Origin: Saprolegnia diclina VS20
Lineage: Eukaryota > Oomycota > Saprolegniomycetes > Saprolegniales > Saprolegniaceae
Length of the DNA: 64,000 nucleotides
NCBI RefSeq assembly: GCF_000281045.1
Contig: NW_008246120.1
Location: 200,011-264,010, forward strand
Direction: 5' to 3'
The translations under genes were made by a program, and so were the position numbers. The notes under the pieces are model-generated. The model was not told the DNA's origin and did not search any database. It was given only the letters and a program-made list of their open reading frames with translations. Below are positions 1 to 64,000 of this stretch, piece after piece (positions within the stretch are counted from its first letter, which is position 1; each line of letters opens with the position of its first letter).

Positions 1-1
1 C

Positions 2-88
2 CACAAGCTGCAGTCGGGCAAGGAGAGCTCGAGCGCGTCCAAGCGCCTCGATCCCGCGGGCCACTCGTACGGCTCGATGGAGACTTAG
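2..88 (+). CDS. 3' end of an unidentified gene (partial)
   Basis: An open frame enters from the left edge and ends at TAG 86-88. It encodes 28 residues, mostly Ser, Lys and Gly, ending GSMET. The composition suggests a hydrophilic C-terminal tail. Nothing in it identifies a family. It is read as coding because the frame is open from the edge and codon use resembles the neighbours, but it is too short to be sure. Confidence 0.45.
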   Translation, partial: HKLQSGKESSSASKRLDPAGHSYGSMET

Positions 89-1750
89 TCAACAAGACCT
101 TGCCAAATGCCAAAACGTCGACTGTAGTTGCGTGCTCGTAGTCCGCCACGTGGAAGGACCATCATTCACACATTGACACAACCCCACACGCAGGCCGTGC
201 AGCGCTTATGCACTCTGCGGCCGTCATCGCGGTCCCACGCCAAGCCGGCTTCTTTGCTACTCGTCGCATTGGATGGCCACGGCGGCGCGGGCCTGTATGA
301 CGGCGTTGGACCATCAGCGCGCGCCTATGTACTGATCGGCAGCAGCGCATCACTCGGGCACGAGCATGACGTCGGTTCGATGCAGCGCGGATCGCATAGC
401 CGCGCAGCAGTCGATGGAGGAGAAGCGAAGCTGTCGGAAGCCAGCTCCAAGATACATGGTCGTACCGCGATCAGGTTGATCATCGAAGCACGGAGTAGCC
501 ATGGCGGCTGCGTCCATCGCTGTCAGTGCTTCCATAGGCGCCACAGCACTTGCACGTAGGAAATGCAAGAGGCCATTTCGAAGCGACTTGGCCAGCTGCC
601 AAGGTGATCGCTGCATTACGGCGTGGTGTATAAAACACGTTCTGGCTTTCTTTAAACAGGCCGCGCGTTCTTTTAATCGGGCAAGATGCCTTGAAGGATG
701 TGCTCGTGTGTTTTTTAAACTCGGCGGGGGTTTTAAAAGCCGTTGCGCCTCGATTTCATTGGCCAACACAGCGTAAAACGAGTGGCGCTATCCATGTTAC
801 GAGCGCGTGTCACGGCCGCTTCCTGCACCAGCATCGTTGGGGTCTGCGGGCCCCTCGACAGTGCGACCGACCGCCTGTACCGGTAGGCACAACGGTCCTA
901 CTTTGCGCGTCGCTTTCGGCTTTGTCCGAAATGCAAGCTGGTGTTGGTGCGTCGGCGCCGAATTCGAGACGTTGTTGAATTTGAGATCTGACGCCACTGG
1001 CTGAAACAGTGTATTTTATCGTGTGGTATTTTTTTACGCGATCCTGGCGGCGCTTGCGCTATTTTTTCTATCGCGCTTGCTTTGCACTTGGTATTTGTAT
1101 GGTGTGTGACGCGGGGCCAAAAAAACAGAATTCGAAGCCGCCAATATAATGCGCGCCTTCGATCTTTCGAATCTTGGCGTGGATTTTAATTGGTGCACGG
1201 ATACTACGCGCGCATTTGCGCATCGGTCGACCTCGCATATATTGCCGGTAGCATACAAAGACCAAGTCTCGACGGTCGCCACGCGCGCAAATTCGTGACG
1301 CAAAGCTGACGCAAATCAAAATTGCGTCGGCGCGACATATTTTGTATTAATATCGGAAGATTGCCAAGATATTAAAATAGCGCGTTCGAAAAACGCCATT
1401 TGCGTTTTGACTGGCCAGTAGCGTATACAAAACCAAAGATAATTTAATTCGCATCCGCCGAGCATAGGTTCGAGAAGGTGTTGGGCGGCATATATTTTGT
1501 TATTTGCCAGCGCGCTGCCAAAGTCAGACGACCTCGGCGGGACGCGCGATACGACAAGCCCGACCAGCAGCAGCTCCGCGATACCTCCGACCTCGCCTCT
1601 GCTGTCACCGCCGCCGCCTACTGCCGCCGCCGTCTCTGGATCCTACTTTGCTACCTATAACGGCCACCGACCCGACTGTTTTCCATTTTTCAAGGTACAT
1701 TGCCCACGTCGCAGCTCGTCGCAGGCGCTCATTGCGCTCTTGTGGACTAG
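89..1750. other. Intergenic stretch, no gene recognised
   Basis: 1.66 kb between the partial gene and the CCT gene. Short open frames on both strands overlap one another and show no family motif. Composition falls clearly towards AT from about 1000 to 1480, in contrast to the GC-rich genes. An ATTGG box lies near 755. The last 250 bases are pyrimidine-rich and are probably the promoter and 5' leader of the next gene. Confidence 0.6.
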
Positions 1751-2980
1751 ATGATGCTCGGATGCTACGCAGAAGACCCGCTGGCCAAACAGAGCCGTCA
1801 GCAAGCACACGCCCACGCCGCCTCGAGCGGCCACGACGTTGGCGCCGACTCGTTTGTCGATGTAGAAAAGGACGGCGAACTCGGCTGGTTTAGCGACGGC
1901 AGCCTCCTGCGCATGGACGAGTTTGGCCACGACATTGAGTGGGTCAACGACGAGCTCGACCAAAGCCTGCACCTGCAATTCGCCCACGGCGACAGCGAAG
2001 ACCTCTTTGCCCGCGAATTTGCACCCTTTGCAGTACCCTCGACGGCGACGCCGCTCGATGTGGCGTCCAACAACCAGCCCACCGCCTCTGGTACGCCACT
2101 CTTATCGCATCTCGAATGGGACGAAGAAGAGGATCTGACCATGCACTTCAACCCGATAGATGGCATGCACTTGGCAAGTGGTGACTTTCGGGCATGCGAG
2201 AAGCTCCTCATGAGCTTTGACACGATGAGCTACACGTCGCCGTCGCCGATCTCGTCGCCGCGCCGCGGTGATGCATCACTGGACGACGCGATGCTCGATG
2301 ACGACATGGACGACGAGATGGACATTGACGACGACATGTCGCTCGACGACGATAGTGACGCGCTCTCGTCGATGACCGACATGGAAACCGAGAGCCTCAA
2401 GGCCGCGCTCGCCAAGCTCTCGCCGCCCGTCGTCACCAAGGTCGAGCACAAGACCATTGTCGCGCCCGTGAAGAAGATTTTCGAGCCCATTTGCCATCAG
2501 CGCACGATTGGCGCGTACACGCCGGCCGCGCGCAAGCTGCGACTGGAGAAGTTCCACGAGAAGCGGAAGAAGCGCATTTGGAAGAAAAGCATCAAGTACG
2601 ACTGCCGGAAGAAGCTCGCAGACGATCGCCCGCGCATCAAGGGCCGCTTTGTGCGCGTGCTCGAGAACCTCAACCTCGTCAAGTCGGAAGAGGCGGCGAC
2701 TGTGGTCCCCGACGCCGCCACGGTTACCGCGACCGTGGACGCGATTCCGAAGGAGGTATCCGCGCCGAGCGAGGCCCCCGTGACGGACGCCGCGCCGGTC
2801 GGGACGCCCGCAGGCACGCCGAGCCCGACCGCCGTCTCGTCGCTGCTCGGCGCGAGCCTGAGCCCGACCGTCAACGCCATCTCGACCAACTTTGGCTTTG
2901 GCTTTGGGTCGCCTGTCGTCATGGTCAAGCTCGAGCAGCCGCCGCCGTTCCCGCTCGTCGGCCGCGCAATCTTGGGCTAG
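1751..2980 (+). CDS. CCT-motif nuclear protein
   Basis: Intron-free, 409 residues. The recognisable part is a CCT motif (CONSTANS, CO-like, TOC1 type) at about residues 258-305: a basic run with EKRKKR, the CRKKLADDRPR segment and KGRFV, ending RVLENL. In plants this motif gives nuclear localisation and contacts NF-Y/CCAAT-binding partners; the same role here is inference. The N-terminal half is acidic, with an Asp-rich tract at about 177-210 that could be an activation domain. A Pro/Ala/Thr-rich tail follows. The start is the first of two adjacent ATGs after a long upstream region with no in-frame extension. The 3' end faces the Tudor-like gene. Confidence 0.88.
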   Translation: MMLGCYAEDPLAKQSRQQAHAHAASSGHDVGADSFVDVEKDGELGWFSDGSLLRMDEFGHDIEWVNDELDQSLHLQFAHGDSEDLFAREFAPFAVPSTATPLDVASNNQPTASGTPLLSHLEWDEEEDLTMHFNPIDGMHLASGDFRACEKLLMSFDTMSYTSPSPISSPRRGDASLDDAMLDDDMDDEMDIDDDMSLDDDSDALSSMTDMETESLKAALAKLSPPVVTKVEHKTIVAPVKKIFEPICHQRTIGAYTPAARKLRLEKFHEKRKKRIWKKSIKYDCRKKLADDRPRIKGRFVRVLENLNLVKSEEAATVVPDAATVTATVDAIPKEVSAPSEAPVTDAAPVGTPAGTPSPTAVSSLLGASLSPTVNAISTNFGFGFGSPVVMVKLEQPPPFPLVGRAILG

Positions 2981-3346
2981 CGACATGCTTGTCTGTAGTA
3001 GTAGTAGTTCCCCATCCACCAAAAACCACCATCTCTGCCGCTCGAAAGCGCGACGCAGAAACATCATAGCGCTAGAACCCGAGTCGCCCGTAGTCCCCTC
3101 GAAAATAACACTCTTTCGACTCAACTCTCTTCAGCCGACGCTAAGCAGAGCCACTGCCGCTTGCCGTGGAAGAGCACTCGGGGGCTCCTAGGCCAGCTCG
3201 TCTCTGGACCGAGACCTCGCTCGTTGGGGCGCAAGACATGGTCAAATAGCGCGTCAACTTGATACTTGTGGAACTTGATACTTTATTTTGTCTGGCCACC
3301 AACCACGACGATACATCATCATCGTATTATCAACATGGCATCCCAG
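2981..3346. other. Convergent 3' intergenic region
   Basis: Separates the 3' ends of the CCT gene (+) and the Tudor-like gene (-). No gene or clear repeat seen; it should hold both 3' untranslated regions. Confidence 0.6.
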
Positions 3347-5232
3347 CTACGTGTGCTGGCCAAAGGGAGGGCGGTACGACTCCATGGCCTTCTCTTCGTC
3401 CGAGACGATGATGGCTTCGATCTGCCGGAGCACTGGCGAGAGCTCCTGCACCTTGCGCGTGAGCACGTCAATGTACTCGCCTGCTTGTTGCCGAAACGCG
3501 AAGTCCTGCGGGTACGTCGACGACACCGTGTTGCGCATCTTGAGCACGTCGTTGATAAAGAGGCTAATGCGCGGGTACCGCCGCATGTGGCAAAACTGCA
3601 TCAGCCGCGTAATGTCCATACCCTAACCCGACCATGAGACTGGGCGTCGCTGCGAGACAACGACGTACGTTGGCATAGCCCGGCTCGTCGCGAAGGACAC
3701 ATGTAAACGCTTCGCCAAACTTGTAGTCCTCGGTCGTGTCCTTGATGGCCTTGAGAAAATGGTAATTGAGCCGCCCGATCGCCGACCGGTCGGTCGCAAG
3801 CGCTGCGATCGGGACGGGCTTGATGACCTACATACCCTTCCATGAGCAAGAGACTAGTGCATTTACGAGGCCTACGTGGGTCTCGCTGCTCATGGTGCGA
3901 GGCGCTTCGCTCTTGATGTACGTGGGTGTCGACGATGGCGCGAGCGACGCATACGCCCGCGGCGGCTCCTGGTACCCGTACCCTTGGCGCGACGACGACG
4001 GCGGCGGCGTCAGAAACGATGTGCGCTGGGCGACCGGTGGCAGCGACGGCGGCGCCATGAACGACGACGACGGGCCGCCGCTGTTGCGCCGGTACATGGC
4101 GTCGTCCTCGGGCACGTCGCCCTCCGAGAGCTGGTAGGCTGACGCGTTGGCCGCCGCACGCCACGCATTTCCGTCGACATTGGGCCGCAGCGGCAGCACC
4201 GAGAGGCTCGGGATCTTCTGGAGTTGCGGGCGATCCCCCGGCGGCGTCTGGTGCGCGTAGGGCGATGGCGACCGGTGGTGCGGGCTGTACTGTGGCTGGT
4301 CAAGGCGCGCAAACTTGGCCCGGGCGTCGTCGACCATTTCGTCTTGGCGGGGGCGGTACTGCTGCGGGCGCGGCTGTGTCGGCAGCGGCTGCAGCATGCC
4401 ATGGTGCGGCGACGGCGACTGGCGGTCGTGGATATGGGGCGGTGTGGGCACGCGCGGCGGCGGCTCTTGCTGCTGTAGTTGCTGTAGGTGCTGCTGTTGC
4501 TGATGTTGCTGATGTTGTTGCGGCTGCAGTTGCTGTTGTTGTTGTTGTTGCGGCTGCTTTTGCTGTTCCATGCTTGCCGTCTGCTTGGAGCTAAGCTGCG
4601 GCGTGACGGGGAGGAGCCACTTCATGAGGGTGTCCCGCGGCAGGTCCTCGGCGTCGCCGTCCGAGTAGGCAACGTGATACTGGTCACCGTACTCTTCCGA
4701 GTGCCAATGGCGGACGACCGAGCCCTGGTACCAGCCAAACCCTTCGAAAAATTTGCGCACTATCCGGCGGATCAGGATCCTCGTCATATAGCAGCAGCAC
4801 CGTCGTACCTTTGCGGCCAAGGAGGTTCGACGACGGCTGCGAGACTTTGGCGTCGCTGCGCATCGACATGTGGTGGGCCTCTGTCGTTGGACGTTCGTCG
4901 GGCGTTGCTAGCCGCGCGTCGTCGCCAGAGTTCGTCGTCATGTCGGTCCGGCCATCCATCGGCGGCGGCGACGGCGTCAAGCCACGCATCATACCAACGC
5001 TCGCGTTCACTTCGATGCTCTCGACGGTCGTGCCGTCGACCGTCGCTTGGTCGGGCGGTCCGCTGAACGGCTTGGTCAAGTCATTAGCCTCATGGAGCCC
5101 GCGGATCTTGGCAGGCACGTAGCCGTCCACATGCGGGTTCTCATGCGACGACGCGTCCGACCGGCGGAAGCCATCGTGCTCGAAGGGCGCGTCCTTGACC
5201 GCAAAGACCGCGGATCGTCCGTCGGCCTCCAT
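3347..5232 (-). CDS. Tudor-like, polyglutamine-rich protein
   Basis: Four exons on the minus strand: 5232-4809, 4759-3867, 3827-3669, 3622-3347. The introns are 49, 39 and 46 bases, all GT-AG, and splicing gives 583 residues in one frame. The first junction rebuilds the RKVRKFFEGFGWYQG segment of a Tudor-like domain (about residues 140-195) that ends with YHVAYSDGDAEDL. Domains of this type read methylated Lys or Arg on histones and other proteins. A Gln-rich stretch follows at about 205-240, then a Pro/Ser-rich middle and a conserved-looking helical C-terminus. A chromatin-linked role is inferred from the domain. Two copies of a 10-base palindrome lie about 60-80 bases upstream of the ATG. 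Confidence 0.8.
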
Positions 5233-5290
5233 CGTGCTTGCTTTCTTTCCAGTGTTACTTTCGGATGCACGTTGACATTATTTAAATTTC

Positions 5291-5312
5291 TATCCGGATA
5301 CGTATCCGGATA
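5291..5312. promoter_or_regulatory. Twin TATCCGGATA palindrome upstream of the Tudor-like gene
   Basis: TATCCGGATA occurs at 5291-5300 and 5303-5312, separated by CG. Each copy is its own reverse complement and the 22-base whole is also a perfect palindrome. It lies 58-80 bases upstream of the ATG at 5232. A dimeric regulator site is inferred. Confidence 0.45.
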
Positions 5313-5578
5313 CGGTGGAGCCTTCCATGGTTTGGGTTGCGATCTTCGACCACCGACCACCGAACGACCGGCATCGACCGCATTTAGCCGGCCGGTCGAC
5401 CGAGGGCCGCGCCGCGCCTGCGTGCAACAGCGTCCACCTCGCTACCACCGCGATATGGCGCTGCGTACATGGCGCCCGCGGCCATGAGGATGTTGCGTCA
5501 ACATGCTCGCCCAAGGGGCTACTTGGGACTGCACTCATTCTGGTATTAATGCCAAAAGAACGCCGTCGTCTTGGATTC

Positions 5579-7821
5579 TTAGTCGAGATCGCGCTGGAAG
5601 ATGCCAAAGATGGTATCACGCATGTCGTCGATCGCGCGCTGGGCCGCGGGCACCAGGTCGCCGTAGATAAGAAAGCCATGGGTGAGGTCGGGCAGCACCT
5701 TGAGCGCGCCGGGCACATGGAGGTTGGAGAGGCGCGTGTGAAAGTCGACGCTGTCGTCGAGGAGCGGGTCGAGGTCGCCGACCATGAGCGTCGTGTGCGG
5801 GAACTGCGAGAGGATCGTGTCGTTGGCGAGGCCGGGCGACACCATTGGGTCGTGGATGTTGTCCTTGTACTCGGCGTCGTCGCCATGCGACGGGTTGTAC
5901 GACTTGAGCGCGAGCTCGAGGATCGCCCGCGGCAGCACCGGGTCGCTCTGGTGCAAAAAGCGCGACGGCGACGGCGACATGTTCATGTTGAGCGCCGGGT
6001 ACACGAGGAGGATGCCGTTGGGGAGGCGGACGTTCTCAAGCGTGCACTTGACCGTGAGCGCGGCCGCGAGGTTGCCGCCTACGCTACCATGAATGCCACC
6101 ACATATTGCGCAAGGAGGTACCGGCGCTCTCGCCAAAGAACGCAATGCTGGACGGAACGAACCCCAGACCGCCATCGAGGACCCACTTGTACACGGTGAA
6201 GCACTGGTTGAGCGAGTGCGGGTACTGCATCTCGGGCGCCAAGCCGTAATCTGCCTCAGATTTTACACAGTTTGTCCAACCTGGAACGACGTACCAATGT
6301 AGACAATGACAGCACCGAGCGCGACGGCCCACTCGCTCAAGTTGAAGAGGTCTTTGGCAAGGAACCGCCCGAAAAAACCACCGCCGTGGATGTAGAGGAG
6401 CACAGGGCGCGCGTACGGCAGCCCAATGGCCGCGAGGTTCGCCGGCAGCGTTGACGGCCACGTGCCGTTCTTGACGTGCTCCATCGAGCGGGCGCTAAAG
6501 ACGCGGATGCCAATGTCACTCGCGTCGCGCTGGTAGCGCCCGGCCGCGACGCCGTGCGCGTTGACAAAGATCTGGTGCCGCACCGCGAGCTTGGGTGACT
6601 GGAGCAGCGCCATGCGAATCGCTAGAAACGATTCGCCAAAGAGCCGCCAGCCCATGCGGATCGTGTCGACGTCCGGGTTGTCCATGAGGAGGCGCGTGAC
6701 GTACCGACAGGCCTTCTTGAAGCGCACGCCGTAGTACGGCACGAGCGCGGCCGAGAGGTACGGGCCGAGGTACGGGAAGAGGTGGTCGCCGACGAGCCAG
6801 CGCGCGGTCGCCGCGGACGCAAGGAGCACGGACGTGCCGGCCTTGAAGGCCGTGAGCCCGACGTGCTCGTGCGACCGGTCGTAGATCTCGGACGGCAGCG
6901 GGACACGCTCGATGAGGAGGACGCTGGCCGACTTGAGGTGGTCGTTGATGTCGGCTTCCATGGGCGCGTCGATGAGAAGGCGCTGCGACTTGGACCGGTT
7001 CAAGCGCGTGCGGTCGAGTACGTGCTGGCAGAGGAGGAAGAGACGTAGCGTCATGAGTACGCGCGAGTGGTGCACCTTGAGCTGGCGCAATTTGGAGAAG
7101 CGGTAGAGAAGGCGCCACGCATAGTCGTAGCAGATGAGGCCAAGAACGCCGGCTTCGACGTGGCGCAATGACGGAAGGAACGTGAGCAAGATCGACCGGA
7201 ACGACTCGCGGTGCACGAAGCGCTTCCGGGCCATGTAGAAGAAGATGGCCGTGACGACGAACGGGGTTGCGGACCACCGGTTTTCCCAGAACGGATCGTA
7301 GTTGTGCGAGAGCCGCTGGAGAACGTCCTTTGTATCCTCCATCGACACGGTCACATGCCGCAGCAACGAGGCGACGCCGCCGGCCAAGATCGCATGACGC
7401 TTGTCCATGGGGATGAGCGGAATGATGTCTTTGAGTGCCTGCTTGTCGCGGTAGTCGAGGCGCGGGTTGCAAATGACCTCTTCCTTGATGAAGCTGTACA
7501 GGACACGCTCAAAGGATGCTACCGTGAGCGAGAGGTGCTGGAGCTCGCGGCCAACACGACCATAGGCATTTTCACGAATGATGCGTCGCAAAACCTAGTG
7601 GTGTATGAGGCTACGGCGATGCGTGGTCATAGCAGTACCTGGATCGTCGAGAGGACGGCGGTCGACGTTGCAATCAAGAGCGCAACGTCGTCCTTGTGGT
7701 CTTTCGCCGAGGCTGGCGAGCCCGGCGTCGGCGCCTCGAGGCTGCGCTCGTGGCTCGGGCCAATCTGCCCGAGCAGGAGCACCGTGCTGAGCGACTTGGC
7801 CATCGCCGCCGGTTCCGTCAT
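5579..7821 (-). CDS. Hormone-sensitive-lipase-type alpha/beta hydrolase
   Basis: Four exons: 7821-7639, 7594-6295, 6250-6122, 6078-5579; introns of 44, 44 and 43 bases; 703 residues. The C-terminal third is an HSL-family (abhydrolase-3) esterase/lipase domain. It has the oxyanion-hole HGGGF near residue 463, the VYIDYGLAPE segment rebuilt across intron 2, and the nucleophile elbow GESAGG rebuilt across intron 3 (Ser about 536). The charge-relay Asp is in GDLDPLLDD (about 641) and the His in LTHGF (about 671). The triad is complete, so an active carboxylester hydrolase is likely; substrate is unknown. The long N-terminal region, about 400 residues, has hydrophobic helices and may anchor it to a membrane or lipid droplet. 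The start is the only ATG giving the first exon. Confidence 0.9.
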
Positions 7822-8804
7822 CGCACTGGTCGCCTTCGAGAACGCTGCCGAGTGGACAGCAAAAATAAAATCTAAAAAAAAAGCGTATCCTGTTTCGTCA
7901 GCGCAAAACCTCTATATTCGCATATAATATCCATACATAGAGGTTTGCGAGAGCTTGTCTTTGACACCCAACAAGAAAGTGGTCGTGCCGGCAGCAGCTC
8001 CCGTGAATGCATCAATGGCGTTGACGACCAGCGCTGGGTGGCTGCATACGAATACCAGTGCGATTGGTGCTTGCTGCGGCGTCCGAGCTCCGAGCTCCGA
8101 GCTCGGCGTCGTGCGAAAGCGAGCGATGCGCCGTAGCCAGCTTGAAGTTGGATGGTGCCACAGTGGTCATGCGTCCGCTGCGGCGCACGCACGGTTGATT
8201 ACTTGACAGAGTGAGATCAGCGACAGGCTCCAGAAGAGTGCAACGGATGGCGGCCAGTCGTCGGCCTCATTGGGTCAGCCACGCTGAAGCATGCCACTGC
8301 CGTTCGATGAAGCGCTCTGACGTTCCTAATGGTGGAAGAAACGCGGCTTCAGCGCGGCAGCGACCCTTGTCCTTGGTCGGTAAACGTTATGGCTTGCCTA
8401 TTTGGAGAACCGGGAGGACCTCAACCGCGACCTTGGAGAGATGCTTGACAGGGCACACTATGCGAGGTTGTAGCCTGCGCGGTCACAGTGGTCAGTGAGC
8501 TATGGCGATAGCTCGTGCTGTTGTTGGCAAGCGAGACTCGTCCTATGATCCAACGGCAAGGATCTTGGATGGGCGGTTGATGATGCCGATACGGGCACGT
8601 GGGGCTGCCACGTCGAAGCATCGCGATCTGGATCGGCACGTGATTGGCCAACAAAGAAAACGCTTGCCGACGTTGGTGGCCAACGAGCCAAAAGCAGCGG
8701 AGTCTCCATGCCAAGCCATGATCGTGCCCACGTCGATGCCGACGAATGACGTCGCACCAGTTTCCTGTGCAAGCAGCTGCTTCATCGAACGCTATCATCT
8801 CACA
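7822..8804. other. Intergenic stretch, no gene recognised
   Basis: 983 bases upstream of the HSL-type gene and downstream of the NTF2-like gene. Open frames on both strands have no family signal. An ATTGG box lies near 8644. An A-rich run and short AT-rich stretch at about 7860-7930 lie just upstream of the hydrolase start. Confidence 0.6.
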
Positions 8805-9389
8805 TTACTTTTTCTTGTTGCCGCTGCGCTTCTTGGAGGACTTGGTCGGTGCCTTTGCATCGTCCTCGATCGCCCATTCTTCGAGGAGCTTGGCGGCGGC
8901 GTCGGCGGCAGCGACGTCTTTCGCCCGCAGCTCAAAGGTCGCAATCTTGGCCGTCATGTCCTTGGCCACATCGTTCGGGATCGGAAACGTGAGGTGGTAC
9001 TGCAGGACGAGCCAGGCGCCGTTGGCAAAGACGAGCGTGCCCGAGCCGCGCGACGTCGCGAGAAAGTCGGCGCTCACGAGAAGCTCGTCAAAGACGCAGA
9101 AGGTCGGCGCGTCGGCCGATGGCTGGTACGTGACCTTGCGGCTGCCTACGATCGGCCGGTACTCCCAGCCACCACTGCCCTGCGCAAAGTGGGGCTTGGC
9201 AAAGTCGTAGAAATCGTTGACGTGCCAGTTCTCGGACGCGTCCGTACCGAGGAAGCGGCCGTCCTTGTGGTAGCAGCCAAAGTAGCCCTTGAGGTCGCCG
9301 ACCTTGGCGGCCTCATGGAACGCATCGAGGAGCGCGTCGACCGTCGCATGGGCGCTGGCGCCGATCGTCTTGGCGCGGCTCGTTGCCAT
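8805..9389 (-). CDS. NTF2-like/SnoaL-type protein
   Basis: Intron-free. The ATG at 9389 gives 194 residues; an in-frame ATG at 9455 would add 22, but those residues look like leader. The middle fits the NTF2-like superfamily: an N-terminal helix (LLDAFHEAAKVGDL), then GYFGCYHKDGRFLGTDASE, the pattern seen in proteins that monitor or hold small molecules. The tail is Lys-rich (KKRSGNKKK), which could be a nuclear localisation signal. Exact ligand or role unknown. It is divergent from the sterol dehydrogenase gene, and the two share a 173-base promoter with CCAAT boxes. Confidence 0.72.
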   Translation of the reverse strand: MATSRAKTIGASAHATVDALLDAFHEAAKVGDLKGYFGCYHKDGRFLGTDASENWHVNDFYDFAKPHFAQGSGGWEYRPIVGSRKVTYQPSADAPTFCVFDELLVSADFLATSRGSGTLVFANGAWLVLQYHLTFPIPNDVAKDMTAKIATFELRAKDVAAADAAAKLLEEWAIEDDAKAPTKSSKKRSGNKKK

Positions 9390-9491
9390 TGCAGAGGAAT
9401 TCAAATTCGGCACTGACAGGCTTTTGTTGTGGCATATGCCGCCTCTGGATGCCACTTCGAAATGGCGTGTGCGTCTGGCACTGTATTTGAG

Positions 9492-9537
9492 CCAATCCCA
9501 TGCGCGGAGAAAGAGGAGTGGCTACTTTTTGGCCAAT
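9492..9537. promoter_or_regulatory. Two CCAAT boxes in a divergent promoter
   Basis: CCAATCCCATG-like sequence occurs twice (CCAAT at 9492-9496 and 9533-9537), between the divergent starts at 9389 and 9563. CCAAT is the known NF-Y/HAP site; use by both genes is inference. Confidence 0.5.
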
Positions 9538-9562
9538 CCCATGGCCGTGCGTATCCGGCTGC

Positions 9563-11324
9563 ATGGACGAGCCCAATTTGCATTTGATGGCAACTGACGC
9601 ACAGACGCTGGCGGCGGCCCTTGGCGCCCTCGTGCTCCTCGCCTTTGTCGCGGTCAAGTACACGGCGAGCAAGGTGCTTGAAGCGCGCATCGAGAAGTTC
9701 CAAGCGTCGGCCAGCACGCCCGCGACCGAGAAGACGGCCGAATATGGCTGGCTCCACGGCAAGCGCTGCCTCGTGACGGGCGGCAATGGCTTCCTTGGCC
9801 GCCACGTGGCCGAAGGCCTCTTGCGCCATGGCTGCGCCGTGCGCGTCGTCGACCTCGCGCCGTCGACGGACCTCGCCAAGGTTGATTTTGTGCAATGCGA
9901 CTTGCGCGAGAAGGACCAGGTCGCCAACGCGTTTGCCGGCGCGACGTTTGACGTGGTCTTTCACTGCGCGACGCCAAGCCCGTTCTCCAAGAACACGACG
10001 CTCCTCATGCAAGTCAACGTACGCCTTCACTTCTTCTTCTTCTAGCCCTGGAGCTGCATGTGTACTAGGTCGAAGGCACGCGCAACGTCCTCGATGCATG
10101 CGAGCAGTTCAAGGTCGACCGGTTCCTCTTTGTGAGCTCGGCCGGCGTTGCGTACGAAGCCATTGATCAAATGAACGTCAACGAAGCTGCGCCGGTGCCC
10201 ACGGCCTTCCGGTACCCGCCGTCTTTGTGTCGATGTCATCGTTGACCGCGCAACTTTGTAGCGACGACTACTGCCGCACCAAGTTTCTCGCCGAAGAGCT
10301 CGTGCTCAAGCGCAACTCGCCGAGCTTGCGCACGATTGCGATCCGCCCGCACGGCATGTTTGGCCCGCGCGAAGCCCACTACATGCCGTCGCTCCTCGCC
10401 GCGGCCAAGGCGGGCACGACCAAGTACCAAGTCGGCACTGGCCAGTACGCCTTTCTTTTGTCAACGTCGGTGCTGATGGCAATGGCGTAGCAACCGCGTT
10501 GACATGACGTACGTCGGCAACGTGGTGCACGCGCTCCTCCTTGCCGCCGACACGTTGGCGCCCGGCGCGAAATCGGCGGGCCAATCATATTTCATCACGA
10601 ACGACGCGCCTGTCTCGCTCTGGGATACGATTGGCCACATTTTGATGGCCATGGGCTACAACCCGCCGTCGATCGCGGTGCCGTACGGCCTCTGCATGCT
10701 CGGTGCGATATGTCAACACGGACAATGGGCAAAGGCGAATGACACTGATGGACGCTGGTCTTAGCGGCCGCGACCGGCCTCGCGCCCGTGTCGACAGCCA
10801 AACTCCCGATGCTCGGCCAGCACCACTACTACTCGTGCGAAAAGGTACGAGATGAAAACCCTCGTGCGTCAAGCCATCTGACGGCGTGACGTAGGCCAAG
10901 CGCGACTTTGGCTACGCGCCGCTCTACTCGGTCGAGGAAGGCTTGACGCTGACGCTTGCGACCTTCAAGGACGCGCGCGGCCCGCACTCGTTTGAGCAGT
11001 TCAAGCCCGCGTACCTCACACGCGAGTACCGCAAGTACACGCGCGCCGAGGTTGCGACGCACAACAAGGAAACCGATGCGTGGATCATTGTCAAGGACAA
11101 GGTCTTTGACATCACCGAGTACGTCGAGGACCACCCCGGTGGCCTGAGCATCCTCAACGACGTGGGCGGTGACGCGACGGTGGTATGTCATCGTGCCTTC
11201 TCCTCAATGTTGAAGAGTGATGGGTGGTGTCATATAGGGTTTTTACGGTCCGCAGCACCCGCCGACGGTGGCCGAGCACATTCTCGAGTACTTGATTGGC
11301 GAGATTGACGACACGGAGGCTTAA
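9563..11324 (+). CDS. 3-beta-hydroxysteroid dehydrogenase/C-4 decarboxylase-like enzyme fused to cytochrome b5
   Basis: Seven exons: 9563-10018, 10069-10211, 10262-10444, 10491-10702, 10765-10844, 10895-11182, 11238-11324; 482 residues. A membrane segment at about 14-32 is followed by an NAD-binding Rossmann motif GGNGFLG (73-79) and the short-chain dehydrogenase pair Tyr203/Lys207 in YCRTK. NRVDMTYVGNVVHA is the 3-beta-HSD signature. This is the ERG26/NSDHL family, which oxidises and decarboxylates C-4 carboxysterols. Residues about 405-482 form a cytochrome b5 domain: EDHPGG with His438 and a second haem ligand likely at His461. Cytochrome b5 feeds electrons to the sterol C-4 oxidase, so the fusion suits sterol C-4 demethylation (inference). 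An alternative ATG lies at 9587. Confidence 0.86.
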
Positions 11325-11427
11325 GAACCACGTCCGGCGACGATACGAGTGGTCGAGAATGATCGAAGCTCGCAATAAGATGGGCTAAGACCCGGAAGAA
11401 GACTGACGTGACAGTGTTACTATGGGT

Positions 11428-12602
11428 CTACGACGCGGTCGGTGGTGGCGGGGCGAGCGCAACGCCGTCGATGATGGGGTGCCGCTTGGCGAACGACGGC
11501 GTCTGCGGCGTCTTGGCCAGTGTCTCGAGGACTGCATGGCGGTGAGCCGGGCTTTCGTGCAAGTGGCGGAACCGCTTGAAGACCTTCATAGCGTAAATGG
11601 CGTCGACGACCGGGTCGTGGTCCGTTTCCTAAAGCGAGGGGTTCGAGCCGCAGATCGCGCGTGGATATACCTGGATCGACTCTTCGAGGAGGTACTTGAC
11701 AACGTGGCGCAGCGAAAAGTACCGGTACGACGACTTGGTGTTGGGCATGCGGAAGAGCATCGCGACGTCAAAGATCGCACGGAAATCCTCACCTTCCTTC
11801 AAGCCCAGCCAGGCCACATCTAATGCATGGTATGCCTGTGAGCGGATGGATGGCGATAATGGGGACGCACCTTTGTCGACCGACTGCCCGACGAGGACAC
11901 TGTCCTTGGGCAAGATCGCCCGCAGATCGGTGAGCACCTCGGCGAGCGTTCGCGCGCCTTCCAAATGACTAATACTCGGCTGTCAGTCTCGGGATACACA
12001 GTGTGGATACGCACGCTGCCGTGATGCCCGTGAGCTGCGTCAAGTAGCTCACGACGGGCTTGGCGGGCTTGACATACGCATCAAAGAGCGTGGATTCGTT
12101 TTCCGAGACAATGGCGATCCGTGCAACATCGCGGTCCCTAATTTGCACGAGCATATCGCAAATGGAAAGGAGTGGCATCGACGTACAAGTGGCCCGTGCC
12201 TGTAGCGACGCATTCGACGTCAATGGCGAAGAATGGACCGAGGAGGTCCCGCGTGAGCACCGTCTCGTCGGCGATCGAAAGCTGCGTCATGTCGGGCAGC
12301 GGCGCCGGCGCCGACACGCTTTCATGCGAGAAGCTGCATTGCGCGCCGTTGCGACATTGGCCCTTGAGGAAAAAGCGGCAGGGTTGCTTCCGCGCTGGGC
12401 GCGACTTGACCGACGCGGCGCCTGGAGCCTTGGCTAGCGCAGCGTCGTGGCGGAATTGGCACGAGCTGCCCTTGGCGCATCCCTGCGGCGAGGTGAAGAA
12501 GCGACAGGTAGGCGCCGACGCCGGGTTGTAGATGGCGTACTTGGTCTTGGCCGGCGGCAGCGGCGGCGCAGGACCGGGCGGCAGCGGTGGCGAGGGCTCC
12601 AT
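11428..12602 (-). CDS. CCCH zinc-finger DEDDh RNA exonuclease (REX4/ISG20-like)
   Basis: Five exons: 12602-12187, 12137-12015, 11968-11871, 11819-11671, 11628-11428; introns 42-51 bases; 328 residues. After a Pro-rich start come two CCCH zinc fingers: residues 33-52 (spacing 8-5-3) and 75-93 (spacing 7-5-3), the type that binds RNA. A DEDDh 3'-5' exonuclease domain follows. The candidate catalytic residues are Asp128 and Glu130 in AIDVEC, Asp213, His266 and Asp271 in HDPVVD; all five are present. The closest known family is REX4/ISG20, which trims rRNA and other RNA. The zinc-finger arrangement suggests substrate recruitment (inference). Confidence 0.85.
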
Positions 12603-13188
12603 GCTTTTGAGATATCCAACCCCACGTCGTCCCCGCGAAACTTGATGCTAGAATATGCATTGCTGCAGGTCATGAAACCGCCGACTTTGAACCTCTTGTG
12701 GATTGGCCAAAATGCGGACAGGAAGCGCAGGGGATTGGCCATCGCAGAGATATTTTTCTCAAACTCAAAAACAAACTCAAAAACTCTTGTATCGTTCTCC
12801 AGGACGCTGAGCTCGAGCCAAGCGCGACGCAAGAGAAGAAGCACGCCGGCGGCGTCCAGAAGCTCATAAACGTGCGCCCATCCAAGCCATGAGCGGCCAA
12901 TGATGACGTTTTCCGACTCCAAAAACGTCATCCGAGTCGGAGAACGGCATTGGGTGGTGCAATGTGTCGTCGATGACGTGGGAGGACGCACGTTCGCTCC
13001 AGTCTTACCCTCCTACCCTCCAAGACGTCAACCAAGAGCTCACAAACGAGCTGCTCCAGCCCCGGGCGTGTGTTGAGCATTCTTCGTAGCAGGGTGCTCA
13101 TTGGCGCGCGTAACATAAATCAACGTTTCTACTCGTATTACATGGACGTAGGAGGGTTGGAGTGCGCTAGCATGTAAGGAGCTAGCTG
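12603..13188. other. Intergenic stretch with promoter of the exonuclease gene
   Basis: 586 bases with no convincing gene. The part near 12603-12740 holds ATTGG boxes for the exonuclease gene. Around 12770-12790 the phrase AACTCAAAAAC is repeated. Short open frames overlap on both strands without family motifs. Confidence 0.6.
12702..12738 (-). promoter_or_regulatory. Two ATTGG (inverted CCAAT) boxes upstream of the exonuclease gene
   Basis: ATTGGCC at 12702 and again at 12734, that is 100-136 bases upstream of the ATG at 12602. This is the same box found at other gene starts in the window. Confidence 0.45.
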
Positions 13189-14225
13189 CTAGATTTCAAA
13201 CACGATGGGTCGGCTCGGCGCGGGTTGTGGGCGTGTGAGAATGGGGAGGCCCTGTCGCTGCCGAAAGGCCTTGAGCCACGCCTCGGACGCCTTGAAGTTT
13301 GTAATGCCCAAGGACGTTGCAATGTAAATGGCCTCGGCGCGCAAGTTGTCGAGCGTATACTGCAGGTCCTGCTCACTGAGCTCGGCAATGAACGCCATCA
13401 AGCCGCGGTCGATTGCGTTGCAAGCGACGTTTCTCGAACCCCGCGCGATGCGACGGGGTCTTCGTCTGTCGCTAGCAAGATGGGCCGCGCCTTGTTACGG
13501 TCCTTGAGTAACCGCTTGATCGTGGCCGGCTTGATGCCAAAGTGCCTGGCAGCCACCGGGATACTCGGCGGCGTCGGCCCGCCAAACGCCAAGAGAATGT
13601 CGAGTCGATCTTGGTCCGTGAGCCGCAACATGTCTTCGCGATGACTGCGTCTGCCTGCGTCCTCGCCGCTCACATGGGCCCGCGGCGGTCTCTCGAAGGG
13701 ATTGTTGGCGAAGCGGTTGTACACGACCCGCCGCGTTCGCCGGACGTCCTCGGGCGTGGCCAATAGCATTGGCAAGTACTGGTCGCGCTTCCGCACGAGC
13801 TGTCGTACCGCTATTTCGTTGACGTTGTACTGACGCGCCAAGGCACGCGTCGATGGCGGCTTGGGCGTGTCCAGGGCCAGGAGAATCTCGAGCCGCTCCT
13901 GGTCTGTCATGCACAGCCCATTGCGCCTCGGACGATCTGGATACTCGGGTACCTGCAGCGGCTTTGGTGGCGCTGGCGGCGCCTTTCGCCGGAACGTTGT
14001 GCGGCGCACCTTCTCGGGCGTCGCCAAGAGGCGTGGCAGCACCTCGTCCCGCTGCGCAAGCAGCTGACGCAGCGCGGGCACCTTGACGCCGTACTGGCGT
14101 GCGGTGCTGTGTATGCCCGTGTACTTGGGGCCTGGCAGCGCCAAGAGGATCTCGAGACGCTCTTGGTCGTTGAGACGCCGGGACTTGGGCTTTGCTGGCG
14201 GCGCGCTCCGCACCTCGCCCGCCAT
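13189..14225 (-). pseudogene. Three-repeat helix-turn-helix protein with CENP-B/Tc5-type C-terminus, frameshifted
   Basis: From ATG 14225 the frame encodes three tandem copies of a module of about 65-85 residues. Each begins with (L/M)(N/T)DQ(E/D)RL(E/D)ILLA, continues with a helix-turn-helix such as ARQYNVNEIAVRQL, and ends LLAT(P/D)E. The frame closes at 13398. One base out of frame, starting within the third repeat near 13455, the reading continues smoothly as RRIARG, CNAIDRGLMAF and a CENP-B/Tc5-type DNA-binding helix (FKASEAWLKAFRQRQGL) to a stop at 13189. No splice sites bridge the two frames, so there is a one-base deletion or an assembly error. No DDE nuclease domain is present. Origin from a Tigger/pogo-type transposase is inferred. 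Confidence 0.65.
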
Positions 14226-14497
14226 GGTCCAGGATTGCACAATGGACCGTACAGAAGCGTACATCAATCGTGTACGGTGGTACATCCAGTACATTCGAGT
14301 TGAAGTCCTTCGCGCTCGAATAGTGTCGGTCATCAAAATAGTGCCATTCATTTTGGCGCGAAATTGCCGATCTTCGAAAGGATATATTCGTTCGGAATGC
14401 GTCATCACGAAGCTGATGCACAAACCAAAGTGCACATTTACGTTCGAACCGTACATGCCGTTTGGGCTATGGAGCAACGTAGACACATTGTTTGTGC

Positions 14498-17400
14498 TTA
14501 AATATCGCTGTCGTCCGAGTCGTTGGGGTCGGCGGCCGCGTCGACTTCTTTGGGTGCGCCCTTAGTGTCTGCGTCATCTTTGTTATCGGCTTCATCGGCG
14601 GACGACACAACAGACGAAATGGCCTCGGACGCACTTCCGTCATAGTCGTCAGCGTCCAGATCGTCTTCAATCACGTCGCTGAGCTCGCTGTTGTTGCGCG
14701 GACTTGGCGGGCGCGGTAAGCCAAGGTATTGCGCTTGAAAGACGTCAAAGCCAGCGTCCCAGGGCCGTCGAAGCTGCTTCCGGATCGCCTTGATGCGCTG
14801 ATTGGTCACAATCTAATACGAGGTATCTCGCGAATCATCATAGAAGGAGGACGTACGCGATCTCGAATCTCCTTGCCCGTCGTACCCAAAAGCATGTCGA
14901 CGATCTCAGTGACGTAGTGGTTGAAGGTCTGGCGGAGCTCGTGCTTGAGTGTCTTGACAACCGCCTCCATGTCCTTGATATGCTCTTCCTGCTGCGCAAT
15001 ATCTTCCTCAATCGTCTTGACGAGCGCCTAGCATGGCGAGTCAATTGAGTAGACTACATCGAAGCACAAGTTGTTTAGCAAACCTCGGCCGCCTTGGCGT
15101 TCTCATCAGTCCACGCGTCACCCGCGATCGTCTTGTCGAGGACGTTCTTTTGCGTCGCGACCACCACGTCGGCTTTGCGCAGCCCGATGGCTTTTCGAAG
15201 CCCCGGGAGTTGCTTCGTGATGCGCTTCTTGCGCGCCTTTCGCTCGGCCTTGAGTTTTTTTGCCTCTTTAAACAGCCGCGCCTATCGAATTTGATCTCAA
15301 TAAGTATCGATAAGTATCAATAAAATATCAATAAAGTATCAAACTATCAATGTAGCAATATAGCAATAGAGAGAGTACTCGACACCTACCTTGCCGTCGC
15401 GCGTGGTAGTGAGGAAGCTGTGGACTTGTGCACGGACCTCCTTGAGCGCATGCTCGATCTGCGCGTCCTCCTTGACACGACGTGCTGCCTCTTCGTAGGA
15501 CGTGAGCGACTGGACGAGGACCCAGCCAAACTTGTAGCACGGCTCGTGGGTCGTGCCCTTGCGCAGCATGTCTTCGCAGCCGCAGCGGAAGGGCACGCGG
15601 TGGTGCGCGATGCCCACAGGACCATACACGCCTTGGTAGTGCGTGAGGGCATCAACGACAACGTCGGGCGCATGTCGAAAAGCCTCTTCGGTGAAGCCGC
15701 GTCCGACGCGCTTCTCAATCACATGCAAAATGCTCGGCACGTCTTCCCAGTCGTCATAGAGCGCGGTGGGATTGAGCATAAAGCACGGCGTCTCTTCCGC
15801 GTGGAGCCCCCACGGACGCGTGAGGTCGTATCGAAAATCCACCTTGTCGAGCCACCTATCTCGTGGGTTATTGCATCTCTTGCAAAATGGCAAGCAGCGG
15901 GACCGTTTGGTCTGGATGAGGCGGCAGAGCTGGAGCACATCCTCGAGGACGGCTCTGCGCGCGGTTTGAGCCCGGTCGTGCTGCGTCGCTTGAAGCTGCT
16001 GGACCAAATCGACGCCTCGAATGGACGGCGCCTCAAAGAATGCGCCGTTGACGTACTTGTCGACCTTGTCTTCAAATTCGCGGAGGTCGTCGGGCGTCAG
16101 AAACGCAAGGTTCGTCGTCAAGAGGTTGCGGGTGCGGGGTACGAAGTGGTCGCGCTGAAAGCCGTACGGCACGGCATCTAGGAGCGACTGGAGCTCCAGC
16201 ACACGCTCGACGCGTTTCTGTAGGTAGACTTGGATGTCGCGGATGCCTTGGGCGAGGACACTCGGCGGCGGCGACCGCAGCGGGTTGCCTTCGAACTCGA
16301 CCATCTCGAGCGTTTGCAGGTTGCCAAAGTCGACGGGAAGTTCTTGGAGCTTGTTGCTCTGCATCCAGAGCCGCTTCAGATGCTGCATCCCACAGGCTAC
16401 CAGTGGAAAGAGCTCAAATCGGTTGCCCGACCTACACCAAAGTCATCTCAAGACGGATCATGATTTTGCGTAGTACAAGGAAAGGTCGTGGAGGGACGCA
16501 CTCGCAATGGAAGCGGGCAACGACGACAGCGAATTGCGGTTGGCCTTGAACTCGCGCAGGCCGACGGCCGTCGCAAAATCAAACGCTTCGAGCGTCGAAA
16601 GACGGTTGTTGGAAACGTCAAGCACCCGCAAGGACGCCAGCTGCGCGAGGCTTGACGGGAGGCTCTGTAGATGGTTGTGTGGGGCATGGCACTGCTCCAG
16701 CTGCGAGAGTCCGTCCATCGCAGTCGGCAAACCCGTGAGCAGGTTGCACCCGACCCGGAGCACGCGCAGCTTGGTCGCATGCGCTAACGTGTCGGGAAGG
16801 AAGGCGAGGCTGTTGTTTTCCAAATCGAGCTCCTCCCACGGACACGGTCTCGGAATGCACGAGGCGTTCATCGTGACCAGTCGGTTCTGGCGTAGGTTGA
16901 GAAGACGAAGAGTTGGTAAGAGAGCCACTTGCGCGGGCACGCTGCCGAGATTATGCCCCGTGAGCCGCAGCTCCTGGTACAAGTGGGCTCCAACGTCGTG
17001 CGCTCGGTACACTTGTACCTGCAGATGCGAGAGCTCAAACAGTTGCGGTGGCAGCGTCGTGAGGTTGCGCCAATGGCAGTCGAGTACATGGGTCGTCTTT
17101 GCTGCGGCAATGAGCTCCATGATCTCCTTATGGACATGCACGTCGGTCGTCTACATACACACCATACCGAGTCGAATGGAGAGGTATGTCGATGGTACGT
17201 ACGACGCATTCATCGACGATACCCGCTTGGACTTGGTGGGGTTCGGGGGGCGCCCCCCGTGCCTCTCTACGAAAGTATGACATCGTCAACGACGACAAGT
17301 TGTCTGTTCTTTTACACGTAGATTTGGTTTTGAATTTCAGCAAAAACCGACGACAGACCCATGGCCTGGGCTGCGGCCGACGGAACGACCAAGGACGGGT

Positions 17401-19258
17401 TGCCCGTGAGGCGAAGTGTCGTAAGCTGCCGGAGCTGCAGCAGGGACCCGGGCACACGCTCAAGATGATTGCTGCTCACGTCCAACACGGTGAGCGTCGC
17501 GAGCTTGCCAATGTCCGGTGGCAGGCCCGCGAGTCGGTTGAGTTTCAGGTCCAGTCTACGCAAATTGGCTTCACAAATGATCCCAAAACTCCGTCGTACT
17601 CTTGCAAGAGCGGAAAATGAACAAAGCCGTCCGGAAGGCTCGTGATGCAATTGGCCGGCGCCAAGAGATGCGTAAGGTTTGCAAGCTGACACAAGGCGTC
17701 AGGCAGCGTCCAGAGCCGATTGTGTCCGACATTGAGCACTTGAAGCGCATGCATGAGGCCCTACATCCTCGCTCGCAGCCGTGGTATCGCTTTTGTGTAG
17801 CGTACGAGTGAGACGGGCAGCTCGTCAATACTGTTGTTGGCGACGTTGAGACGCTTGATGTGCATGAAGCGGTCGTAGCGGTCGAGCTCGGGCGGAACAC
17901 TAGTGTGCTATAAAGCTTATCAGTGCGTTTATTAGTATATCGCACCAGGTAAAGGTTTCGTGGGTGCTGTGGTTGCGATACGACGTTCGCGCACCAGGTA
18001 GAATCTCCCAGCCGCCTGGAAAGCTCATCGACGGTGCGTCGGCGGATGGTTCGATGGATTGCTGGTTTGGTGACGGGTGCAGACGTAGCTTTGGTATCGC
18101 GTTCGGGTCGGGCCCGAGGACGTCAGGGCGCTGTCGTGTCACTGTTTTTGTCTTGATGTTGTAGTAGATAACTGCACCACTTGCTGGGTCCGTTGATTCG
18201 GACCAATCGGCGACCGATGACGTTGCTACGGGGTCAGAAGCAGGACCATTGAAACGCCGAGGCGCCGCTGGCATGGGCAGCAGCGCGAGCGACAGCAGCT
18301 CGTTTTTCGCACACGACAAGGTTCGAAGCAAGTGCAGTTCGTAGAGGGCGTTGGGCAGATGCACCAAAAGATTGTGGCTCAAGTCCAAGGTCACGAGATG
18401 GACGAGCCGGTGCAAGAAAGGCGCAGTGCGGAGTCGGTTCCGCGGGACCGAGAGATGCTGCAGCGAGGTTGGGAGCGTCTCGGGCAGCCCGCCAAGTTTG
18501 TTGCAGTCGAGAAGCAGTGTATGAAGCCGGGTCCAGCGGCCGATGTCGTGCGAGAGCGTGATCAAGCTATTTTCGCTAGCGTTGAGCCACTCGCAGCTCG
18601 GAAATGCAGCACAAAAGGCACTCGAGAGCTCACGAAACTCGTTGCGGCTGATGTTGATCTCCTTGATGAAGCGCGCCATTTGCAAGAGAAAGGTCGAAAA
18701 TACCGTGTCCGGGACCAGGTCGATGCGCAGCGCCTTGAGGTCGAGCATGCCGGAGCCGTAGCTTCGACACATGGCGGTTTGAATGGTGCGCGTCTTTTCT
18801 TGGGCTTGAAAGTCGGCGTCGTTCTCGTGCTTGAGCATGTCATCGGCGTGGTGTCGTCGCCGTTCGATGAGCACGGCCATCGTGTTGAGCGTCGGTGGCC
18901 CGGTCGTCGCAAGCCTACTCGAGCAACGACTGAGCCTCGAACGAGATTTCGTTGTGTAGTACCGGGTTTCGAGAAACTTGGTCTTGTACTGCGACGCCTT
19001 TTGCTCGCGAAGGTAGCGCTCGTTGTTGCTCAGCACCTTGGCCTCGTACTTGGTGCTGATCGCATGGATCGTCGCGCGCGCCTGCTCGTAGCTCCCACTC
19101 GCCGCATACTCTTTGTGGATGTTGAGCACCGGCGCCTTGAGCGCGACGCGCTGCCTCGCCTTGGACTCTTCGTCTGGTGGCGTGTACAGGATGTTGTCGC
19201 CGCAGAGCTCATCAAACGGGAACGCATTTGGCGTCGTCGTCGGGTCGGTCGGGTCCAT
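14498..19258 (-). CDS. Large leucine-rich-repeat protein with WW-like modules
   Basis: Ten exons: 19258-17946, 17899-17806, 17760-17600, 17555-17318, 17150-17019, 16973-16477, 16431-15390, 15281-15084, 15027-14857, 14812-14498; frames join to 1386 residues. LRRs of the LPxxLxxLxxLxxLxLxxNxL type occur before and after two WW-like segments. The first (about 351-380) has W352 and YY but Arg where the second Trp should be; the second (about 416-438) has GWEILPG and is interrupted by intron 1. The middle region has Cys pairs (RCGCEDML), followed by a coiled coil rich in Lys/Glu and an acidic tail. A 48-base in-frame segment ending near 15857 could be a further intron. A scaffold role is inferred; the start is shared with a divergent kinase promoter. 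Confidence 0.82.
15282..15389 (-). repeat. AT-rich intron with repeated TATCAATA units
   Basis: This 108-base intron of the LRR/WW gene is far richer in AT than any other intron here and repeats variants of AAGTATCAATAAA. The flanking exons keep frame when it is removed. Confidence 0.6.
17244..17259. repeat. 16-base perfect GC palindrome in an intron
   Basis: CGGGGGGCGCCCCCCG equals its own reverse complement. It sits in the unusually long (167-base) fourth intron of the LRR/WW gene, 17151-17317. Confidence 0.6.
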
Positions 19259-19415
19259 GGCTCGCCGCTTCCGTTTCCGCCAATGGCATCACGCAAAGTG
19301 GCAGATCGCGATGCCATTGGATGAAATAGACAGAAAAGACCTATTGCAGCCCGTGGATTGGTGCAAAAGATGCGTCGGTTACGTGGCGAACGCAACGAAC
19401 GAGCACATCGCAACC

Positions 19416-21998
19416 ATGGACAAGTACCGCAAGCTCGAGCGGATCGGGAAGGGCAGCTTCGGGGCCGCGTACCTCGCCGAGAAGAAGGGCGATCCCACGG
19501 GCACCAAGTACGTCATCAAGGAGATCCCGATCGACCCGAGAGACTCGACGGCCGCGATCCGAGAGGCGCGGCTCCTCGGCGCGCTCGACCACCCCAACAT
19601 CATTGCGAGCAATGAGAGCTTTGTGCTGCCAGGTCGCAAAGTCATGTGCATCGTGACCGAGTATGCGGACGGCGGCGACTTGCGCCAGCGCCTTAAGCGC
19701 TGCATGGACGCCGGTACGTTGCATGCTTTCACCGCCATGGTCCTGCACGCGATGGCTAGGGCGGCGCCTTCCGGAAGACGCAATCTTGGATCTCTTTGTT
19801 CAAATCTGCCTCGCGCTCAAGCACGTGCACGACCGCAAGATCCTGCATCGCGACATCAAGCCCGAAAACATCTTCCTCATGGCCTCGAACGTGGTCAAGC
19901 TCGGTGATTTTGGCGTCGCCAAGGTCTTGAGCAACACGCTAGCTTGCGCCGACACACAAACGGGCACGCCGTACGTTGAACGACCTATATCAATGCACTG
20001 AGGCTATGGTATGCAGGTACTATACCTCGCCCGAGATCTGCGTCGGGAAGCGGTACAACCACAAGACGGACGTGTGGAGTCTCGGCTGCGTCTTGTACGA
20101 GCTCGTGACGCTCTCCCATGCGTTCAATGGCCCGTACGATCCAGTGTCTCTATCTCAAGGCTTGCACTCTCTACTTTGAATGCAGGAACCAGCGCCAGCT
20201 CTTTCTCAACATTGCCAACGGAGCGTACGACACGCAGCGCTTGAGCTCGGTTTCGAGCCGGCTCGGTGACCTTGTCCAGGACATGCTGCGCAAGAACCCG
20301 CGCGACCGGCCGAGCATCAACGCCATTCTCAAAACGCCGTTGATCCGTGACCGCATCCAAGTACAAATCTAGTCTCTGTTCTATCTGAAAGAACATATTG
20401 TCATCTAGACGTTCCTCTCGGCCCAAGAGATGCAAAACGAGCTTGGCCACACGGTGCTCCATGGCCAACACATCTTTCAGCGGCGCGTGAGCAAAGCTCC
20501 GGTGCCGTCGAGTCCACGGGCCATGAAGCAGCCGCCACCGCCGCCGATCCCGCAAGCCCACGTCCGACCACTCTTGGCCCGGCCGGTTCGTGGCTACGCG
20601 GCCCCGACGGCCGTCGTCAAGCAACGCCACGAGGTCATGGCTCAGAAGAAGGGACGCGTGCAAGCGCTCGTGCAAAAGCAACGCGCGGACGCTGCACTCC
20701 GCAACGCCGAAGCCAAAATCGCCCTCGAGTGCAAAGCCCGGCTTCTCGCAGCCAAGAAGCTTCACGACAAGAAGGTTCTTGTGGCGTTGTCACATCGATT
20801 TGTCATGACGGCGTAGGACTCGCCGCCAAAGAAGGGACCGCTCGACGTCGGCCGGCGTGTCGCCGCCTTCAACGCGCAGGTGCCGACGTGCACGATGCGC
20901 TAAGATCTCAAAAGCGTCTAGTGGGAGCGCCAGAAGATCGACTTGTTCGCCAACTTGCCTGGGCCACCGCCCAAGGTACGCGATCGTTGCTGTACAGAGT
21001 GTGTCACCGGCCACGGCTAGTCGGCGCCCACCAAAGCCGCCGCCGCCGTCGACTTTAAGCAAAAGATCGAGGTACCATTCATCTACGAAGCAACAACGGC
21101 GTCACTGTGCGGCGTAGGCCAAGAAGGCGGAGCTGCTCGCCGCCCAAGCCGTGCGCGACGCATGCGTCGTCCGCGCGCTGGACGACTCGAGCGTCGGTCT
21201 CGGGCCCAAGTACAAGTACCCGCCGTCGGATCGCGACCTCTCTCGCCTCAAGATGTGCGAGGACATTCGAGAGCGTAAGAAGCAGCTTCAACGCGGCGAC
21301 GTCAAGCACGCGCTCCAAGACCCCGTGATCCTCGTGCAGGCGCTCAAGCCGCCGCCACCGGATGTCGAAGTCATGACCGCGCCCGACACGCTGCACTACG
21401 GCAGTACCGGTGCATCACCATTTTCTTCAATTTGGAAATCCGCATATGAAGACCTAGTCGGCGTCGCTGCCGTCCTTTCGCCGCGCAAGCCCGCGCTTCG
21501 CATCGACGCGGATGCGGCCAACGACGACATGCAGGAGCAGCACGGCCTCGCCTTCCACGTCCAAGAGCTCATGTCGCCCGAGGTCCACACTCGAGACGGC
21601 CGTCATGACATTGTTCTGCGTCACAACCAGCTCGAGTACGAGCGCATGCTGCTCCAGATGAAGAGCGTCATGGACGCAGCGTCGTCACCGACAACCAACG
21701 ATGACGACGACGACGACGACGACGATGATGATGACGGTGGAGATGACGACGTGTCGACACCGGACGACGTCTCACCGGTGCGTGGCCCTCAACTGCCTGT
21801 AGCAAAGGCATCGATGGTTAGGGTTGCTTTGCGTAGACGCTATTACCATCTCACTTGCCGCTAGCGACGCTGGAAGACCCGGCGTTCGTACGGCAGCTGC
21901 AGGCGCTGCTCAAGGACCCGAGCGCCGTGCCGAGTGGGCTGACGGCGCCACTGCTTACATGGGCACGCGACTATGTCCAGCACGTCCTCTCGTCGTAA
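19416..21998 (+). CDS. NEK-type serine/threonine protein kinase
   Basis: Eleven exons: 19416-19713, 19760-19970, 20017-20133, 20186-20360, 20409-20774, 20817-20879, 20922-20975, 21021-21071, 21118-21403, 21458-21777, 21837-21998; 700 residues. The kinase domain covers about 4-258: Gly loop GKGSFG, VIKEI with the ATP-binding Lys, HRDIKPEN catalytic loop, DFG, and GTPYYTSPE rebuilt across an intron, which is the NEK activation-segment signature. NEK kinases act in cell-cycle and ciliary control; zoosporic oomycetes have flagella, so a ciliary role is plausible. The tail is basic and helical, then carries a run of about twelve Asp (21701-21736). Introns of 42-59 bases; the ATG was chosen because it immediately precedes the kinase start. 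Upstream in-frame ATG exists near 19312. Confidence 0.87.
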
Positions 21999-22125
21999 TA
22001 CGCCTTCGACAAGCAAGTACGGGACGTCAGTGGTTATATTGACAAAACAAGGTGGCTATTCTTCACACAGGACGGAACAGGACGCCGAACTGACGGCACA
22101 GAGACAGAAAAGGAATGGAAAATGG

Positions 22126-23586
22126 CTACTCGGAGTGGCGCTTGCCAAAGCCGTAGCTGGGCGACGAGCCGCCAGCACTCTTGACCTCCATGTGAACAAG
22201 CTGCTCAATGGACGCGGGCGGCGCCGTGAGGTCCGAGTACCGGTACTCGTCCTCGAGCATCTTGTCGGACGGCATTGGGCTAGCAATCGTGCGCGACCGA
22301 CGGCGCAGTGGCGGCGGAAGGAGCTTGATGCGCTCTTCGTAGTCTTCCGAGATGACTTGCATCTTGCGCGCACCTTCAAGGTTCAACGGCGTGTTCGAGT
22401 CAAAGGCCGAGAGCTGCCCGATCGCGAGCGACTTGTAGATGGTGCGCAGGTGAAAGTAGTACTTGGCGTACGACGCGGCCGAGACGCGGACGTTGTACTC
22501 GACGGCCGCCAGGTACAGTAGCTCCAGCGTGTTGATGCGCCGGAGTGGAAACGTGACGTGGCAGATCTTGGAAAAGTCGGCATTGCACATACTGAGGTCG
22601 TCCCAGACCTTGCTGGCCATGACCATGGACGAGAAGAGGATCGCGTGCCAGTTGCCGGCGTGGATCTGCAGCCCTTTGCCCATCGTCGCTTGCAAGAGGC
22701 GCTCGACGTAGATGAGCCCCATGATGATGCACTCCGACTCCATTTGCGCCTTGGTGTGCACTTGGTGCATGAACGACACAATGTCGTCGATCGACGGCAG
22801 CGGCAGCTTCTTGAGCGACGACGCCTGCAGCGCTTCCATCGAGAGAAACCCGTGGAAGCGCGGGTCCGCGGGCAGCGGCGTCGCATGGGCCTCGCGAATG
22901 TGGCCGCGAATGACATGGGCGACGCAGAGCATCGTGCTCTTGACGTCCGGCTTGTTCATCGTGCCCATGCGCACGTAGATCGAGTTGGTGCTGTTCGAGC
23001 GCATGCGCAGTGGCTGCGGCGGCACCACCGCGGTAAACGCCTCGTCGCGGTACGCGCTGCCGTCCGTGAACGACGCCCGCTCGTGCAGCACCGGCGTCCC
23101 GCGCTCGCGGTTCTCTGGAATCGGCGACGGCGGCAGCTTGGACGCGAGCGAGCCATAGACTGGCACGTCTTGGTTCAGGTCTTCTTTTGCCGACAGCGTT
23201 CGAAAGAGCCGTGGCGGGCCCGTCGCGAGTTTCGTGGCAGGCTTGCGGCTGTGCACGGGCGGCGTATCGTTCGTGTCTTCCTTGGCCGAGAGCGTGCGGA
23301 AGAGGCGCGGCGGCCCGGCCGCGATGACAGCCGCGACGTCGTCACGGCTCGCGACGGGCTCGGGCGAGAGCATGCCCGCGCGCAGCTTGTTCTTGATGTT
23401 GTTCTCCATGGTCCGGAAAAAGTGGGACGCCGCCTCCTTCTCGCGCCGGACGATGCAGGGCGGCTTCTTCCACGTCGTCTCGCGCGTAACCGGGTGGTAG
23501 TAGTACGAGCGGCCGGAGCGCGGGCATTGCGCGACCTTCCACTCGACGTCGGCGGCCATCGTCGTCGTCGTCGGTCCCTCGCCCAT
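22126..23586 (-). CDS. WW-domain cyclin (cyclin Y/PHO80-like)
   Basis: Intron-free, 486 residues. An N-terminal WW domain (about 15-43) is complete: EWK, SYYYHPVTRETTW and the final PP. A cyclin fold lies at about 270-400, with YVERLL, the HAILFSSMVMASKVWDD helix and NADFSK, the pattern of cyclin Y and its relatives, which activate PFTK/CDK14-type kinases. Between them, GPPRLFRTLSAKED occurs twice (about 91-104 and 123-136); the RTLS core looks like a basophilic kinase or 14-3-3 site. A WW domain on a cyclin would bind Pro-rich partners. Activity and partner are inferred. Its 3' end faces the kinase gene, 127 bases away. Confidence 0.88.
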   Translation of the reverse strand: MGEGPTTTTMAADVEWKVAQCPRSGRSYYYHPVTRETTWKKPPCIVRREKEAASHFFRTMENNIKNKLRAGMLSPEPVASRDDVAAVIAAGPPRLFRTLSAKEDTNDTPPVHSRKPATKLATGPPRLFRTLSAKEDLNQDVPVYGSLASKLPPSPIPENRERGTPVLHERASFTDGSAYRDEAFTAVVPPQPLRMRSNSTNSIYVRMGTMNKPDVKSTMLCVAHVIRGHIREAHATPLPADPRFHGFLSMEALQASSLKKLPLPSIDDIVSFMHQVHTKAQMESECIIMGLIYVERLLQATMGKGLQIHAGNWHAILFSSMVMASKVWDDLSMCNADFSKICHVTFPLRRINTLELLYLAAVEYNVRVSAASYAKYYFHLRTIYKSLAIGQLSAFDSNTPLNLEGARKMQVISEDYEERIKLLPPPLRRRSRTIASPMPSDKMLEDEYRYSDLTAPPASIEQLVHMEVKSAGGSSPSYGFGKRHSE

Positions 23587-23675
23587 CGATCGACGCGCGG
23601 CTTCTCTTGTTGTATTTAATAAGTGGTCTGCGAAGGGGCTTGGTCCAGAAAGGCAGCACCGAATGGCGCAAGGCC

Positions 23676-23734
23676 ATTGGCTGTTAATTCTCTATTTTGA
23701 CCAATAGAAACCAATGGAAGCCGCGTTGGCCAAT
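23676..23734. promoter_or_regulatory. Cluster of four CCAAT/ATTGG boxes upstream of the cyclin gene
   Basis: ATTGG at 23676, CCAAT at 23701, 23711 and 23730, all 90-150 bases upstream of the ATG at 23586. This is the densest cluster of this box in the window. Confidence 0.55.
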
Positions 23735-25084
23735 CACATCGCGGGATTGATTTGAATATACGAGGTGAGCAGCGGACGCGTGCGACATGCGTCGCGTTCG
23801 TGGCAGAAAAAGAGCGATCGCTTGCGATCTGTCCTGTACAGCGAGCGCGTTCTCCGTTGTGGCTACTACTGCAACACAGGGCGCGACCTTGATACTTTCC
23901 ATGTATTGCGCAAAGGGCAAAGTCAAAGTCAAAAAGGCAAAGTCGAGCGAATGGACCGCAGGGCTCGATACAACACGCCGCACCAGCAGGTGCGCAGAGT
24001 CGAACGCGCTGGATGAAAAAAGGACACAGGAATGTACGGTGCGGACACGGCGGCTGCACGGCGGCGACAACATCGAATTGCAGCCACGTGGGTGGTCGGT
24101 ACATGCGGCAGAGGCGGCGACGTAGCGTTAGCATGCGCGAGAAATCGTGGCCGTCAAAGGCGACAGCACGGCACATGGCAGCTGGTGCGAGCGATAACGC
24201 ATGACGCTACTGATTCTGAGTCGCCGCCGCCTCCTCTAGCTTGACACTCTTGTGCATTCGTTGCACGGGTTGAAGGCTATGAACCTCGACAAGTTGTAGT
24301 ATGTAGGGTCGGGGAGTGGAGTTTTTCGCGGGTGCGTAAGACCAATGGCGTGCGACTGTCGGGATCGAAGCGGTGGCCAGTACTTGACAGCGTTCGAAAT
24401 CACATGCGCATGCAATGATGGAAGCTTGGTCGTGGCAGTATCGCTTCGTGTTGATGGCAACGATCTGGTCCACATTATTTCGTATCTTTCCGACTGCATT
24501 GGTGGCATCAAAGCAGCAGGCACTGGCTCGACCGACATAAGTGAAGGGACTGGCAAATCAACCCACTGGGTCGCTGTTTTTTACTTTGCCCGCTGCACTC
24601 TGGGCGAACCTGCGATTTCTCCGCCTCGTCGTTCTTCATCGCTACCTAGTACCGGTAGTGCGCAACGTACCAGCGTTTGTTTCAAATTCGTCAGCTCACG
24701 ACGCGTTTGGCGGTCGTACCGAGCAGTCGCGTCGCTACCGTTGGCGTCAGGTGCGTGCAATGCTTCATCGCGCCGGGCGAGATGCAGCTCCGTCGCCGTA
24801 TTTTTACTGTACTTCACCAAGGACTGTATGTATGGTGTCCATGCGGCGACGAGGAATGTTGTGTTACGAGGAAGAGGCCAAGATGAGATGGTTCGCCCAA
24901 GCCTTGTTCGTGTCGTTGTCGCCACGCTCGAGTGCGACCTCCCTCGGAACCGTTGGACCGGTCGAGTGTAGTAGGTGGATTAGTTGGTGGAGTCTAGTAC
25001 AAAGATGTCACCACGACTCAGTACAATCCGTCAGTCGTTCAGCAAACAATCAACACTGGAATCAGTGATGCGTCCCAACAGTAC

Positions 25085-25126
25085 TGGGCTCTGGGCTCTG
25101 GGCTCTGGGCTCTGGGCTCTGGGCTG
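25085..25126 (+). repeat. TGGGCTC tandem array, six copies
   Basis: Five exact and one near-exact copies of the 7-base unit TGGGCTC, head to tail, in the intergenic region 175 bases downstream of the dioxygenase-kynureninase stop codon. Confidence 0.9.
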
Positions 25127-25299
25127 TCCCTGCTTGCTATAATGTGAGTGTGGACCGTCGTATGCACAGGTGGATCGATGACCTAGTGAACCCCAACCCC
25201 AAGTGCCTACGAACACTAACTTCAAATGGAATACAGGTATAGATATATACGTTAGACATACTACTACGATTGCTACGACAACAACGCTTGACAACTTGC

Positions 25300-28296
25300 T
25301 TACACGACCAGCGTCAGCGGCTCGGGCGTCGCCAGGATCGCGTGCGCTTCGATTACAATGTCGGCGAGTGCGTCGACATCCGCGACAACGTGCTGGATGC
25401 CAAAGCCGAGGCGGAGCGACGTCTTCTTGCGCACGTCGCAGTGAAACACGAGGCGGGACGTTGAAGTCGCGGGGCGGCGCGCGGGCTGCGTGAGGTACTC
25501 TTGGATCGCAGCCGCTTGCGAATGCTGCAGCACAAACGCGTTGGAGATCGTCGCCGGGTCCTGCGTCGCGCGCTGCGTGGTGCTGGCCGAGAAGACCTTG
25601 CCAAGGCGCGCAAAGAACCGATCTTGGAGTCGCAAAACATACGCATGCCGCAGCTGAATCGTCCAGTTGTGCGACGCGTAAAAGGCTTGGACGTCGTTCC
25701 ACTGGCGCAGCGCGTAGTGAAACCCGGGGGTGCCCCCCTGGAACTTGAGGTCGGGCGTGTAGCCGACGACCTTGGTCGGCACATGCGTCGGCGAGAGCAC
25801 CGAGAGGTCGGCGATCCAGCCCGTGTTGGCCGGCGTCCATGACGTCGTGCTCGGAAATGCGATGAAGCCGAGCCCGGGCCCCGCAGTCGCGTGCTTGATG
25901 CCGCTGCCAATGACAAAGAGGTGGGGAAACTGCGACGGCAGCGCGAGCGGGACGTTCTCGAGCGTCTGCGCCACGTCCAGAATGAACATGCTGCTCGTCG
26001 GAAGCGCCGTTGCCACCGACGCAATGCTCGCATCTGACAGCCGAAATTGAAAGTTGGAGTACACAACGCTGGCGTACACCACATCGTAGATGCCATTGGC
26101 CGCCGCGGCCGCCAGACGCGCGCCGTACGTCTCGAACGGCGTCAGCGCAATCGTCTCGACCGTGTGATGCGGCAGCGCGTCCATCTGCCGGGAAAACGAC
26201 AAAAACTCAGCGTCCGAGGTCAGCACCCGCAGCGCCTTGCCATGCGGGTGGCAGCTCAGTAGACGCAAGAGGAACTCGTGGCAGTTGGATCCAAAGTTGA
26301 TGTGGTACGCTGCCGAGGCGACACCGAGCGCCTGCTTGATGTACGCGGCCGCCGTTGGCACGTCGTGCGCAAAGACGTGGTCCCACGACTCGTTGAGCGT
26401 CGACGCGAGTAGCCGATGTGTTCCGACGACGCTATCAAAGGACACGTCGGGTGCGAGACCCATGCCGTACGTGGAAAAGTGGAGCGCTTGCGGGTCCTGG
26501 AGCGCAAGCGACCGGGCAAAGTACGGTCGGAACGGGGACGTCGTCTTGACACCGAGCTCGGCGACGGGTTTTGCCGCCACCTCAACCGCCATGGCCGAGC
26601 GCGGGCACATCAGCTGCTGCCACTGGACACGCTGCTTGAGCTCGCGATGGCGCTGCCGCGCGCCTTCCGAGAGCGTGCGGATGATGCGGCCCTTGAACGA
26701 CTTGTCGACGGCCAGCTGGGCCGCGTCGAGCGAACTCGAGAGCTGCTCTTTCGCGTGCTCGCACGAGAGGTACCGGTTGGCGTCCTTCCAGCCGCGCTCA
26801 AGCATCTTGACCGTGAGCTCTTGGGTCCCGGCGGCGCCCGCGCCCAGCACCATGATCGCGAGGTGCTGGTGGCCAAAGTAGAAGCGTCGAACTGCGTTCT
26901 CAAGCATCTGGATGGCCTGGACGATCTGGATGCACTGGGCGCCCGGCGACACCCGCGACGCAAACATGGTTTGAATCGTTGCGACCAGGTCATGCTTCTC
27001 GGTTTCGTCCTCGGGCTTCTCAGACCGGACTTGGCTCAGCACATGGAGCATGTCGACAAGGCTCGTGGGGTCGACAGTCGACCGCTGGGCGACGCCAACG
27101 AGGCATGTTGGTGCGAGCGGCATGAGGTGTGCGATGCGGCGTCCGAGCTGGCGCAAGCGCACGCTCTGGCCCCCGCTCGCGCCATGCAAGTGGAGCTTGA
27201 GCGTCAAGTAGTCGGCGGCGTCCATCTCGCTCAAGATCGAGATGTGGTCAATGAGATACTCCCAGATCTGGCACGCAAAGCGGTACCGGCGCGCGACGCG
27301 CGTCAGCACGGCCGCGTTCACCGCCGTCGACGCGTTTAGGTCCAAGTGGTCGAGGTCGAATTGCGCAACGTCGAGCTGGCGCTCCATGACGCAGCACCAC
27401 GCCTCCGTGATCTGGTGCACAGTCGCGAAAAAGTGATCTTCGACGAAATCTTGGTCGTCCTCGTCTTGGGTGCAGTGCGCACGCGTGTGCGTCGGCAGTA
27501 CGAGCTTGTCGTACGGCAGATGCAGGCCGTCGGACGCGCCGAGGCCAGGGCCAAAGGGCAGGCCCGAAAAGTGGCAGCTCAAGAGCCCCGAGACGCGCTG
27601 GAGGAGCTCGTGCGGCGGGAAGGATGCGTTTGGCGCGCTGTCGCGCCACCACCAGTGACCGTCGAGAGCCAAGCTCTCCTTGCTGCCGTCGCGCGTGAGG
27701 TCGTACATGGCCGCGATCTGCGCCTTGTCGTTGACGGCCGCGAGGTCCATGTCCATCACCGTGCGCATCATGAGCAGCTGCGCGCTGAGGTTGCGCATGA
27801 CGGCGTCGACGCGCGACGCGTGGTTGACGTACGGCCGGTGCCGGCGAAAGCGCGGCGCCGTCGACTCGACGGTAGCGCCGACGTTGACGTCCATAAACTC
27901 GAGCAAGAGCCGCAGTGTAATCTCAAACGAACTGAGCGCCGGCGCGACGCGGTAGAGCGGACCCGGTGCCGGGCTCAGCGCGACCGGCTCCGAGAGAGGC
28001 GCCGAGACCGACTCGATCGGCTCGAACGGCATCGTCTGCGTCGGCGAGACGTACGACCAGAGACCCCAGACCTTCTCGAGCTCGTGGAGGCGAATGTAGG
28101 ACGCGTACGTGTTGCGGTGCAGGTTGCCAATGTACGTGGCGTAGGCTCCGATGGTCGCTGACGTCGAGGCGCGGCCGATGCTGGCACCGTCGGCGGGCTT
28201 GTTGGTCGATTCAAACGCGCACGAGCCGGCGGCTGCGTCGTCGGCGTAGGCGCACGACGGCGTAGAGGAAGCGGGCGTGGTATCGGATACGGTCAT
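25300..28296 (-). CDS. Tryptophan 2,3-dioxygenase/kynureninase-like fusion protein
   Basis: One uninterrupted frame of 998 residues from ATG 28296. Residues about 60-540 look like tryptophan 2,3-dioxygenase: NTYASYIRLHELE near the start, FFATVHQITEAW with the distal His about 293, GASGGQSVRLRQL (about 370-382; compare SGFQSxxFR in the family), and HQHLAIMVLG (about 475) at the expected place of the proximal haem His. Residues about 590-980 resemble kynureninase, a PLP fold-type I enzyme: LDVAQTLENVPL (Asp about 773) and GSGIKHATAGPG with the presumed PLP Lys about 801. Known family residues include DxAH; here the His is Gln. The pair would act at Trp to N-formylkynurenine and at kynurenine to anthranilate; the formamidase step would be separate. 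No intron or stop separates the domains. Confidence 0.83.
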   Translation of the reverse strand: MTVSDTTPASSTPSCAYADDAAAGSCAFESTNKPADGASIGRASTSATIGAYATYIGNLHRNTYASYIRLHELEKVWGLWSYVSPTQTMPFEPIESVSAPLSEPVALSPAPGPLYRVAPALSSFEITLRLLLEFMDVNVGATVESTAPRFRRHRPYVNHASRVDAVMRNLSAQLLMMRTVMDMDLAAVNDKAQIAAMYDLTRDGSKESLALDGHWWWRDSAPNASFPPHELLQRVSGLLSCHFSGLPFGPGLGASDGLHLPYDKLVLPTHTRAHCTQDEDDQDFVEDHFFATVHQITEAWCCVMERQLDVAQFDLDHLDLNASTAVNAAVLTRVARRYRFACQIWEYLIDHISILSEMDAADYLTLKLHLHGASGGQSVRLRQLGRRIAHLMPLAPTCLVGVAQRSTVDPTSLVDMLHVLSQVRSEKPEDETEKHDLVATIQTMFASRVSPGAQCIQIVQAIQMLENAVRRFYFGHQHLAIMVLGAGAAGTQELTVKMLERGWKDANRYLSCEHAKEQLSSSLDAAQLAVDKSFKGRIIRTLSEGARQRHRELKQRVQWQQLMCPRSAMAVEVAAKPVAELGVKTTSPFRPYFARSLALQDPQALHFSTYGMGLAPDVSFDSVVGTHRLLASTLNESWDHVFAHDVPTAAAYIKQALGVASAAYHINFGSNCHEFLLRLLSCHPHGKALRVLTSDAEFLSFSRQMDALPHHTVETIALTPFETYGARLAAAAANGIYDVVYASVVYSNFQFRLSDASIASVATALPTSSMFILDVAQTLENVPLALPSQFPHLFVIGSGIKHATAGPGLGFIAFPSTTSWTPANTGWIADLSVLSPTHVPTKVVGYTPDLKFQGGTPGFHYALRQWNDVQAFYASHNWTIQLRHAYVLRLQDRFFARLGKVFSASTTQRATQDPATISNAFVLQHSQAAAIQEYLTQPARRPATSTSRLVFHCDVRKKTSLRLGFGIQHVVADVDALADIVIEAHAILATPEPLTLVV

Positions 28297-28593
28297 TGGG
28301 CTGGTTGGTGTGTTGCTGACAAGGTAAATGGAGGAATGAGCCGTTGAACGTGCTTGTAGAGGCCGCCTTGTCAGAACATGGAGGGTATTCTCGCCTTTTG
28401 ACAATATTTACCGTCGTCTTGATGTTACATAATGTTGCAAAGTCGTTGTTCGCGCATTTGATTGGTCCATTAAATGTCCGGTGTCGAACCACACCCAGCT
28501 GTTTGAAACGGGTGTCGGTTACAGTGCAAAACTCTAAATCTTAGCTTGGTATTTGTATGCAAAGAGATGTGCGGTAATGAATTATTGTTGAAG

Positions 28594-28615
28594 CTGGTAT
28601 ATATTGTCAAAACGC
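28594..28615 (+). repeat. 22-base dispersed repeat, copy 1
   Basis: CTGGTA(T/C)ATATTGTCA followed by AAACGC. Copy 2 at 29252-29273 differs at one base. Confidence 0.75.
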
Positions 28616-29251
28616 GCTTACCATGGTCGCTCCGACACCCACACGCGACGCATCGTGTAGTACTTGGGGAGTTCTGATCCGGTTCATTGGCAGGCGTTCG
28701 TTGTCCGCGCAATAGGAGGCATGGGTACCTGACGTGCGACTCCTTTTCCGCAGCTTCAACCAGAGTACTACTCACGACGTGTCCTTTGATCGCCTTTCTG
28801 GCCGACAGACGCGGGGTACGGAAGCTGGAGATTACCCCGAGACTCAGCGTGCTCACTTTCAATTGAGTAGAAACGACCGACAACGGCATGCGCGAGAACG
28901 TTGAATATAGCAAAAAACCTTGGCTTCTCGAGAACACTCAGAAGTTGGTTTTAGGGACGTCGTTTCTTTGCCGAGTCGTCAAGTTGGCTGAAGTTTCCTT
29001 CGTCATCAACCGACCGTCGCGCTTTCTTGCACCCAGTTTGCTGCAGAATCGCCGTCAAGTTCAACCCACTAGGCAAGATGTGCTTGCTGTTAAATATTGT
29101 CATAAAACCGCCAATCTGTAGATCCAATTTCAAAATGGGATGCGCCCGCTTCTGCTTGCACATCGAATCGACATGTCGCGCATTTATACTACCCACAGGT
29201 CTTGCAATTGCATAGTACGGCCTAGCACGTTCAAAGCCACTCGATTATGCA

Positions 29252-29273
29252 CTGGTACATATTGTCAAAACGC
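29252..29273 (+). repeat. 22-base dispersed repeat, copy 2
   Basis: 21 of 22 bases match copy 1 at 28594-28615, same orientation. Two further places (29088-29102 and 29445-29459) share TGTTAAATATTGTCA. Confidence 0.75.
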
Positions 29274-29724
29274 CAGAGGCGGCGCATGAAGGTTCAGGAT
29301 CAATCGACGCGTGGATGGGCTTTTGCGGCGCCTCGTATAATGATACTATTAGTACACCAGCACGTTGCAATAGGAGTTCCAGCGCACGCTGCTCCAAGGA
29401 ATGGAAATACTAAAAAGTCAAATCTAGGCGGTGCTAGGAAAAAATGTTAAATATTGTCACAACTCGACAGATAGCGGTCGGTGCTGACGCAATACAGCTA
29501 CATCTGTACAGGCGTCGGGAGCGGAGAGCTACTACTACGTAATCTCGTGCAGTGTAGCATGAGGTCCAAGGGCTCGAAAAACCGTCTCGTAATAAGTTAA
29601 GGCTCATCGCCCAAGGGACCAACCCTTTGGCGAATGCCAAGGCAATCCCCAAGTGATTTATCTGAACCATAAAAAGGCCAAACATTTCGTGTGGACTCAT
29701 ACATATTCTTATGCATCATCAACT

Positions 29725-32700
29725 TTACAACTCAAAACTAGTAATGTTATCGACGGCGACGACCTTGGGTACGACGGGCTCGGGCCTCTTGACCTGGAAC
29801 TCCTCAAAGTCGTCGTCGTCCTCGTCGTCGTCCTCGTCGTCGTCAAACGTGCCAATGTGCCCGTGTACCTCCTTGGGCGTCGACGGACCCTTGGGCGTCA
29901 GCGGCTCCTTGGGCGTCAGCGGCTCCTTGGGCGTCAGCGGTCCCGTGGGCGTCAGCGGTCCCGTGGGTGTTGAAGGACCCGTGGGCGTGGACGGCTCGGT
30001 AGGCGTAGTCGGCGGCGGCGTGGACGGCTCGGGCGGGTCTTCCTCATAGTGGTCTTCTTCTTCCTCGAGGATCATAGCGTGTTCGTTGCCGGCTTGAGCG
30101 TCGCGGAGGTCCTTGAGCGTTGCTTGAAACTCTTGCGATTGGTCGCCGAGGTACGAGAAGCGGTCAAAGTGCTTGCCCGACGTGTTGGTGGGCGACGACG
30201 GCATCGCGACGGGCGAGTCGGGCATGAGCTCTTCGCGCGCCTCGCGCGTCTTGGCAATCGCGCGACTACAGACAACTTGTCCCCACTGCTTCTCTCGACA
30301 GTCCTACCTCAGACAGCTCTCGGGCGTCACGTCTTCTTGGCGATGCGGCGGCCGCGGCACATCGACGGTCTGCGCCATGAGGCCCGTCCAGTCAACGTCG
30401 GCAAAGAATTCGTGGCGCTTGATTTCTTCAGCGCCGAGCGGCCCCGACCCAAGCCGCGTGCCCGCATCCTTGTCGAGCAAGCGCGACACCTAGTCCATTG
30501 CCGTCAAGACGCGCAACTTGTAGAGCGTCGTACGAGGTCCTTGGCGTCCGGCGTGAAGCGCTCGCTAAAGACGCACTCGTCGTTGAGGATCTTCTCAAAG
30601 AGCACGGCCGGGTTCTGGTGTCGGAACGGCGAGTCGCCTTGGATCATCTCGTACATGAGGATGCCAAAGGCCCACCAGTCGACGGCCGTGCCGTACGGCT
30701 CCTTGAGAATGATCTCGGGCGCGAGGTACTCGCACGTGCCCTAGGCCAAAGGCTCAGTTTTCCGAGAGCAACGCAAGTGCGTCGCACGACGAATGACGAC
30801 GCGCGGCCCGTCTCCTTGTCGACTTCTTCCTTGGACAAGCCAAAGTCCGTGCACGCAACGTTGCCGTCGGCGGTGAGGACAATGTTTTCGAGCTTGAGAT
30901 CGCGGTAGAGAATGTTGGACGCATGCAGATGCGCAATCGCAAGCAAAATCTAGTTTCGGGTCAGCTCCAGAGTCCACAGTCCAGATTCGAGTGTGGTTGT
31001 GGGACACACCTCGGCGAGGTAAAAGCGCGCGCGTTTGATGCTAAAGCGGCCGCGGCGACGGAGCACTTGGCGCAGCGAGCCGCCGCTGTAGTAGTCCATG
31101 ACCATGTACAGCTTGTCCTTGTTTTGGAACGCGTAGCGCAGCTGCACAATGTACGGGTGGTTGGCCTCTTGCAGGATGCGGCGCTCGGCCATTGTCTGCG
31201 TCACGAGGTCCTTGTTCATGACCCAGTCCTTCTTGAGCACCTTCATCGCGTAGAGCTTGCCGTCGTCGTGCTTGCCAACGTCCTTCTTTTGCACGAGGAG
31301 CACCGTGCCGCACGCACCCCGCCCAATCACGCTCACGAGCTCGAAGTCGTTGACCGACATCTTGCCGGGCATCGCAGAGTCCTCAAAGACCGACTCCTTC
31401 TCGCCAAGGCGGACCGCACGCGGCCGGCTCCACGAGATGAGCGACGGAAGGCACTTGCACGTGACGCAGAGCCGGACGCTGCCCTCGAGCTTGGTCGTCT
31501 CCATCGAGCTGCACTTCTCGCAGACCGCGGATTGGCATGTCCGGCAGTGACGCCGCCACCGACGCATGTTGAACGGCTGCTTGCAGTTGTAGCACATCTT
31601 CTCCATGCCGCCCGAGACCGTCGAGATGCGGAAGCCGGCGTAGCGCGCCTTGAACGTCGAAAAGACCGAGTGCATGACCGACTGGAGCACTTCAATGTCC
31701 GAGAGCTCGTAGCCGGCCGAGAGGACAATGCAGCCCGCGTCGTACTATCAAGGTGTCAATGTATCAGTGTCCCGCCGGTTGAAAAGGCGAGCCACGAACC
31801 TCTTTGGGCTTGAGCCGCGTGAGCTGGGGCTCGGCCGACGCAACGTACGAGACGGCCCACTGCGCAATCGTCTTGCGCAGCAGGTACGAGTCCTTGGCGT
31901 GCACGCAATGCGTCGACTGGATAAAGGCGATGCCACTCAAAAGCCGCTTCATCTCCTTGAGATGGTGCCGCATCGAGTCGACGAGGAGCCGGCCGCCGTC
32001 GCCGTACGCAATGACAAACACGTGGGAGGCCTGCGACGTGTCGACGTGATCGCGCCACGCCGAGATGAAGCGGTCGATGGCGCACTTCATCTATGCACAA
32101 GGCGACGGAGGATGAGGAAGATGCGATAGGTATGAGGAGATCGTACGACAGACGTGTTGGGCACGGGCGACTCTTTAAAGACGTCGTCGTAGACCATGAT
32201 GCCAAAGAGGTCGTCGCGCGCGCGAATGAGGTACGGCAGCATGGACCCGAGACTGCCGTGGTGGATGCCACCGCCTAGATGGAGTGTTGGCTGAGCAATG
32301 GGGCGAGAGGCGGTATGCGACGCGTACCTTCCGAGCCCGAGCGCACACAAAGCTTGGAGCTCCAGATACCCGCGGGCGACCCGCCGCTGTCGCCGACAAA
32401 CACGAGGAGGCGGTCGGCGTGCGAGACGGAACGCGACATGAAGAGGTTGCACTCGATCATCGTGTCCTCGCACGGGCTCTCGTCGCGGTAGAGATCGAGC
32501 ATCTCCTCCATCTTGGCTTGCACGTTGACCTTGACCGATTCGACGAGGCCGCCCGGGGGTGGTGCTCGCGGCTCGGGTGGCTCGACGTAATTTGAGGACG
32601 CGACCAAGGTCGTGGGCTTCTCCGTTTTGGAGCCCGAGATGCGCTCGCCCGAGCCGCGCGAGCCGCGGTTGGGCATCGACGAGCCCGTCGGCGACAGCAT

Positions 32701-32886
32701 GTTTTCCTCGTCGTCCTCGGCGAATTCGCCCTGACTCTGCGACGTCGAGGAGGGGCTGCTCGTGCTCTGGCCGCGCCCGAAGAGCGTCGTGACCGAGTTG
32801 AAGCCCACGAGGCCCACGGACTTGCGGCGGACGGCGTCGCGGATCGCGCCGACCTTGCTCAGCGGCAGAGATGGCATCTTCGACAT
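29725..32886 (-). CDS. Arb2-like/FYVE-type zinc finger/AGC protein kinase
   Basis: Eight exons: 32886-32328, 32274-32147, 32090-31800, 31744-31010, 30949-30788, 30740-30534, 30489-30308, 30265-29725; 934 residues. A Ser-rich start leads to an alpha/beta-hydrolase-like region (about 185-340: [30 protein letters not shown]) resembling Arb2/FAM172. Next is a FYVE-type zinc finger (about 377-422: CxxC, RRHCRTC, CEKC, CVTC), expected to bind PI3P on endosomes. The AGC kinase domain is at about 457-722: [24 protein letters not shown], and [11 protein letters not shown] rebuilt across an intron. A tail of TPK-rich repeats and an Asp/Glu tract follows. All catalytic motifs are present. The ATG at 32886 is the first in frame. 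Confidence 0.86.
29891..29998 (-). repeat. 18-base coding minisatellite, six units
   Basis: Six head-to-tail units of the type TTGGGCGTCAGCGGCTCC lie inside the last exon of the FYVE/AGC kinase gene. On the minus strand they encode PLTPKE-type hexapeptides. The first units are nearly identical and the later ones diverge. Confidence 0.9.
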
Positions 32887-33376
32887 CCGCGGCAAAAGAG
32901 CTTTTGATGGATCCAACTCTTAGCGCAGCGTAGTCGAAATGAGATCTCACAGGTTATTCATGGACACCTTTCTGCGTATTTTAATGAAGTTTCATTGACT
33001 CTACATACAAAGTGTGGTTAATAAAATAAATACGCCAACGGCAATGTCCATAGGGACGAAACGTAGTCAGTATAAATCCTGTCGAGTATCATTTCTCGCA
33101 AGCATCGGTCGATGGGAGCCGCTGCCACGCCGCCCACAGTGGTTCACGGCCCTCGCCGCCCGATGAGCGATTCCGCCGCGTCGCGACCGCCTAGAATCCG
33201 TCCAAGCATAGGTACGGAGGCGACGTCATGGTACAGAAGCCGAGCGACCGAAGCGTTCTCGACGCAGCTGGCTATCTGGCCGAACGACGGCCGTCGCTAC
33301 GCCAACCACCTTACGACTGTGCGATGCAGGGATGGGCAAGACGCGACGACGACAACTTGGGTGGCACTTCGTCGTA
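32887..33376. other. Intergenic stretch, AT-rich
   Basis: 490 bases between the kinase start and the 3' end of the SNAPC3-like gene, AT-rich at 32940-33080. It is the probable kinase promoter. No gene seen. Confidence 0.6.
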
Positions 33377-34661
33377 TTAGTCATCGGGGTAATACGGGTA
33401 GACACGGAAGGAGGCATCGAGGAGCCGCCCGTTGGCATCGTAATGGGCCATAAAGTAGCAGCTCTCACAGTAAAACATCGGGTCTTCGACCGCCATCGGG
33501 TCGTCGAACGTGACATGCTTGGCCGCGTGGTTGTGGCAGATCTATCCGCGTAACAGAATATGAGAGGCGTGCACGGTAGAGATTTAGGCGTCGTACCAAG
33601 CATTTTTGGTGCTGCCGCGTCGACGCGTGCACGCGGAGAGGGTACTTGGCCGTGTCGACCTCGTCGCGGTCATGCAGCAGCCGCATGTTGCGAAAGTACA
33701 TGACGTGCTCGCAGCTGCCCAGGTGCAGGAATAAATAGGGCACGTCAAAGCGCAGGTTCAAATCCGCGAGCCGCGTCGTGAGCATCGGGCGCGGCGGCTC
33801 GCGAAAGCCCGGAAACTCATCATGGAGCCGCAGCATCGGGAGCGTGTCCATCCAGTACGCAATCTCGCCGGCGTAGTGCGTGCTGCCCGAGCCCTCGGGC
33901 GGAATCGGGTCCATGAAGACGCTGTCCAGGTAGCAGAGCTTGCAGCCCGAGTCGTACTCTTTGAGGTGCAAATGGCTCACACAGTAGATCGCATCGACGA
34001 GCTCGACGAGCGTTTGGGACGCGAGCGCCAGCACAAACTGGTTCTTTCGCGGGTTCTGTGTCGGATGGAGGACCTCAAAGAGGTAGAGGACTTCGCTCAA
34101 TGGCGGGTTGGTCGTGCAGGCATGGTTGGCGACGAGCCAGGACGGCGTCGTAAACGCTTCGAGCGGGCGCTGTCGCTGGGGCGGGTACTTTTCCAAAAAC
34201 TACATACAGCAAGCAACCATCAGTACCCAAGCCATAGAGGCGAGTTGCCGTACGGCTTGTGTCGCGGCACTGGGCATGTGCTCTGCCCGGTACTGCGCCT
34301 CGGACTTGAGGCCACGGAAGACGTCCTTGATGCGCGTCTCGTCGTCTGTCGCCGCCGGCGCGTCGCTGTAGCCCACGCGTGCGAATGCCAGCGTACTCTC
34401 GCGTTGCTCCTTGGGGCGCAAGGCTTGTACAGCTTCCAATGGGCTAATGTCGTTCCACGCAGTGAGCGCGGCCTCGATCGACGCTTGCATGGCATCTGTC
34501 GCCGTCGTGAGATGCAGGTCGTCCGTGCTAAGGTCCAAGGAGTCGTCGTCCTCGCGGCCCTTGGAGAAGCGCGGGAAGTTGTTCAGGAAGACCGTCGCCG
34601 GGTTTGGCGGCGACCCGACGCTGCTGCCATCCTGCGCGATCGCATTTTCGGGCGCTTGCAT
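33377..34661 (-). CDS. SNAPC3: snRNA-activating protein complex subunit 3-like protein
   Basis: Three exons: 34661-34254, 34199-33597, 33541-33377; introns 54 and 55 bases; 391 residues. An ATG at 34715 would add 18. The C-terminal half fits SNAPC3 (SNAP50): PYLFLHLGSCEHVMYF, then a Cys/His-rich end, KCL joined by splicing to ICHNHAAKHVTFDD and FYCESCYFMAHYD. This is the zinc-binding core of the family, which binds the proximal sequence element of snRNA promoters for RNA polymerase II and III. The N-terminal third is acidic and poorly defined. Start uncertain. Confidence 0.85.
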
Positions 34662-34926
34662 GAGATTGGTTCGCTGCTGGCCGCGAGCCACGTTCGTAAT
34701 ATAATGCATTGGCATACAAAGTGCAAGTCGGATTGTATTAAAATTAAAGTGGCGTGCGTTTCTTCACATACCTCTTGCACAATATTACGAGGGGATAAAA
34801 ACACCGTGCACAACTTTGCGCCGAAATAACGTTAACATCAAGCCGATAAAAAGCCATGCATATAAAGTTGATCCCAATATACCTGACTTAACAGAGCACT
34901 GTACGTTACGACGTGGCCAGTTTGCG

Positions 34927-36642
34927 ATGCTTGCTACCGTCCTCGGTGGGCTCGTGCTCGCGGCCACCGCCATGGCCGTCGACGTCGACGTCTACCACCA
35001 CTTTGAGCACCACGACTTCTTCAGCATGCGCATGATGGGCGACGATGGCGCCTTCCGATGGAACACTTACAGCGCGGTGCAGGAGTTCGCCATGGACGCC
35101 GGCGGCGAGGTGCTCATCTCGGGCGTGAGCGCGACGCACCCGATCTCGTTCTCGCTCTACACGTACGAGCAGTGGGATGTCTACCGGTCGCTTGTCTTCC
35201 AGATCACGTCGATGGCCGCGTACGACGAGACCATGGCGCTGACGTGCATGTACCCGGCGGCCGCCCGCATTTCGTTCGACCCCAAACGCAGCAACGCCTC
35301 TGCGACGATTCGCATCCCGATCACGGTCGCGAGCCAGTACACGCTGCAGATTGAGAGCTGCCTGCCCGCGTACAACCTTGTGCAGGTAGGCCATCTTCCT
35401 CGTTCGACGTCCTCGTCATGGCCGCGACAGGCCAAGGTCGTCATGCGCAACGTGGCCTACGACGGCAGCGTCACGGAGCACTTGGGAGTCGACCAGCTCG
35501 GGCTCCTGCCCGTGTATTCAAGTACGCGTCTCCCCTTCTCGCTGGCTCTTTCAAACGGGACGCGTAGTCGTGACGGCGGCCTTCGTCTTGATGACGACGT
35601 TGTGGGGCATCGACTGTCTCCGCAAGGAGCGCCCTACCTACGTACGCATCTGCCTTTGCGCCTTCTTGCTAGCGCCGTGCTTACCTTGCTCTTCAGGCCA
35701 TCCACGGTGTCTTTGGTCTCTGCCTCGTCGTGCGCACGTTCGAGTGCTTCATCAAGGTACATCTAGCGTCCTGCGGAAGGCCCACGGCAGCATGTTGTAG
35801 CTGTGGCATTACCACGTGCTGAGCAAGTCAGGCCGGACGCGGTCGTTTCTGAGTGTCGGCAAGGACATGTGTGAGCACATGACGACGACTGTGCTCCTCC
35901 TCTTCCTCCTGCTCTCATATCCTTTGAACGGTCTCTCCTCGCTGCACGTTCGTATGCTTTTTGTGTTCCTGAACCACAGTGTACCTCGCTCGGCTGGTCG
36001 ATGCGGCGCCGGTACTTGACGCAGAGCGAGCGGCGGATCGTCCAAGCATGCTTTGTGCTGTACGTGTTTGTGGCCATGACCAAGGCGACGTGCGACAGCC
36101 GGAACCAAGTGTGCCAAGGCTACATGGTACGACGACTAGAGCCGATCGATCCACTGCTATTTGCGTGCACGTAGCTCACCGAGTATGTGCTCAAGTCGCT
36201 CATGCTGCTCGGAATCATCATCACGCTCAACTACTCGATCGCGCAGCTGCAAACCAAGCTCGAGAGCGACCACGGGCGCTGGAACGAGTCCAAAATCCCG
36301 AAAATGCAAGTCCGCCTCAATCTCTATCTGTCGCTACGCTATAGCTTCCTCGCCTACCTCCTCCTTCCCACGGCCGTGCTCATGATCAACGTACGGCTTG
36401 TGTTTTCGAGAGGCGGTATCTTGAGATTTGTTTGTAGCTCGGGGTGATCAATCCGCCGGGCACATGGCGCTACGTCTGGGCCACATACCTCTTTGAAGAG
36501 GTCGTCATGGGCTGCATCTTTACCCACCTCGCGCTTGTGCTGCGCCCGGTGCATCCGATGACGCTCGAACTCGTACGTGCTTGTATCCAAGCCGACGCTC
36601 ATGCGATGATATGCCCAGCTGACGCAGAAGAAGGCGACATAA
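34927..36642 (+). CDS. Seven-transmembrane receptor-like protein with luminal N-terminal domain
   Basis: Nine exons: 34927-35385, 35431-35521, 35568-35641, 35697-35756, 35801-35947, 35980-36126, 36175-36390, 36438-36572, 36619-36642; 450 residues. A signal peptide (residues 1-18) precedes an extracellular or luminal domain of about 170 residues. About seven hydrophobic segments follow (for example TTVLLLFLLLSYPLNG and LMLLGIIITLNYSIA). The plan fits GOST/lung seven-TM/GPR180-like proteins, which work in secretory trafficking; the assignment rests on architecture and is not certain. Intron 5 is only 32 bases, the weakest junction. The 3' end lies 25 bases from that of the next, convergent gene. 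Confidence 0.7.
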
Positions 36643-36667
36643 ATAAGAGTTCATGGTTCGTGTCGGT

Positions 36668-39600
36668 CTACTCGGCCAACGACGCCTCGCCCGGTCGAAA
36701 CACGATCGACTGCGAGAGACGGCGCATGAGACTACTTTCGCTGAGCTGTACGATCGAGCTGCACCGATTCGCCGTCATAAACTTGCACTTGAACACGCCT
36801 TCTTTCGGAATGTCGTTGTCGCTGAGCCAGACCGCATGGAGGTTCTCGACGTCGGCGCCGTTGAACGTCACGTCGTGAAGCGACCCTTCTTGGGCGCGCG
36901 AGAGCTGCAGCAGCAAGGTGGCCACATAGCGCTGGTCGTGCTCGTCGAGACTCAGATCGTACTTGCCGCCGGGCGAGAGCGGGTTGAAGACCTAGGCGCC
37001 CCATCAACAAGGATCGAGCGATCGTCGTACTTGGACAATGCCGACGCGATCCAGGAGCTTCTTGCGGGCCTTGGCGTCGAGGATGCTGAGCGCGTCCGAA
37101 AAGTTGGCTTCGTCGACGATGCGGTTGAGTAAAATCACAAACACTTCGAGGCGGACGAGCGCATTGTCGATCTTTTCGTACGGCGAAAAGTACTCCATGA
37201 GGCGCTGCGCGTGGCGCGCCGTGAAGAAATACCTATCAACATGTTGTCGCGTTGAAACATTGACACTTTGAAACATAGGTACAAGTTGGAAATCGCGCGG
37301 AGGCCCACGAGCTTCATGTCGGGAATGGCTTTAAACTCTTTGAAAAATTGCTCGAACGCCGCGTCCGACAGCGGGATGGCGCCCGCGGGCGGTCGACGGG
37401 TCGCGACAAAGTCAAATTCGAGCACGCCGAGGCGCGGCAGGGACCACGACGCGTCGAGTGAAATCGGCTTGTGGTTGTACCTACAATAGCACCTCTTTCT
37501 ATCAATCTATCAACACGTCGAAGGCACGAGACCGCGCGTTGCGAAACCCATTGTTGTTGCCGTGCTGCGAGACGTCTGGGAGCTTGTTGACGGCGCGGAA
37601 CCGACGGTCGGCGACGTTGGCTTCGATGAGCTTGAGCATGATCCGGCGGTCGACAAAGTTGGACATGTTGAGCCGGTAGAACCCCGTCGGGTTGGTCGGG
37701 TTGAAGGCGATCCACTTGCCGAGCTTTTGCTCGACATAGCCTTGCTCGATCTACAACCAAAGACAAAATATGAGAAAGCGAGCACGACGGCATCGAGACC
37801 TGGTCGAGGCCTTGGAGACCGACGAGGACGGTGATGTCGCCGCACACATCGATCTTGCCGTCATTGTCCTTGTCTTCAAAGAAGACACCGTTGACGGGAC
37901 CCGGACTCCCGAGGTACGCGTCGCGGTCGATGCTATGGTGGTGCGAGTTGGAGATTTGAGGGATGAGCGCCGCGGCCGCCGACGCCTTCTCGGCCTGGCA
38001 CGTCGGCGAGCTAAAGAGCGCGAGGAGCGTGCTCGCTTGGTTGACCGTCACGCAAAAGCCGTCGGCGAGGATCTTGATCATCGTCATCTTCTTGTGGTCG
38101 TCCAAGTCGAACGAATGGCCGATGAGGTCCTTGATTTTGCAAAACTCGGTGTCCCGCAAGTGCAAGTCGGGGCTTGCTTCTTCGTCCTTGGTCACATGCA
38201 AGGCGAGGATGCCAGAGAACGGGATTTGGCCGCGCTCGACTTTGGTCGTTGCGAGGTGCGGCGGGAGCACACTGGTGCCCTTCGCCAACGCAAAGGGCTG
38301 GCCGTTGAGCGACACGTTTGAAAATGCAATGCGGTTGGCAGCGTGCATGCTCAGAAGCTCCTTGAGCACGACGTGGTCGCTTCGGTCGGCCAAGTCGAGC
38401 TTGTACGGGCCGGTGCAGTACGTCGGGCTGTACAAATACTCTTGAATCTCAATGTTGCAATTAGAGAGGTCCCAGATGCACTGCATGCTCGCGGTCGCCA
38501 TCGCATGCAAAATCGCTTCGACGGCGGCGGTGCCGATCGGGTTGCTGCTTGCGTCCAGGTGCGCGATCGACGCGTTCGACTTGCACATGTCGACAAACAC
38601 AAAGATGGCGCGGCCTTTGATGTGGTTGTTGCTTACGTTCAAGTTCGTGAGCGTCGAGTTCAGAACGAGGCTCGTCGCGAGCTCAATGTCGGCGCCACCG
38701 CTGTTGCCGAGCGAGTTGTCTGAGAGCACGAGGTCGAGAAGCGTGTCGTTCTCAGCCATCGCCGTTGCCAAGTGACACGCTGGGTCGCCTCGGATTTGAT
38801 TCCATGACAAATCCAAGTGCGTCAACGCGGTTTTGACCCGGAGAAGGTCGCCGAGGAGCTTGGCCGAGTGAAAGACCTTGTTGTGGCTCAACACGAGGGA
38901 CGTGAGCGTGCAGCGTTTCAAGAGGGCCTTGACGAGCGCCGTCACGGACTGATCGCCGAGTTGGTTGTTGCTCAGATCGAGCACTTGGAGGTTCAGCGAT
39001 GTGTCGTCGAGCACCGTATTGAGCTTCATGTACCCTTTCGCGCCAATGTGATTGTGGGCAAAGTTGAGACGTAGCAAGTCTTCCTTCTTGACGCCGGTGA
39101 CGATGGCCGCCGAGCCCTGGCCAGAGATCCCTGCATGCGTCATCGCGATGCTTGAAATGCGAACTGGAAGCAGCTCGAGCGCATCGCCGAGGGCCTCGGC
39201 GCGCCTGTCGCCCAGAAAGTAGTTGACGTACGACAGTCCGCCGTCAGCGCTGTAGTGGGGTTGGGGCGCCTTGTGCAAGCGCAAGTCCAGGAGAGGCAAC
39301 GGCAAAAGCGCTTCGTCTTCGCAATGCCGAAGATACCGTCCGCGGGACGAGTCGGGGCGCTGCACACGGCGCGCGCCGTCTTGGTAAATGCGCCAGAAAC
39401 GGTCGTTGACGTCGTCGCAGAGGTAGTCGGCGTCGGTGGGCGGATCGATTTTGGGCTCGTCGAGGAGCGTCTCGTCGAGCAGCGGCGACATGATCGCGGA
39501 CTTAACGGGCACGAGCTCCACGGCGTCGTCCGGTATGATGCGGTCCAAGCACGAGCTCGACTTGGGTGGCGACAGGATCACATTGGAGAGCGGGGCCAGC

Positions 39601-39944
39601 GTACTGTTGGCGATCGCCTTGCCGCTCTTGCCGCCGCCGCCGCCCACGTTGTACATCGAGAGACGCCGGCTCACGCGCGGGACCTTGGCTTTGAGCGGTC
39701 GCTGGTTGGCTGCGCGGCGTGGCAGCGGCGGCGACGTCGGCGCGATCGCCGGCATGCGCTGGGACGCGGTCGAGGTGCGCCTGTCACCGTCGTCCTTGCG
39801 CGCGGGCGCCTCCGCCTTGTCCGCGTCCGACGTCCACGACCAGAGCATCGCGCGGGGGAAGCCGTCACCCTTCTTGCGCCGGCGGCGCAGCGGGCTCTCG
39901 GCCTTCTCAGGTCCGCGCAGCTCCATCGACGCCAACTCTGCCAT
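36668..39944 (-). CDS. Large RNI-type leucine-rich-repeat protein
   Basis: Five exons: 39944-37800, 37750-37533, 37480-37283, 37232-37031, 36991-36668; introns 39-52 bases; 1028 residues. The N-terminal 230 residues are basic and Ser/Pro-rich, with a Gly run. RNI/NLR-type LRRs occupy about 248-490: [47 protein letters not shown]. An EF-hand-like loop [10 protein letters not shown] lies near 700, but the Glu at position 12 is missing. The C-terminal third, rebuilt from four exons, has no recognised domain. A scaffold or adaptor role is inferred. A longer frame with no ATG extends upstream to 39986. Confidence 0.8.
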
Positions 39945-40188
39945 CGCCAAAGTCTGCCACGTAAAAATAGCATCTTCCGGATACACTATGTTGTATCCGT
40001 ATGCCCGAAGCCACCCAATGGCCGGACATCCGAATAAGTGCGATGCCAGTGTCTCTATGTGGGCGCACTTAATTAGTTTTATCTGTGTAAATGTATATGC
40101 ATACAGATATCCAGTGGACAGGGAAGTTGGTAAGTCATTGAGAGGTCCCTTTTATCAGCAGCTTGCAGCGACAAGAACGACGACGAGC

Positions 40189-41404
40189 ATGGACGGACCG
40201 GACCAGTGGATCGAGAACCTGCGCGCGGGGAAGCTCCTCACGGAGCTGCAGCTCAAGATGGTCTGCGAGATGGTCAAGGACATCCTCGTTGAGGAGGGCA
40301 ACGTGCAGGCGGTGTCGAGCCCAGTCACGGTCTGCGGCGACATCCACGGCCAGTTCTACGACCTCCTCGAGCTCTTCCGCGTCGGCGGCGAGCTCCCGAC
40401 GACCAACTACGTCTTCATGGTACCTCACGCCTCCATGCGACATGTGGCTCAGACGCGCGGTAGGGCGACTTTGTCGATCGTGGCAACAACAGTGTCGAAA
40501 CGTTCGAGCTGCTCCTGTGCCTCAAGGCGCGGTACGTCCGTCTTCGCCTCGCCTGCGACCGCATGGCCTTAGCTCATGCGTTGCATAGGTATCCCGACCG
40601 CATTACGCTCCTGCGCGGCAACCATGAGAGCCGGCAAGTCACCCAGGTAGATCCCGCCAACGCGATCTTTCGAGTTCATTGGATTTGGCAGGTCTATGGC
40701 TTTTACGAAGAATGCGTCCGAAAGTACGGCAACGCCAACCCGTGGAAGTACTGCACAGACGTCTTCGACTACCTCAACCTTGCCGCCGTACGCTGCAGGG
40801 TTCTTGTCGGTCGTCGTCGCTCACGCTCCCTCATTAGGTCATTGACGGGCGCGTCCTCTGCGTCCACGGCGGCCTGTCGCCCGAAATTCACACCCTGGAC
40901 CAGGTACGCCACGTCTCGCCAACGACGAAAAGACGATTGCAATGCGCCATTAGGTGCGCACGATCGAGCGCCAGCAAGAAGTGCCCCACGAAGGCGCGTT
41001 CTGTGATTTGATGTGGTCGGACCCCGAAGACATTGAGACGTGGGCCATGAGCCCGCGCGGCGCCGGGTTCCTCTTTGGCTCCAAGGTCACGGCCGAGGTG
41101 CGTCGGTGCCATTCGGTCGGCAATATGATCTTATATCGGTCGAATGTGCTAGTTCAACCACGTGAACGGCCTCGAGCTCATTTGCCGAGCGCACCAGCTC
41201 GCGCAGGAGGGCTATACATACATGTTTCCGGAGAAGAGCCTTGTGACGGTGTGGTCGGCGCCCAACTACTGCTACCGCGTCGGCAACTTGGCGGCGATCC
41301 TCGCCTTTGACGAACACCTCAACCGCGAGTTCAAAATCTTCCGCGAAGTGCCCGAGTCGACGCAGAGTGCGACCGTGCGCTCGACCGTGCCGTACTTCTT
41401 GTAG
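40189..41404 (+). CDS. PPP6C: Protein phosphatase 6 catalytic subunit
   Basis: Seven exons: 40189-40419, 40464-40531, 40589-40646, 40692-40787, 40838-40903, 40954-41097, 41153-41404; introns 44-57 bases; 304 residues, against about 305 in animals. The PPP metallophosphatase motifs are complete: GDIHGQ (50-55), [36 protein letters not shown], and [10 protein letters not shown]. The C-terminus is PYFL, the carboxymethylation tail; the absence of the PP2A-type DYFL ending and the overall match favour PP6/Sit4. It is a cytoplasmic and nuclear Ser/Thr phosphatase for cell-cycle and DNA-damage signalling. Confidence 0.93.
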
Positions 41405-41889
41405 GTAGGAAGACGTAGTAGCAAGAGATATGAACCCGCAGCAGTAGTAGTAGTATGTTCGACTCGGATTGAATACATGTATTACACCTTAGAAGCGGCG
41501 CCTCCTTTCAACCTTCGGACGACCGACGTCTTGCGCCGCAGCCTACCGGTACTTTGACGAGCCGCACACCTTACTCAAAAAGGCCAACGCAAGTACATAG
41601 TCCAGGATGGACTTGGCGGCTTGTCGGACAAAGCACGGGCGGGCAGAGGTGCCAGTTCTCTTGGTGGACAGGTGTGGTCTCACCAAGGTGCCTCACTGGA
41701 CCTACTGGACCAGCGGCAGCAAGCTCACTTGATCACCACCACGCCATGACAGCGCACCAAGCACCTGTGCGTTCTTGCCGCTACTGCCAGGGCAATGACA
41801 GGCCATGCCAACTTTGCGGACACCAATGACAGGTTCTGAGGTTTTGAGACCATCGCCAACGGCACAACGGCAGTGGAGGTCGTCGTCGA
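41405..41889. other. Intergenic stretch, no gene recognised
   Basis: Lies between the phosphatase stop and the ankyrin pseudogene. Short frames only. Confidence 0.55.
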
Positions 41890-43473
41890 TAAACTGGTTC
41901 ATAGCCACAACGACGGACCTTCTGGCGCACCTCGACGACCTGGATGGCGCCCTCTGCACGCGTATCTTTGAGTTTGCGGGGCCGCTCTCGCTGGGCCTCT
42001 TACGCCACGGGGCTTGGGCGAGCGACTTTGAGCACGGAGAAGACGACATCGGCTGTCTACGCCGACGCGTACACCGTCAACAAGCAGGGCGACCTTGCAA
42101 GCACTGCAGTCGACGATATAGACTGGTAGAAACTATGAAGATTGACGTCGACTTTGTACGAGTGCGATCCTGCTTTTGTTTCAAGCGTACCACACCACGA
42201 GACTTCAAAACCGCAGTGTAGCCAGAATGTCAACATTTGACCCTGAAAGGAGAACGCTCGCAAACCTAACAGCTCGATTCATGCCTCACTGCCGCGCGGA
42301 GGGCCCTGTCGGTACCGTGACCGCAAGACCCGATCGTTCGAGTTCATTTCGACACGCGAGATGTACGACCGCTATCAAGCGCTCACAAAGCACCTCGTCA
42401 CATGCGCCCTTGGCTTTCGAAATGCTTACGACGACGACATGTTGCCACGTCATCACGCAAGCGAGGGGTTTGCCATTGGCGCTGCCGTTGGCCAGCATCG
42501 ACCACTGTCGTGGGCTATCCGAGTCGAAGATGACATTCGACTGGACGCACTGGAGAACGTCGACCTTCGCAGGTGCCGGGACGTTGCAGTGACGCTGTTT
42601 TCGCGCCACCCGATCGCGCTTGTCCACGCTGCGGCTTATGGCGGTCACGCGACGCTCCTCACCAAGGTCCAGCAAGACTATATGGCGTGAACCTTGTGCG
42701 CCTCTCTAAGACGCCCGACGGACAGACGTACTTGTTGGACCACTCGGCCGGTCGCGGGTACCTTGACGTGGCCATGCTCCTGACAAACGCTGACAATAAG
42801 TATTGCACGACGGTCGCCATGGATGGTGCAATTGCTCATGGCCACTTCAAGTCAGTACGGTGGCTCCACTGCGCACGAAACGAAGGCTGCTAAACCATGG
42901 ACCGCGATACAGCGTACTAGTACTAGAGCCGCCGCAAGTCGCCGCAGCATGCTGCGATCCTCGATTTTCTTGTGCACGAGCGCGGGATTCGCTTTTCGGA
43001 GAAGCCATTTGCCTTGGCAGCGGCCTTTGGGGACATGCGGATGGTGCTAGCATGCCGTGTTGATGGTGTCGCGTGTACGACCACGGCGATGGACGCCGCT
43101 GCGCGCAACTGCCAGCTCGAGGTGCTTGCGTTTCAGCAATCGCACCACCCAGAGGACTGCTCGGATGCAGCTTTCAATGACGCGGCGGCGCGCGGGGATC
43201 TCTCGACGGTTCTGTTTTTGCAAGCGCACTACTCAACTGTCGGGAATCTCGTGGACGCTCTGACTGCGGCGGCGCGGCGAGGGCGCCTCGAGGTTGTCGC
43301 CCATGGATGCCGCGGTGCGTCAAAGACACTTTGACGTTGTGCGGTTTCTGCAGTTGCACCGCCCGCCCGAGAGCTGTTCCATGTGCATGCATGGAACGAC
43401 GACGGGTACGAGTGGCAACGCCCGTGGAGTGCTGCTTCGTCGGCACATGACGTGGCAGAGCCATAGCAATTGA
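41890..43473 (+). pseudogene. Ankyrin-repeat protein, broken
   Basis: Ankyrin-like segments read in the same direction but in different frames. They include DLLAHLDDLDGALCTRIFEF near the start, PIALVHAAAYGGHATLL (to about 42660), AMDGAIAHGHFKSVRWLH (about 42815), FALAAAFGDMRMV (about 43000), AMDAAARNCQLEVLAF, and after another shift near 43300 MDAAVRQRHFDVVRFLQLH. Several stop codons lie between about 42895 and 42935. Ankyrin repeats of the AMDAAAxxGHLxVVxFLH form are abundant in Saprolegniales. No set of introns restores one frame, so it is judged a decayed gene. Confidence 0.7.
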
Positions 43474-43704
43474 AAAAAAGCATGAGCTAGTACATTCGAC
43501 ATTTTTGATAGACAACTTGTCCATCAGTTTTGATATACGATCAACGTCTATCGATCATGTAATACTATACCGGTGAGTACACAATTGCACAGCGCTCGAA
43601 CGAGCCGAGAGCACTGGTTTGGTTTCGAGGCGGTTGCGATGCCAAGGAACTGTGAAAACGCATAATTGTATTCATTCTGACAGACGTGGCAAGATTTGCT
43701 TTTG

Positions 43705-45024
43705 ATGAGCATCGTCTACGGCGGCCCTGGGCCGACGATGCTGGCGACGACGCCGGTCGTGCTCAACACGTGGCCCTTCACGGCGGCGACCGACCGTGCG
43801 TACGCAGAGCTTCTGCGGCCTGATCGCTCGGCCCTCGACGCCATCGAAGAGGGCTGCAACATCTGCGAGGTCGACACCCACGCCGCTTCCTGCCTCTTAT
43901 GCTGCTGGCGTAGGTCGCGCAGTGCGACTTTACCGTCGGCTACGGCGGGAGTCCCGACAGCAGCGGCGAGACGACGCTCGACGCTATGATCATGGACGGC
44001 GACGACCAGGCAATGGGCGCGGTTGCGTGCCTCCGCCGGGTCAAGGACGCGATCCGCGTCGCTCGGCGTGTGCTCACGCACTCATCGCACTCACTTCTCG
44101 CAGGCGACGGCGCGCTCGCCTTTGCCAAGATGATGGGCTTCCGCGAAGAGTCGCTGACGACGCCGTACTCGACCAAGCTATACCTTGAATGGCAAGCGAA
44201 TCGCTGCCAGCCCAACTACTACCGCAACATGATCAACCAGTCGACAGCCTGTCCGCCATACACGCCTGCATCAGTCGACTTAGCGCGACCCGTCTCCGAG
44301 AGCTGGATTGACGCTACAAACCACGATACGATTGGCATGGTCTGCGTCTGCTTTTTTGCACTGTCCTGACCCAAGCCTGTAGGTGGCGCTGAGTAGCGCT
44401 GGTCATCTTGCCTGTACGTCCCTTTGCTTCCACGTACCTTGACCAACGTTGCAGAGCGTAGCGGGCACGAGCTCGAACGGCGCCAACCACAAGATTGCAG
44501 GGTACGTACCTCAGAACAACGCTGAGTCGTCGATTCGTCGAGCTAGTCGAGTGGGTGACGCGCCCATACCTGGCGCTGGCTCGTACGCCGACAGCACCAA
44601 AGGCGCCGCGGCGGCTACTGGCGACGGCGATGTCATGATGCGCTTCTTGCCAACCTACCAGGTAGTCCGATCGCTTAGCCCACTACAAGCATGTGCCATG
44701 AACGTGGACAGGCGGTGCAGGACATGGGCAATGGCGTGCACGTATGACATTCTAGCCCACGTCGACTCTTAGCACTGACGTACTAGCCTCAAGTGGCCTG
44801 TGAGATGGCACTGCGGCGTATCGCGACCAAGGCGCCAGCATTCAAGGGCGGGATCGTCTGCTTGAATCCTGCAGGCGTCTACGGCGCGGCAGGGCACGCA
44901 CCCCATCGCCAATATGAAGTCACATGTACACTGTAGATTTGGCTGGAATTTTTCGTACGCGGTGCGCACGCCAGGCATGGAGGCCACACACGTCATTTCC
45001 GTGGACCCCATTGCAGTCGTCTAA
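43705..45024 (+). CDS. AGA: N4-(beta-N-acetylglucosaminyl)-L-asparaginase (aspartylglucosaminidase)
   Basis: Eight exons: 43705-43869, 43914-44339, 44383-44413, 44462-44501, 44547-44661, 44712-44741, 44787-44893, 44937-45024; 333 residues. Family signatures are clear: [29 protein letters not shown], the self-cleavage site HD-T with nucleophile Thr about 194, [23 protein letters not shown] and [10 protein letters not shown]. The Ntn-hydrolase cleaves the glycan-Asn bond of N-linked glycopeptides, normally in lysosomes or vacuoles. The last intron starts GC rather than GT (GCACGC), yet splicing it gives [16 protein letters not shown], as expected. One exon is only 30 bases. No signal peptide is seen at this start, so an upstream exon may be missing. 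Confidence 0.85.
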
Positions 45025-45968
45025 TGCACATCGCATGACGCGGGTCGTAAGCTTTGCAAACTCGCTCCACCATCCTCGCTGATCTCGATCGCACCGTAAA
45101 TACCAAGAACAATGGCTTCTACAAAGGACTCTGCAATTTGCTGGTCGTCCTCACCGACATGGTCGCAGCAAGGGCATTATTGGCCCTTGGCAGTAGCGAT
45201 GGAGCTGAAGATGTGGATGGGATGCATGAGGTCGGCAGCGGTGCGATAACAGGCCCGGCAAGGCCAGAGAAGGGTCAGTGCTCGTTTCCACCATTTTTGA
45301 TATATCGCCAAGATTCAACAAGAAGATAGAAACCAACTTCAAAATTTCTGTCGAAAACCCTTTTTTGGCGCCTCCTTTCTTCGATTCTCGACGCAAGTGG
45401 GTGGAATGAAGTACCGTAGTACTATGCGCAGCTCTTGACTAGCATCGTACCGTAGCACCAGAATGGTTTGAACAAATGTTGTCCAGTCAGCTCGGCCGCA
45501 ATCTCGACAGACGCAAGTTGGCTCGGTGCGCTCAGTGTCGAGCTGAGTCCAGCTGAAGTGCAACCTCGAGGTGCTTGGATGCGGACTTCAAAGATCTTGC
45601 TAGAGTGTAAAGCATGGAACAAAGGCGTGTCCCACGCCACGCGTCTGAGTGGTAGGCTCAGCGTTTCGGCTCCAGTTGGCATCCTGGCGAGCTCACGCAC
45701 ACGTGCGTCTTGGGCAAGGCATTATAGTGCACTGGCCTCCCCAATCGTCGAGATCGATGCGACCAAGCCAGTGTTTCGAGATAGCTTGTGCACGGAAGCG
45801 CAAGTTGAAGTTGCGTTTCCCCTGCGGATACCGGAGATGACTCACGGGTCCTAGCTGGCACCACGAGCTGGCGCCAAATTTCTTGAGCTACTTTGCACGC
45901 TCCATTCCCACCTTTTTTAATAGCAGTTGTGGGTCGAAGCCAAAGGTCACTTTTCGATCTCCAACGCC
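45025..45968. other. Intergenic stretch, no gene recognised
   Basis: 944 bases. Frames at 45468-45854 (+) and 45422-45700 (-) overlap and neither shows a family motif. The right-hand 100 bases are the presumed promoter of the first GMC gene. Confidence 0.55.
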
Positions 45969-48572
45969 ATGGGCAACACGACATCGTATGGCCTCGCCAT
46001 GATCTCCCTTGGGGTCGCGATGGCCGACACCTACGACGTCATCGTCGTCGGGAGCGGCCCTGGCGGCCTCGTCGCCGCCGAGTACCTCAGCCGGAACGCA
46101 TCGCTCTCGGTGCTCGTCTTGGAGGCTGGTCTCCCAACCCTCGCGGCGTCTGGTGGCAACAACATTCCGGGCTACGCCCAGTCCCAAGGCCTTACAGTCT
46201 TCGACATTCCCGGTGAGTACACCAACATTGCGTTCGGCGGCAACGCTGCGTACCGCTACGGGACCGACTGGGTCTCGTCGCCCACCGGTCTCTACCTTGG
46301 CAAGTGCGTCGGCGGCAGCTCGTCGCTCAACGGCATGCTCTACTTTCGCACGCCTGACTCGTATGTGACGGAAGCGAGCTGGCCCAACGACGTGGCGACC
46401 GTCAACGCTGGCTTCTCCGCGATCGAAACCATGTTTACCTTCGGCTACAACCCGTCGCCCGACGGTGTCCGCTACAACCAACAAGCGTACACCATCATGC
46501 GCGCTGTACTTGGCAATGGCGGCGGGTACACCGAGACGCAAGCCATCAACACCGACCGCAACGCCAAGAGCAAGAGCTACGGCCACCCGCCGTTCGCGAT
46601 CAAGAACGGTCTTCGCGACTCGCCGGCCAAGACATTTCTCGGTGCGGCCAAGGCCCGGCCCAACTTCAAACTCATTTCATCGGCGACCGTCTCGTACATC
46701 ATCCAGTCCAAGGGCACCGCGACGGGTGTCGTCTACACCGTCAACGGCCAGACCGTGACTGCGAGTCTGTCGGGCAAAAGCGCCGTCATTGTAGCCGGTG
46801 GCGCAGCCATGACGCCCAAGATCCTCATGCAGTCAGGCGTCGGGCCGTCGAGCCAGCTCAACGTGCTCAAGAGCCGAGGCAACGCTCCGGGTGTCAGTGG
46901 CGACGCGGCCAACTGGGTCGTCAACGAGAACGTCGGCGACAGCATGTTTGACTCGCAGCAATTGCTCATGACGTTTTCGCGCAACGACATGGTCTCCTTC
47001 TCATACTCGCAGTCGCAAACGGCGGCGATCACGCAGTACATGACCCAAGGCCACAGCGGACCCTGGGCGAGTCCGGACCCGGTTCTGATTGCGTACGAGA
47101 ACTACAACTTTGGGGGTCGGGCGTACCAGTTCCAAGTGACCTCATTCTCGCACGGCTTCAACTGGGGCAGCAACAACCCGACCGAGTTTGGCGTCGCCGT
47201 GTATGTCAACAACCCGATCTCGCGCGACAGCGCACGCTTCAGTGGCGACGGCGGCTACCATCTCGACACGGCGCACAGCATGTACAGCAACCCGACCGAC
47301 CGGGCGGCCGTGGCCAACTACCTCGACAAGCTCCGCGGGTGGATGAGCAGCCAAGGCGTGACGCAGGTCGTACCGAACGCTGGTGTCTCGTCGATCGACT
47401 TTGTCAACGCCAACATCCAAGGCGCCAACCACTACGGTGGTAGCTGCTACGCGTCTGGCGATGGCTCGGACGCCAAGCGGTGTGCCGACGAAACGCTGCG
47501 GGTCGTTGGTGCCAAGAACATTTATGTCGGCGACGCCAGTTTGATGAAGACGGGGACCGTCAACCCGTATGGGTTTATCATGTACGCCGGGTACCAGACC
47601 GGCGTCAACGTCGCCAAGGCCATCGCCTCTGGGTCGACACCCGTGACACCGACGCCGCCTGGCTCGTGCAGCAACCTCCAAAGCGATCTCGACTACTTCG
47701 GCAACGACATCAAGTCGACGTCGCGGGCGTCCGCGAACGACTGCTGCGGCGACTGTGCGGCGACAGCCGGCTGCGCCTTGTACGTGTGGACGGGCGACAA
47801 CGGCGGGACGTGCTGGCTCAAGAGCGCTGCCGGCGCGCCGTCGTCCAAGCCCGGTGCCAAGTCGGGTTTCCGTGGCACCGTGACACCGACGCCACCTGGC
47901 TCGTGCACCAACCTCCAAAGCGATCTCGACTACTTTGGCAACGACATCAAGTCGACGCTGCGGACGTCGGCCAACGACTGCTGTGGCGACTGCGCGGCGA
48001 CAGCCGGCTGCGTCTTATACGTCTGGACAAATTCGGCGGGCGGGACGTGCTGGCTCAAGAATGCCGCTGGCGCCGTCTCGTCCAAGCCGGGGGCCAAGTC
48101 TGGTTTCCGGGACTCCGTGACGCCGACACCAACCGTCACGACGGCACCTCCGCTTGCAGCTTGCGGAGCGCCGCTTGCCAACACGGACTTTGATGGCCAA
48201 GACGTTGGCAATGTGCCGGGTGGGACGCCGGCAGTGTGCTGCGCCGCATGCCAGAGCAACCCAGCATGCAACGCGTACAGCATTTGGAACAACATTTGCT
48301 GGCTAAAGAGCGGCTCCAACGCACCGCGCTCGGCGCTGGGCGTCGTGGCGGCCACCGTCAACAAGTGCTCGGCGCTCGAGTCCAACGTCGACTACTCTGG
48401 CAACGACCTGAGTAACGCGCCGGCCGTCGCAGCAACAGGGTGCTGTGCGCTGTGCCGCAACACATTGGGCTGCAAGGCCTTCTCGTGGTTCCAAAGCGTT
48501 TGCTACTTGAAGAGTGCCAAGGGCGCGTCCATTGCCAAGGCGGGAGTCATTTCGGCCGCGGTCCTTGCGTGA
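45969..48572 (+). CDS. Secreted GMC flavin oxidoreductase with four PAN/Apple domains
   Basis: Intron-free, 867 residues. The ATG at 45969 gives a signal peptide (about 1-19) and the same MGN start as the paralogues; an earlier in-frame start exists at 45927. The GMC domain (about 20-560) has the FAD motif VVGSGPGGLVAAEYLSRN, GGSSSLNGMLYFR, and near the end ANHYGGSC and GTVNPYGFIMYAG, which place the catalytic His and Asn as in cellobiose dehydrogenase. Four PAN modules follow with repeated CC..DC, CWLK pairs, linked by Thr/Pro-rich spacers (PTPPG). The first two are near-identical. Secreted oxidation of sugars or cell-wall oligosaccharides, anchored to carbohydrate by PAN domains, is inferred. 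Confidence 0.88.
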   Translation: MGNTTSYGLAMISLGVAMADTYDVIVVGSGPGGLVAAEYLSRNASLSVLVLEAGLPTLAASGGNNIPGYAQSQGLTVFDIPGEYTNIAFGGNAAYRYGTDWVSSPTGLYLGKCVGGSSSLNGMLYFRTPDSYVTEASWPNDVATVNAGFSAIETMFTFGYNPSPDGVRYNQQAYTIMRAVLGNGGGYTETQAINTDRNAKSKSYGHPPFAIKNGLRDSPAKTFLGAAKARPNFKLISSATVSYIIQSKGTATGVVYTVNGQTVTASLSGKSAVIVAGGAAMTPKILMQSGVGPSSQLNVLKSRGNAPGVSGDAANWVVNENVGDSMFDSQQLLMTFSRNDMVSFSYSQSQTAAITQYMTQGHSGPWASPDPVLIAYENYNFGGRAYQFQVTSFSHGFNWGSNNPTEFGVAVYVNNPISRDSARFSGDGGYHLDTAHSMYSNPTDRAAVANYLDKLRGWMSSQGVTQVVPNAGVSSIDFVNANIQGANHYGGSCYASGDGSDAKRCADETLRVVGAKNIYVGDASLMKTGTVNPYGFIMYAGYQTGVNVAKAIASGSTPVTPTPPGSCSNLQSDLDYFGNDIKSTSRASANDCCGDCAATAGCALYVWTGDNGGTCWLKSAAGAPSSKPGAKSGFRGTVTPTPPGSCTNLQSDLDYFGNDIKSTLRTSANDCCGDCAATAGCVLYVWTNSAGGTCWLKNAAGAVSSKPGAKSGFRDSVTPTPTVTTAPPLAACGAPLANTDFDGQDVGNVPGGTPAVCCAACQSNPACNAYSIWNNICWLKSGSNAPRSALGVVAATVNKCSALESNVDYSGNDLSNAPAVAATGCCALCRNTLGCKAFSWFQSVCYLKSAKGASIAKAGVISAAVLA

Positions 48573-49089
48573 GTCTGTAGCTCGATCCTCGTATTATATT
48601 CTATCATCAAATTCCTTGCATATCTGAGACGTTCACACAACCACCCGCAGAAAGAAGCGCTGGTCCAGTCAGCAGTCAGTGAATGTTTCGACTGCGAGGA
48701 TTGCGCGCCAAGACTGATAGCAAATTTCCAGATTGCACTTGCCCCAAGCGCATTCCTACCGCGTTAAAGAGGTTTAAACATCCTTTTACCGGAACCGGTG
48801 ACGAGCGGTACAGAGAGAAATCGAGCATGAATCGTGCAAGTCGACGTGCCAACATACATTCCGATCTGCTAGGGAGGGTATCTGTATACAGCGTCGTGCC
48901 AACATGGCAGGCCAGCACAAAGTTTCGTGCCGCGACATTTAACCCATAAAACGTGTTGAACGCGTTTTTCATTCAACGCGTCGTTGAACCGATCGTGTCG
49001 GACTCAGTCGCGCGCACTGCTAGGTTGCCGGACGCTCGCCGAAGCTCTCAGCTGCCGACGTTCTTCACTTTTCAATTTGCTACCTTGCG
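48573..49089. other. Intergenic stretch, no gene recognised
   Basis: 517 bases between tandem GMC genes. No gene or repeat recognised. Confidence 0.6.
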
Positions 49090-50839
49090 ATGGGCAACCA
49101 GTGGAGCTACGCTTTTGTGCTGCTGACGGTCGTGGCGCGCGCGGTGCATGGCGCCACGTACGACGTCGTCGTCGTCGGCAGTGGTCCGGGCGGCCTTGTT
49201 GCCGCCGAGTACCTCAGCCGCAACGCCGGCATCTCGGTGCTCGTGCTCGAAGCCGGCGGACCGTCGCTCGCNNNNNNNNNNNNNNNNNNNNNNNNNNNNN
49301 NNNNNNNNNNNNNNNNNNNNNNNNNNNNNNNNNNNNNNNNNNNNNNNNNNNNNNNNNNNNNNNNNNNNNNNNNNNNNNNNNNNNNNNNNNNNNNNNNNNN
49401 NNNNNNNNNNNNNNNNNNNNNNNNNNNNNNNNNNNNNNNNNNNNNNNNNNNNNNNNNNNNNNNNNNNNNNNNNNNNNNNNNNNNNNNNNNNNNNNNNNNN
49501 NNNNNNNNNNNNNNNNNNNNNNNNNNNNNNNNNNNNNNNNNNNNNNNNNNNNNNNNNNNNNNNNNNNNNNNNNNNNNNNNNNNNNNNNNNNNNNNNNNNN
49601 NNNNNNNNNNNNNNNNNNNNNNNNNNNNNNNNNNNNNNNNNNNNNNNNNNNNNNNNNNNNNNNNNNNNNNNNNNNNNNNNNNNNNNNNNNNNNNNNNNNN
49701 NNNNNNNNNNNNNNNNNNNNNNNNNNNNNNNNNNNNNNNNNNNNNNNNNNNNNNNNNNNNNNNNNNNNNNNNNNNNNNNNNNNNNNNNNNNNNNNNNNNN
49801 NNNNNNNNNNNNNNNNNNNNNNNNNNNNNNNNNNNNNNNNNNNNNNNNNNNNNNNNNNNNNNNNNNNNNNNNNNNNNNNNNNNNNNNNNNNNNNNNNNNN
49901 NNNNNNNNNNNNNNNNNNNNNNNNNNNNNNNNNNNNNNNNNNNNNNNNNNNNNNNNNNNNNNNNNNNNNNNNNNNNNNNNNGAATTGCTCAAGAAGAACG
50001 GCACGTTTCGCGGTGTGAACGAGGACGCAGCCAAGTGGGTCGTCAACGAGAACGTCGGAAGCAGCATCTTTGACACGCACCAGCTGCTCATGACGTTCTC
50101 GCGCAAGGACATGGTGGCGTTTCAGCAGACGCAAAGTCCTTCGGACGCCACGAAGCAGTACCTTCTCGGGAACCACTCGGGGCCCTGGGCGCAGTCGCCG
50201 CCCGTCTTGATCGGGTACGAAAATTACCAAGTCAACGGCCGCATGTACCAGTTTCAAGTCACCACGTTTACGCACGGCTTTGCAAAGGGCGATGGCGCCA
50301 AGCACGTCGGCGTCGCCATCTACCTCAACAACCCAATCTCGCGCGACAGCGGCCGGTTTGACAAGGACGGTCTCTACCGCATCAACACGGCCCACAGCAT
50401 GTACAGCGACCCGCGCGACCGTGCGGCACTCATCAGCTTTGTCGACAAGTTCCGCAAGATGATGGCAGCGAAAGGCGCGGCGGCCGTCGTGCCAACCGCG
50501 GATGTTTCGTCGACCGACTTTGTCAACAAGAAGATCGAGGGAGCCAACCATTACGGTGGTAGCTGCTACACGTCGGGCGACAAGACCGATGCCAAGCGCT
50601 GCGCGGACGAGACGTTCCGCGTTATCGGTGCCAAGAACATTTTTGTTGGCGACGGCAGCTTGATGAAGGAAGGCACGGTCAACCCGTACGGCTTCATCAT
50701 GTACTCGGGATATCAAGCCGGTGTCAACGTCCAAGCGACCGTCTTGTCGGGTCCCAAGCCCCATGGAAAAGACATGCCCCACATGCGCCTGCCCCGTACG
50801 TTTGAAGCCGTGCACGACGACGACGCCACTTCGTCCTAA
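49090..50839 (+). CDS. Secreted GMC flavin oxidoreductase without PAN domains (assembly gap inside)
   Basis: Starts MGNQWSYAFVLLTVVARAVHG, a signal peptide, followed by VVVGSGPGGLVAAEYLSRN. After the run of N it resumes as LLKKNG and continues through TKQYLLGNHSGPWAQ, GANHYGGSCYTSGD and GTVNPYGFIMYSGYQAG to a stop at 50839. It ends about 30 residues after the catalytic domain, so the PAN modules of its neighbours are absent. The 710 N put the two halves in different frames. In the paralogue at 53713-56364 the matching segment is 712 bases, which would keep the frame and give 583 residues. The frame break is therefore best read as a mis-sized gap. Confidence 0.85.
49272..49981. other. Assembly gap (710 N)
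   Basis: A run of N within the second GMC gene. Its position inside a family of near-identical paralogues suggests a collapsed or unresolved repeat. Confidence 0.98.
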
Positions 50840-51546
50840 CTGTTTTGGCTTATACAAATGTGTGCTTGTACGAACGTAGCAAAGACGCGGCCAATTCTCG
50901 TTACAGAAGGGCTTCCTGTGCCATCCAGGGTTCATGAAAGGCTTGGCCCTAGGTGGCATAGACTGGGATGCGTGCATATCTAGGACATACTACGTCGAGA
51001 CAAAAAGCCGGATCATGGTTGGCGACAAGGGCTCATAAAAAGGGTTTGTCTGATGAACCTTAGCTGGCAATGAATGCCATCAGTGCGGTCGAAGACCTGT
51101 GTTGGCCGCACCCGCCTGCGACACCGCGACTGATACGTCGGTGCCAAAGTAGTACTAACGCAAAAGCTTCACTAATAGTTATTGTACACTTGGAGGCTCC
51201 GTGCAAAGGTCCCGTGTTTGCCACCAAGACGCGAGATTCACTGTCGAGGGGTGCGTGCTGGCAGTGCTGCTTGCTGGTTACAGGCGTAGCAGCATCCATG
51301 CCGTGTAACGGGAGGAAATACCGGTGATGCAACGTCGGACAGGCTCGAGGAAGCTCGTTGTGGGACTGTGCGCTGTAGCAGACAGGCGCGGCCCGCGACC
51401 TTGCTGCATGATCCGACGCTCTCGATGGCCAACTCAGCCATCGCGCGCCGCATTGGCCAATCATCGTGCGGGAAGAATGGAAGCGTGAAATTCGAAGAGC
51501 CAATCAAAGATGCGTTTGAGTGGAAACTGCAAATCCAGCAAGTGCA
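50840..51546. other. Intergenic stretch with CCAAT-type promoter
   Basis: 707 bases with no gene recognised. The right end holds the box cluster of the TBC-like gene. Confidence 0.6.
51452..51504. promoter_or_regulatory. CCAAT boxes upstream of the TBC-like gene
   Basis: ATTGGCCAAT at 51452-51461 and CCAAT at 51500-51504, 43-95 bases upstream of the ATG at 51547. This supports that start. Confidence 0.5.
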
Positions 51547-52158
51547 ATGTCGCGCCAGTTTGTAATTTGCACGACCATGCCCAACAAGATCACGTCGAAC
51601 CTTCTCGTCTTCGCCTTGATTAGCGCGATCGCATTCCTCGAAGCGTGCAGGGAGACGCTCGTCGCGTGGCTCGCCGATGCCCTCGACGAGCAGGACGCCC
51701 CAACCTACGATGCCTACGATGACAGCGACGACAGCAAGGCCACCTCTTGGTGGTCATTTCCCAAGCCGCACGACAGCGTTGATGACGAAGAGGTACACAC
51801 CGAGTGCTCGTCCGAAGGCAGCGCCGGTCACGACGACTGGGACGCCCAAGCCACGCCGTCGAGCGCGGAAGCTCCGTTCCAACTAAAGCACAAGACGATG
51901 GACCTTCTCATCGACGATTACCTCTGCCCTTGTGGCGAGTGCCCTTGGTACAACCTAATTGAAGCCCATGTTGCTGCCTATAGCATGCCACTGCAGCTCA
52001 AGCGCCCCGTGTGCCGAGTGCTACAGGCGTACTCGACGTACAACGAGGCCGTCGGGTACTGTTCTGGCATGGTGCCATGGGCTCTTCACTGTGTGGAGAC
52101 GTGCGACGGCAACGAAGACTCTGCTTTTGCTGCCTTTATCAACCTCTGCATGCTCTGA
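51547..52158 (+). CDS. TBC-domain-like fragment protein
   Basis: Intron-free, 203 residues from the ATG at 51547 (another ATG at 51577). A hydrophobic segment near 15-35 may be a membrane anchor. An Asp/Ser-rich stretch follows. The last 60 residues (CRVLQAYSTYNEAVGYCSGMVPWAL) match the YxxxVGYxQGM core of Rab-GAP TBC domains, but the frame ends soon after, so only the N-terminal part of the domain is present and the Arg/Gln finger pair is not complete. It is probably a truncated copy or a small regulatory variant. Function is uncertain. Confidence 0.55.
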   Translation: MSRQFVICTTMPNKITSNLLVFALISAIAFLEACRETLVAWLADALDEQDAPTYDAYDDSDDSKATSWWSFPKPHDSVDDEEVHTECSSEGSAGHDDWDAQATPSSAEAPFQLKHKTMDLLIDDYLCPCGECPWYNLIEAHVAAYSMPLQLKRPVCRVLQAYSTYNEAVGYCSGMVPWALHCVETCDGNEDSAFAAFINLCML

Positions 52159-53712
52159 GCATGCTCGCATCCTCTCCGAGAGCCTATTTCACTCGATTTA
52201 ATTTAATAAATTAACTGTAAAAATGCATGTTGAAGTCATCGAGTTTAAAAGGTCTTTGAGTATCAACGCTTGATTGGTCGAAATCTCGACGAGTTTCAGC
52301 CAATCATACGGTATGACACAACCGTGCTTCACGTGCGCCGGCAGGTCGAGCTGCTTGAACGCCGAAATCACGTCAGGAAATGATATCGGCGAAACTTGGC
52401 ACATGGATAAAGGACATTGTGGAGACCTCGGAATGCTACGTCATGTCGACAGAAGATGCGTACAACGAGAGAAACTGGCCAACTTGTTAATCATGGCATC
52501 TGCCATTTATAAGTACGCCCTGCCATATTTAATCACCCACGCACTGCGTCAACTGATGACGGCAGATATCGGGCGCTTCAAGTTGGACGCACATCGTCGT
52601 GAGCGTCTCCAGGAGCAGCTCTGTCGACGGCGAGAGGCTACAGTTGCGGAGCACAAGAGACGTTAGCGCGGGACCGGCGACAAGCCCATAATCAATGCCT
52701 GTGTGCGATTGACATTCAACCAAGAGACGAAGAGCATCTGAAGCTACGACAGCATCGGTGCTGCACATGTTGCTAGCTGGCCGAAGACGTTGCAGACAGG
52801 GACTTGAGCTGTGTGCGGCTGACGGCGGTCGCGAGGTCCGTCAGCGTTGCATGGTCGCACAAACCTACAAACCATAATCCCTGTTTTAGTTTTTCTTTTT
52901 CAATCCCTTTGCGAATGTTTGATTTTTCCAATCGTGTTTCATCATTGTTAGCTCACTACTGCACCGTAGCGACCTCATCATGGTATAGCCCCTAACCCGA
53001 TCCCTGGACTGCAACACACACGGCTACTGCGTCCTCGGCGAGCCGACGTGGCGATGCCAGACACTTTGAATTCTTCTAGTACTGCAGAAAGCCTCTATTA
53101 TGAGGTATCCACGTTCATTCAAGGTCTTGGTGCTCAAAGAGTCCGCCTAAACCCGTCGACATTGTTTCTCGACCCGAAGTCCCAGTCCCAAACCAGTACA
53201 ACCATCTGCTGGACCAAATGATTGCTGGTGCGGCGATATCGCACATTCCTTCTCGGTGCGATGCCAGTCTATGAGAGCCAAGCGAGAGCAGCCAGACCGA
53301 TCCACTCGCAGACCGACCACATGAGCATTTACATCGTCTGGCAGCGATTCCACGACAATCGGGGACTGTATGCTCCCGCTGTAAACCTAACCCTAAGCCC
53401 TGCCTTCGCCGAGCCAGTGACTTTGAATGTGGAGGAGACACGATCTGGCGCTACTAGCTTCTAAGTCAACATGCTTCGTCGTGTGTCAGCAAGTCAAAGC
53501 AGCACAAAAACGTCAACACTGAACACACGCATGATGCGGGATAATGACGGCTTGAGGGGCCCGAAAGCCTCATCACATCAGCATCGACGACCAATCCATC
53601 GAGAACGTCCCGAGCATGGAAGTCGATATTTCTTCTCCGCTACAGAGCTCAAGTAGTCGTGCATACCAATCATATATTCCAAAATTTTTATTGTACAGTG
53701 CTTATATCCGGT
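52159..53712. other. Intergenic stretch with gene remnants
   Basis: 1.55 kb between the TBC-like gene and the third GMC gene. Apart from possible LRR remnants near 52529-52858 nothing is recognised. Frames at 52274-52666 and 53115-53656 lack motifs. Confidence 0.5.
52529..52858 (-). pseudogene. Leucine-rich-repeat remnant
   Basis: On the minus strand, ATLTDLATAVSRTQLKSL is followed, after a stop and frame change, by GPALTSLVLRNCSLSPSTELL. Both read as RNI-type LRRs. No start, no long frame. Either chance Leu-rich frames or a decayed LRR gene. Confidence 0.3.
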
Positions 53713-56364
53713 TTACATGAGAACCGTGGCCGAGATGACGTTGCCATTCGCCTTGGTGGCGCTCTTGCTGCTCTTGAAGTAGCACGTACCCTGGTACCAT
53801 GAGAAGGCACCGCACCCATTCATGTTGCGGCATTTTGCGCAGCAGTCGTCGGCCGTCGACGCGGCGGCACTACCAATGTCGCTGCCCACGTAGTCTGTGC
53901 CAATCTCGAGCGCCGAGCACTTGTTGACGACCGCCGCCGTCGTACCCGGGGCAGCCTTGCGTCCGTTGTGGCCGCTCTTGAGCCAGCAAATGTTGTTCCA
54001 GAGGCTGTAGGCGTTGCACGCCTTGTTCTTCTTGCACGCGGCGCAGCAGTCGCCGGGGTTGGTTCCTGGCACGTTCCCGACGTCTTGGCCTGCAAAGTCC
54101 GTGTTGGGTTCGGGAATACCGCAGCCCGAGGCAGATGCGTCGATGCTACCGGCCTTGGCGCCAGACTGCGTCGACTTGGGGCCGCGACCACTCTTCAACC
54201 AGCACATTCCGCCGTTGTAGTTCGTCCAGACGTAGACGGAGCAACCTGGCTTGGCCGCGCAGTCGGCGCAGCAGGCGTCCACCGACGACCGCGCCGTCGA
54301 TCCAATGTCGTTGCCGGCGTAGTCGACGTCGTTCTCGACTGCCGAGCACGACACGTCGCCGCCAGGAATCGGCGTTGGCGTGACCACGGGGGTCGGCGTC
54401 GGTGTGACAACGGGAGCCGTCGTCGGTGCCGGTGTCGTTGCTCCCATGCTACCAGACTTGGCGCCGAGTTGTGTCGACTTCGCGCCACGCGCGTTCTTGA
54501 GCCAGCACGTGCCACCGTTGTGCTTGTTCCAGACGTACAAGGTGCACCCGGGCTTGGCTGCGCAGTCGGCACAGCAAGCGTCTGCCGATGCGCGACTCGT
54601 GGCACCGATATCGTTGCCGTAGTAGTCGACGTCGTTCTCAAAGTCGGTGCACGTTGCCAGCGTCGGTGGCGACGTCGGCGGTGTCACTTCACTGTAGCCA
54701 ACAATCGTCTTGGCAACGTTGACGCCGGTCTGGTGCCCAGCGTACATAATAAAGCCGTACGGGTTGACCGTGCCTTCCTTCATCAAGCTGCCATCACCGA
54801 CGTAAATGTTCTTGGCGCCCACAACGAGAAACGTCTCGTCCGCGCAGCGCTTCGAGTCTGTCTTGTCGCCCGACGTGTAGCAGCTGCCGCCGTAGTGGTT
54901 GGCTCCTTCGACCTTCTTGTTAACAAAGTCGGTTGACGCAACATCCTTGGCCGGAATGACCGTCGTGACACCTTGGGCGCTCATCATGCCTCGCAGCTTT
55001 TCGACGTAGTTGGCCAGCGCCGCCCGGTCGCGTTGGTCGCTGTACATGCTGCGCGCCGTGTCGAGGTGGTAGCGCCCGTCGCTCGTGAAGCGCGCGCTGT
55101 CGCGCGAGATCGGGTTGTTGACGTACACCGCGACACCAAACTCGGTCGGGTTGTTGCTGCCCCAGTTGAAGCCATGGCAGAAAGTCGTGACCTGGAACTG
55201 GTACGCCCGGCCGTTTACGTTGTAGTTGTCATACGCGATCTGAACCGGGTCCGGACTCGACCATGGTCCGCTGTGGCCTTGCGTCATGTACTGCGTGATC
55301 GCCGCCGTCGGACTCTGCGTGTGGGCAAACGTCTTCATGTCCTTGCGAGAGAAGGTCATGAGCAGCTGGTGTGTGTCAAATAAGCTGCTGCCGACGTTCT
55401 CGTTGACGACCCAGTTGGCCGCGTCACTGCTCACACCCGGAAAGTTGCCGTTGGCCTTGAGCAAGGTGAGCTGGCTCGACGGACCGACGCCCGACTGCAT
55501 GAGGATCTTGGGCGTCATGACGGCCGAACCCGCGACGACGACCGCGCCCCGCGACGAGAGGTCGACCGTGACGGTCTGGCCGTTGGTGGTGTAGACCACA
55601 CCGGTCGCAACACCCTTGGACTGGATGATGTACGAGACGGTTGCCGACGAAATGAGCTTGAAGTTGGGTCGGGTCTTGGCCGCACCGAGAAATGTCTTGG
55701 CCGGCGAGTCGCGGAGACCGTTCTTGATCGCAAACGGCGGGTGGCCGTAGCTCTTGCTCTTGGCGTTGCGGTCGGTGTTGAGGCTGTTGGACTCGGTGTA
55801 GCCGCCGCCGCCCAAGACGTTGCGCATGATGTTGTACGCCTCTTGGAGATACCGGCTGCCATCGGGCGACGGGTTGTTGGTCGAAGTAAACATCGTCTCG
55901 ATCGCCGAGAAGCCAGCGTCGACAGTCGCCACGTCGTTGGGCCAGCTTGCTTCCGTCACGTACGAGTTGGGTGTGCGAAAGTAGAGCATACCGTTGAGCG
56001 ACGAGCTGCCGCCGACGACTTTGCCGAGGTAGAGACCAGTGGGCGACGCGACCCAGTCGGTGCCCATGCGGTACTTGTTGTCGCTTTGAAACGCGACGTT
56101 CGAGTACTCGCCAGGAACGTCAAAGCGCGTAAGACCTTGCGACTGGGCATAACCCGGGATGTCAGTGCCACCAGTGGCCGCGAGGGACGGGCCGCCGGCT
56201 TCGAGGACGAGCACGGACGTAGACGCGTTGCGGCTGAGATACTCGGCGGCAACGAGGCCGCCGGGGCCGCTGCCAATGATGATGACGTCGTACGCCTCGC
56301 CGACGGCGACGTGCACAACGAATGCTACGACGATGAGCGTCGTGGACGAGATATGGTTGCCCAT
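53713..56364 (-). CDS. Secreted GMC flavin oxidoreductase with four PAN/Apple domains (inverted paralogue)
   Basis: Intron-free, 883 residues. A signal peptide (about 1-22) precedes the FAD motif IIGSGPGGLVAAEYLSRN, KVVGGSSSLNGMLYFR, and ANHYGGSC and GTVNPYGFIMYAG with the catalytic His/Asn. Four PAN domains lie at about 578-640, 676-728, 749-805 and 816-866, with paired Cys and CWLK motifs. A Thr/Pro linker separates the first two. It lies in the opposite orientation to the other two copies, and is close to them in sequence, so it arose by local duplication and inversion. A secreted carbohydrate oxidase is inferred. Confidence 0.88.
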   Translation of the reverse strand: MGNHISSTTLIVVAFVVHVAVGEAYDVIIIGSGPGGLVAAEYLSRNASTSVLVLEAGGPSLAATGGTDIPGYAQSQGLTRFDVPGEYSNVAFQSDNKYRMGTDWVASPTGLYLGKVVGGSSSLNGMLYFRTPNSYVTEASWPNDVATVDAGFSAIETMFTSTNNPSPDGSRYLQEAYNIMRNVLGGGGYTESNSLNTDRNAKSKSYGHPPFAIKNGLRDSPAKTFLGAAKTRPNFKLISSATVSYIIQSKGVATGVVYTTNGQTVTVDLSSRGAVVVAGSAVMTPKILMQSGVGPSSQLTLLKANGNFPGVSSDAANWVVNENVGSSLFDTHQLLMTFSRKDMKTFAHTQSPTAAITQYMTQGHSGPWSSPDPVQIAYDNYNVNGRAYQFQVTTFCHGFNWGSNNPTEFGVAVYVNNPISRDSARFTSDGRYHLDTARSMYSDQRDRAALANYVEKLRGMMSAQGVTTVIPAKDVASTDFVNKKVEGANHYGGSCYTSGDKTDSKRCADETFLVVGAKNIYVGDGSLMKEGTVNPYGFIMYAGHQTGVNVAKTIVGYSEVTPPTSPPTLATCTDFENDVDYYGNDIGATSRASADACCADCAAKPGCTLYVWNKHNGGTCWLKNARGAKSTQLGAKSGSMGATTPAPTTAPVVTPTPTPVVTPTPIPGGDVSCSAVENDVDYAGNDIGSTARSSVDACCADCAAKPGCSVYVWTNYNGGMCWLKSGRGPKSTQSGAKAGSIDASASGCGIPEPNTDFAGQDVGNVPGTNPGDCCAACKKNKACNAYSLWNNICWLKSGHNGRKAAPGTTAAVVNKCSALEIGTDYVGSDIGSAAASTADDCCAKCRNMNGCGAFSWYQGTCYFKSSKSATKANGNVISATVLM

Positions 56365-57002
56365 GCTGAAGTTGGAAATTCAAAAGTGAGGACTCGGCAG
56401 TGTGGCTTATCTGGGTGGGAATGATCGCCGACCGCCAAAAAAGTATACGCTTGGTTTGCAGGCAGCACAATGACAACCGCTGCGACAAATGGCGTGAAGC
56501 AGTCTCCAATGCTAACGTTCTATCCTTCGTGCAAAAGCGTCTCGATTTTGCTGAAGAGTGCAGTGTCTCGGGAGTATCACACGTGCATGGTCCTCTCTCC
56601 ACCACTGGGGCCGCCGACCGTTGCTCCTGGGGTCCTATTAACTACACTCTGCAGCAAGGAGCTGAGGTAGGAACCAGGAGGTAGGAACGGTGCACGAACA
56701 AGGTGCTCGCTATGAGATGCTCGGTATCTTTTTTCTCGTCCTCGAGCTTCAAGTGCAGTGGGCGCGGATTGGCTGATGGCAATCTTCAAAAATGGAGTGT
56801 CTTGTCCCAGCTGAAAGGCGCACCCAATCTAAAAACTGTAAAGCGCACCTAGTCGGTTTTTCGATTAGCCGGTTAGCGACAGGCGTCCGGCTAGCCGGCT
56901 AGGTCCGTTCGGTTACATATCGCAGTCGAGAAAGGCGGCGACCTTCGATGCGCACAGGCATATCCAAACACGATGTTTGACCAATTCCGGTTCGGGGCAG
57001 GC
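56365..57002. other. Divergent intergenic region, no gene recognised
   Basis: 638 bases between the third GMC gene (-) and the DNA glycosylase gene (+). It should hold both promoters. A CCAAT lies at 56980-56984, 19 bases before the glycosylase ATG. Confidence 0.6.
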
Positions 57003-58051
57003 ATGAAGCGATCGGTAGTCGACGAGGCTCCATCGCGCCCTGCGCCCAAGAAGGCCAAGCCGACCGCGCTTGTGCGCAAGTGGCAAGAGCGCTACCATGG
57101 CATCTGCGACGTCTGCTTTGACACTGTGACCGAGTGCAGCCACCATCCCGACGTGGCCTTGCGCCTGCTGATCGTGGGGCACAACCCGTCCGAGAATGCG
57201 TGGCAGAGTACAAGACCTCCTACTGCCCACGCTTCTACTACCTCATGGATCGCGCGTATTAGGCGGCTTCTCGTACAGCAACCCGTCCAATCGCATGTGG
57301 AAGCTGCTCATGGGCGACTTTCACGGCCAGAGCTGGCCCGGCGTATTGCCGCCCGACTGGACCATGGCAGACCAAAACGCCATGCCGCATGAGCTCGGCG
57401 TTGGCTTCTCCGACCTGGGCCACGAGGTATCATCCATCTCTCGCTCTCGTTGACAGTTGCGCTCACGTTGGTGGGATGATGCTAGCCTGGCAACGACGCG
57501 GCGGCGTATGGCAAAGCGACAAGTACGTTCTACCGCCTCTTGTGGGCATCGTCGCACAATCTATGGTGCGTAGTGCAGCAATGGACCCGCGAGTTCTACG
57601 ACCGCATGCGCGCGCACATGCAGCGCGTCCAGGCGAATCTGCACGCAACCGCATCTGGCGATTGCAGCAGCGTCTATGCGCATGGCCCGATGCTTGTAGC
57701 GTTTATGGGCAAGCGGCAATACACCTACCTCTTTGATCCGCCGTTGAAAAAGGTTTTGCCATTGTGTCTTTGCGGTGCATTGAGCGGTATCATTAGGTCG
57801 ACACGGGGCATCAAGACCCGTCTACGCTGCCGCCCGACTGGCCGCTCCCGCCGTCGTGCGAGGTGTGGGTCCTCCCGAGCTCCAGTGGCCGCGCGGCCAT
57901 GACGGACAAGGCGCGCTGTGCGCCGTACCGGGATCTCGCAGCTCGATTTCACGCTATTCCATGGCCCTCGCCGGCCAACGCCAGCTGCCACGTCATCAAA
58001 TCAGAAGACATCAAGTCGGAGGACGACGGCGCTTGCATGAAGACAGAATAA
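57003..58051 (+). CDS. TDG/MUG-type uracil/thymine-DNA glycosylase
   Basis: Four exons: 57003-57207, 57263-57426, 57486-57752, 57797-58051; introns 44-59 bases; 296 residues. An alternative ATG at 56973 would add 10. The N-terminus is basic (PAPKKAKP), a likely nuclear signal. The catalytic motif LLIVGHNPSENAW (about 55-67) is followed by SGFSYSNPSNRMWKLL, joined by splicing, and GVGFSDLGHEPGNDAAAY. Near the end EVWVLPSSSGRAAM gives the DNA-intercalation segment. This is the mismatch-specific (family 2) glycosylase, which removes T or U from G mismatches for base-excision repair. The tail is acidic with repeated IKSED. Confidence 0.9.
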
Positions 58052-58108
58052 GATCCGAGTTGAGAGTATTGTCTATCCTCTTCCTCCGTTATAAATGCAA
58101 CGCAGTTC

Positions 58109-59047
58109 TTACTTGCGCGCGATCACAAGCACAAAGGTTAGGTACTGGAGTTCGTGGAGGTGCAAGAGCATTTGACCCGTCATCCGAATCTTCTCAAAGC
58201 CGTCGGCGAGCCCCCAGTCTTCGAGAAGACGCCCTTGGGCCTCGGCAAAGGCGCCAAACCCCGTCATAATCCCGTCAAGCGGCGTCACTTGTACGTCGTG
58301 GAAGCCAATTTTCGTGAGCTTTTCCGTAAACATGTCGGTGGTCCAGAGGTTCGCGAACGGGATGCTCGCCATCGAGCACATGGCCCGCAGCCGCGCCTGC
58401 TCAAAGCCCTTCCACGTAAGGAGCTCGGGCGAGACGGCGCAGTCGACCATGCCCAGCATACCGTTGGGCAAGAGCACGCTGAACGCCTCTGTGAGAAACG
58501 CAAACCGGGTCTCGAAATGGTATGCGGCGTCGCAGCTGAGCACCTTTGTGAGCGCAAGATTGGGCAGCGCGCTCAGCGCGGTCGCCGAGCAGTCGTGGAC
58601 GTCAATGGTCGACGTGAGGTCCAACGCCTTGACAAGCGTCCGCGCGCCGTCGAGGTGCGTCGGCGTCACGTCGAGGCCGATGACTTTGGCGACCTTGAAG
58701 TGGGTGGCCCAGAGCACGCATTGATCGCCGCGACCAATGCCAGCGTCTAAGACCATGTCGTGAGCCTCGAGCTGCACGGCGCGGCCGAGCTTGAGGGCGA
58801 GGAGCTCGCACGCTTCGGGGTACGAGGTCACGGCGCTGCCATCGTCGCGCGTCCAGAAGCCGAGGTTGATCCACGACGACGTCTTGGTCAACGGCGACGT
58901 CTCCTTCTTGAGGCACGCCAGCGTGGCGTCGATGTGGAACTTGGTCTGCGGCAGCGGCCGGGTCATGAAGTGGTGCGAGAGGTACCCTGCCGTGAAGCAT
59001 GCGATGGGCACTGCCAGCGTCGTCGCCCAGCTGCGTTGGTCCGCCAT
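58109..59047 (-). CDS. Membrane-anchored SAM-dependent methyltransferase
   Basis: Intron-free; the ATG at 59047 gives 312 residues; a further ATG at 59104 is possible. A hydrophobic helix (about 8-25, TTLAVPIACFTAGYL) could anchor it. The Rossmann SAM-binding motif I is VLDAGIGRGDQ, with motif II-type acidic residue in VIGLDVTPTHLDGA. LSCDAAYHFETRFAFL and LLPNGMLGMVD follow as in class I small-molecule or sterol/quinone methyltransferases. The substrate cannot be named. Its 3' end faces the glycosylase gene, 57 bases away. Confidence 0.82.
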   Translation of the reverse strand: MADQRSWATTLAVPIACFTAGYLSHHFMTRPLPQTKFHIDATLACLKKETSPLTKTSSWINLGFWTRDDGSAVTSYPEACELLALKLGRAVQLEAHDMVLDAGIGRGDQCVLWATHFKVAKVIGLDVTPTHLDGARTLVKALDLTSTIDVHDCSATALSALPNLALTKVLSCDAAYHFETRFAFLTEAFSVLLPNGMLGMVDCAVSPELLTWKGFEQARLRAMCSMASIPFANLWTTDMFTEKLTKIGFHDVQVTPLDGIMTGFGAFAEAQGRLLEDWGLADGFEKIRMTGQMLLHLHELQYLTFVLVIARK

Positions 59048-59102
59048 TGTTCGCCGAATCGAATCTGGCCCTTCTATGCGATACCACGCTTTGCCGCGTT
59101 TC

Positions 59103-59141
59103 ATTGGCCAATCTCGTGATTTTCATTGTTTTTTGTCCAAT
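59103..59141. promoter_or_regulatory. Three CCAAT/ATTGG boxes upstream of the methyltransferase gene
   Basis: ATTGGCCAAT at 59103-59112 (two overlapping boxes as a palindrome) and CCAAT at 59137-59141, 56-94 bases upstream of the ATG at 59047, which supports that start over 59104. Confidence 0.55.
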
Positions 59142-59265
59142 CACAAGCACGCCGCCATGGCGTCCGTCCATGGTTCCCGTTTCCAGTCAACGAGCCGTCC
59201 TTTCTGCACGAGCGAGACGTCAAGGAGAGAGAGATGGAGAGGAAGAGAAGGTAATAGCATCTAAT

Positions 59266-60738
59266 TTAGGAAATATTGGCGGGCTTGAACACGTTGAAGC
59301 CATCGGCGGCCGTACTGACAAGGAGACCGGGGCACTGCGGGTGGAAGTGCAGCTCCTTGATGTCGGTCTGGCCTTGGTGGATGAAGAGGAGCTGCGGCGG
59401 CACGTCGAGCTTCTCGCTGCTCGGGTGCTGTTCCGTGTCCTCTTCGACCGACATGTCCCAGATCGAGATCTGGTTGTCGGCGCCCGAGACCGCGAGCATC
59501 GACTCGTCGCTCGGGTGCCACTCGATCGACGTGACGGGCGCCGTGTGGTAGCGAAAGTGCGCGATCGGGTCGTCCTTGGCCGGCGACCCAAACTTGCGGC
59601 AGTCCCAAATCTTGAACGAGCCGTCGTCCGAGCCCGACGCAATCAAGTGCGACACGTTGCGGTTCCACGAGATGACGTTGACGTCCTGGTCGTGCGCGTT
59701 GACTTCAATCATCGACCGGGTCTTGGTGCGGATGTCCCAAATGCGCACCGTCTTGTCAGCCGAGCACGACGCGAACACCGAGCCCTCGAGCGGGCTCCAC
59801 TGGAGGTCCTCGATGCTCGCCTTGTGGCCCGTAAACGGGATCTTATCGACGACCCACGACGCTCCGTTGTTGACCCAGTGGTAAATGTACTTGGAGCAGT
59901 CACCGGTGAGGAGCGACCCGGCCGTGTGCGGCGACCAGTCCATTGCGAACCCTTCGTCGGCATGACCGGTAAAGGTAAAGACCGGCGCGGCCGTCGACGA
60001 CATGCCCACCGGGTTCTTGCCGTCGAGCGACTGGAGCTGCTTGGAGATGTCGTACAAGTGCACCTTGCGTGTGTCGGCCCACGTCGCGACAATGTTGGAC
60101 GACTGCGGCATCGCGCGGATGCGGTTGATGCCGCCGTGGTGGTCGATCGAGCGCGACTCGAGCACCGGGTCGCCTTCCTCGGCGTCGTCTTCGTCGTCCG
60201 AGTCGTCAGCGTCCGAGTCGTCCGAGTCGTTTTCGTGCTTGGTCTTGTGCAGCTCGGTCATCTTCATGATCGTGATCTTGTTGTCCGAGGCTTTGGCGGC
60301 CTGCGTGCCCGCGACCACGTAGATGCTCATGGGAAACTTGGTGCGGCAAGCGCCGAGGTTGTCGCGCACAATGTCAAACGAGAGCGACGGCCACTCGGCC
60401 GACATGGCGTAGTAGAGATCGTAGGCCGACGAGTCGTAGTCGAGGACTTCGTCTTCGCCAAGCTTCTCCTTGTTGGGCAGCCACACCTTGGTCGTCGGCT
60501 CCTTCTCGTCCTCGTCGTCAGCAGCGATCGTCTGCATGGGCGTGTCGACGTCCATGTCGTCGCTGTCAGCCTCGTCGTCGTCGGCCGCGTCCTCGGAGAC
60601 CATCTCTTCGTCCTCAAGGTCGTCGCCATACGGGTCTTCGAAGACCAAGTCTTCCTCGGTCTCCTCGACATGCTGCATGGCCGGCGCGTCGCTGCGCGCC
60701 TTCTTCTTCCCCAGGACGGACTCGACCCCGCGCTTCAT
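59266..60738 (-). CDS. GRWD1: Glutamate-rich WD-repeat protein GRWD1/RRB1
   Basis: Intron-free, 490 residues. The N-terminus is acidic (Asp/Glu runs at about 25-65 and 165-185). The GRWD1 signature WLPNKEKL, AYDLYYAMSAEWPSLSFD and VVAGTQAAK comes before a WD40 propeller (about 200-480: GHADEGFAMDWSP, ADKTVRIWDIRT, SDDGSFKIWDCR, ADNQISIWDM). Yeast Rrb1 is the chaperone of ribosomal protein L3 in 60S assembly; human GRWD1 also binds chromatin. The same role is expected here. Confidence 0.92.
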   Translation of the reverse strand: MKRGVESVLGKKKARSDAPAMQHVEETEEDLVFEDPYGDDLEDEEMVSEDAADDDEADSDDMDVDTPMQTIAADDEDEKEPTTKVWLPNKEKLGEDEVLDYDSSAYDLYYAMSAEWPSLSFDIVRDNLGACRTKFPMSIYVVAGTQAAKASDNKITIMKMTELHKTKHENDSDDSDADDSDDEDDAEEGDPVLESRSIDHHGGINRIRAMPQSSNIVATWADTRKVHLYDISKQLQSLDGKNPVGMSSTAAPVFTFTGHADEGFAMDWSPHTAGSLLTGDCSKYIYHWVNNGASWVVDKIPFTGHKASIEDLQWSPLEGSVFASCSADKTVRIWDIRTKTRSMIEVNAHDQDVNVISWNRNVSHLIASGSDDGSFKIWDCRKFGSPAKDDPIAHFRYHTAPVTSIEWHPSDESMLAVSGADNQISIWDMSVEEDTEQHPSSEKLDVPPQLLFIHQGQTDIKELHFHPQCPGLLVSTAADGFNVFKPANIS

Positions 60739-61446
60739 GGCTCAATTCAAAATACGACCAACCGCTTTTGACTGGCCGTAAAAGACTGGTGACAAAGGTA
60801 CTCGCACATTCGATTGTAGAGGACCTCTCGGAACCGATACGATTTTGAAAGGCCAAAACAACTTCAACTTGAAAGATCGCCAGGCCGACACCGATGGGTT
60901 GGCCACGAGCAGTAGAAGAGATGGTATGGAGCGCGCAAGGTAGTCGCGAGTGAGCGACGAGCGTGTGAGGCAGAGACGCGGCTACGGACGTGCGTCGTGC
61001 CGTGTATGACAGCTCCATCATCGGATCCATTTTGGTGCATGGACGTGGCATCGACAAACTTGGTATTGTGGTATTTGGCTTGTCAGGGTGGCGGAACTTG
61101 AGATTGCGTCTTTGTAGATAAAACGGTGTGGCTAGTGGACTGGTGATGAGCCTTCGCCGAGTCGTTAGTCGAGAGCGTGAGCGTCCTTCAGGCTAGGAAC
61201 CAGACTCCTCCACTTCCTCTACCCACTGGTATCTACCTCATCTTTCCAGCTTGAGCATCACCACACAACGTGTCTAGTAAAGCAAGGCGCGTCGAGGTGT
61301 ACCGATGCATAGCTTTGGCTTAGTTTCGTACGTCTCTCCCAGCCGGCACTCGAAACGGGACTACGTTGCGAAATTGTACACGCGGTAGCAAGGACAAGAA
61401 ACTCCATGGTCGTGTCATTCGTAGCTATCGTACAACACGGTGGGTA
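60739..61446. other. Intergenic stretch, no gene recognised
   Basis: 708 bases upstream of GRWD1. No gene or repeat recognised. Confidence 0.6.
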
Positions 61447-61902
61447 TCACTGTAGCGCCTGGCGTTGCTCCACCCGCTCGTTGGCGTCCGAAGCTTGCAA
61501 TTGCCCGTGTTGATGGAGCTGCGCGGCCGCCATGTCGACGGCGTCCACCGACGACGTGTGGCTCTTCTTGAAGACAACGAGCTTCTCGTAGTAAATGTCG
61601 CTTTGGTCGGCGGCTGTTTCGGCGGCAAAGCCAACGTCCGAGGCGCTGACGCCGTCGGCTTGTGCGTGTTCGTGGGCGTCCTGGGTGCCATCGACATGTG
61701 CGTCACTGCCAAATGGAGCGTTTAGCAAGTGACGATGGGAGCGTCCGCCGTGGACGACAAAAAGCTTCTCGTCGTGGTACTCGTGCACGCCAAAGGCCGA
61801 GTCGCTCGGTGCAACGTACGCCCGCCGTCGCAAGTAGACTACCTTGGCGTGGCCCAGCCCAAGGACGAGCGCGAGCACCCATAGAGCGCTCCAGAGAAGC
61901 AT
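61447..61902 (-). CDS. Small secreted protein of unknown function
   Basis: The ATG at 61902 gives 151 residues; earlier in-frame starts would add 18. The start was chosen because it begins the signal peptide MLLWSALWVLALVLGLGHA. The mature part is His-, Asp- and Ala-rich with EYHDEKLFVVHGG and IYYEKLVVFKK, a weak internal duplication of (Y/H)(D/Y)EKL(F/V)V. There are no cysteines. No RXLR motif is seen. Family unknown. Confidence 0.55.
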   Translation of the reverse strand: MLLWSALWVLALVLGLGHAKVVYLRRRAYVAPSDSAFGVHEYHDEKLFVVHGGRSHRHLLNAPFGSDAHVDGTQDAHEHAQADGVSASDVGFAAETAADQSDIYYEKLVVFKKSHTSSVDAVDMAAAQLHQHGQLQASDANERVEQRQALQ

Positions 61903-63449
61903 CACGAGGTATCGTTTGGCTGGCTGGTAATGATTTGCTCCAAGACAGGTCGGCAACCCCGATTTCTTTGGCTCGTCTATCTCGCCTTGGTTCGGCGACT
62001 ACTAGTCCTGGCTCGATTATACAACACGTAGCATGATGTCGACAGTGTAGTCTCCATCGATCTCCGTTGATCTCCATTGACCAGAGTGATAAATCCACTT
62101 GATGCTGGGACGCGCCGAGCAGCTCGGCGTCTCGTCCTGCAATGTGGGCTTGCGGAGGACCAGAACGTGACAACCAGTGTGAATCTGGCGCAGATCAGTG
62201 CAACATCAGTACCACGGACAGTTGACCGACAGCCTTGGGTGGATTGCGAGCGCGCAAGTAATTACTAGCCACACAATCGTGCAACATGGCGTGCGAAATG
62301 CGAGTTTATCATCCTCAGTCTCAGGACGTACTACGCTACTACGTGGCGGTCGTCGGATGCGTCGTCGTCGTCGACGACGACCATCTTCTCCGCCGCGTTC
62401 TGGGATGCGTACGATGACGATGCCGCCTCCAGTGTCCAGTGGCGCGAGGTCGCTGTTGACGGTACATAGAACACTGTATCTCTTCCAGTACCGTCATTTT
62501 TGCTTTGCCTGGCGCACACATCTGCGCTGCAAACCAAGTCGGCCAAGAAACGCGCCGCCAGCTGGCTCTCTCGGATCTCACTCTGTTGTTGTTTATTGAA
62601 TGCATAATATGCTTTTGCGATCTAGGATGCACGTAGTTAACACTGCGCCAAACACTGCTGGTACCCAGCCTTGCCCACGGACGGAGGCCACAGAAACGAC
62701 ATCATGACGTGTGCCGGCAGACAACTACAGTGGGTGGGTGTGTGCTGTTCTTCGTCTGCCACGTCCACGCTGGATGCTGGCGGATCCAAGCTGCCGATCC
62801 CACGCGGCAATTACACTGTCCAGCGAACGGTGTGTCCTCGCTTCAACAATGCGTCTCCTCACGAACCTCCTCGCTGTGTTCGTAGTCTCCTAGCACGGGG
62901 TCGCTGCCGTCGATCTAGCAACGTGAACACGTGTGGTGCGACGCCGTCGAGGAGTTTCTGCCGCCAGCTACGCTTCGAGGTATCCTTCCTCGACTGGATC
63001 GTGCCAGCCAATACACTGGATGTTTGTATCGCTACACCATTTGGTCGCATACGACAAGCTGCGACACATGATGCAGAGAAGCGCGTGGTCGGTTTGATTG
63101 GCCCGACTCGGCAGCACCGACGGCGCCTCGCTGTGGCTGAGGCACCGAGCTCCCAAAGCCCATAGCTTCCGCCAGCGCTATCGCTGCCGTGGCGCTGGCG
63201 GAGGCGTGGCCCAGCGCAGTGGGACAGACGCAGTGTAAGATACAACCTCCGGCTTGCACCGCCAATATCTGGTGCCACACCACATGACGCCAAAGACGGG
63301 CCACCGTCCGAATGCAGAGGCGGGTGCTGCGGATGTTCATGGTGGGACGCTACCACGGACGACCAATGCTGAAGGGCGGGTGCAATTACACATGGTCGGT
63401 ATCGACGCGTCCGCAGAGCTCATTCTACGATTTGTCGTCGACGACCACC
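61903..63449. other. Intergenic stretch, no gene recognised
   Basis: 1.55 kb. Overlapping frames at 62198-62599 and 62671-63165 have no family motif. A strong inverted repeat lies at 63168-63202. Confidence 0.55.
63168..63202. repeat. Inverted repeat, 11-base arms
   Basis: TCCGCCAGCGC at 63168-63178 pairs perfectly with GCGCTGGCGGA at 63192-63202 across a 13-base loop. It lies 250 bases upstream of the PAN protein gene. Confidence 0.7.
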
Positions 63450-64000
63450 ATGAAGGCCCAGCTGATTGGTATTGCGCTCGCGGTGGCGTCCGCGCAAGCT
63501 GCCACGTGCAGCACCGTGCTCTCCAACACGGACTACATTGGCAACGACATTACGACGACGACGCAGACCAAGTACGACGCGTGCTGCGACGACTGCAACA
63601 AGACGCTCGGGTGCTCGCACTACGTCTGGAACAGCTACACGAGCACGTGTATTCTCAAGGGCGGCGTGCCTGGCGCGCCGGTCAAGGTCGATGGTGCGTT
63701 CGCAGCGACGCTCAAGGCCGGCCCCAGCGATGCCACGTGCAGCGCGGTCAAGAAGGACACCGACTACTTTGGGAACGACCTCACGACGACGAGCCGCAAC
63801 AGCTACGACGCGTGCTGCGCCGACTGCAGCAAGGCCAAGGGCTGCACGCACTACGTCTGGAACAGCCACACGAGCACGTGCATCCTCAAGGGCGGCACTC
63901 CGAACGAAGGCGGGGCTCCTGTGCCGGGTGCGTACGCGGCCAAGCTCGCGAACGCGACGCCATTGCCAACGACGCCGTTTGTGCCGGTGCCCGGCGGTGA
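63450..64000 (+). CDS. Secreted PAN/Apple-domain protein (cut by the window end)
   Basis: The ATG at 63450 gives MKAQLIGIALAVASAQA, a signal peptide. At least 183 residues follow with no stop before 64000. Two PAN modules are visible, about 20-70 and 84-135, each with TC(S) and TDYxGNDxTTT, a CC.DC core, YVWNS and CILKGG. After that come a linker and a Pro/Thr-rich stretch (PLPTTPFVPVPGG), so more modules are likely beyond the edge. The repeats resemble those at the C-termini of the GMC oxidases here. PAN modules bind protein or carbohydrate; in oomycetes such proteins attach to cellulose or host surfaces. Confidence 0.88.
   Translation, partial: MKAQLIGIALAVASAQAATCSTVLSNTDYIGNDITTTTQTKYDACCDDCNKTLGCSHYVWNSYTSTCILKGGVPGAPVKVDGAFAATLKAGPSDATCSAVKKDTDYFGNDLTTTSRNSYDACCADCSKAKGCTHYVWNSHTSTCILKGGTPNEGGAPVPGAYAAKLANATPLPTTPFVPVPGG

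What the first reader, a model, noticed from the sequence alone, without database searches (positions are those of the whole stretch)
25300..28296. One polypeptide joins tryptophan 2,3-dioxygenase to a kynureninase-like domain
A single frame of 998 residues reads from a TDO-like half (FFATVHQITEAW, GASGGQSVRLRQL, HQHLAIMVLG) into a PLP-enzyme half (LDVAQTLENVPL, GSGIKHATAGPG) with no intron or stop between. These enzymes catalyse the first and a later step of tryptophan breakdown and are separate proteins in the organisms I know. A fusion could channel kynurenine to anthranilate, for NAD-independent Trp use, redox signalling or depletion of host tryptophan. The His of DxAH is Gln, so the second activity may be altered. 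I do not know of a description of this fusion.
Basis: partly seen in the sequence, partly recalled or inferred. Interest (0 to 1): 0.88.

Follow-up and report, generated by a model that had tools for sequence, protein, structure and literature searches.

The report
Fused tryptophan-opening and kynureninase-like enzyme
A water mould carries, as one protein, a heme enzyme related to tryptophan dioxygenase joined to a kynureninase-like enzyme; many bacteria carry relatives of both as neighbouring genes, which points to a shortened tryptophan-breakdown route and to a candidate for a step reported missing in predatory bacteria.

Summary
The fusion is real. One 998-residue frame (25300-28296, minus strand) recurs with both halves in six further proteins (49-88% identical), so it is not an assembly join. 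[quoted passage not shown] The C half is a class-V PLP enzyme of an unnamed family nearest, by profile, to kynureninase. In 290 genomes of the Bdellovibrio phylum the family occurs in 94, of which 93 have TDO; in 61 of the 83 with printed places TDO lies directly upstream. It shares one genome with canonical kynureninase (56 genomes), and few have KynB-type formamidase (11 of 93) or 3-HAO (0 of 40 sampled). A 2015 paper found TDO in obligate predators but no other gene of the pathway; this family is a candidate. Best reading: Trp to N-formylkynurenine to (formyl)anthranilate plus alanine. In oomycetes the DxxH His is Gln and the Tyr before the PLP Lys is Ile/Val (10 of 10), so chemistry may be shifted; the host also has a canonical kynureninase. 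No activity was tested.

The parts
25300..28296 (-). 998-aa single-frame coding sequence of the fusion (stop codon 25300-25302)
   Evidence: both halves also joined in P0002-P0007
26677..28164 (-). N half, residues 45-540: TDO/Hs1pro-1-superfamily region
   Evidence: Pfam; related profile hits 10 solved sequences, all TDO (9 at E 3.1e-6 or better, 1 at 0.4)
26821..27522 (-). PF07014 Hs1pro-1_C match, residues 259-492
   Evidence: coordinates
27136..27486 (-). PF03301 Trp_dioxygenase match, residues 271-387
   Evidence: coordinates
27415..27417 (-). His294, aligned with the TDO distal His
   Evidence: His in 12 of 13 intact oomycete domains (gap in 1), 27 of 27 TDOs
27151..27153 (-). Arg382, aligned with the TDO carboxylate-binding Arg (role recalled)
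   Evidence: Arg in 13 of 13 intact oomycete domains; Arg in 12 and Lys in 15 of 27 TDOs
26869..26871 (-). His476, aligned with the TDO heme-ligand His (role recalled)
   Evidence: His in 13 of 13 intact oomycete domains and 27 of 27 TDOs
26545..26676 (-). variable linker, residues 541-584
   Evidence: alignment; low pLDDT at 538-543 and 558-585
25303..26544 (-). C half, residues 585-998: kynureninase-like class-V PLP domain
   Evidence: fold
25975..25977 (-). Asp774, PLP-ring Asp of the DxxH/Q motif
25966..25968 (-). Gln777 in place of the kynureninase His
   Evidence: Q 10 of 10 oomycete, H 88 of 88 bacterial and 5 of 5 canonical
25894..25896 (-). Lys801, predicted PLP Schiff-base Lys, preceded by Ile instead of Tyr
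   Evidence: coordinates
25411..25413 (-). Arg962, aligned with the conserved C-terminal Arg of kynureninases (taken, from recall, as the substrate-carboxylate Arg)
   Evidence: R in 103 of 103 sequences; aligned

Best explanation
The protein is most likely a bifunctional enzyme that takes an indole amino acid, most simply L-tryptophan, through two consecutive steps. The N-terminal heme domain (TDO/Hs1pro-1 superfamily) opens the indole ring with O2 to an N-formylkynurenine-type product (inferred from kept heme and substrate residues). The C-terminal PLP domain, from an unnamed kynureninase-like family that partners TDO genes in bacteria, cleaves the side chain of that product to release alanine and an anthranilate, probably N-formylanthranilate because few of the Bdellovibrionota with the pair have a KynB-type formamidase. 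Shown: the fusion, its conservation, the family relations, the bacterial gene pairing and the absence pattern. Inferred: both activities, the formamidase bypass, and any channelling.
For: Both halves joined in 6 further proteins. TDO-superfamily score, and only TDOs among solved-structure hits of the N half; catalytic residues kept. The C-half profile matches the bacterial family over 379 columns at 100% probability, whose best solved relative is kynureninase 1qz9, E 3.4e-16, next 4e-5; Foldseek of the C-half model ranks 1qz9 first, 7.2e-15, next 1.1e-12. TDO in 93 of 94 family genomes, directly upstream in 61 of the 83 with printed places. Among 80 fetched loci a TDO-like ORF lies directly upstream in 15 (profile); 13 pass a motif test, 12 of them overlapping by 8 bp. 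Only 1 of 94 family genomes also has canonical kynureninase; formamidase PF04199 in 11 of 93 against 49 of 53 genomes with TDO and canonical kynureninase only; 3-HAO 0 of 40 against 33 of 39 sampled. The window's genome shows no PF03301 match but this one.
Against: The TDO score is marginal (35.8 against 34.9 bits; 4 of the 6 other fusions fall below the cut-off), the equivalog model fails, and the GTGG-loop Thr is absent in 13 of 13. NCBIfam models place the bacterial family nearer to cysteine desulfurases / selenocysteine lyase than to kynureninase: such models match 6 of 6 members scanned and are best in 5, kynureninase matches 2 of 6 and is best in 1, all far below cut-offs. The C half has Gln for His and Ile/Val for Tyr in 10 of 10. 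The genome also has a canonical kynureninase, and so do 8 of 16 gammaproteobacteria with the family, so it is not a plain replacement everywhere. Only PF04199 was searched as formamidase. Many bacterial genomes are metagenome assemblies, so absences may be gaps, and the exclusion pattern may partly follow lineage. By geometry alone (VIA) kynureninase ties with C-DES and others. The N-half fold was not tested by fold search.
Confidence: 0.5

Rival explanations
1. Ordinary order of steps: the heme half makes N-formylkynurenine, a separate formamidase removes the formyl group, and the PLP half works as a divergent kynureninase on kynurenine, giving anthranilate.
For: The bacterial family keeps kynureninase residues D, H, Y-K and R in 88 of 88 sequences; formamidase types other than PF04199 were not searched.
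Against: PF04199 formamidase is present in 11 of 93 TDO plus family genomes but 49 of 53 genomes with TDO and canonical kynureninase only; the units read look like two genes, with most next genes on the other strand.
Confidence: 0.25
2. Shifted chemistry: in oomycetes the pair acts on another indole amino acid, or the PLP half has moved towards C-S lyase or desulfurase chemistry, in a specialised metabolite route.
For: DxxH to DxxQ and Y-K to I/V-K in 10 of 10; C-DES and a NifS-like protein show Gln at that motif (alignments); C-DES ties with kynureninase in VIA; NCBIfam leans to desulfurase models for the bacterial family; sources name two members selenocysteine lyase; a canonical kynureninase exists in the same genome; no 3-HAO match there.
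Against: The closest relatives of the PLP half are the TDO-paired bacterial proteins, and it stays joined to a TDO-superfamily half with active residues kept.
Confidence: 0.2
3. One half is a non-catalytic, regulatory or scaffolding domain.
For: In two Aphanomyces proteins (P0012, P0013) the TDO-like half has lost both His while the PLP half keeps its core residues.
Against: In the fusion itself both sets of core residues are kept and conserved across genera.
Confidence: 0.05
4. Assembly or gene-model artefact.
For: None found.
Against: Both halves joined in six further proteins from several species; one intron-free frame.
Confidence: 0.01

Closest known systems
Tryptophan 2,3-dioxygenase (PF03301, TIGR03036)
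   Same: distal His, heme-ligand His, carboxylate Arg, HQ..E.W and ASG.QS motifs
   Different: score only just over the Pfam cut-off and far under the equivalog cut-off; extra N-terminal region; GTGG-loop Thr absent
Hs1pro-1 C-terminal family (PF07014), known from plants (recalled)
   Same: highest-scoring Pfam family of the N half
   Different: here fused to a PLP enzyme; plant members were not compared
Kynureninase (TIGR01814; structure 1qz9)
   Same: nearest solved relative of the bacterial family by profile and first Foldseek hit of the C half; D, K, R kept
   Different: no TIGR01814 match of the fusion; His to Gln, Tyr to Ile/Val
Unnamed bacterial kynureninase-like family (alignment A4; HSHHxWPDV and DGYH motifs)
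   Same: 100% profile-profile probability over 379 columns; TDO-linked in bacteria
   Different: separate genes in the loci read, with His and Tyr kept; the oomycete domains form their own clade beside the 88 bacterial sequences sampled, on a long branch
Cystine C-S lyase C-DES and SufS-type desulfurases
   Same: same fold class, tied Z in VIA; Gln in the motif; best NCBIfam matches of most bacterial members
   Different: weaker by profile against solved structures (4e-5 and worse, against 3.4e-16 for kynureninase)

Membership tests
Tryptophan 2,3-dioxygenase | PF03301 gathering score | tested here: met
   35.8 against 34.9 bits, marginal. Of the 6 other fusions P0006 passes (38), P0002 equals it (34.9), and P0003, P0004, P0005 and P0007 fall below (30.5, 32.3, 27.2, 27.2)
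Tryptophan 2,3-dioxygenase | TIGR03036 equivalog cut-off | tested here: not met
   26.1 against 390.7 bits; two Bdellovibrionota TDOs also miss it (173.3 and 170.1)
Tryptophan 2,3-dioxygenase | heme-ligand His, distal His, carboxylate Arg | tested here: met
   (13, 12 and 13 of 13); roles recalled
Tryptophan 2,3-dioxygenase | GTGG active-site loop Thr | tested here: not met
   gap at that column in 13 of 13
Tryptophan 2,3-dioxygenase | binds heme and oxidises Trp | not testable with these tools
   needs purified protein
Hs1pro-1 C-terminal family | PF07014 gathering score | tested here: met
   38.0 against 29.3 bits; matched at E up to 0.01 by 15 of the 26 members of A5, 8 of which are bacterial PLP proteins
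Kynureninase | TIGR01814 equivalog | tested here: not met
   no match listed at E up to 10
Kynureninase | PLP Lys, ring Asp and C-terminal Arg | tested here: met
   10 of 10
Kynureninase | DxxH His and Tyr before the Lys | tested here: not met
   Q and I/V in 10 of 10
Kynureninase | fold | tested here: inconclusive
   first in Foldseek but tied with C-DES, PvdN and others in VIA
Kynureninase | cleaves kynurenine to anthranilate and alanine | not testable with these tools
   needs assay
Bacterial kynureninase-like family (A4) | full-length profile match | tested here: met
   E 5e-56, 379 columns
Bacterial kynureninase-like family (A4) | partnership with a TDO-type gene | tested here: met
   fused here; TDO in 93 of 94 Bdellovibrionota genomes with the family
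Bacterial kynureninase-like family (A4) | DxxH and YKY core | tested here: not met
   Q, I/V and H in oomycetes

The most novel reading that the evidence does not exclude
The fusion reveals a two-enzyme, formamidase-free tryptophan pathway: TDO-type oxygenase plus an N-formylkynureninase that cleaves N-formylkynurenine directly to N-formylanthranilate and alanine. Bacteria encode it as a two-gene unit, including predatory Bdellovibrionota where the enzyme after TDO was reported missing; Saprolegniales fused a derived version into one protein.
Probability: 0.35. Interest if true: 0.9.

Novelty: new variant of a known kind. Interest (0 to 1): 0.8.

Why it matters
A fusion in one lineage that mirrors a gene pair in another is strong evidence that two proteins act together. 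Here it gives a function guess for a widespread unnamed PLP family and names a candidate for the gap reported in 2015: obligate predatory bacteria have TDO, the paper's top marker gene for predators, yet no further gene of the pathway had been found (PMC4646340, passages read). If the family cleaves N-formylkynurenine, the kynurenine pathway has a working shortcut. The question becomes testable with one purified protein and two substrates.

Tried and rejected
Rejected: assembly join (six further joined proteins); ordinary kynureninase fused to ordinary TDO (equivalog models fail). The desulfurase / selenocysteine lyase naming of some sources is kept as part of a rival: NCBIfam leans that way for the bacterial family, the profile against solved structures leans to kynureninase.

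Full-length model: mean pLDDT 73.1, pTM 0.52; C-half model 79.4, 0.82. Fisher tests do not correct for kinship of genomes. One search's automatic position for the DVAQ motif hit a second copy in the N half; D774 and Q777 come's index plus 585. Genome handles were copied by hand. The motif test misses two of the 15 upstream ORFs that the profile found (L069, cut by the contig end, and L076).

Literature: 10 counted paper searches. For a description of the fusion or its half: 14, 16, 17, 61, 63, 64, 79; for the formylanthranilate route: 62; for Bdellovibrio or predators: 78, 98. No title or abstract start listed names this fusion; one search listed 20 of 25 papers. Only open-licence PubMed Central text is held. 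One paper was opened: PMC4646340, five passages.
Full report
What is there. A single ATG-to-stop frame of 998 codons runs on the minus strand from 28296 to 25300. The window lies in a 54.15-Mb genome of 169 contigs, where this protein matches one place. Its closest database relative is Saprolegnia parasitica SPRG_01493 (88% identity over 100%), so the organism is probably another Saprolegnia (inference). Six further proteins carry both halves (P0002-P0007; 49-88% identity over the aligned part). The frame is therefore a conserved protein, not a join.

N half. Pfam finds Hs1pro-1_C (residues 259-492, 38.0 bits, cut-off 29.3) and Trp_dioxygenase (271-387, 35.8 bits, cut-off 34.9). Of the six other fusions, one passes the TDO cut-off, one equals it and four fall below. 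The TDO equivalog model gives 26.1 bits against 390.7. A profile of five related N domains finds ten solved sequences, all TDO, nine at E 3.1e-6 or better and one at 0.4. In a MAFFT alignment with 27 bacterial TDOs, the distal His is kept in 12 of 13 intact oomycete domains (gap in one), the heme-ligand His in 13 of 13 and the carboxylate Arg in 13 of 13; the TDOs have Arg in 12 and Lys in 15 at that place. The Thr of the GTGG loop is missing in 13 of 13. So it is TDO-superfamily with the heme site apparently intact and a changed loop; the roles of these residues are recalled.

Residues. The PLP Lys, ring Asp and C-terminal Arg are kept in 10 of 10 oomycete sequences, 88 of 88 bacterial (80 loci and 8 proteins, some near-identical) and 5 of 5 canonical. 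The DxxH His is Gln, and the Tyr before the Lys is Ile (8) or Val (2), in the oomycetes and in none of the others. Strict conservation of the change speaks for altered function rather than decay (inference). The oomycete domains form one clade (support 0.996) beside the bacterial set, on a long branch; the bacterial set is the 80 loci nearest one query plus eight proteins, so wider sampling could change this.

Other arrangements. Aphanomyces and Achlya also have separate TDO-like proteins (P0008-P0011, P0024, and P0025 with only the Hs1pro-1 match). In P0012 (A. stellatus 23498) and P0013 (A. euteiches) the N half has lost both His while the C half keeps its core. P0012 and the separate P0008 have consecutive locus numbers (23498, 23499) and the same longest-contig length, so they are probably neighbours (inference). 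P0014 and P0015 (A. astaci) look like pieces.

Bacterial pairs. In 15 of the 80 a TDO-like ORF lies directly upstream on the same strand; 13 pass a stricter motif test, 12 overlapping by 8 bp and one 3 bp apart. Of 31 loci whose genomes were asked for, 30 were held and 29 of these have TDO. In 290 genomes of the phylum of G017, a Bacteriovorax record (Bdellovibrionota, recalled; most are not known to me as predators): the family in 94, TDO in 201, both in 93; of 83 with both places printed, 61 have TDO directly upstream and 22 do not; 10 more had no printed TDO place. Canonical kynureninase is in 56, one of them with the family. PF04199 formamidase is in 11 of 93 TDO plus family genomes, 49 of 53 with TDO and canonical kynureninase only, and 42 of 55 with TDO and neither. 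3-HAO is in 0 of 40 sampled family genomes and 33 of 39 sampled canonical genomes; it rang in none of the 14 control genomes, so the 33 are its positive control. Many of these genomes are probably metagenome assemblies, as many of the named loci are, and the tests ignore kinship, so gaps and lineage may explain part of the pattern.

Results against. In 16 gammaproteobacterial genomes with the family, 16 have TDO; no gamma locus among the 80 showed a TDO ORF within the fetched flanks; 8 of 16 have canonical kynureninase and 4 of 16 have PF04199. The window's genome itself has a canonical kynureninase (274.6 bits, cut-off 246.4) and one PF04199 match inside a 4441-residue open frame. So the family is not simply a substitute everywhere. 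No 3-HAO match was found in the window's genome, with the caveat that introns can hide genes and no eukaryote control was run.

Link to an open question. PMC4646340 (five passages read) reports TDO in 14 of 14 predator genomes and states that no other gene of the pathway was found in obligate predators, leaving an unknown route or an unknown use for N-formylkynurenine. The same passages name conversion of N-formylkynurenine to formyl-anthranilate by kynureninase as one possible next step, so the reaction as such is not a new idea. The Bdellovibrio bacteriovorus genome behind L081 has both TDO and this family, not adjacent. The family is thus a candidate for the missing step.

Verdict. The fusion is real and conserved, and no title or abstract start listed names it. 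The best reading is a two-step tryptophan-degrading machine, 0.5; that it skips the formamidase, 0.35. It is filed neither as TDO nor as kynureninase, since defining features of each were tested and not met.

Noticed in passing
window 45969-48572 (+) and 53713-56364 (-): Two proteins, 69% identical to each other, join a GMC oxidoreductase domain (best solved match cellobiose dehydrogenase, E 1.4e-45 for the first) to PAN-type domains, four matched stretches each.
   Followed up: partly
window 22126-23586 (-): A WW domain and a cyclin domain in one protein.
   Followed up: no
window 17900-19258 (-): Leucine-rich repeats with a WW match below its cut-off (22.6 against 26.9 bits) in one protein.
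   Followed up: no
27 TDO genes from loci L084-L111: The TDO carboxylate Arg position is Lys in 15 of the 27 aligned.
   Followed up: no
G000:C34:195585-196109 (-): A PF04199 cyclase/formamidase match lies inside an open frame of 4441 residues in the window's genome.
   Followed up: no
Bdellovibrionota genomes: 55 of 201 TDO genomes have neither the new family nor canonical kynureninase, yet 42 of these have PF04199: a further unexplained arrangement.
   Followed up: no
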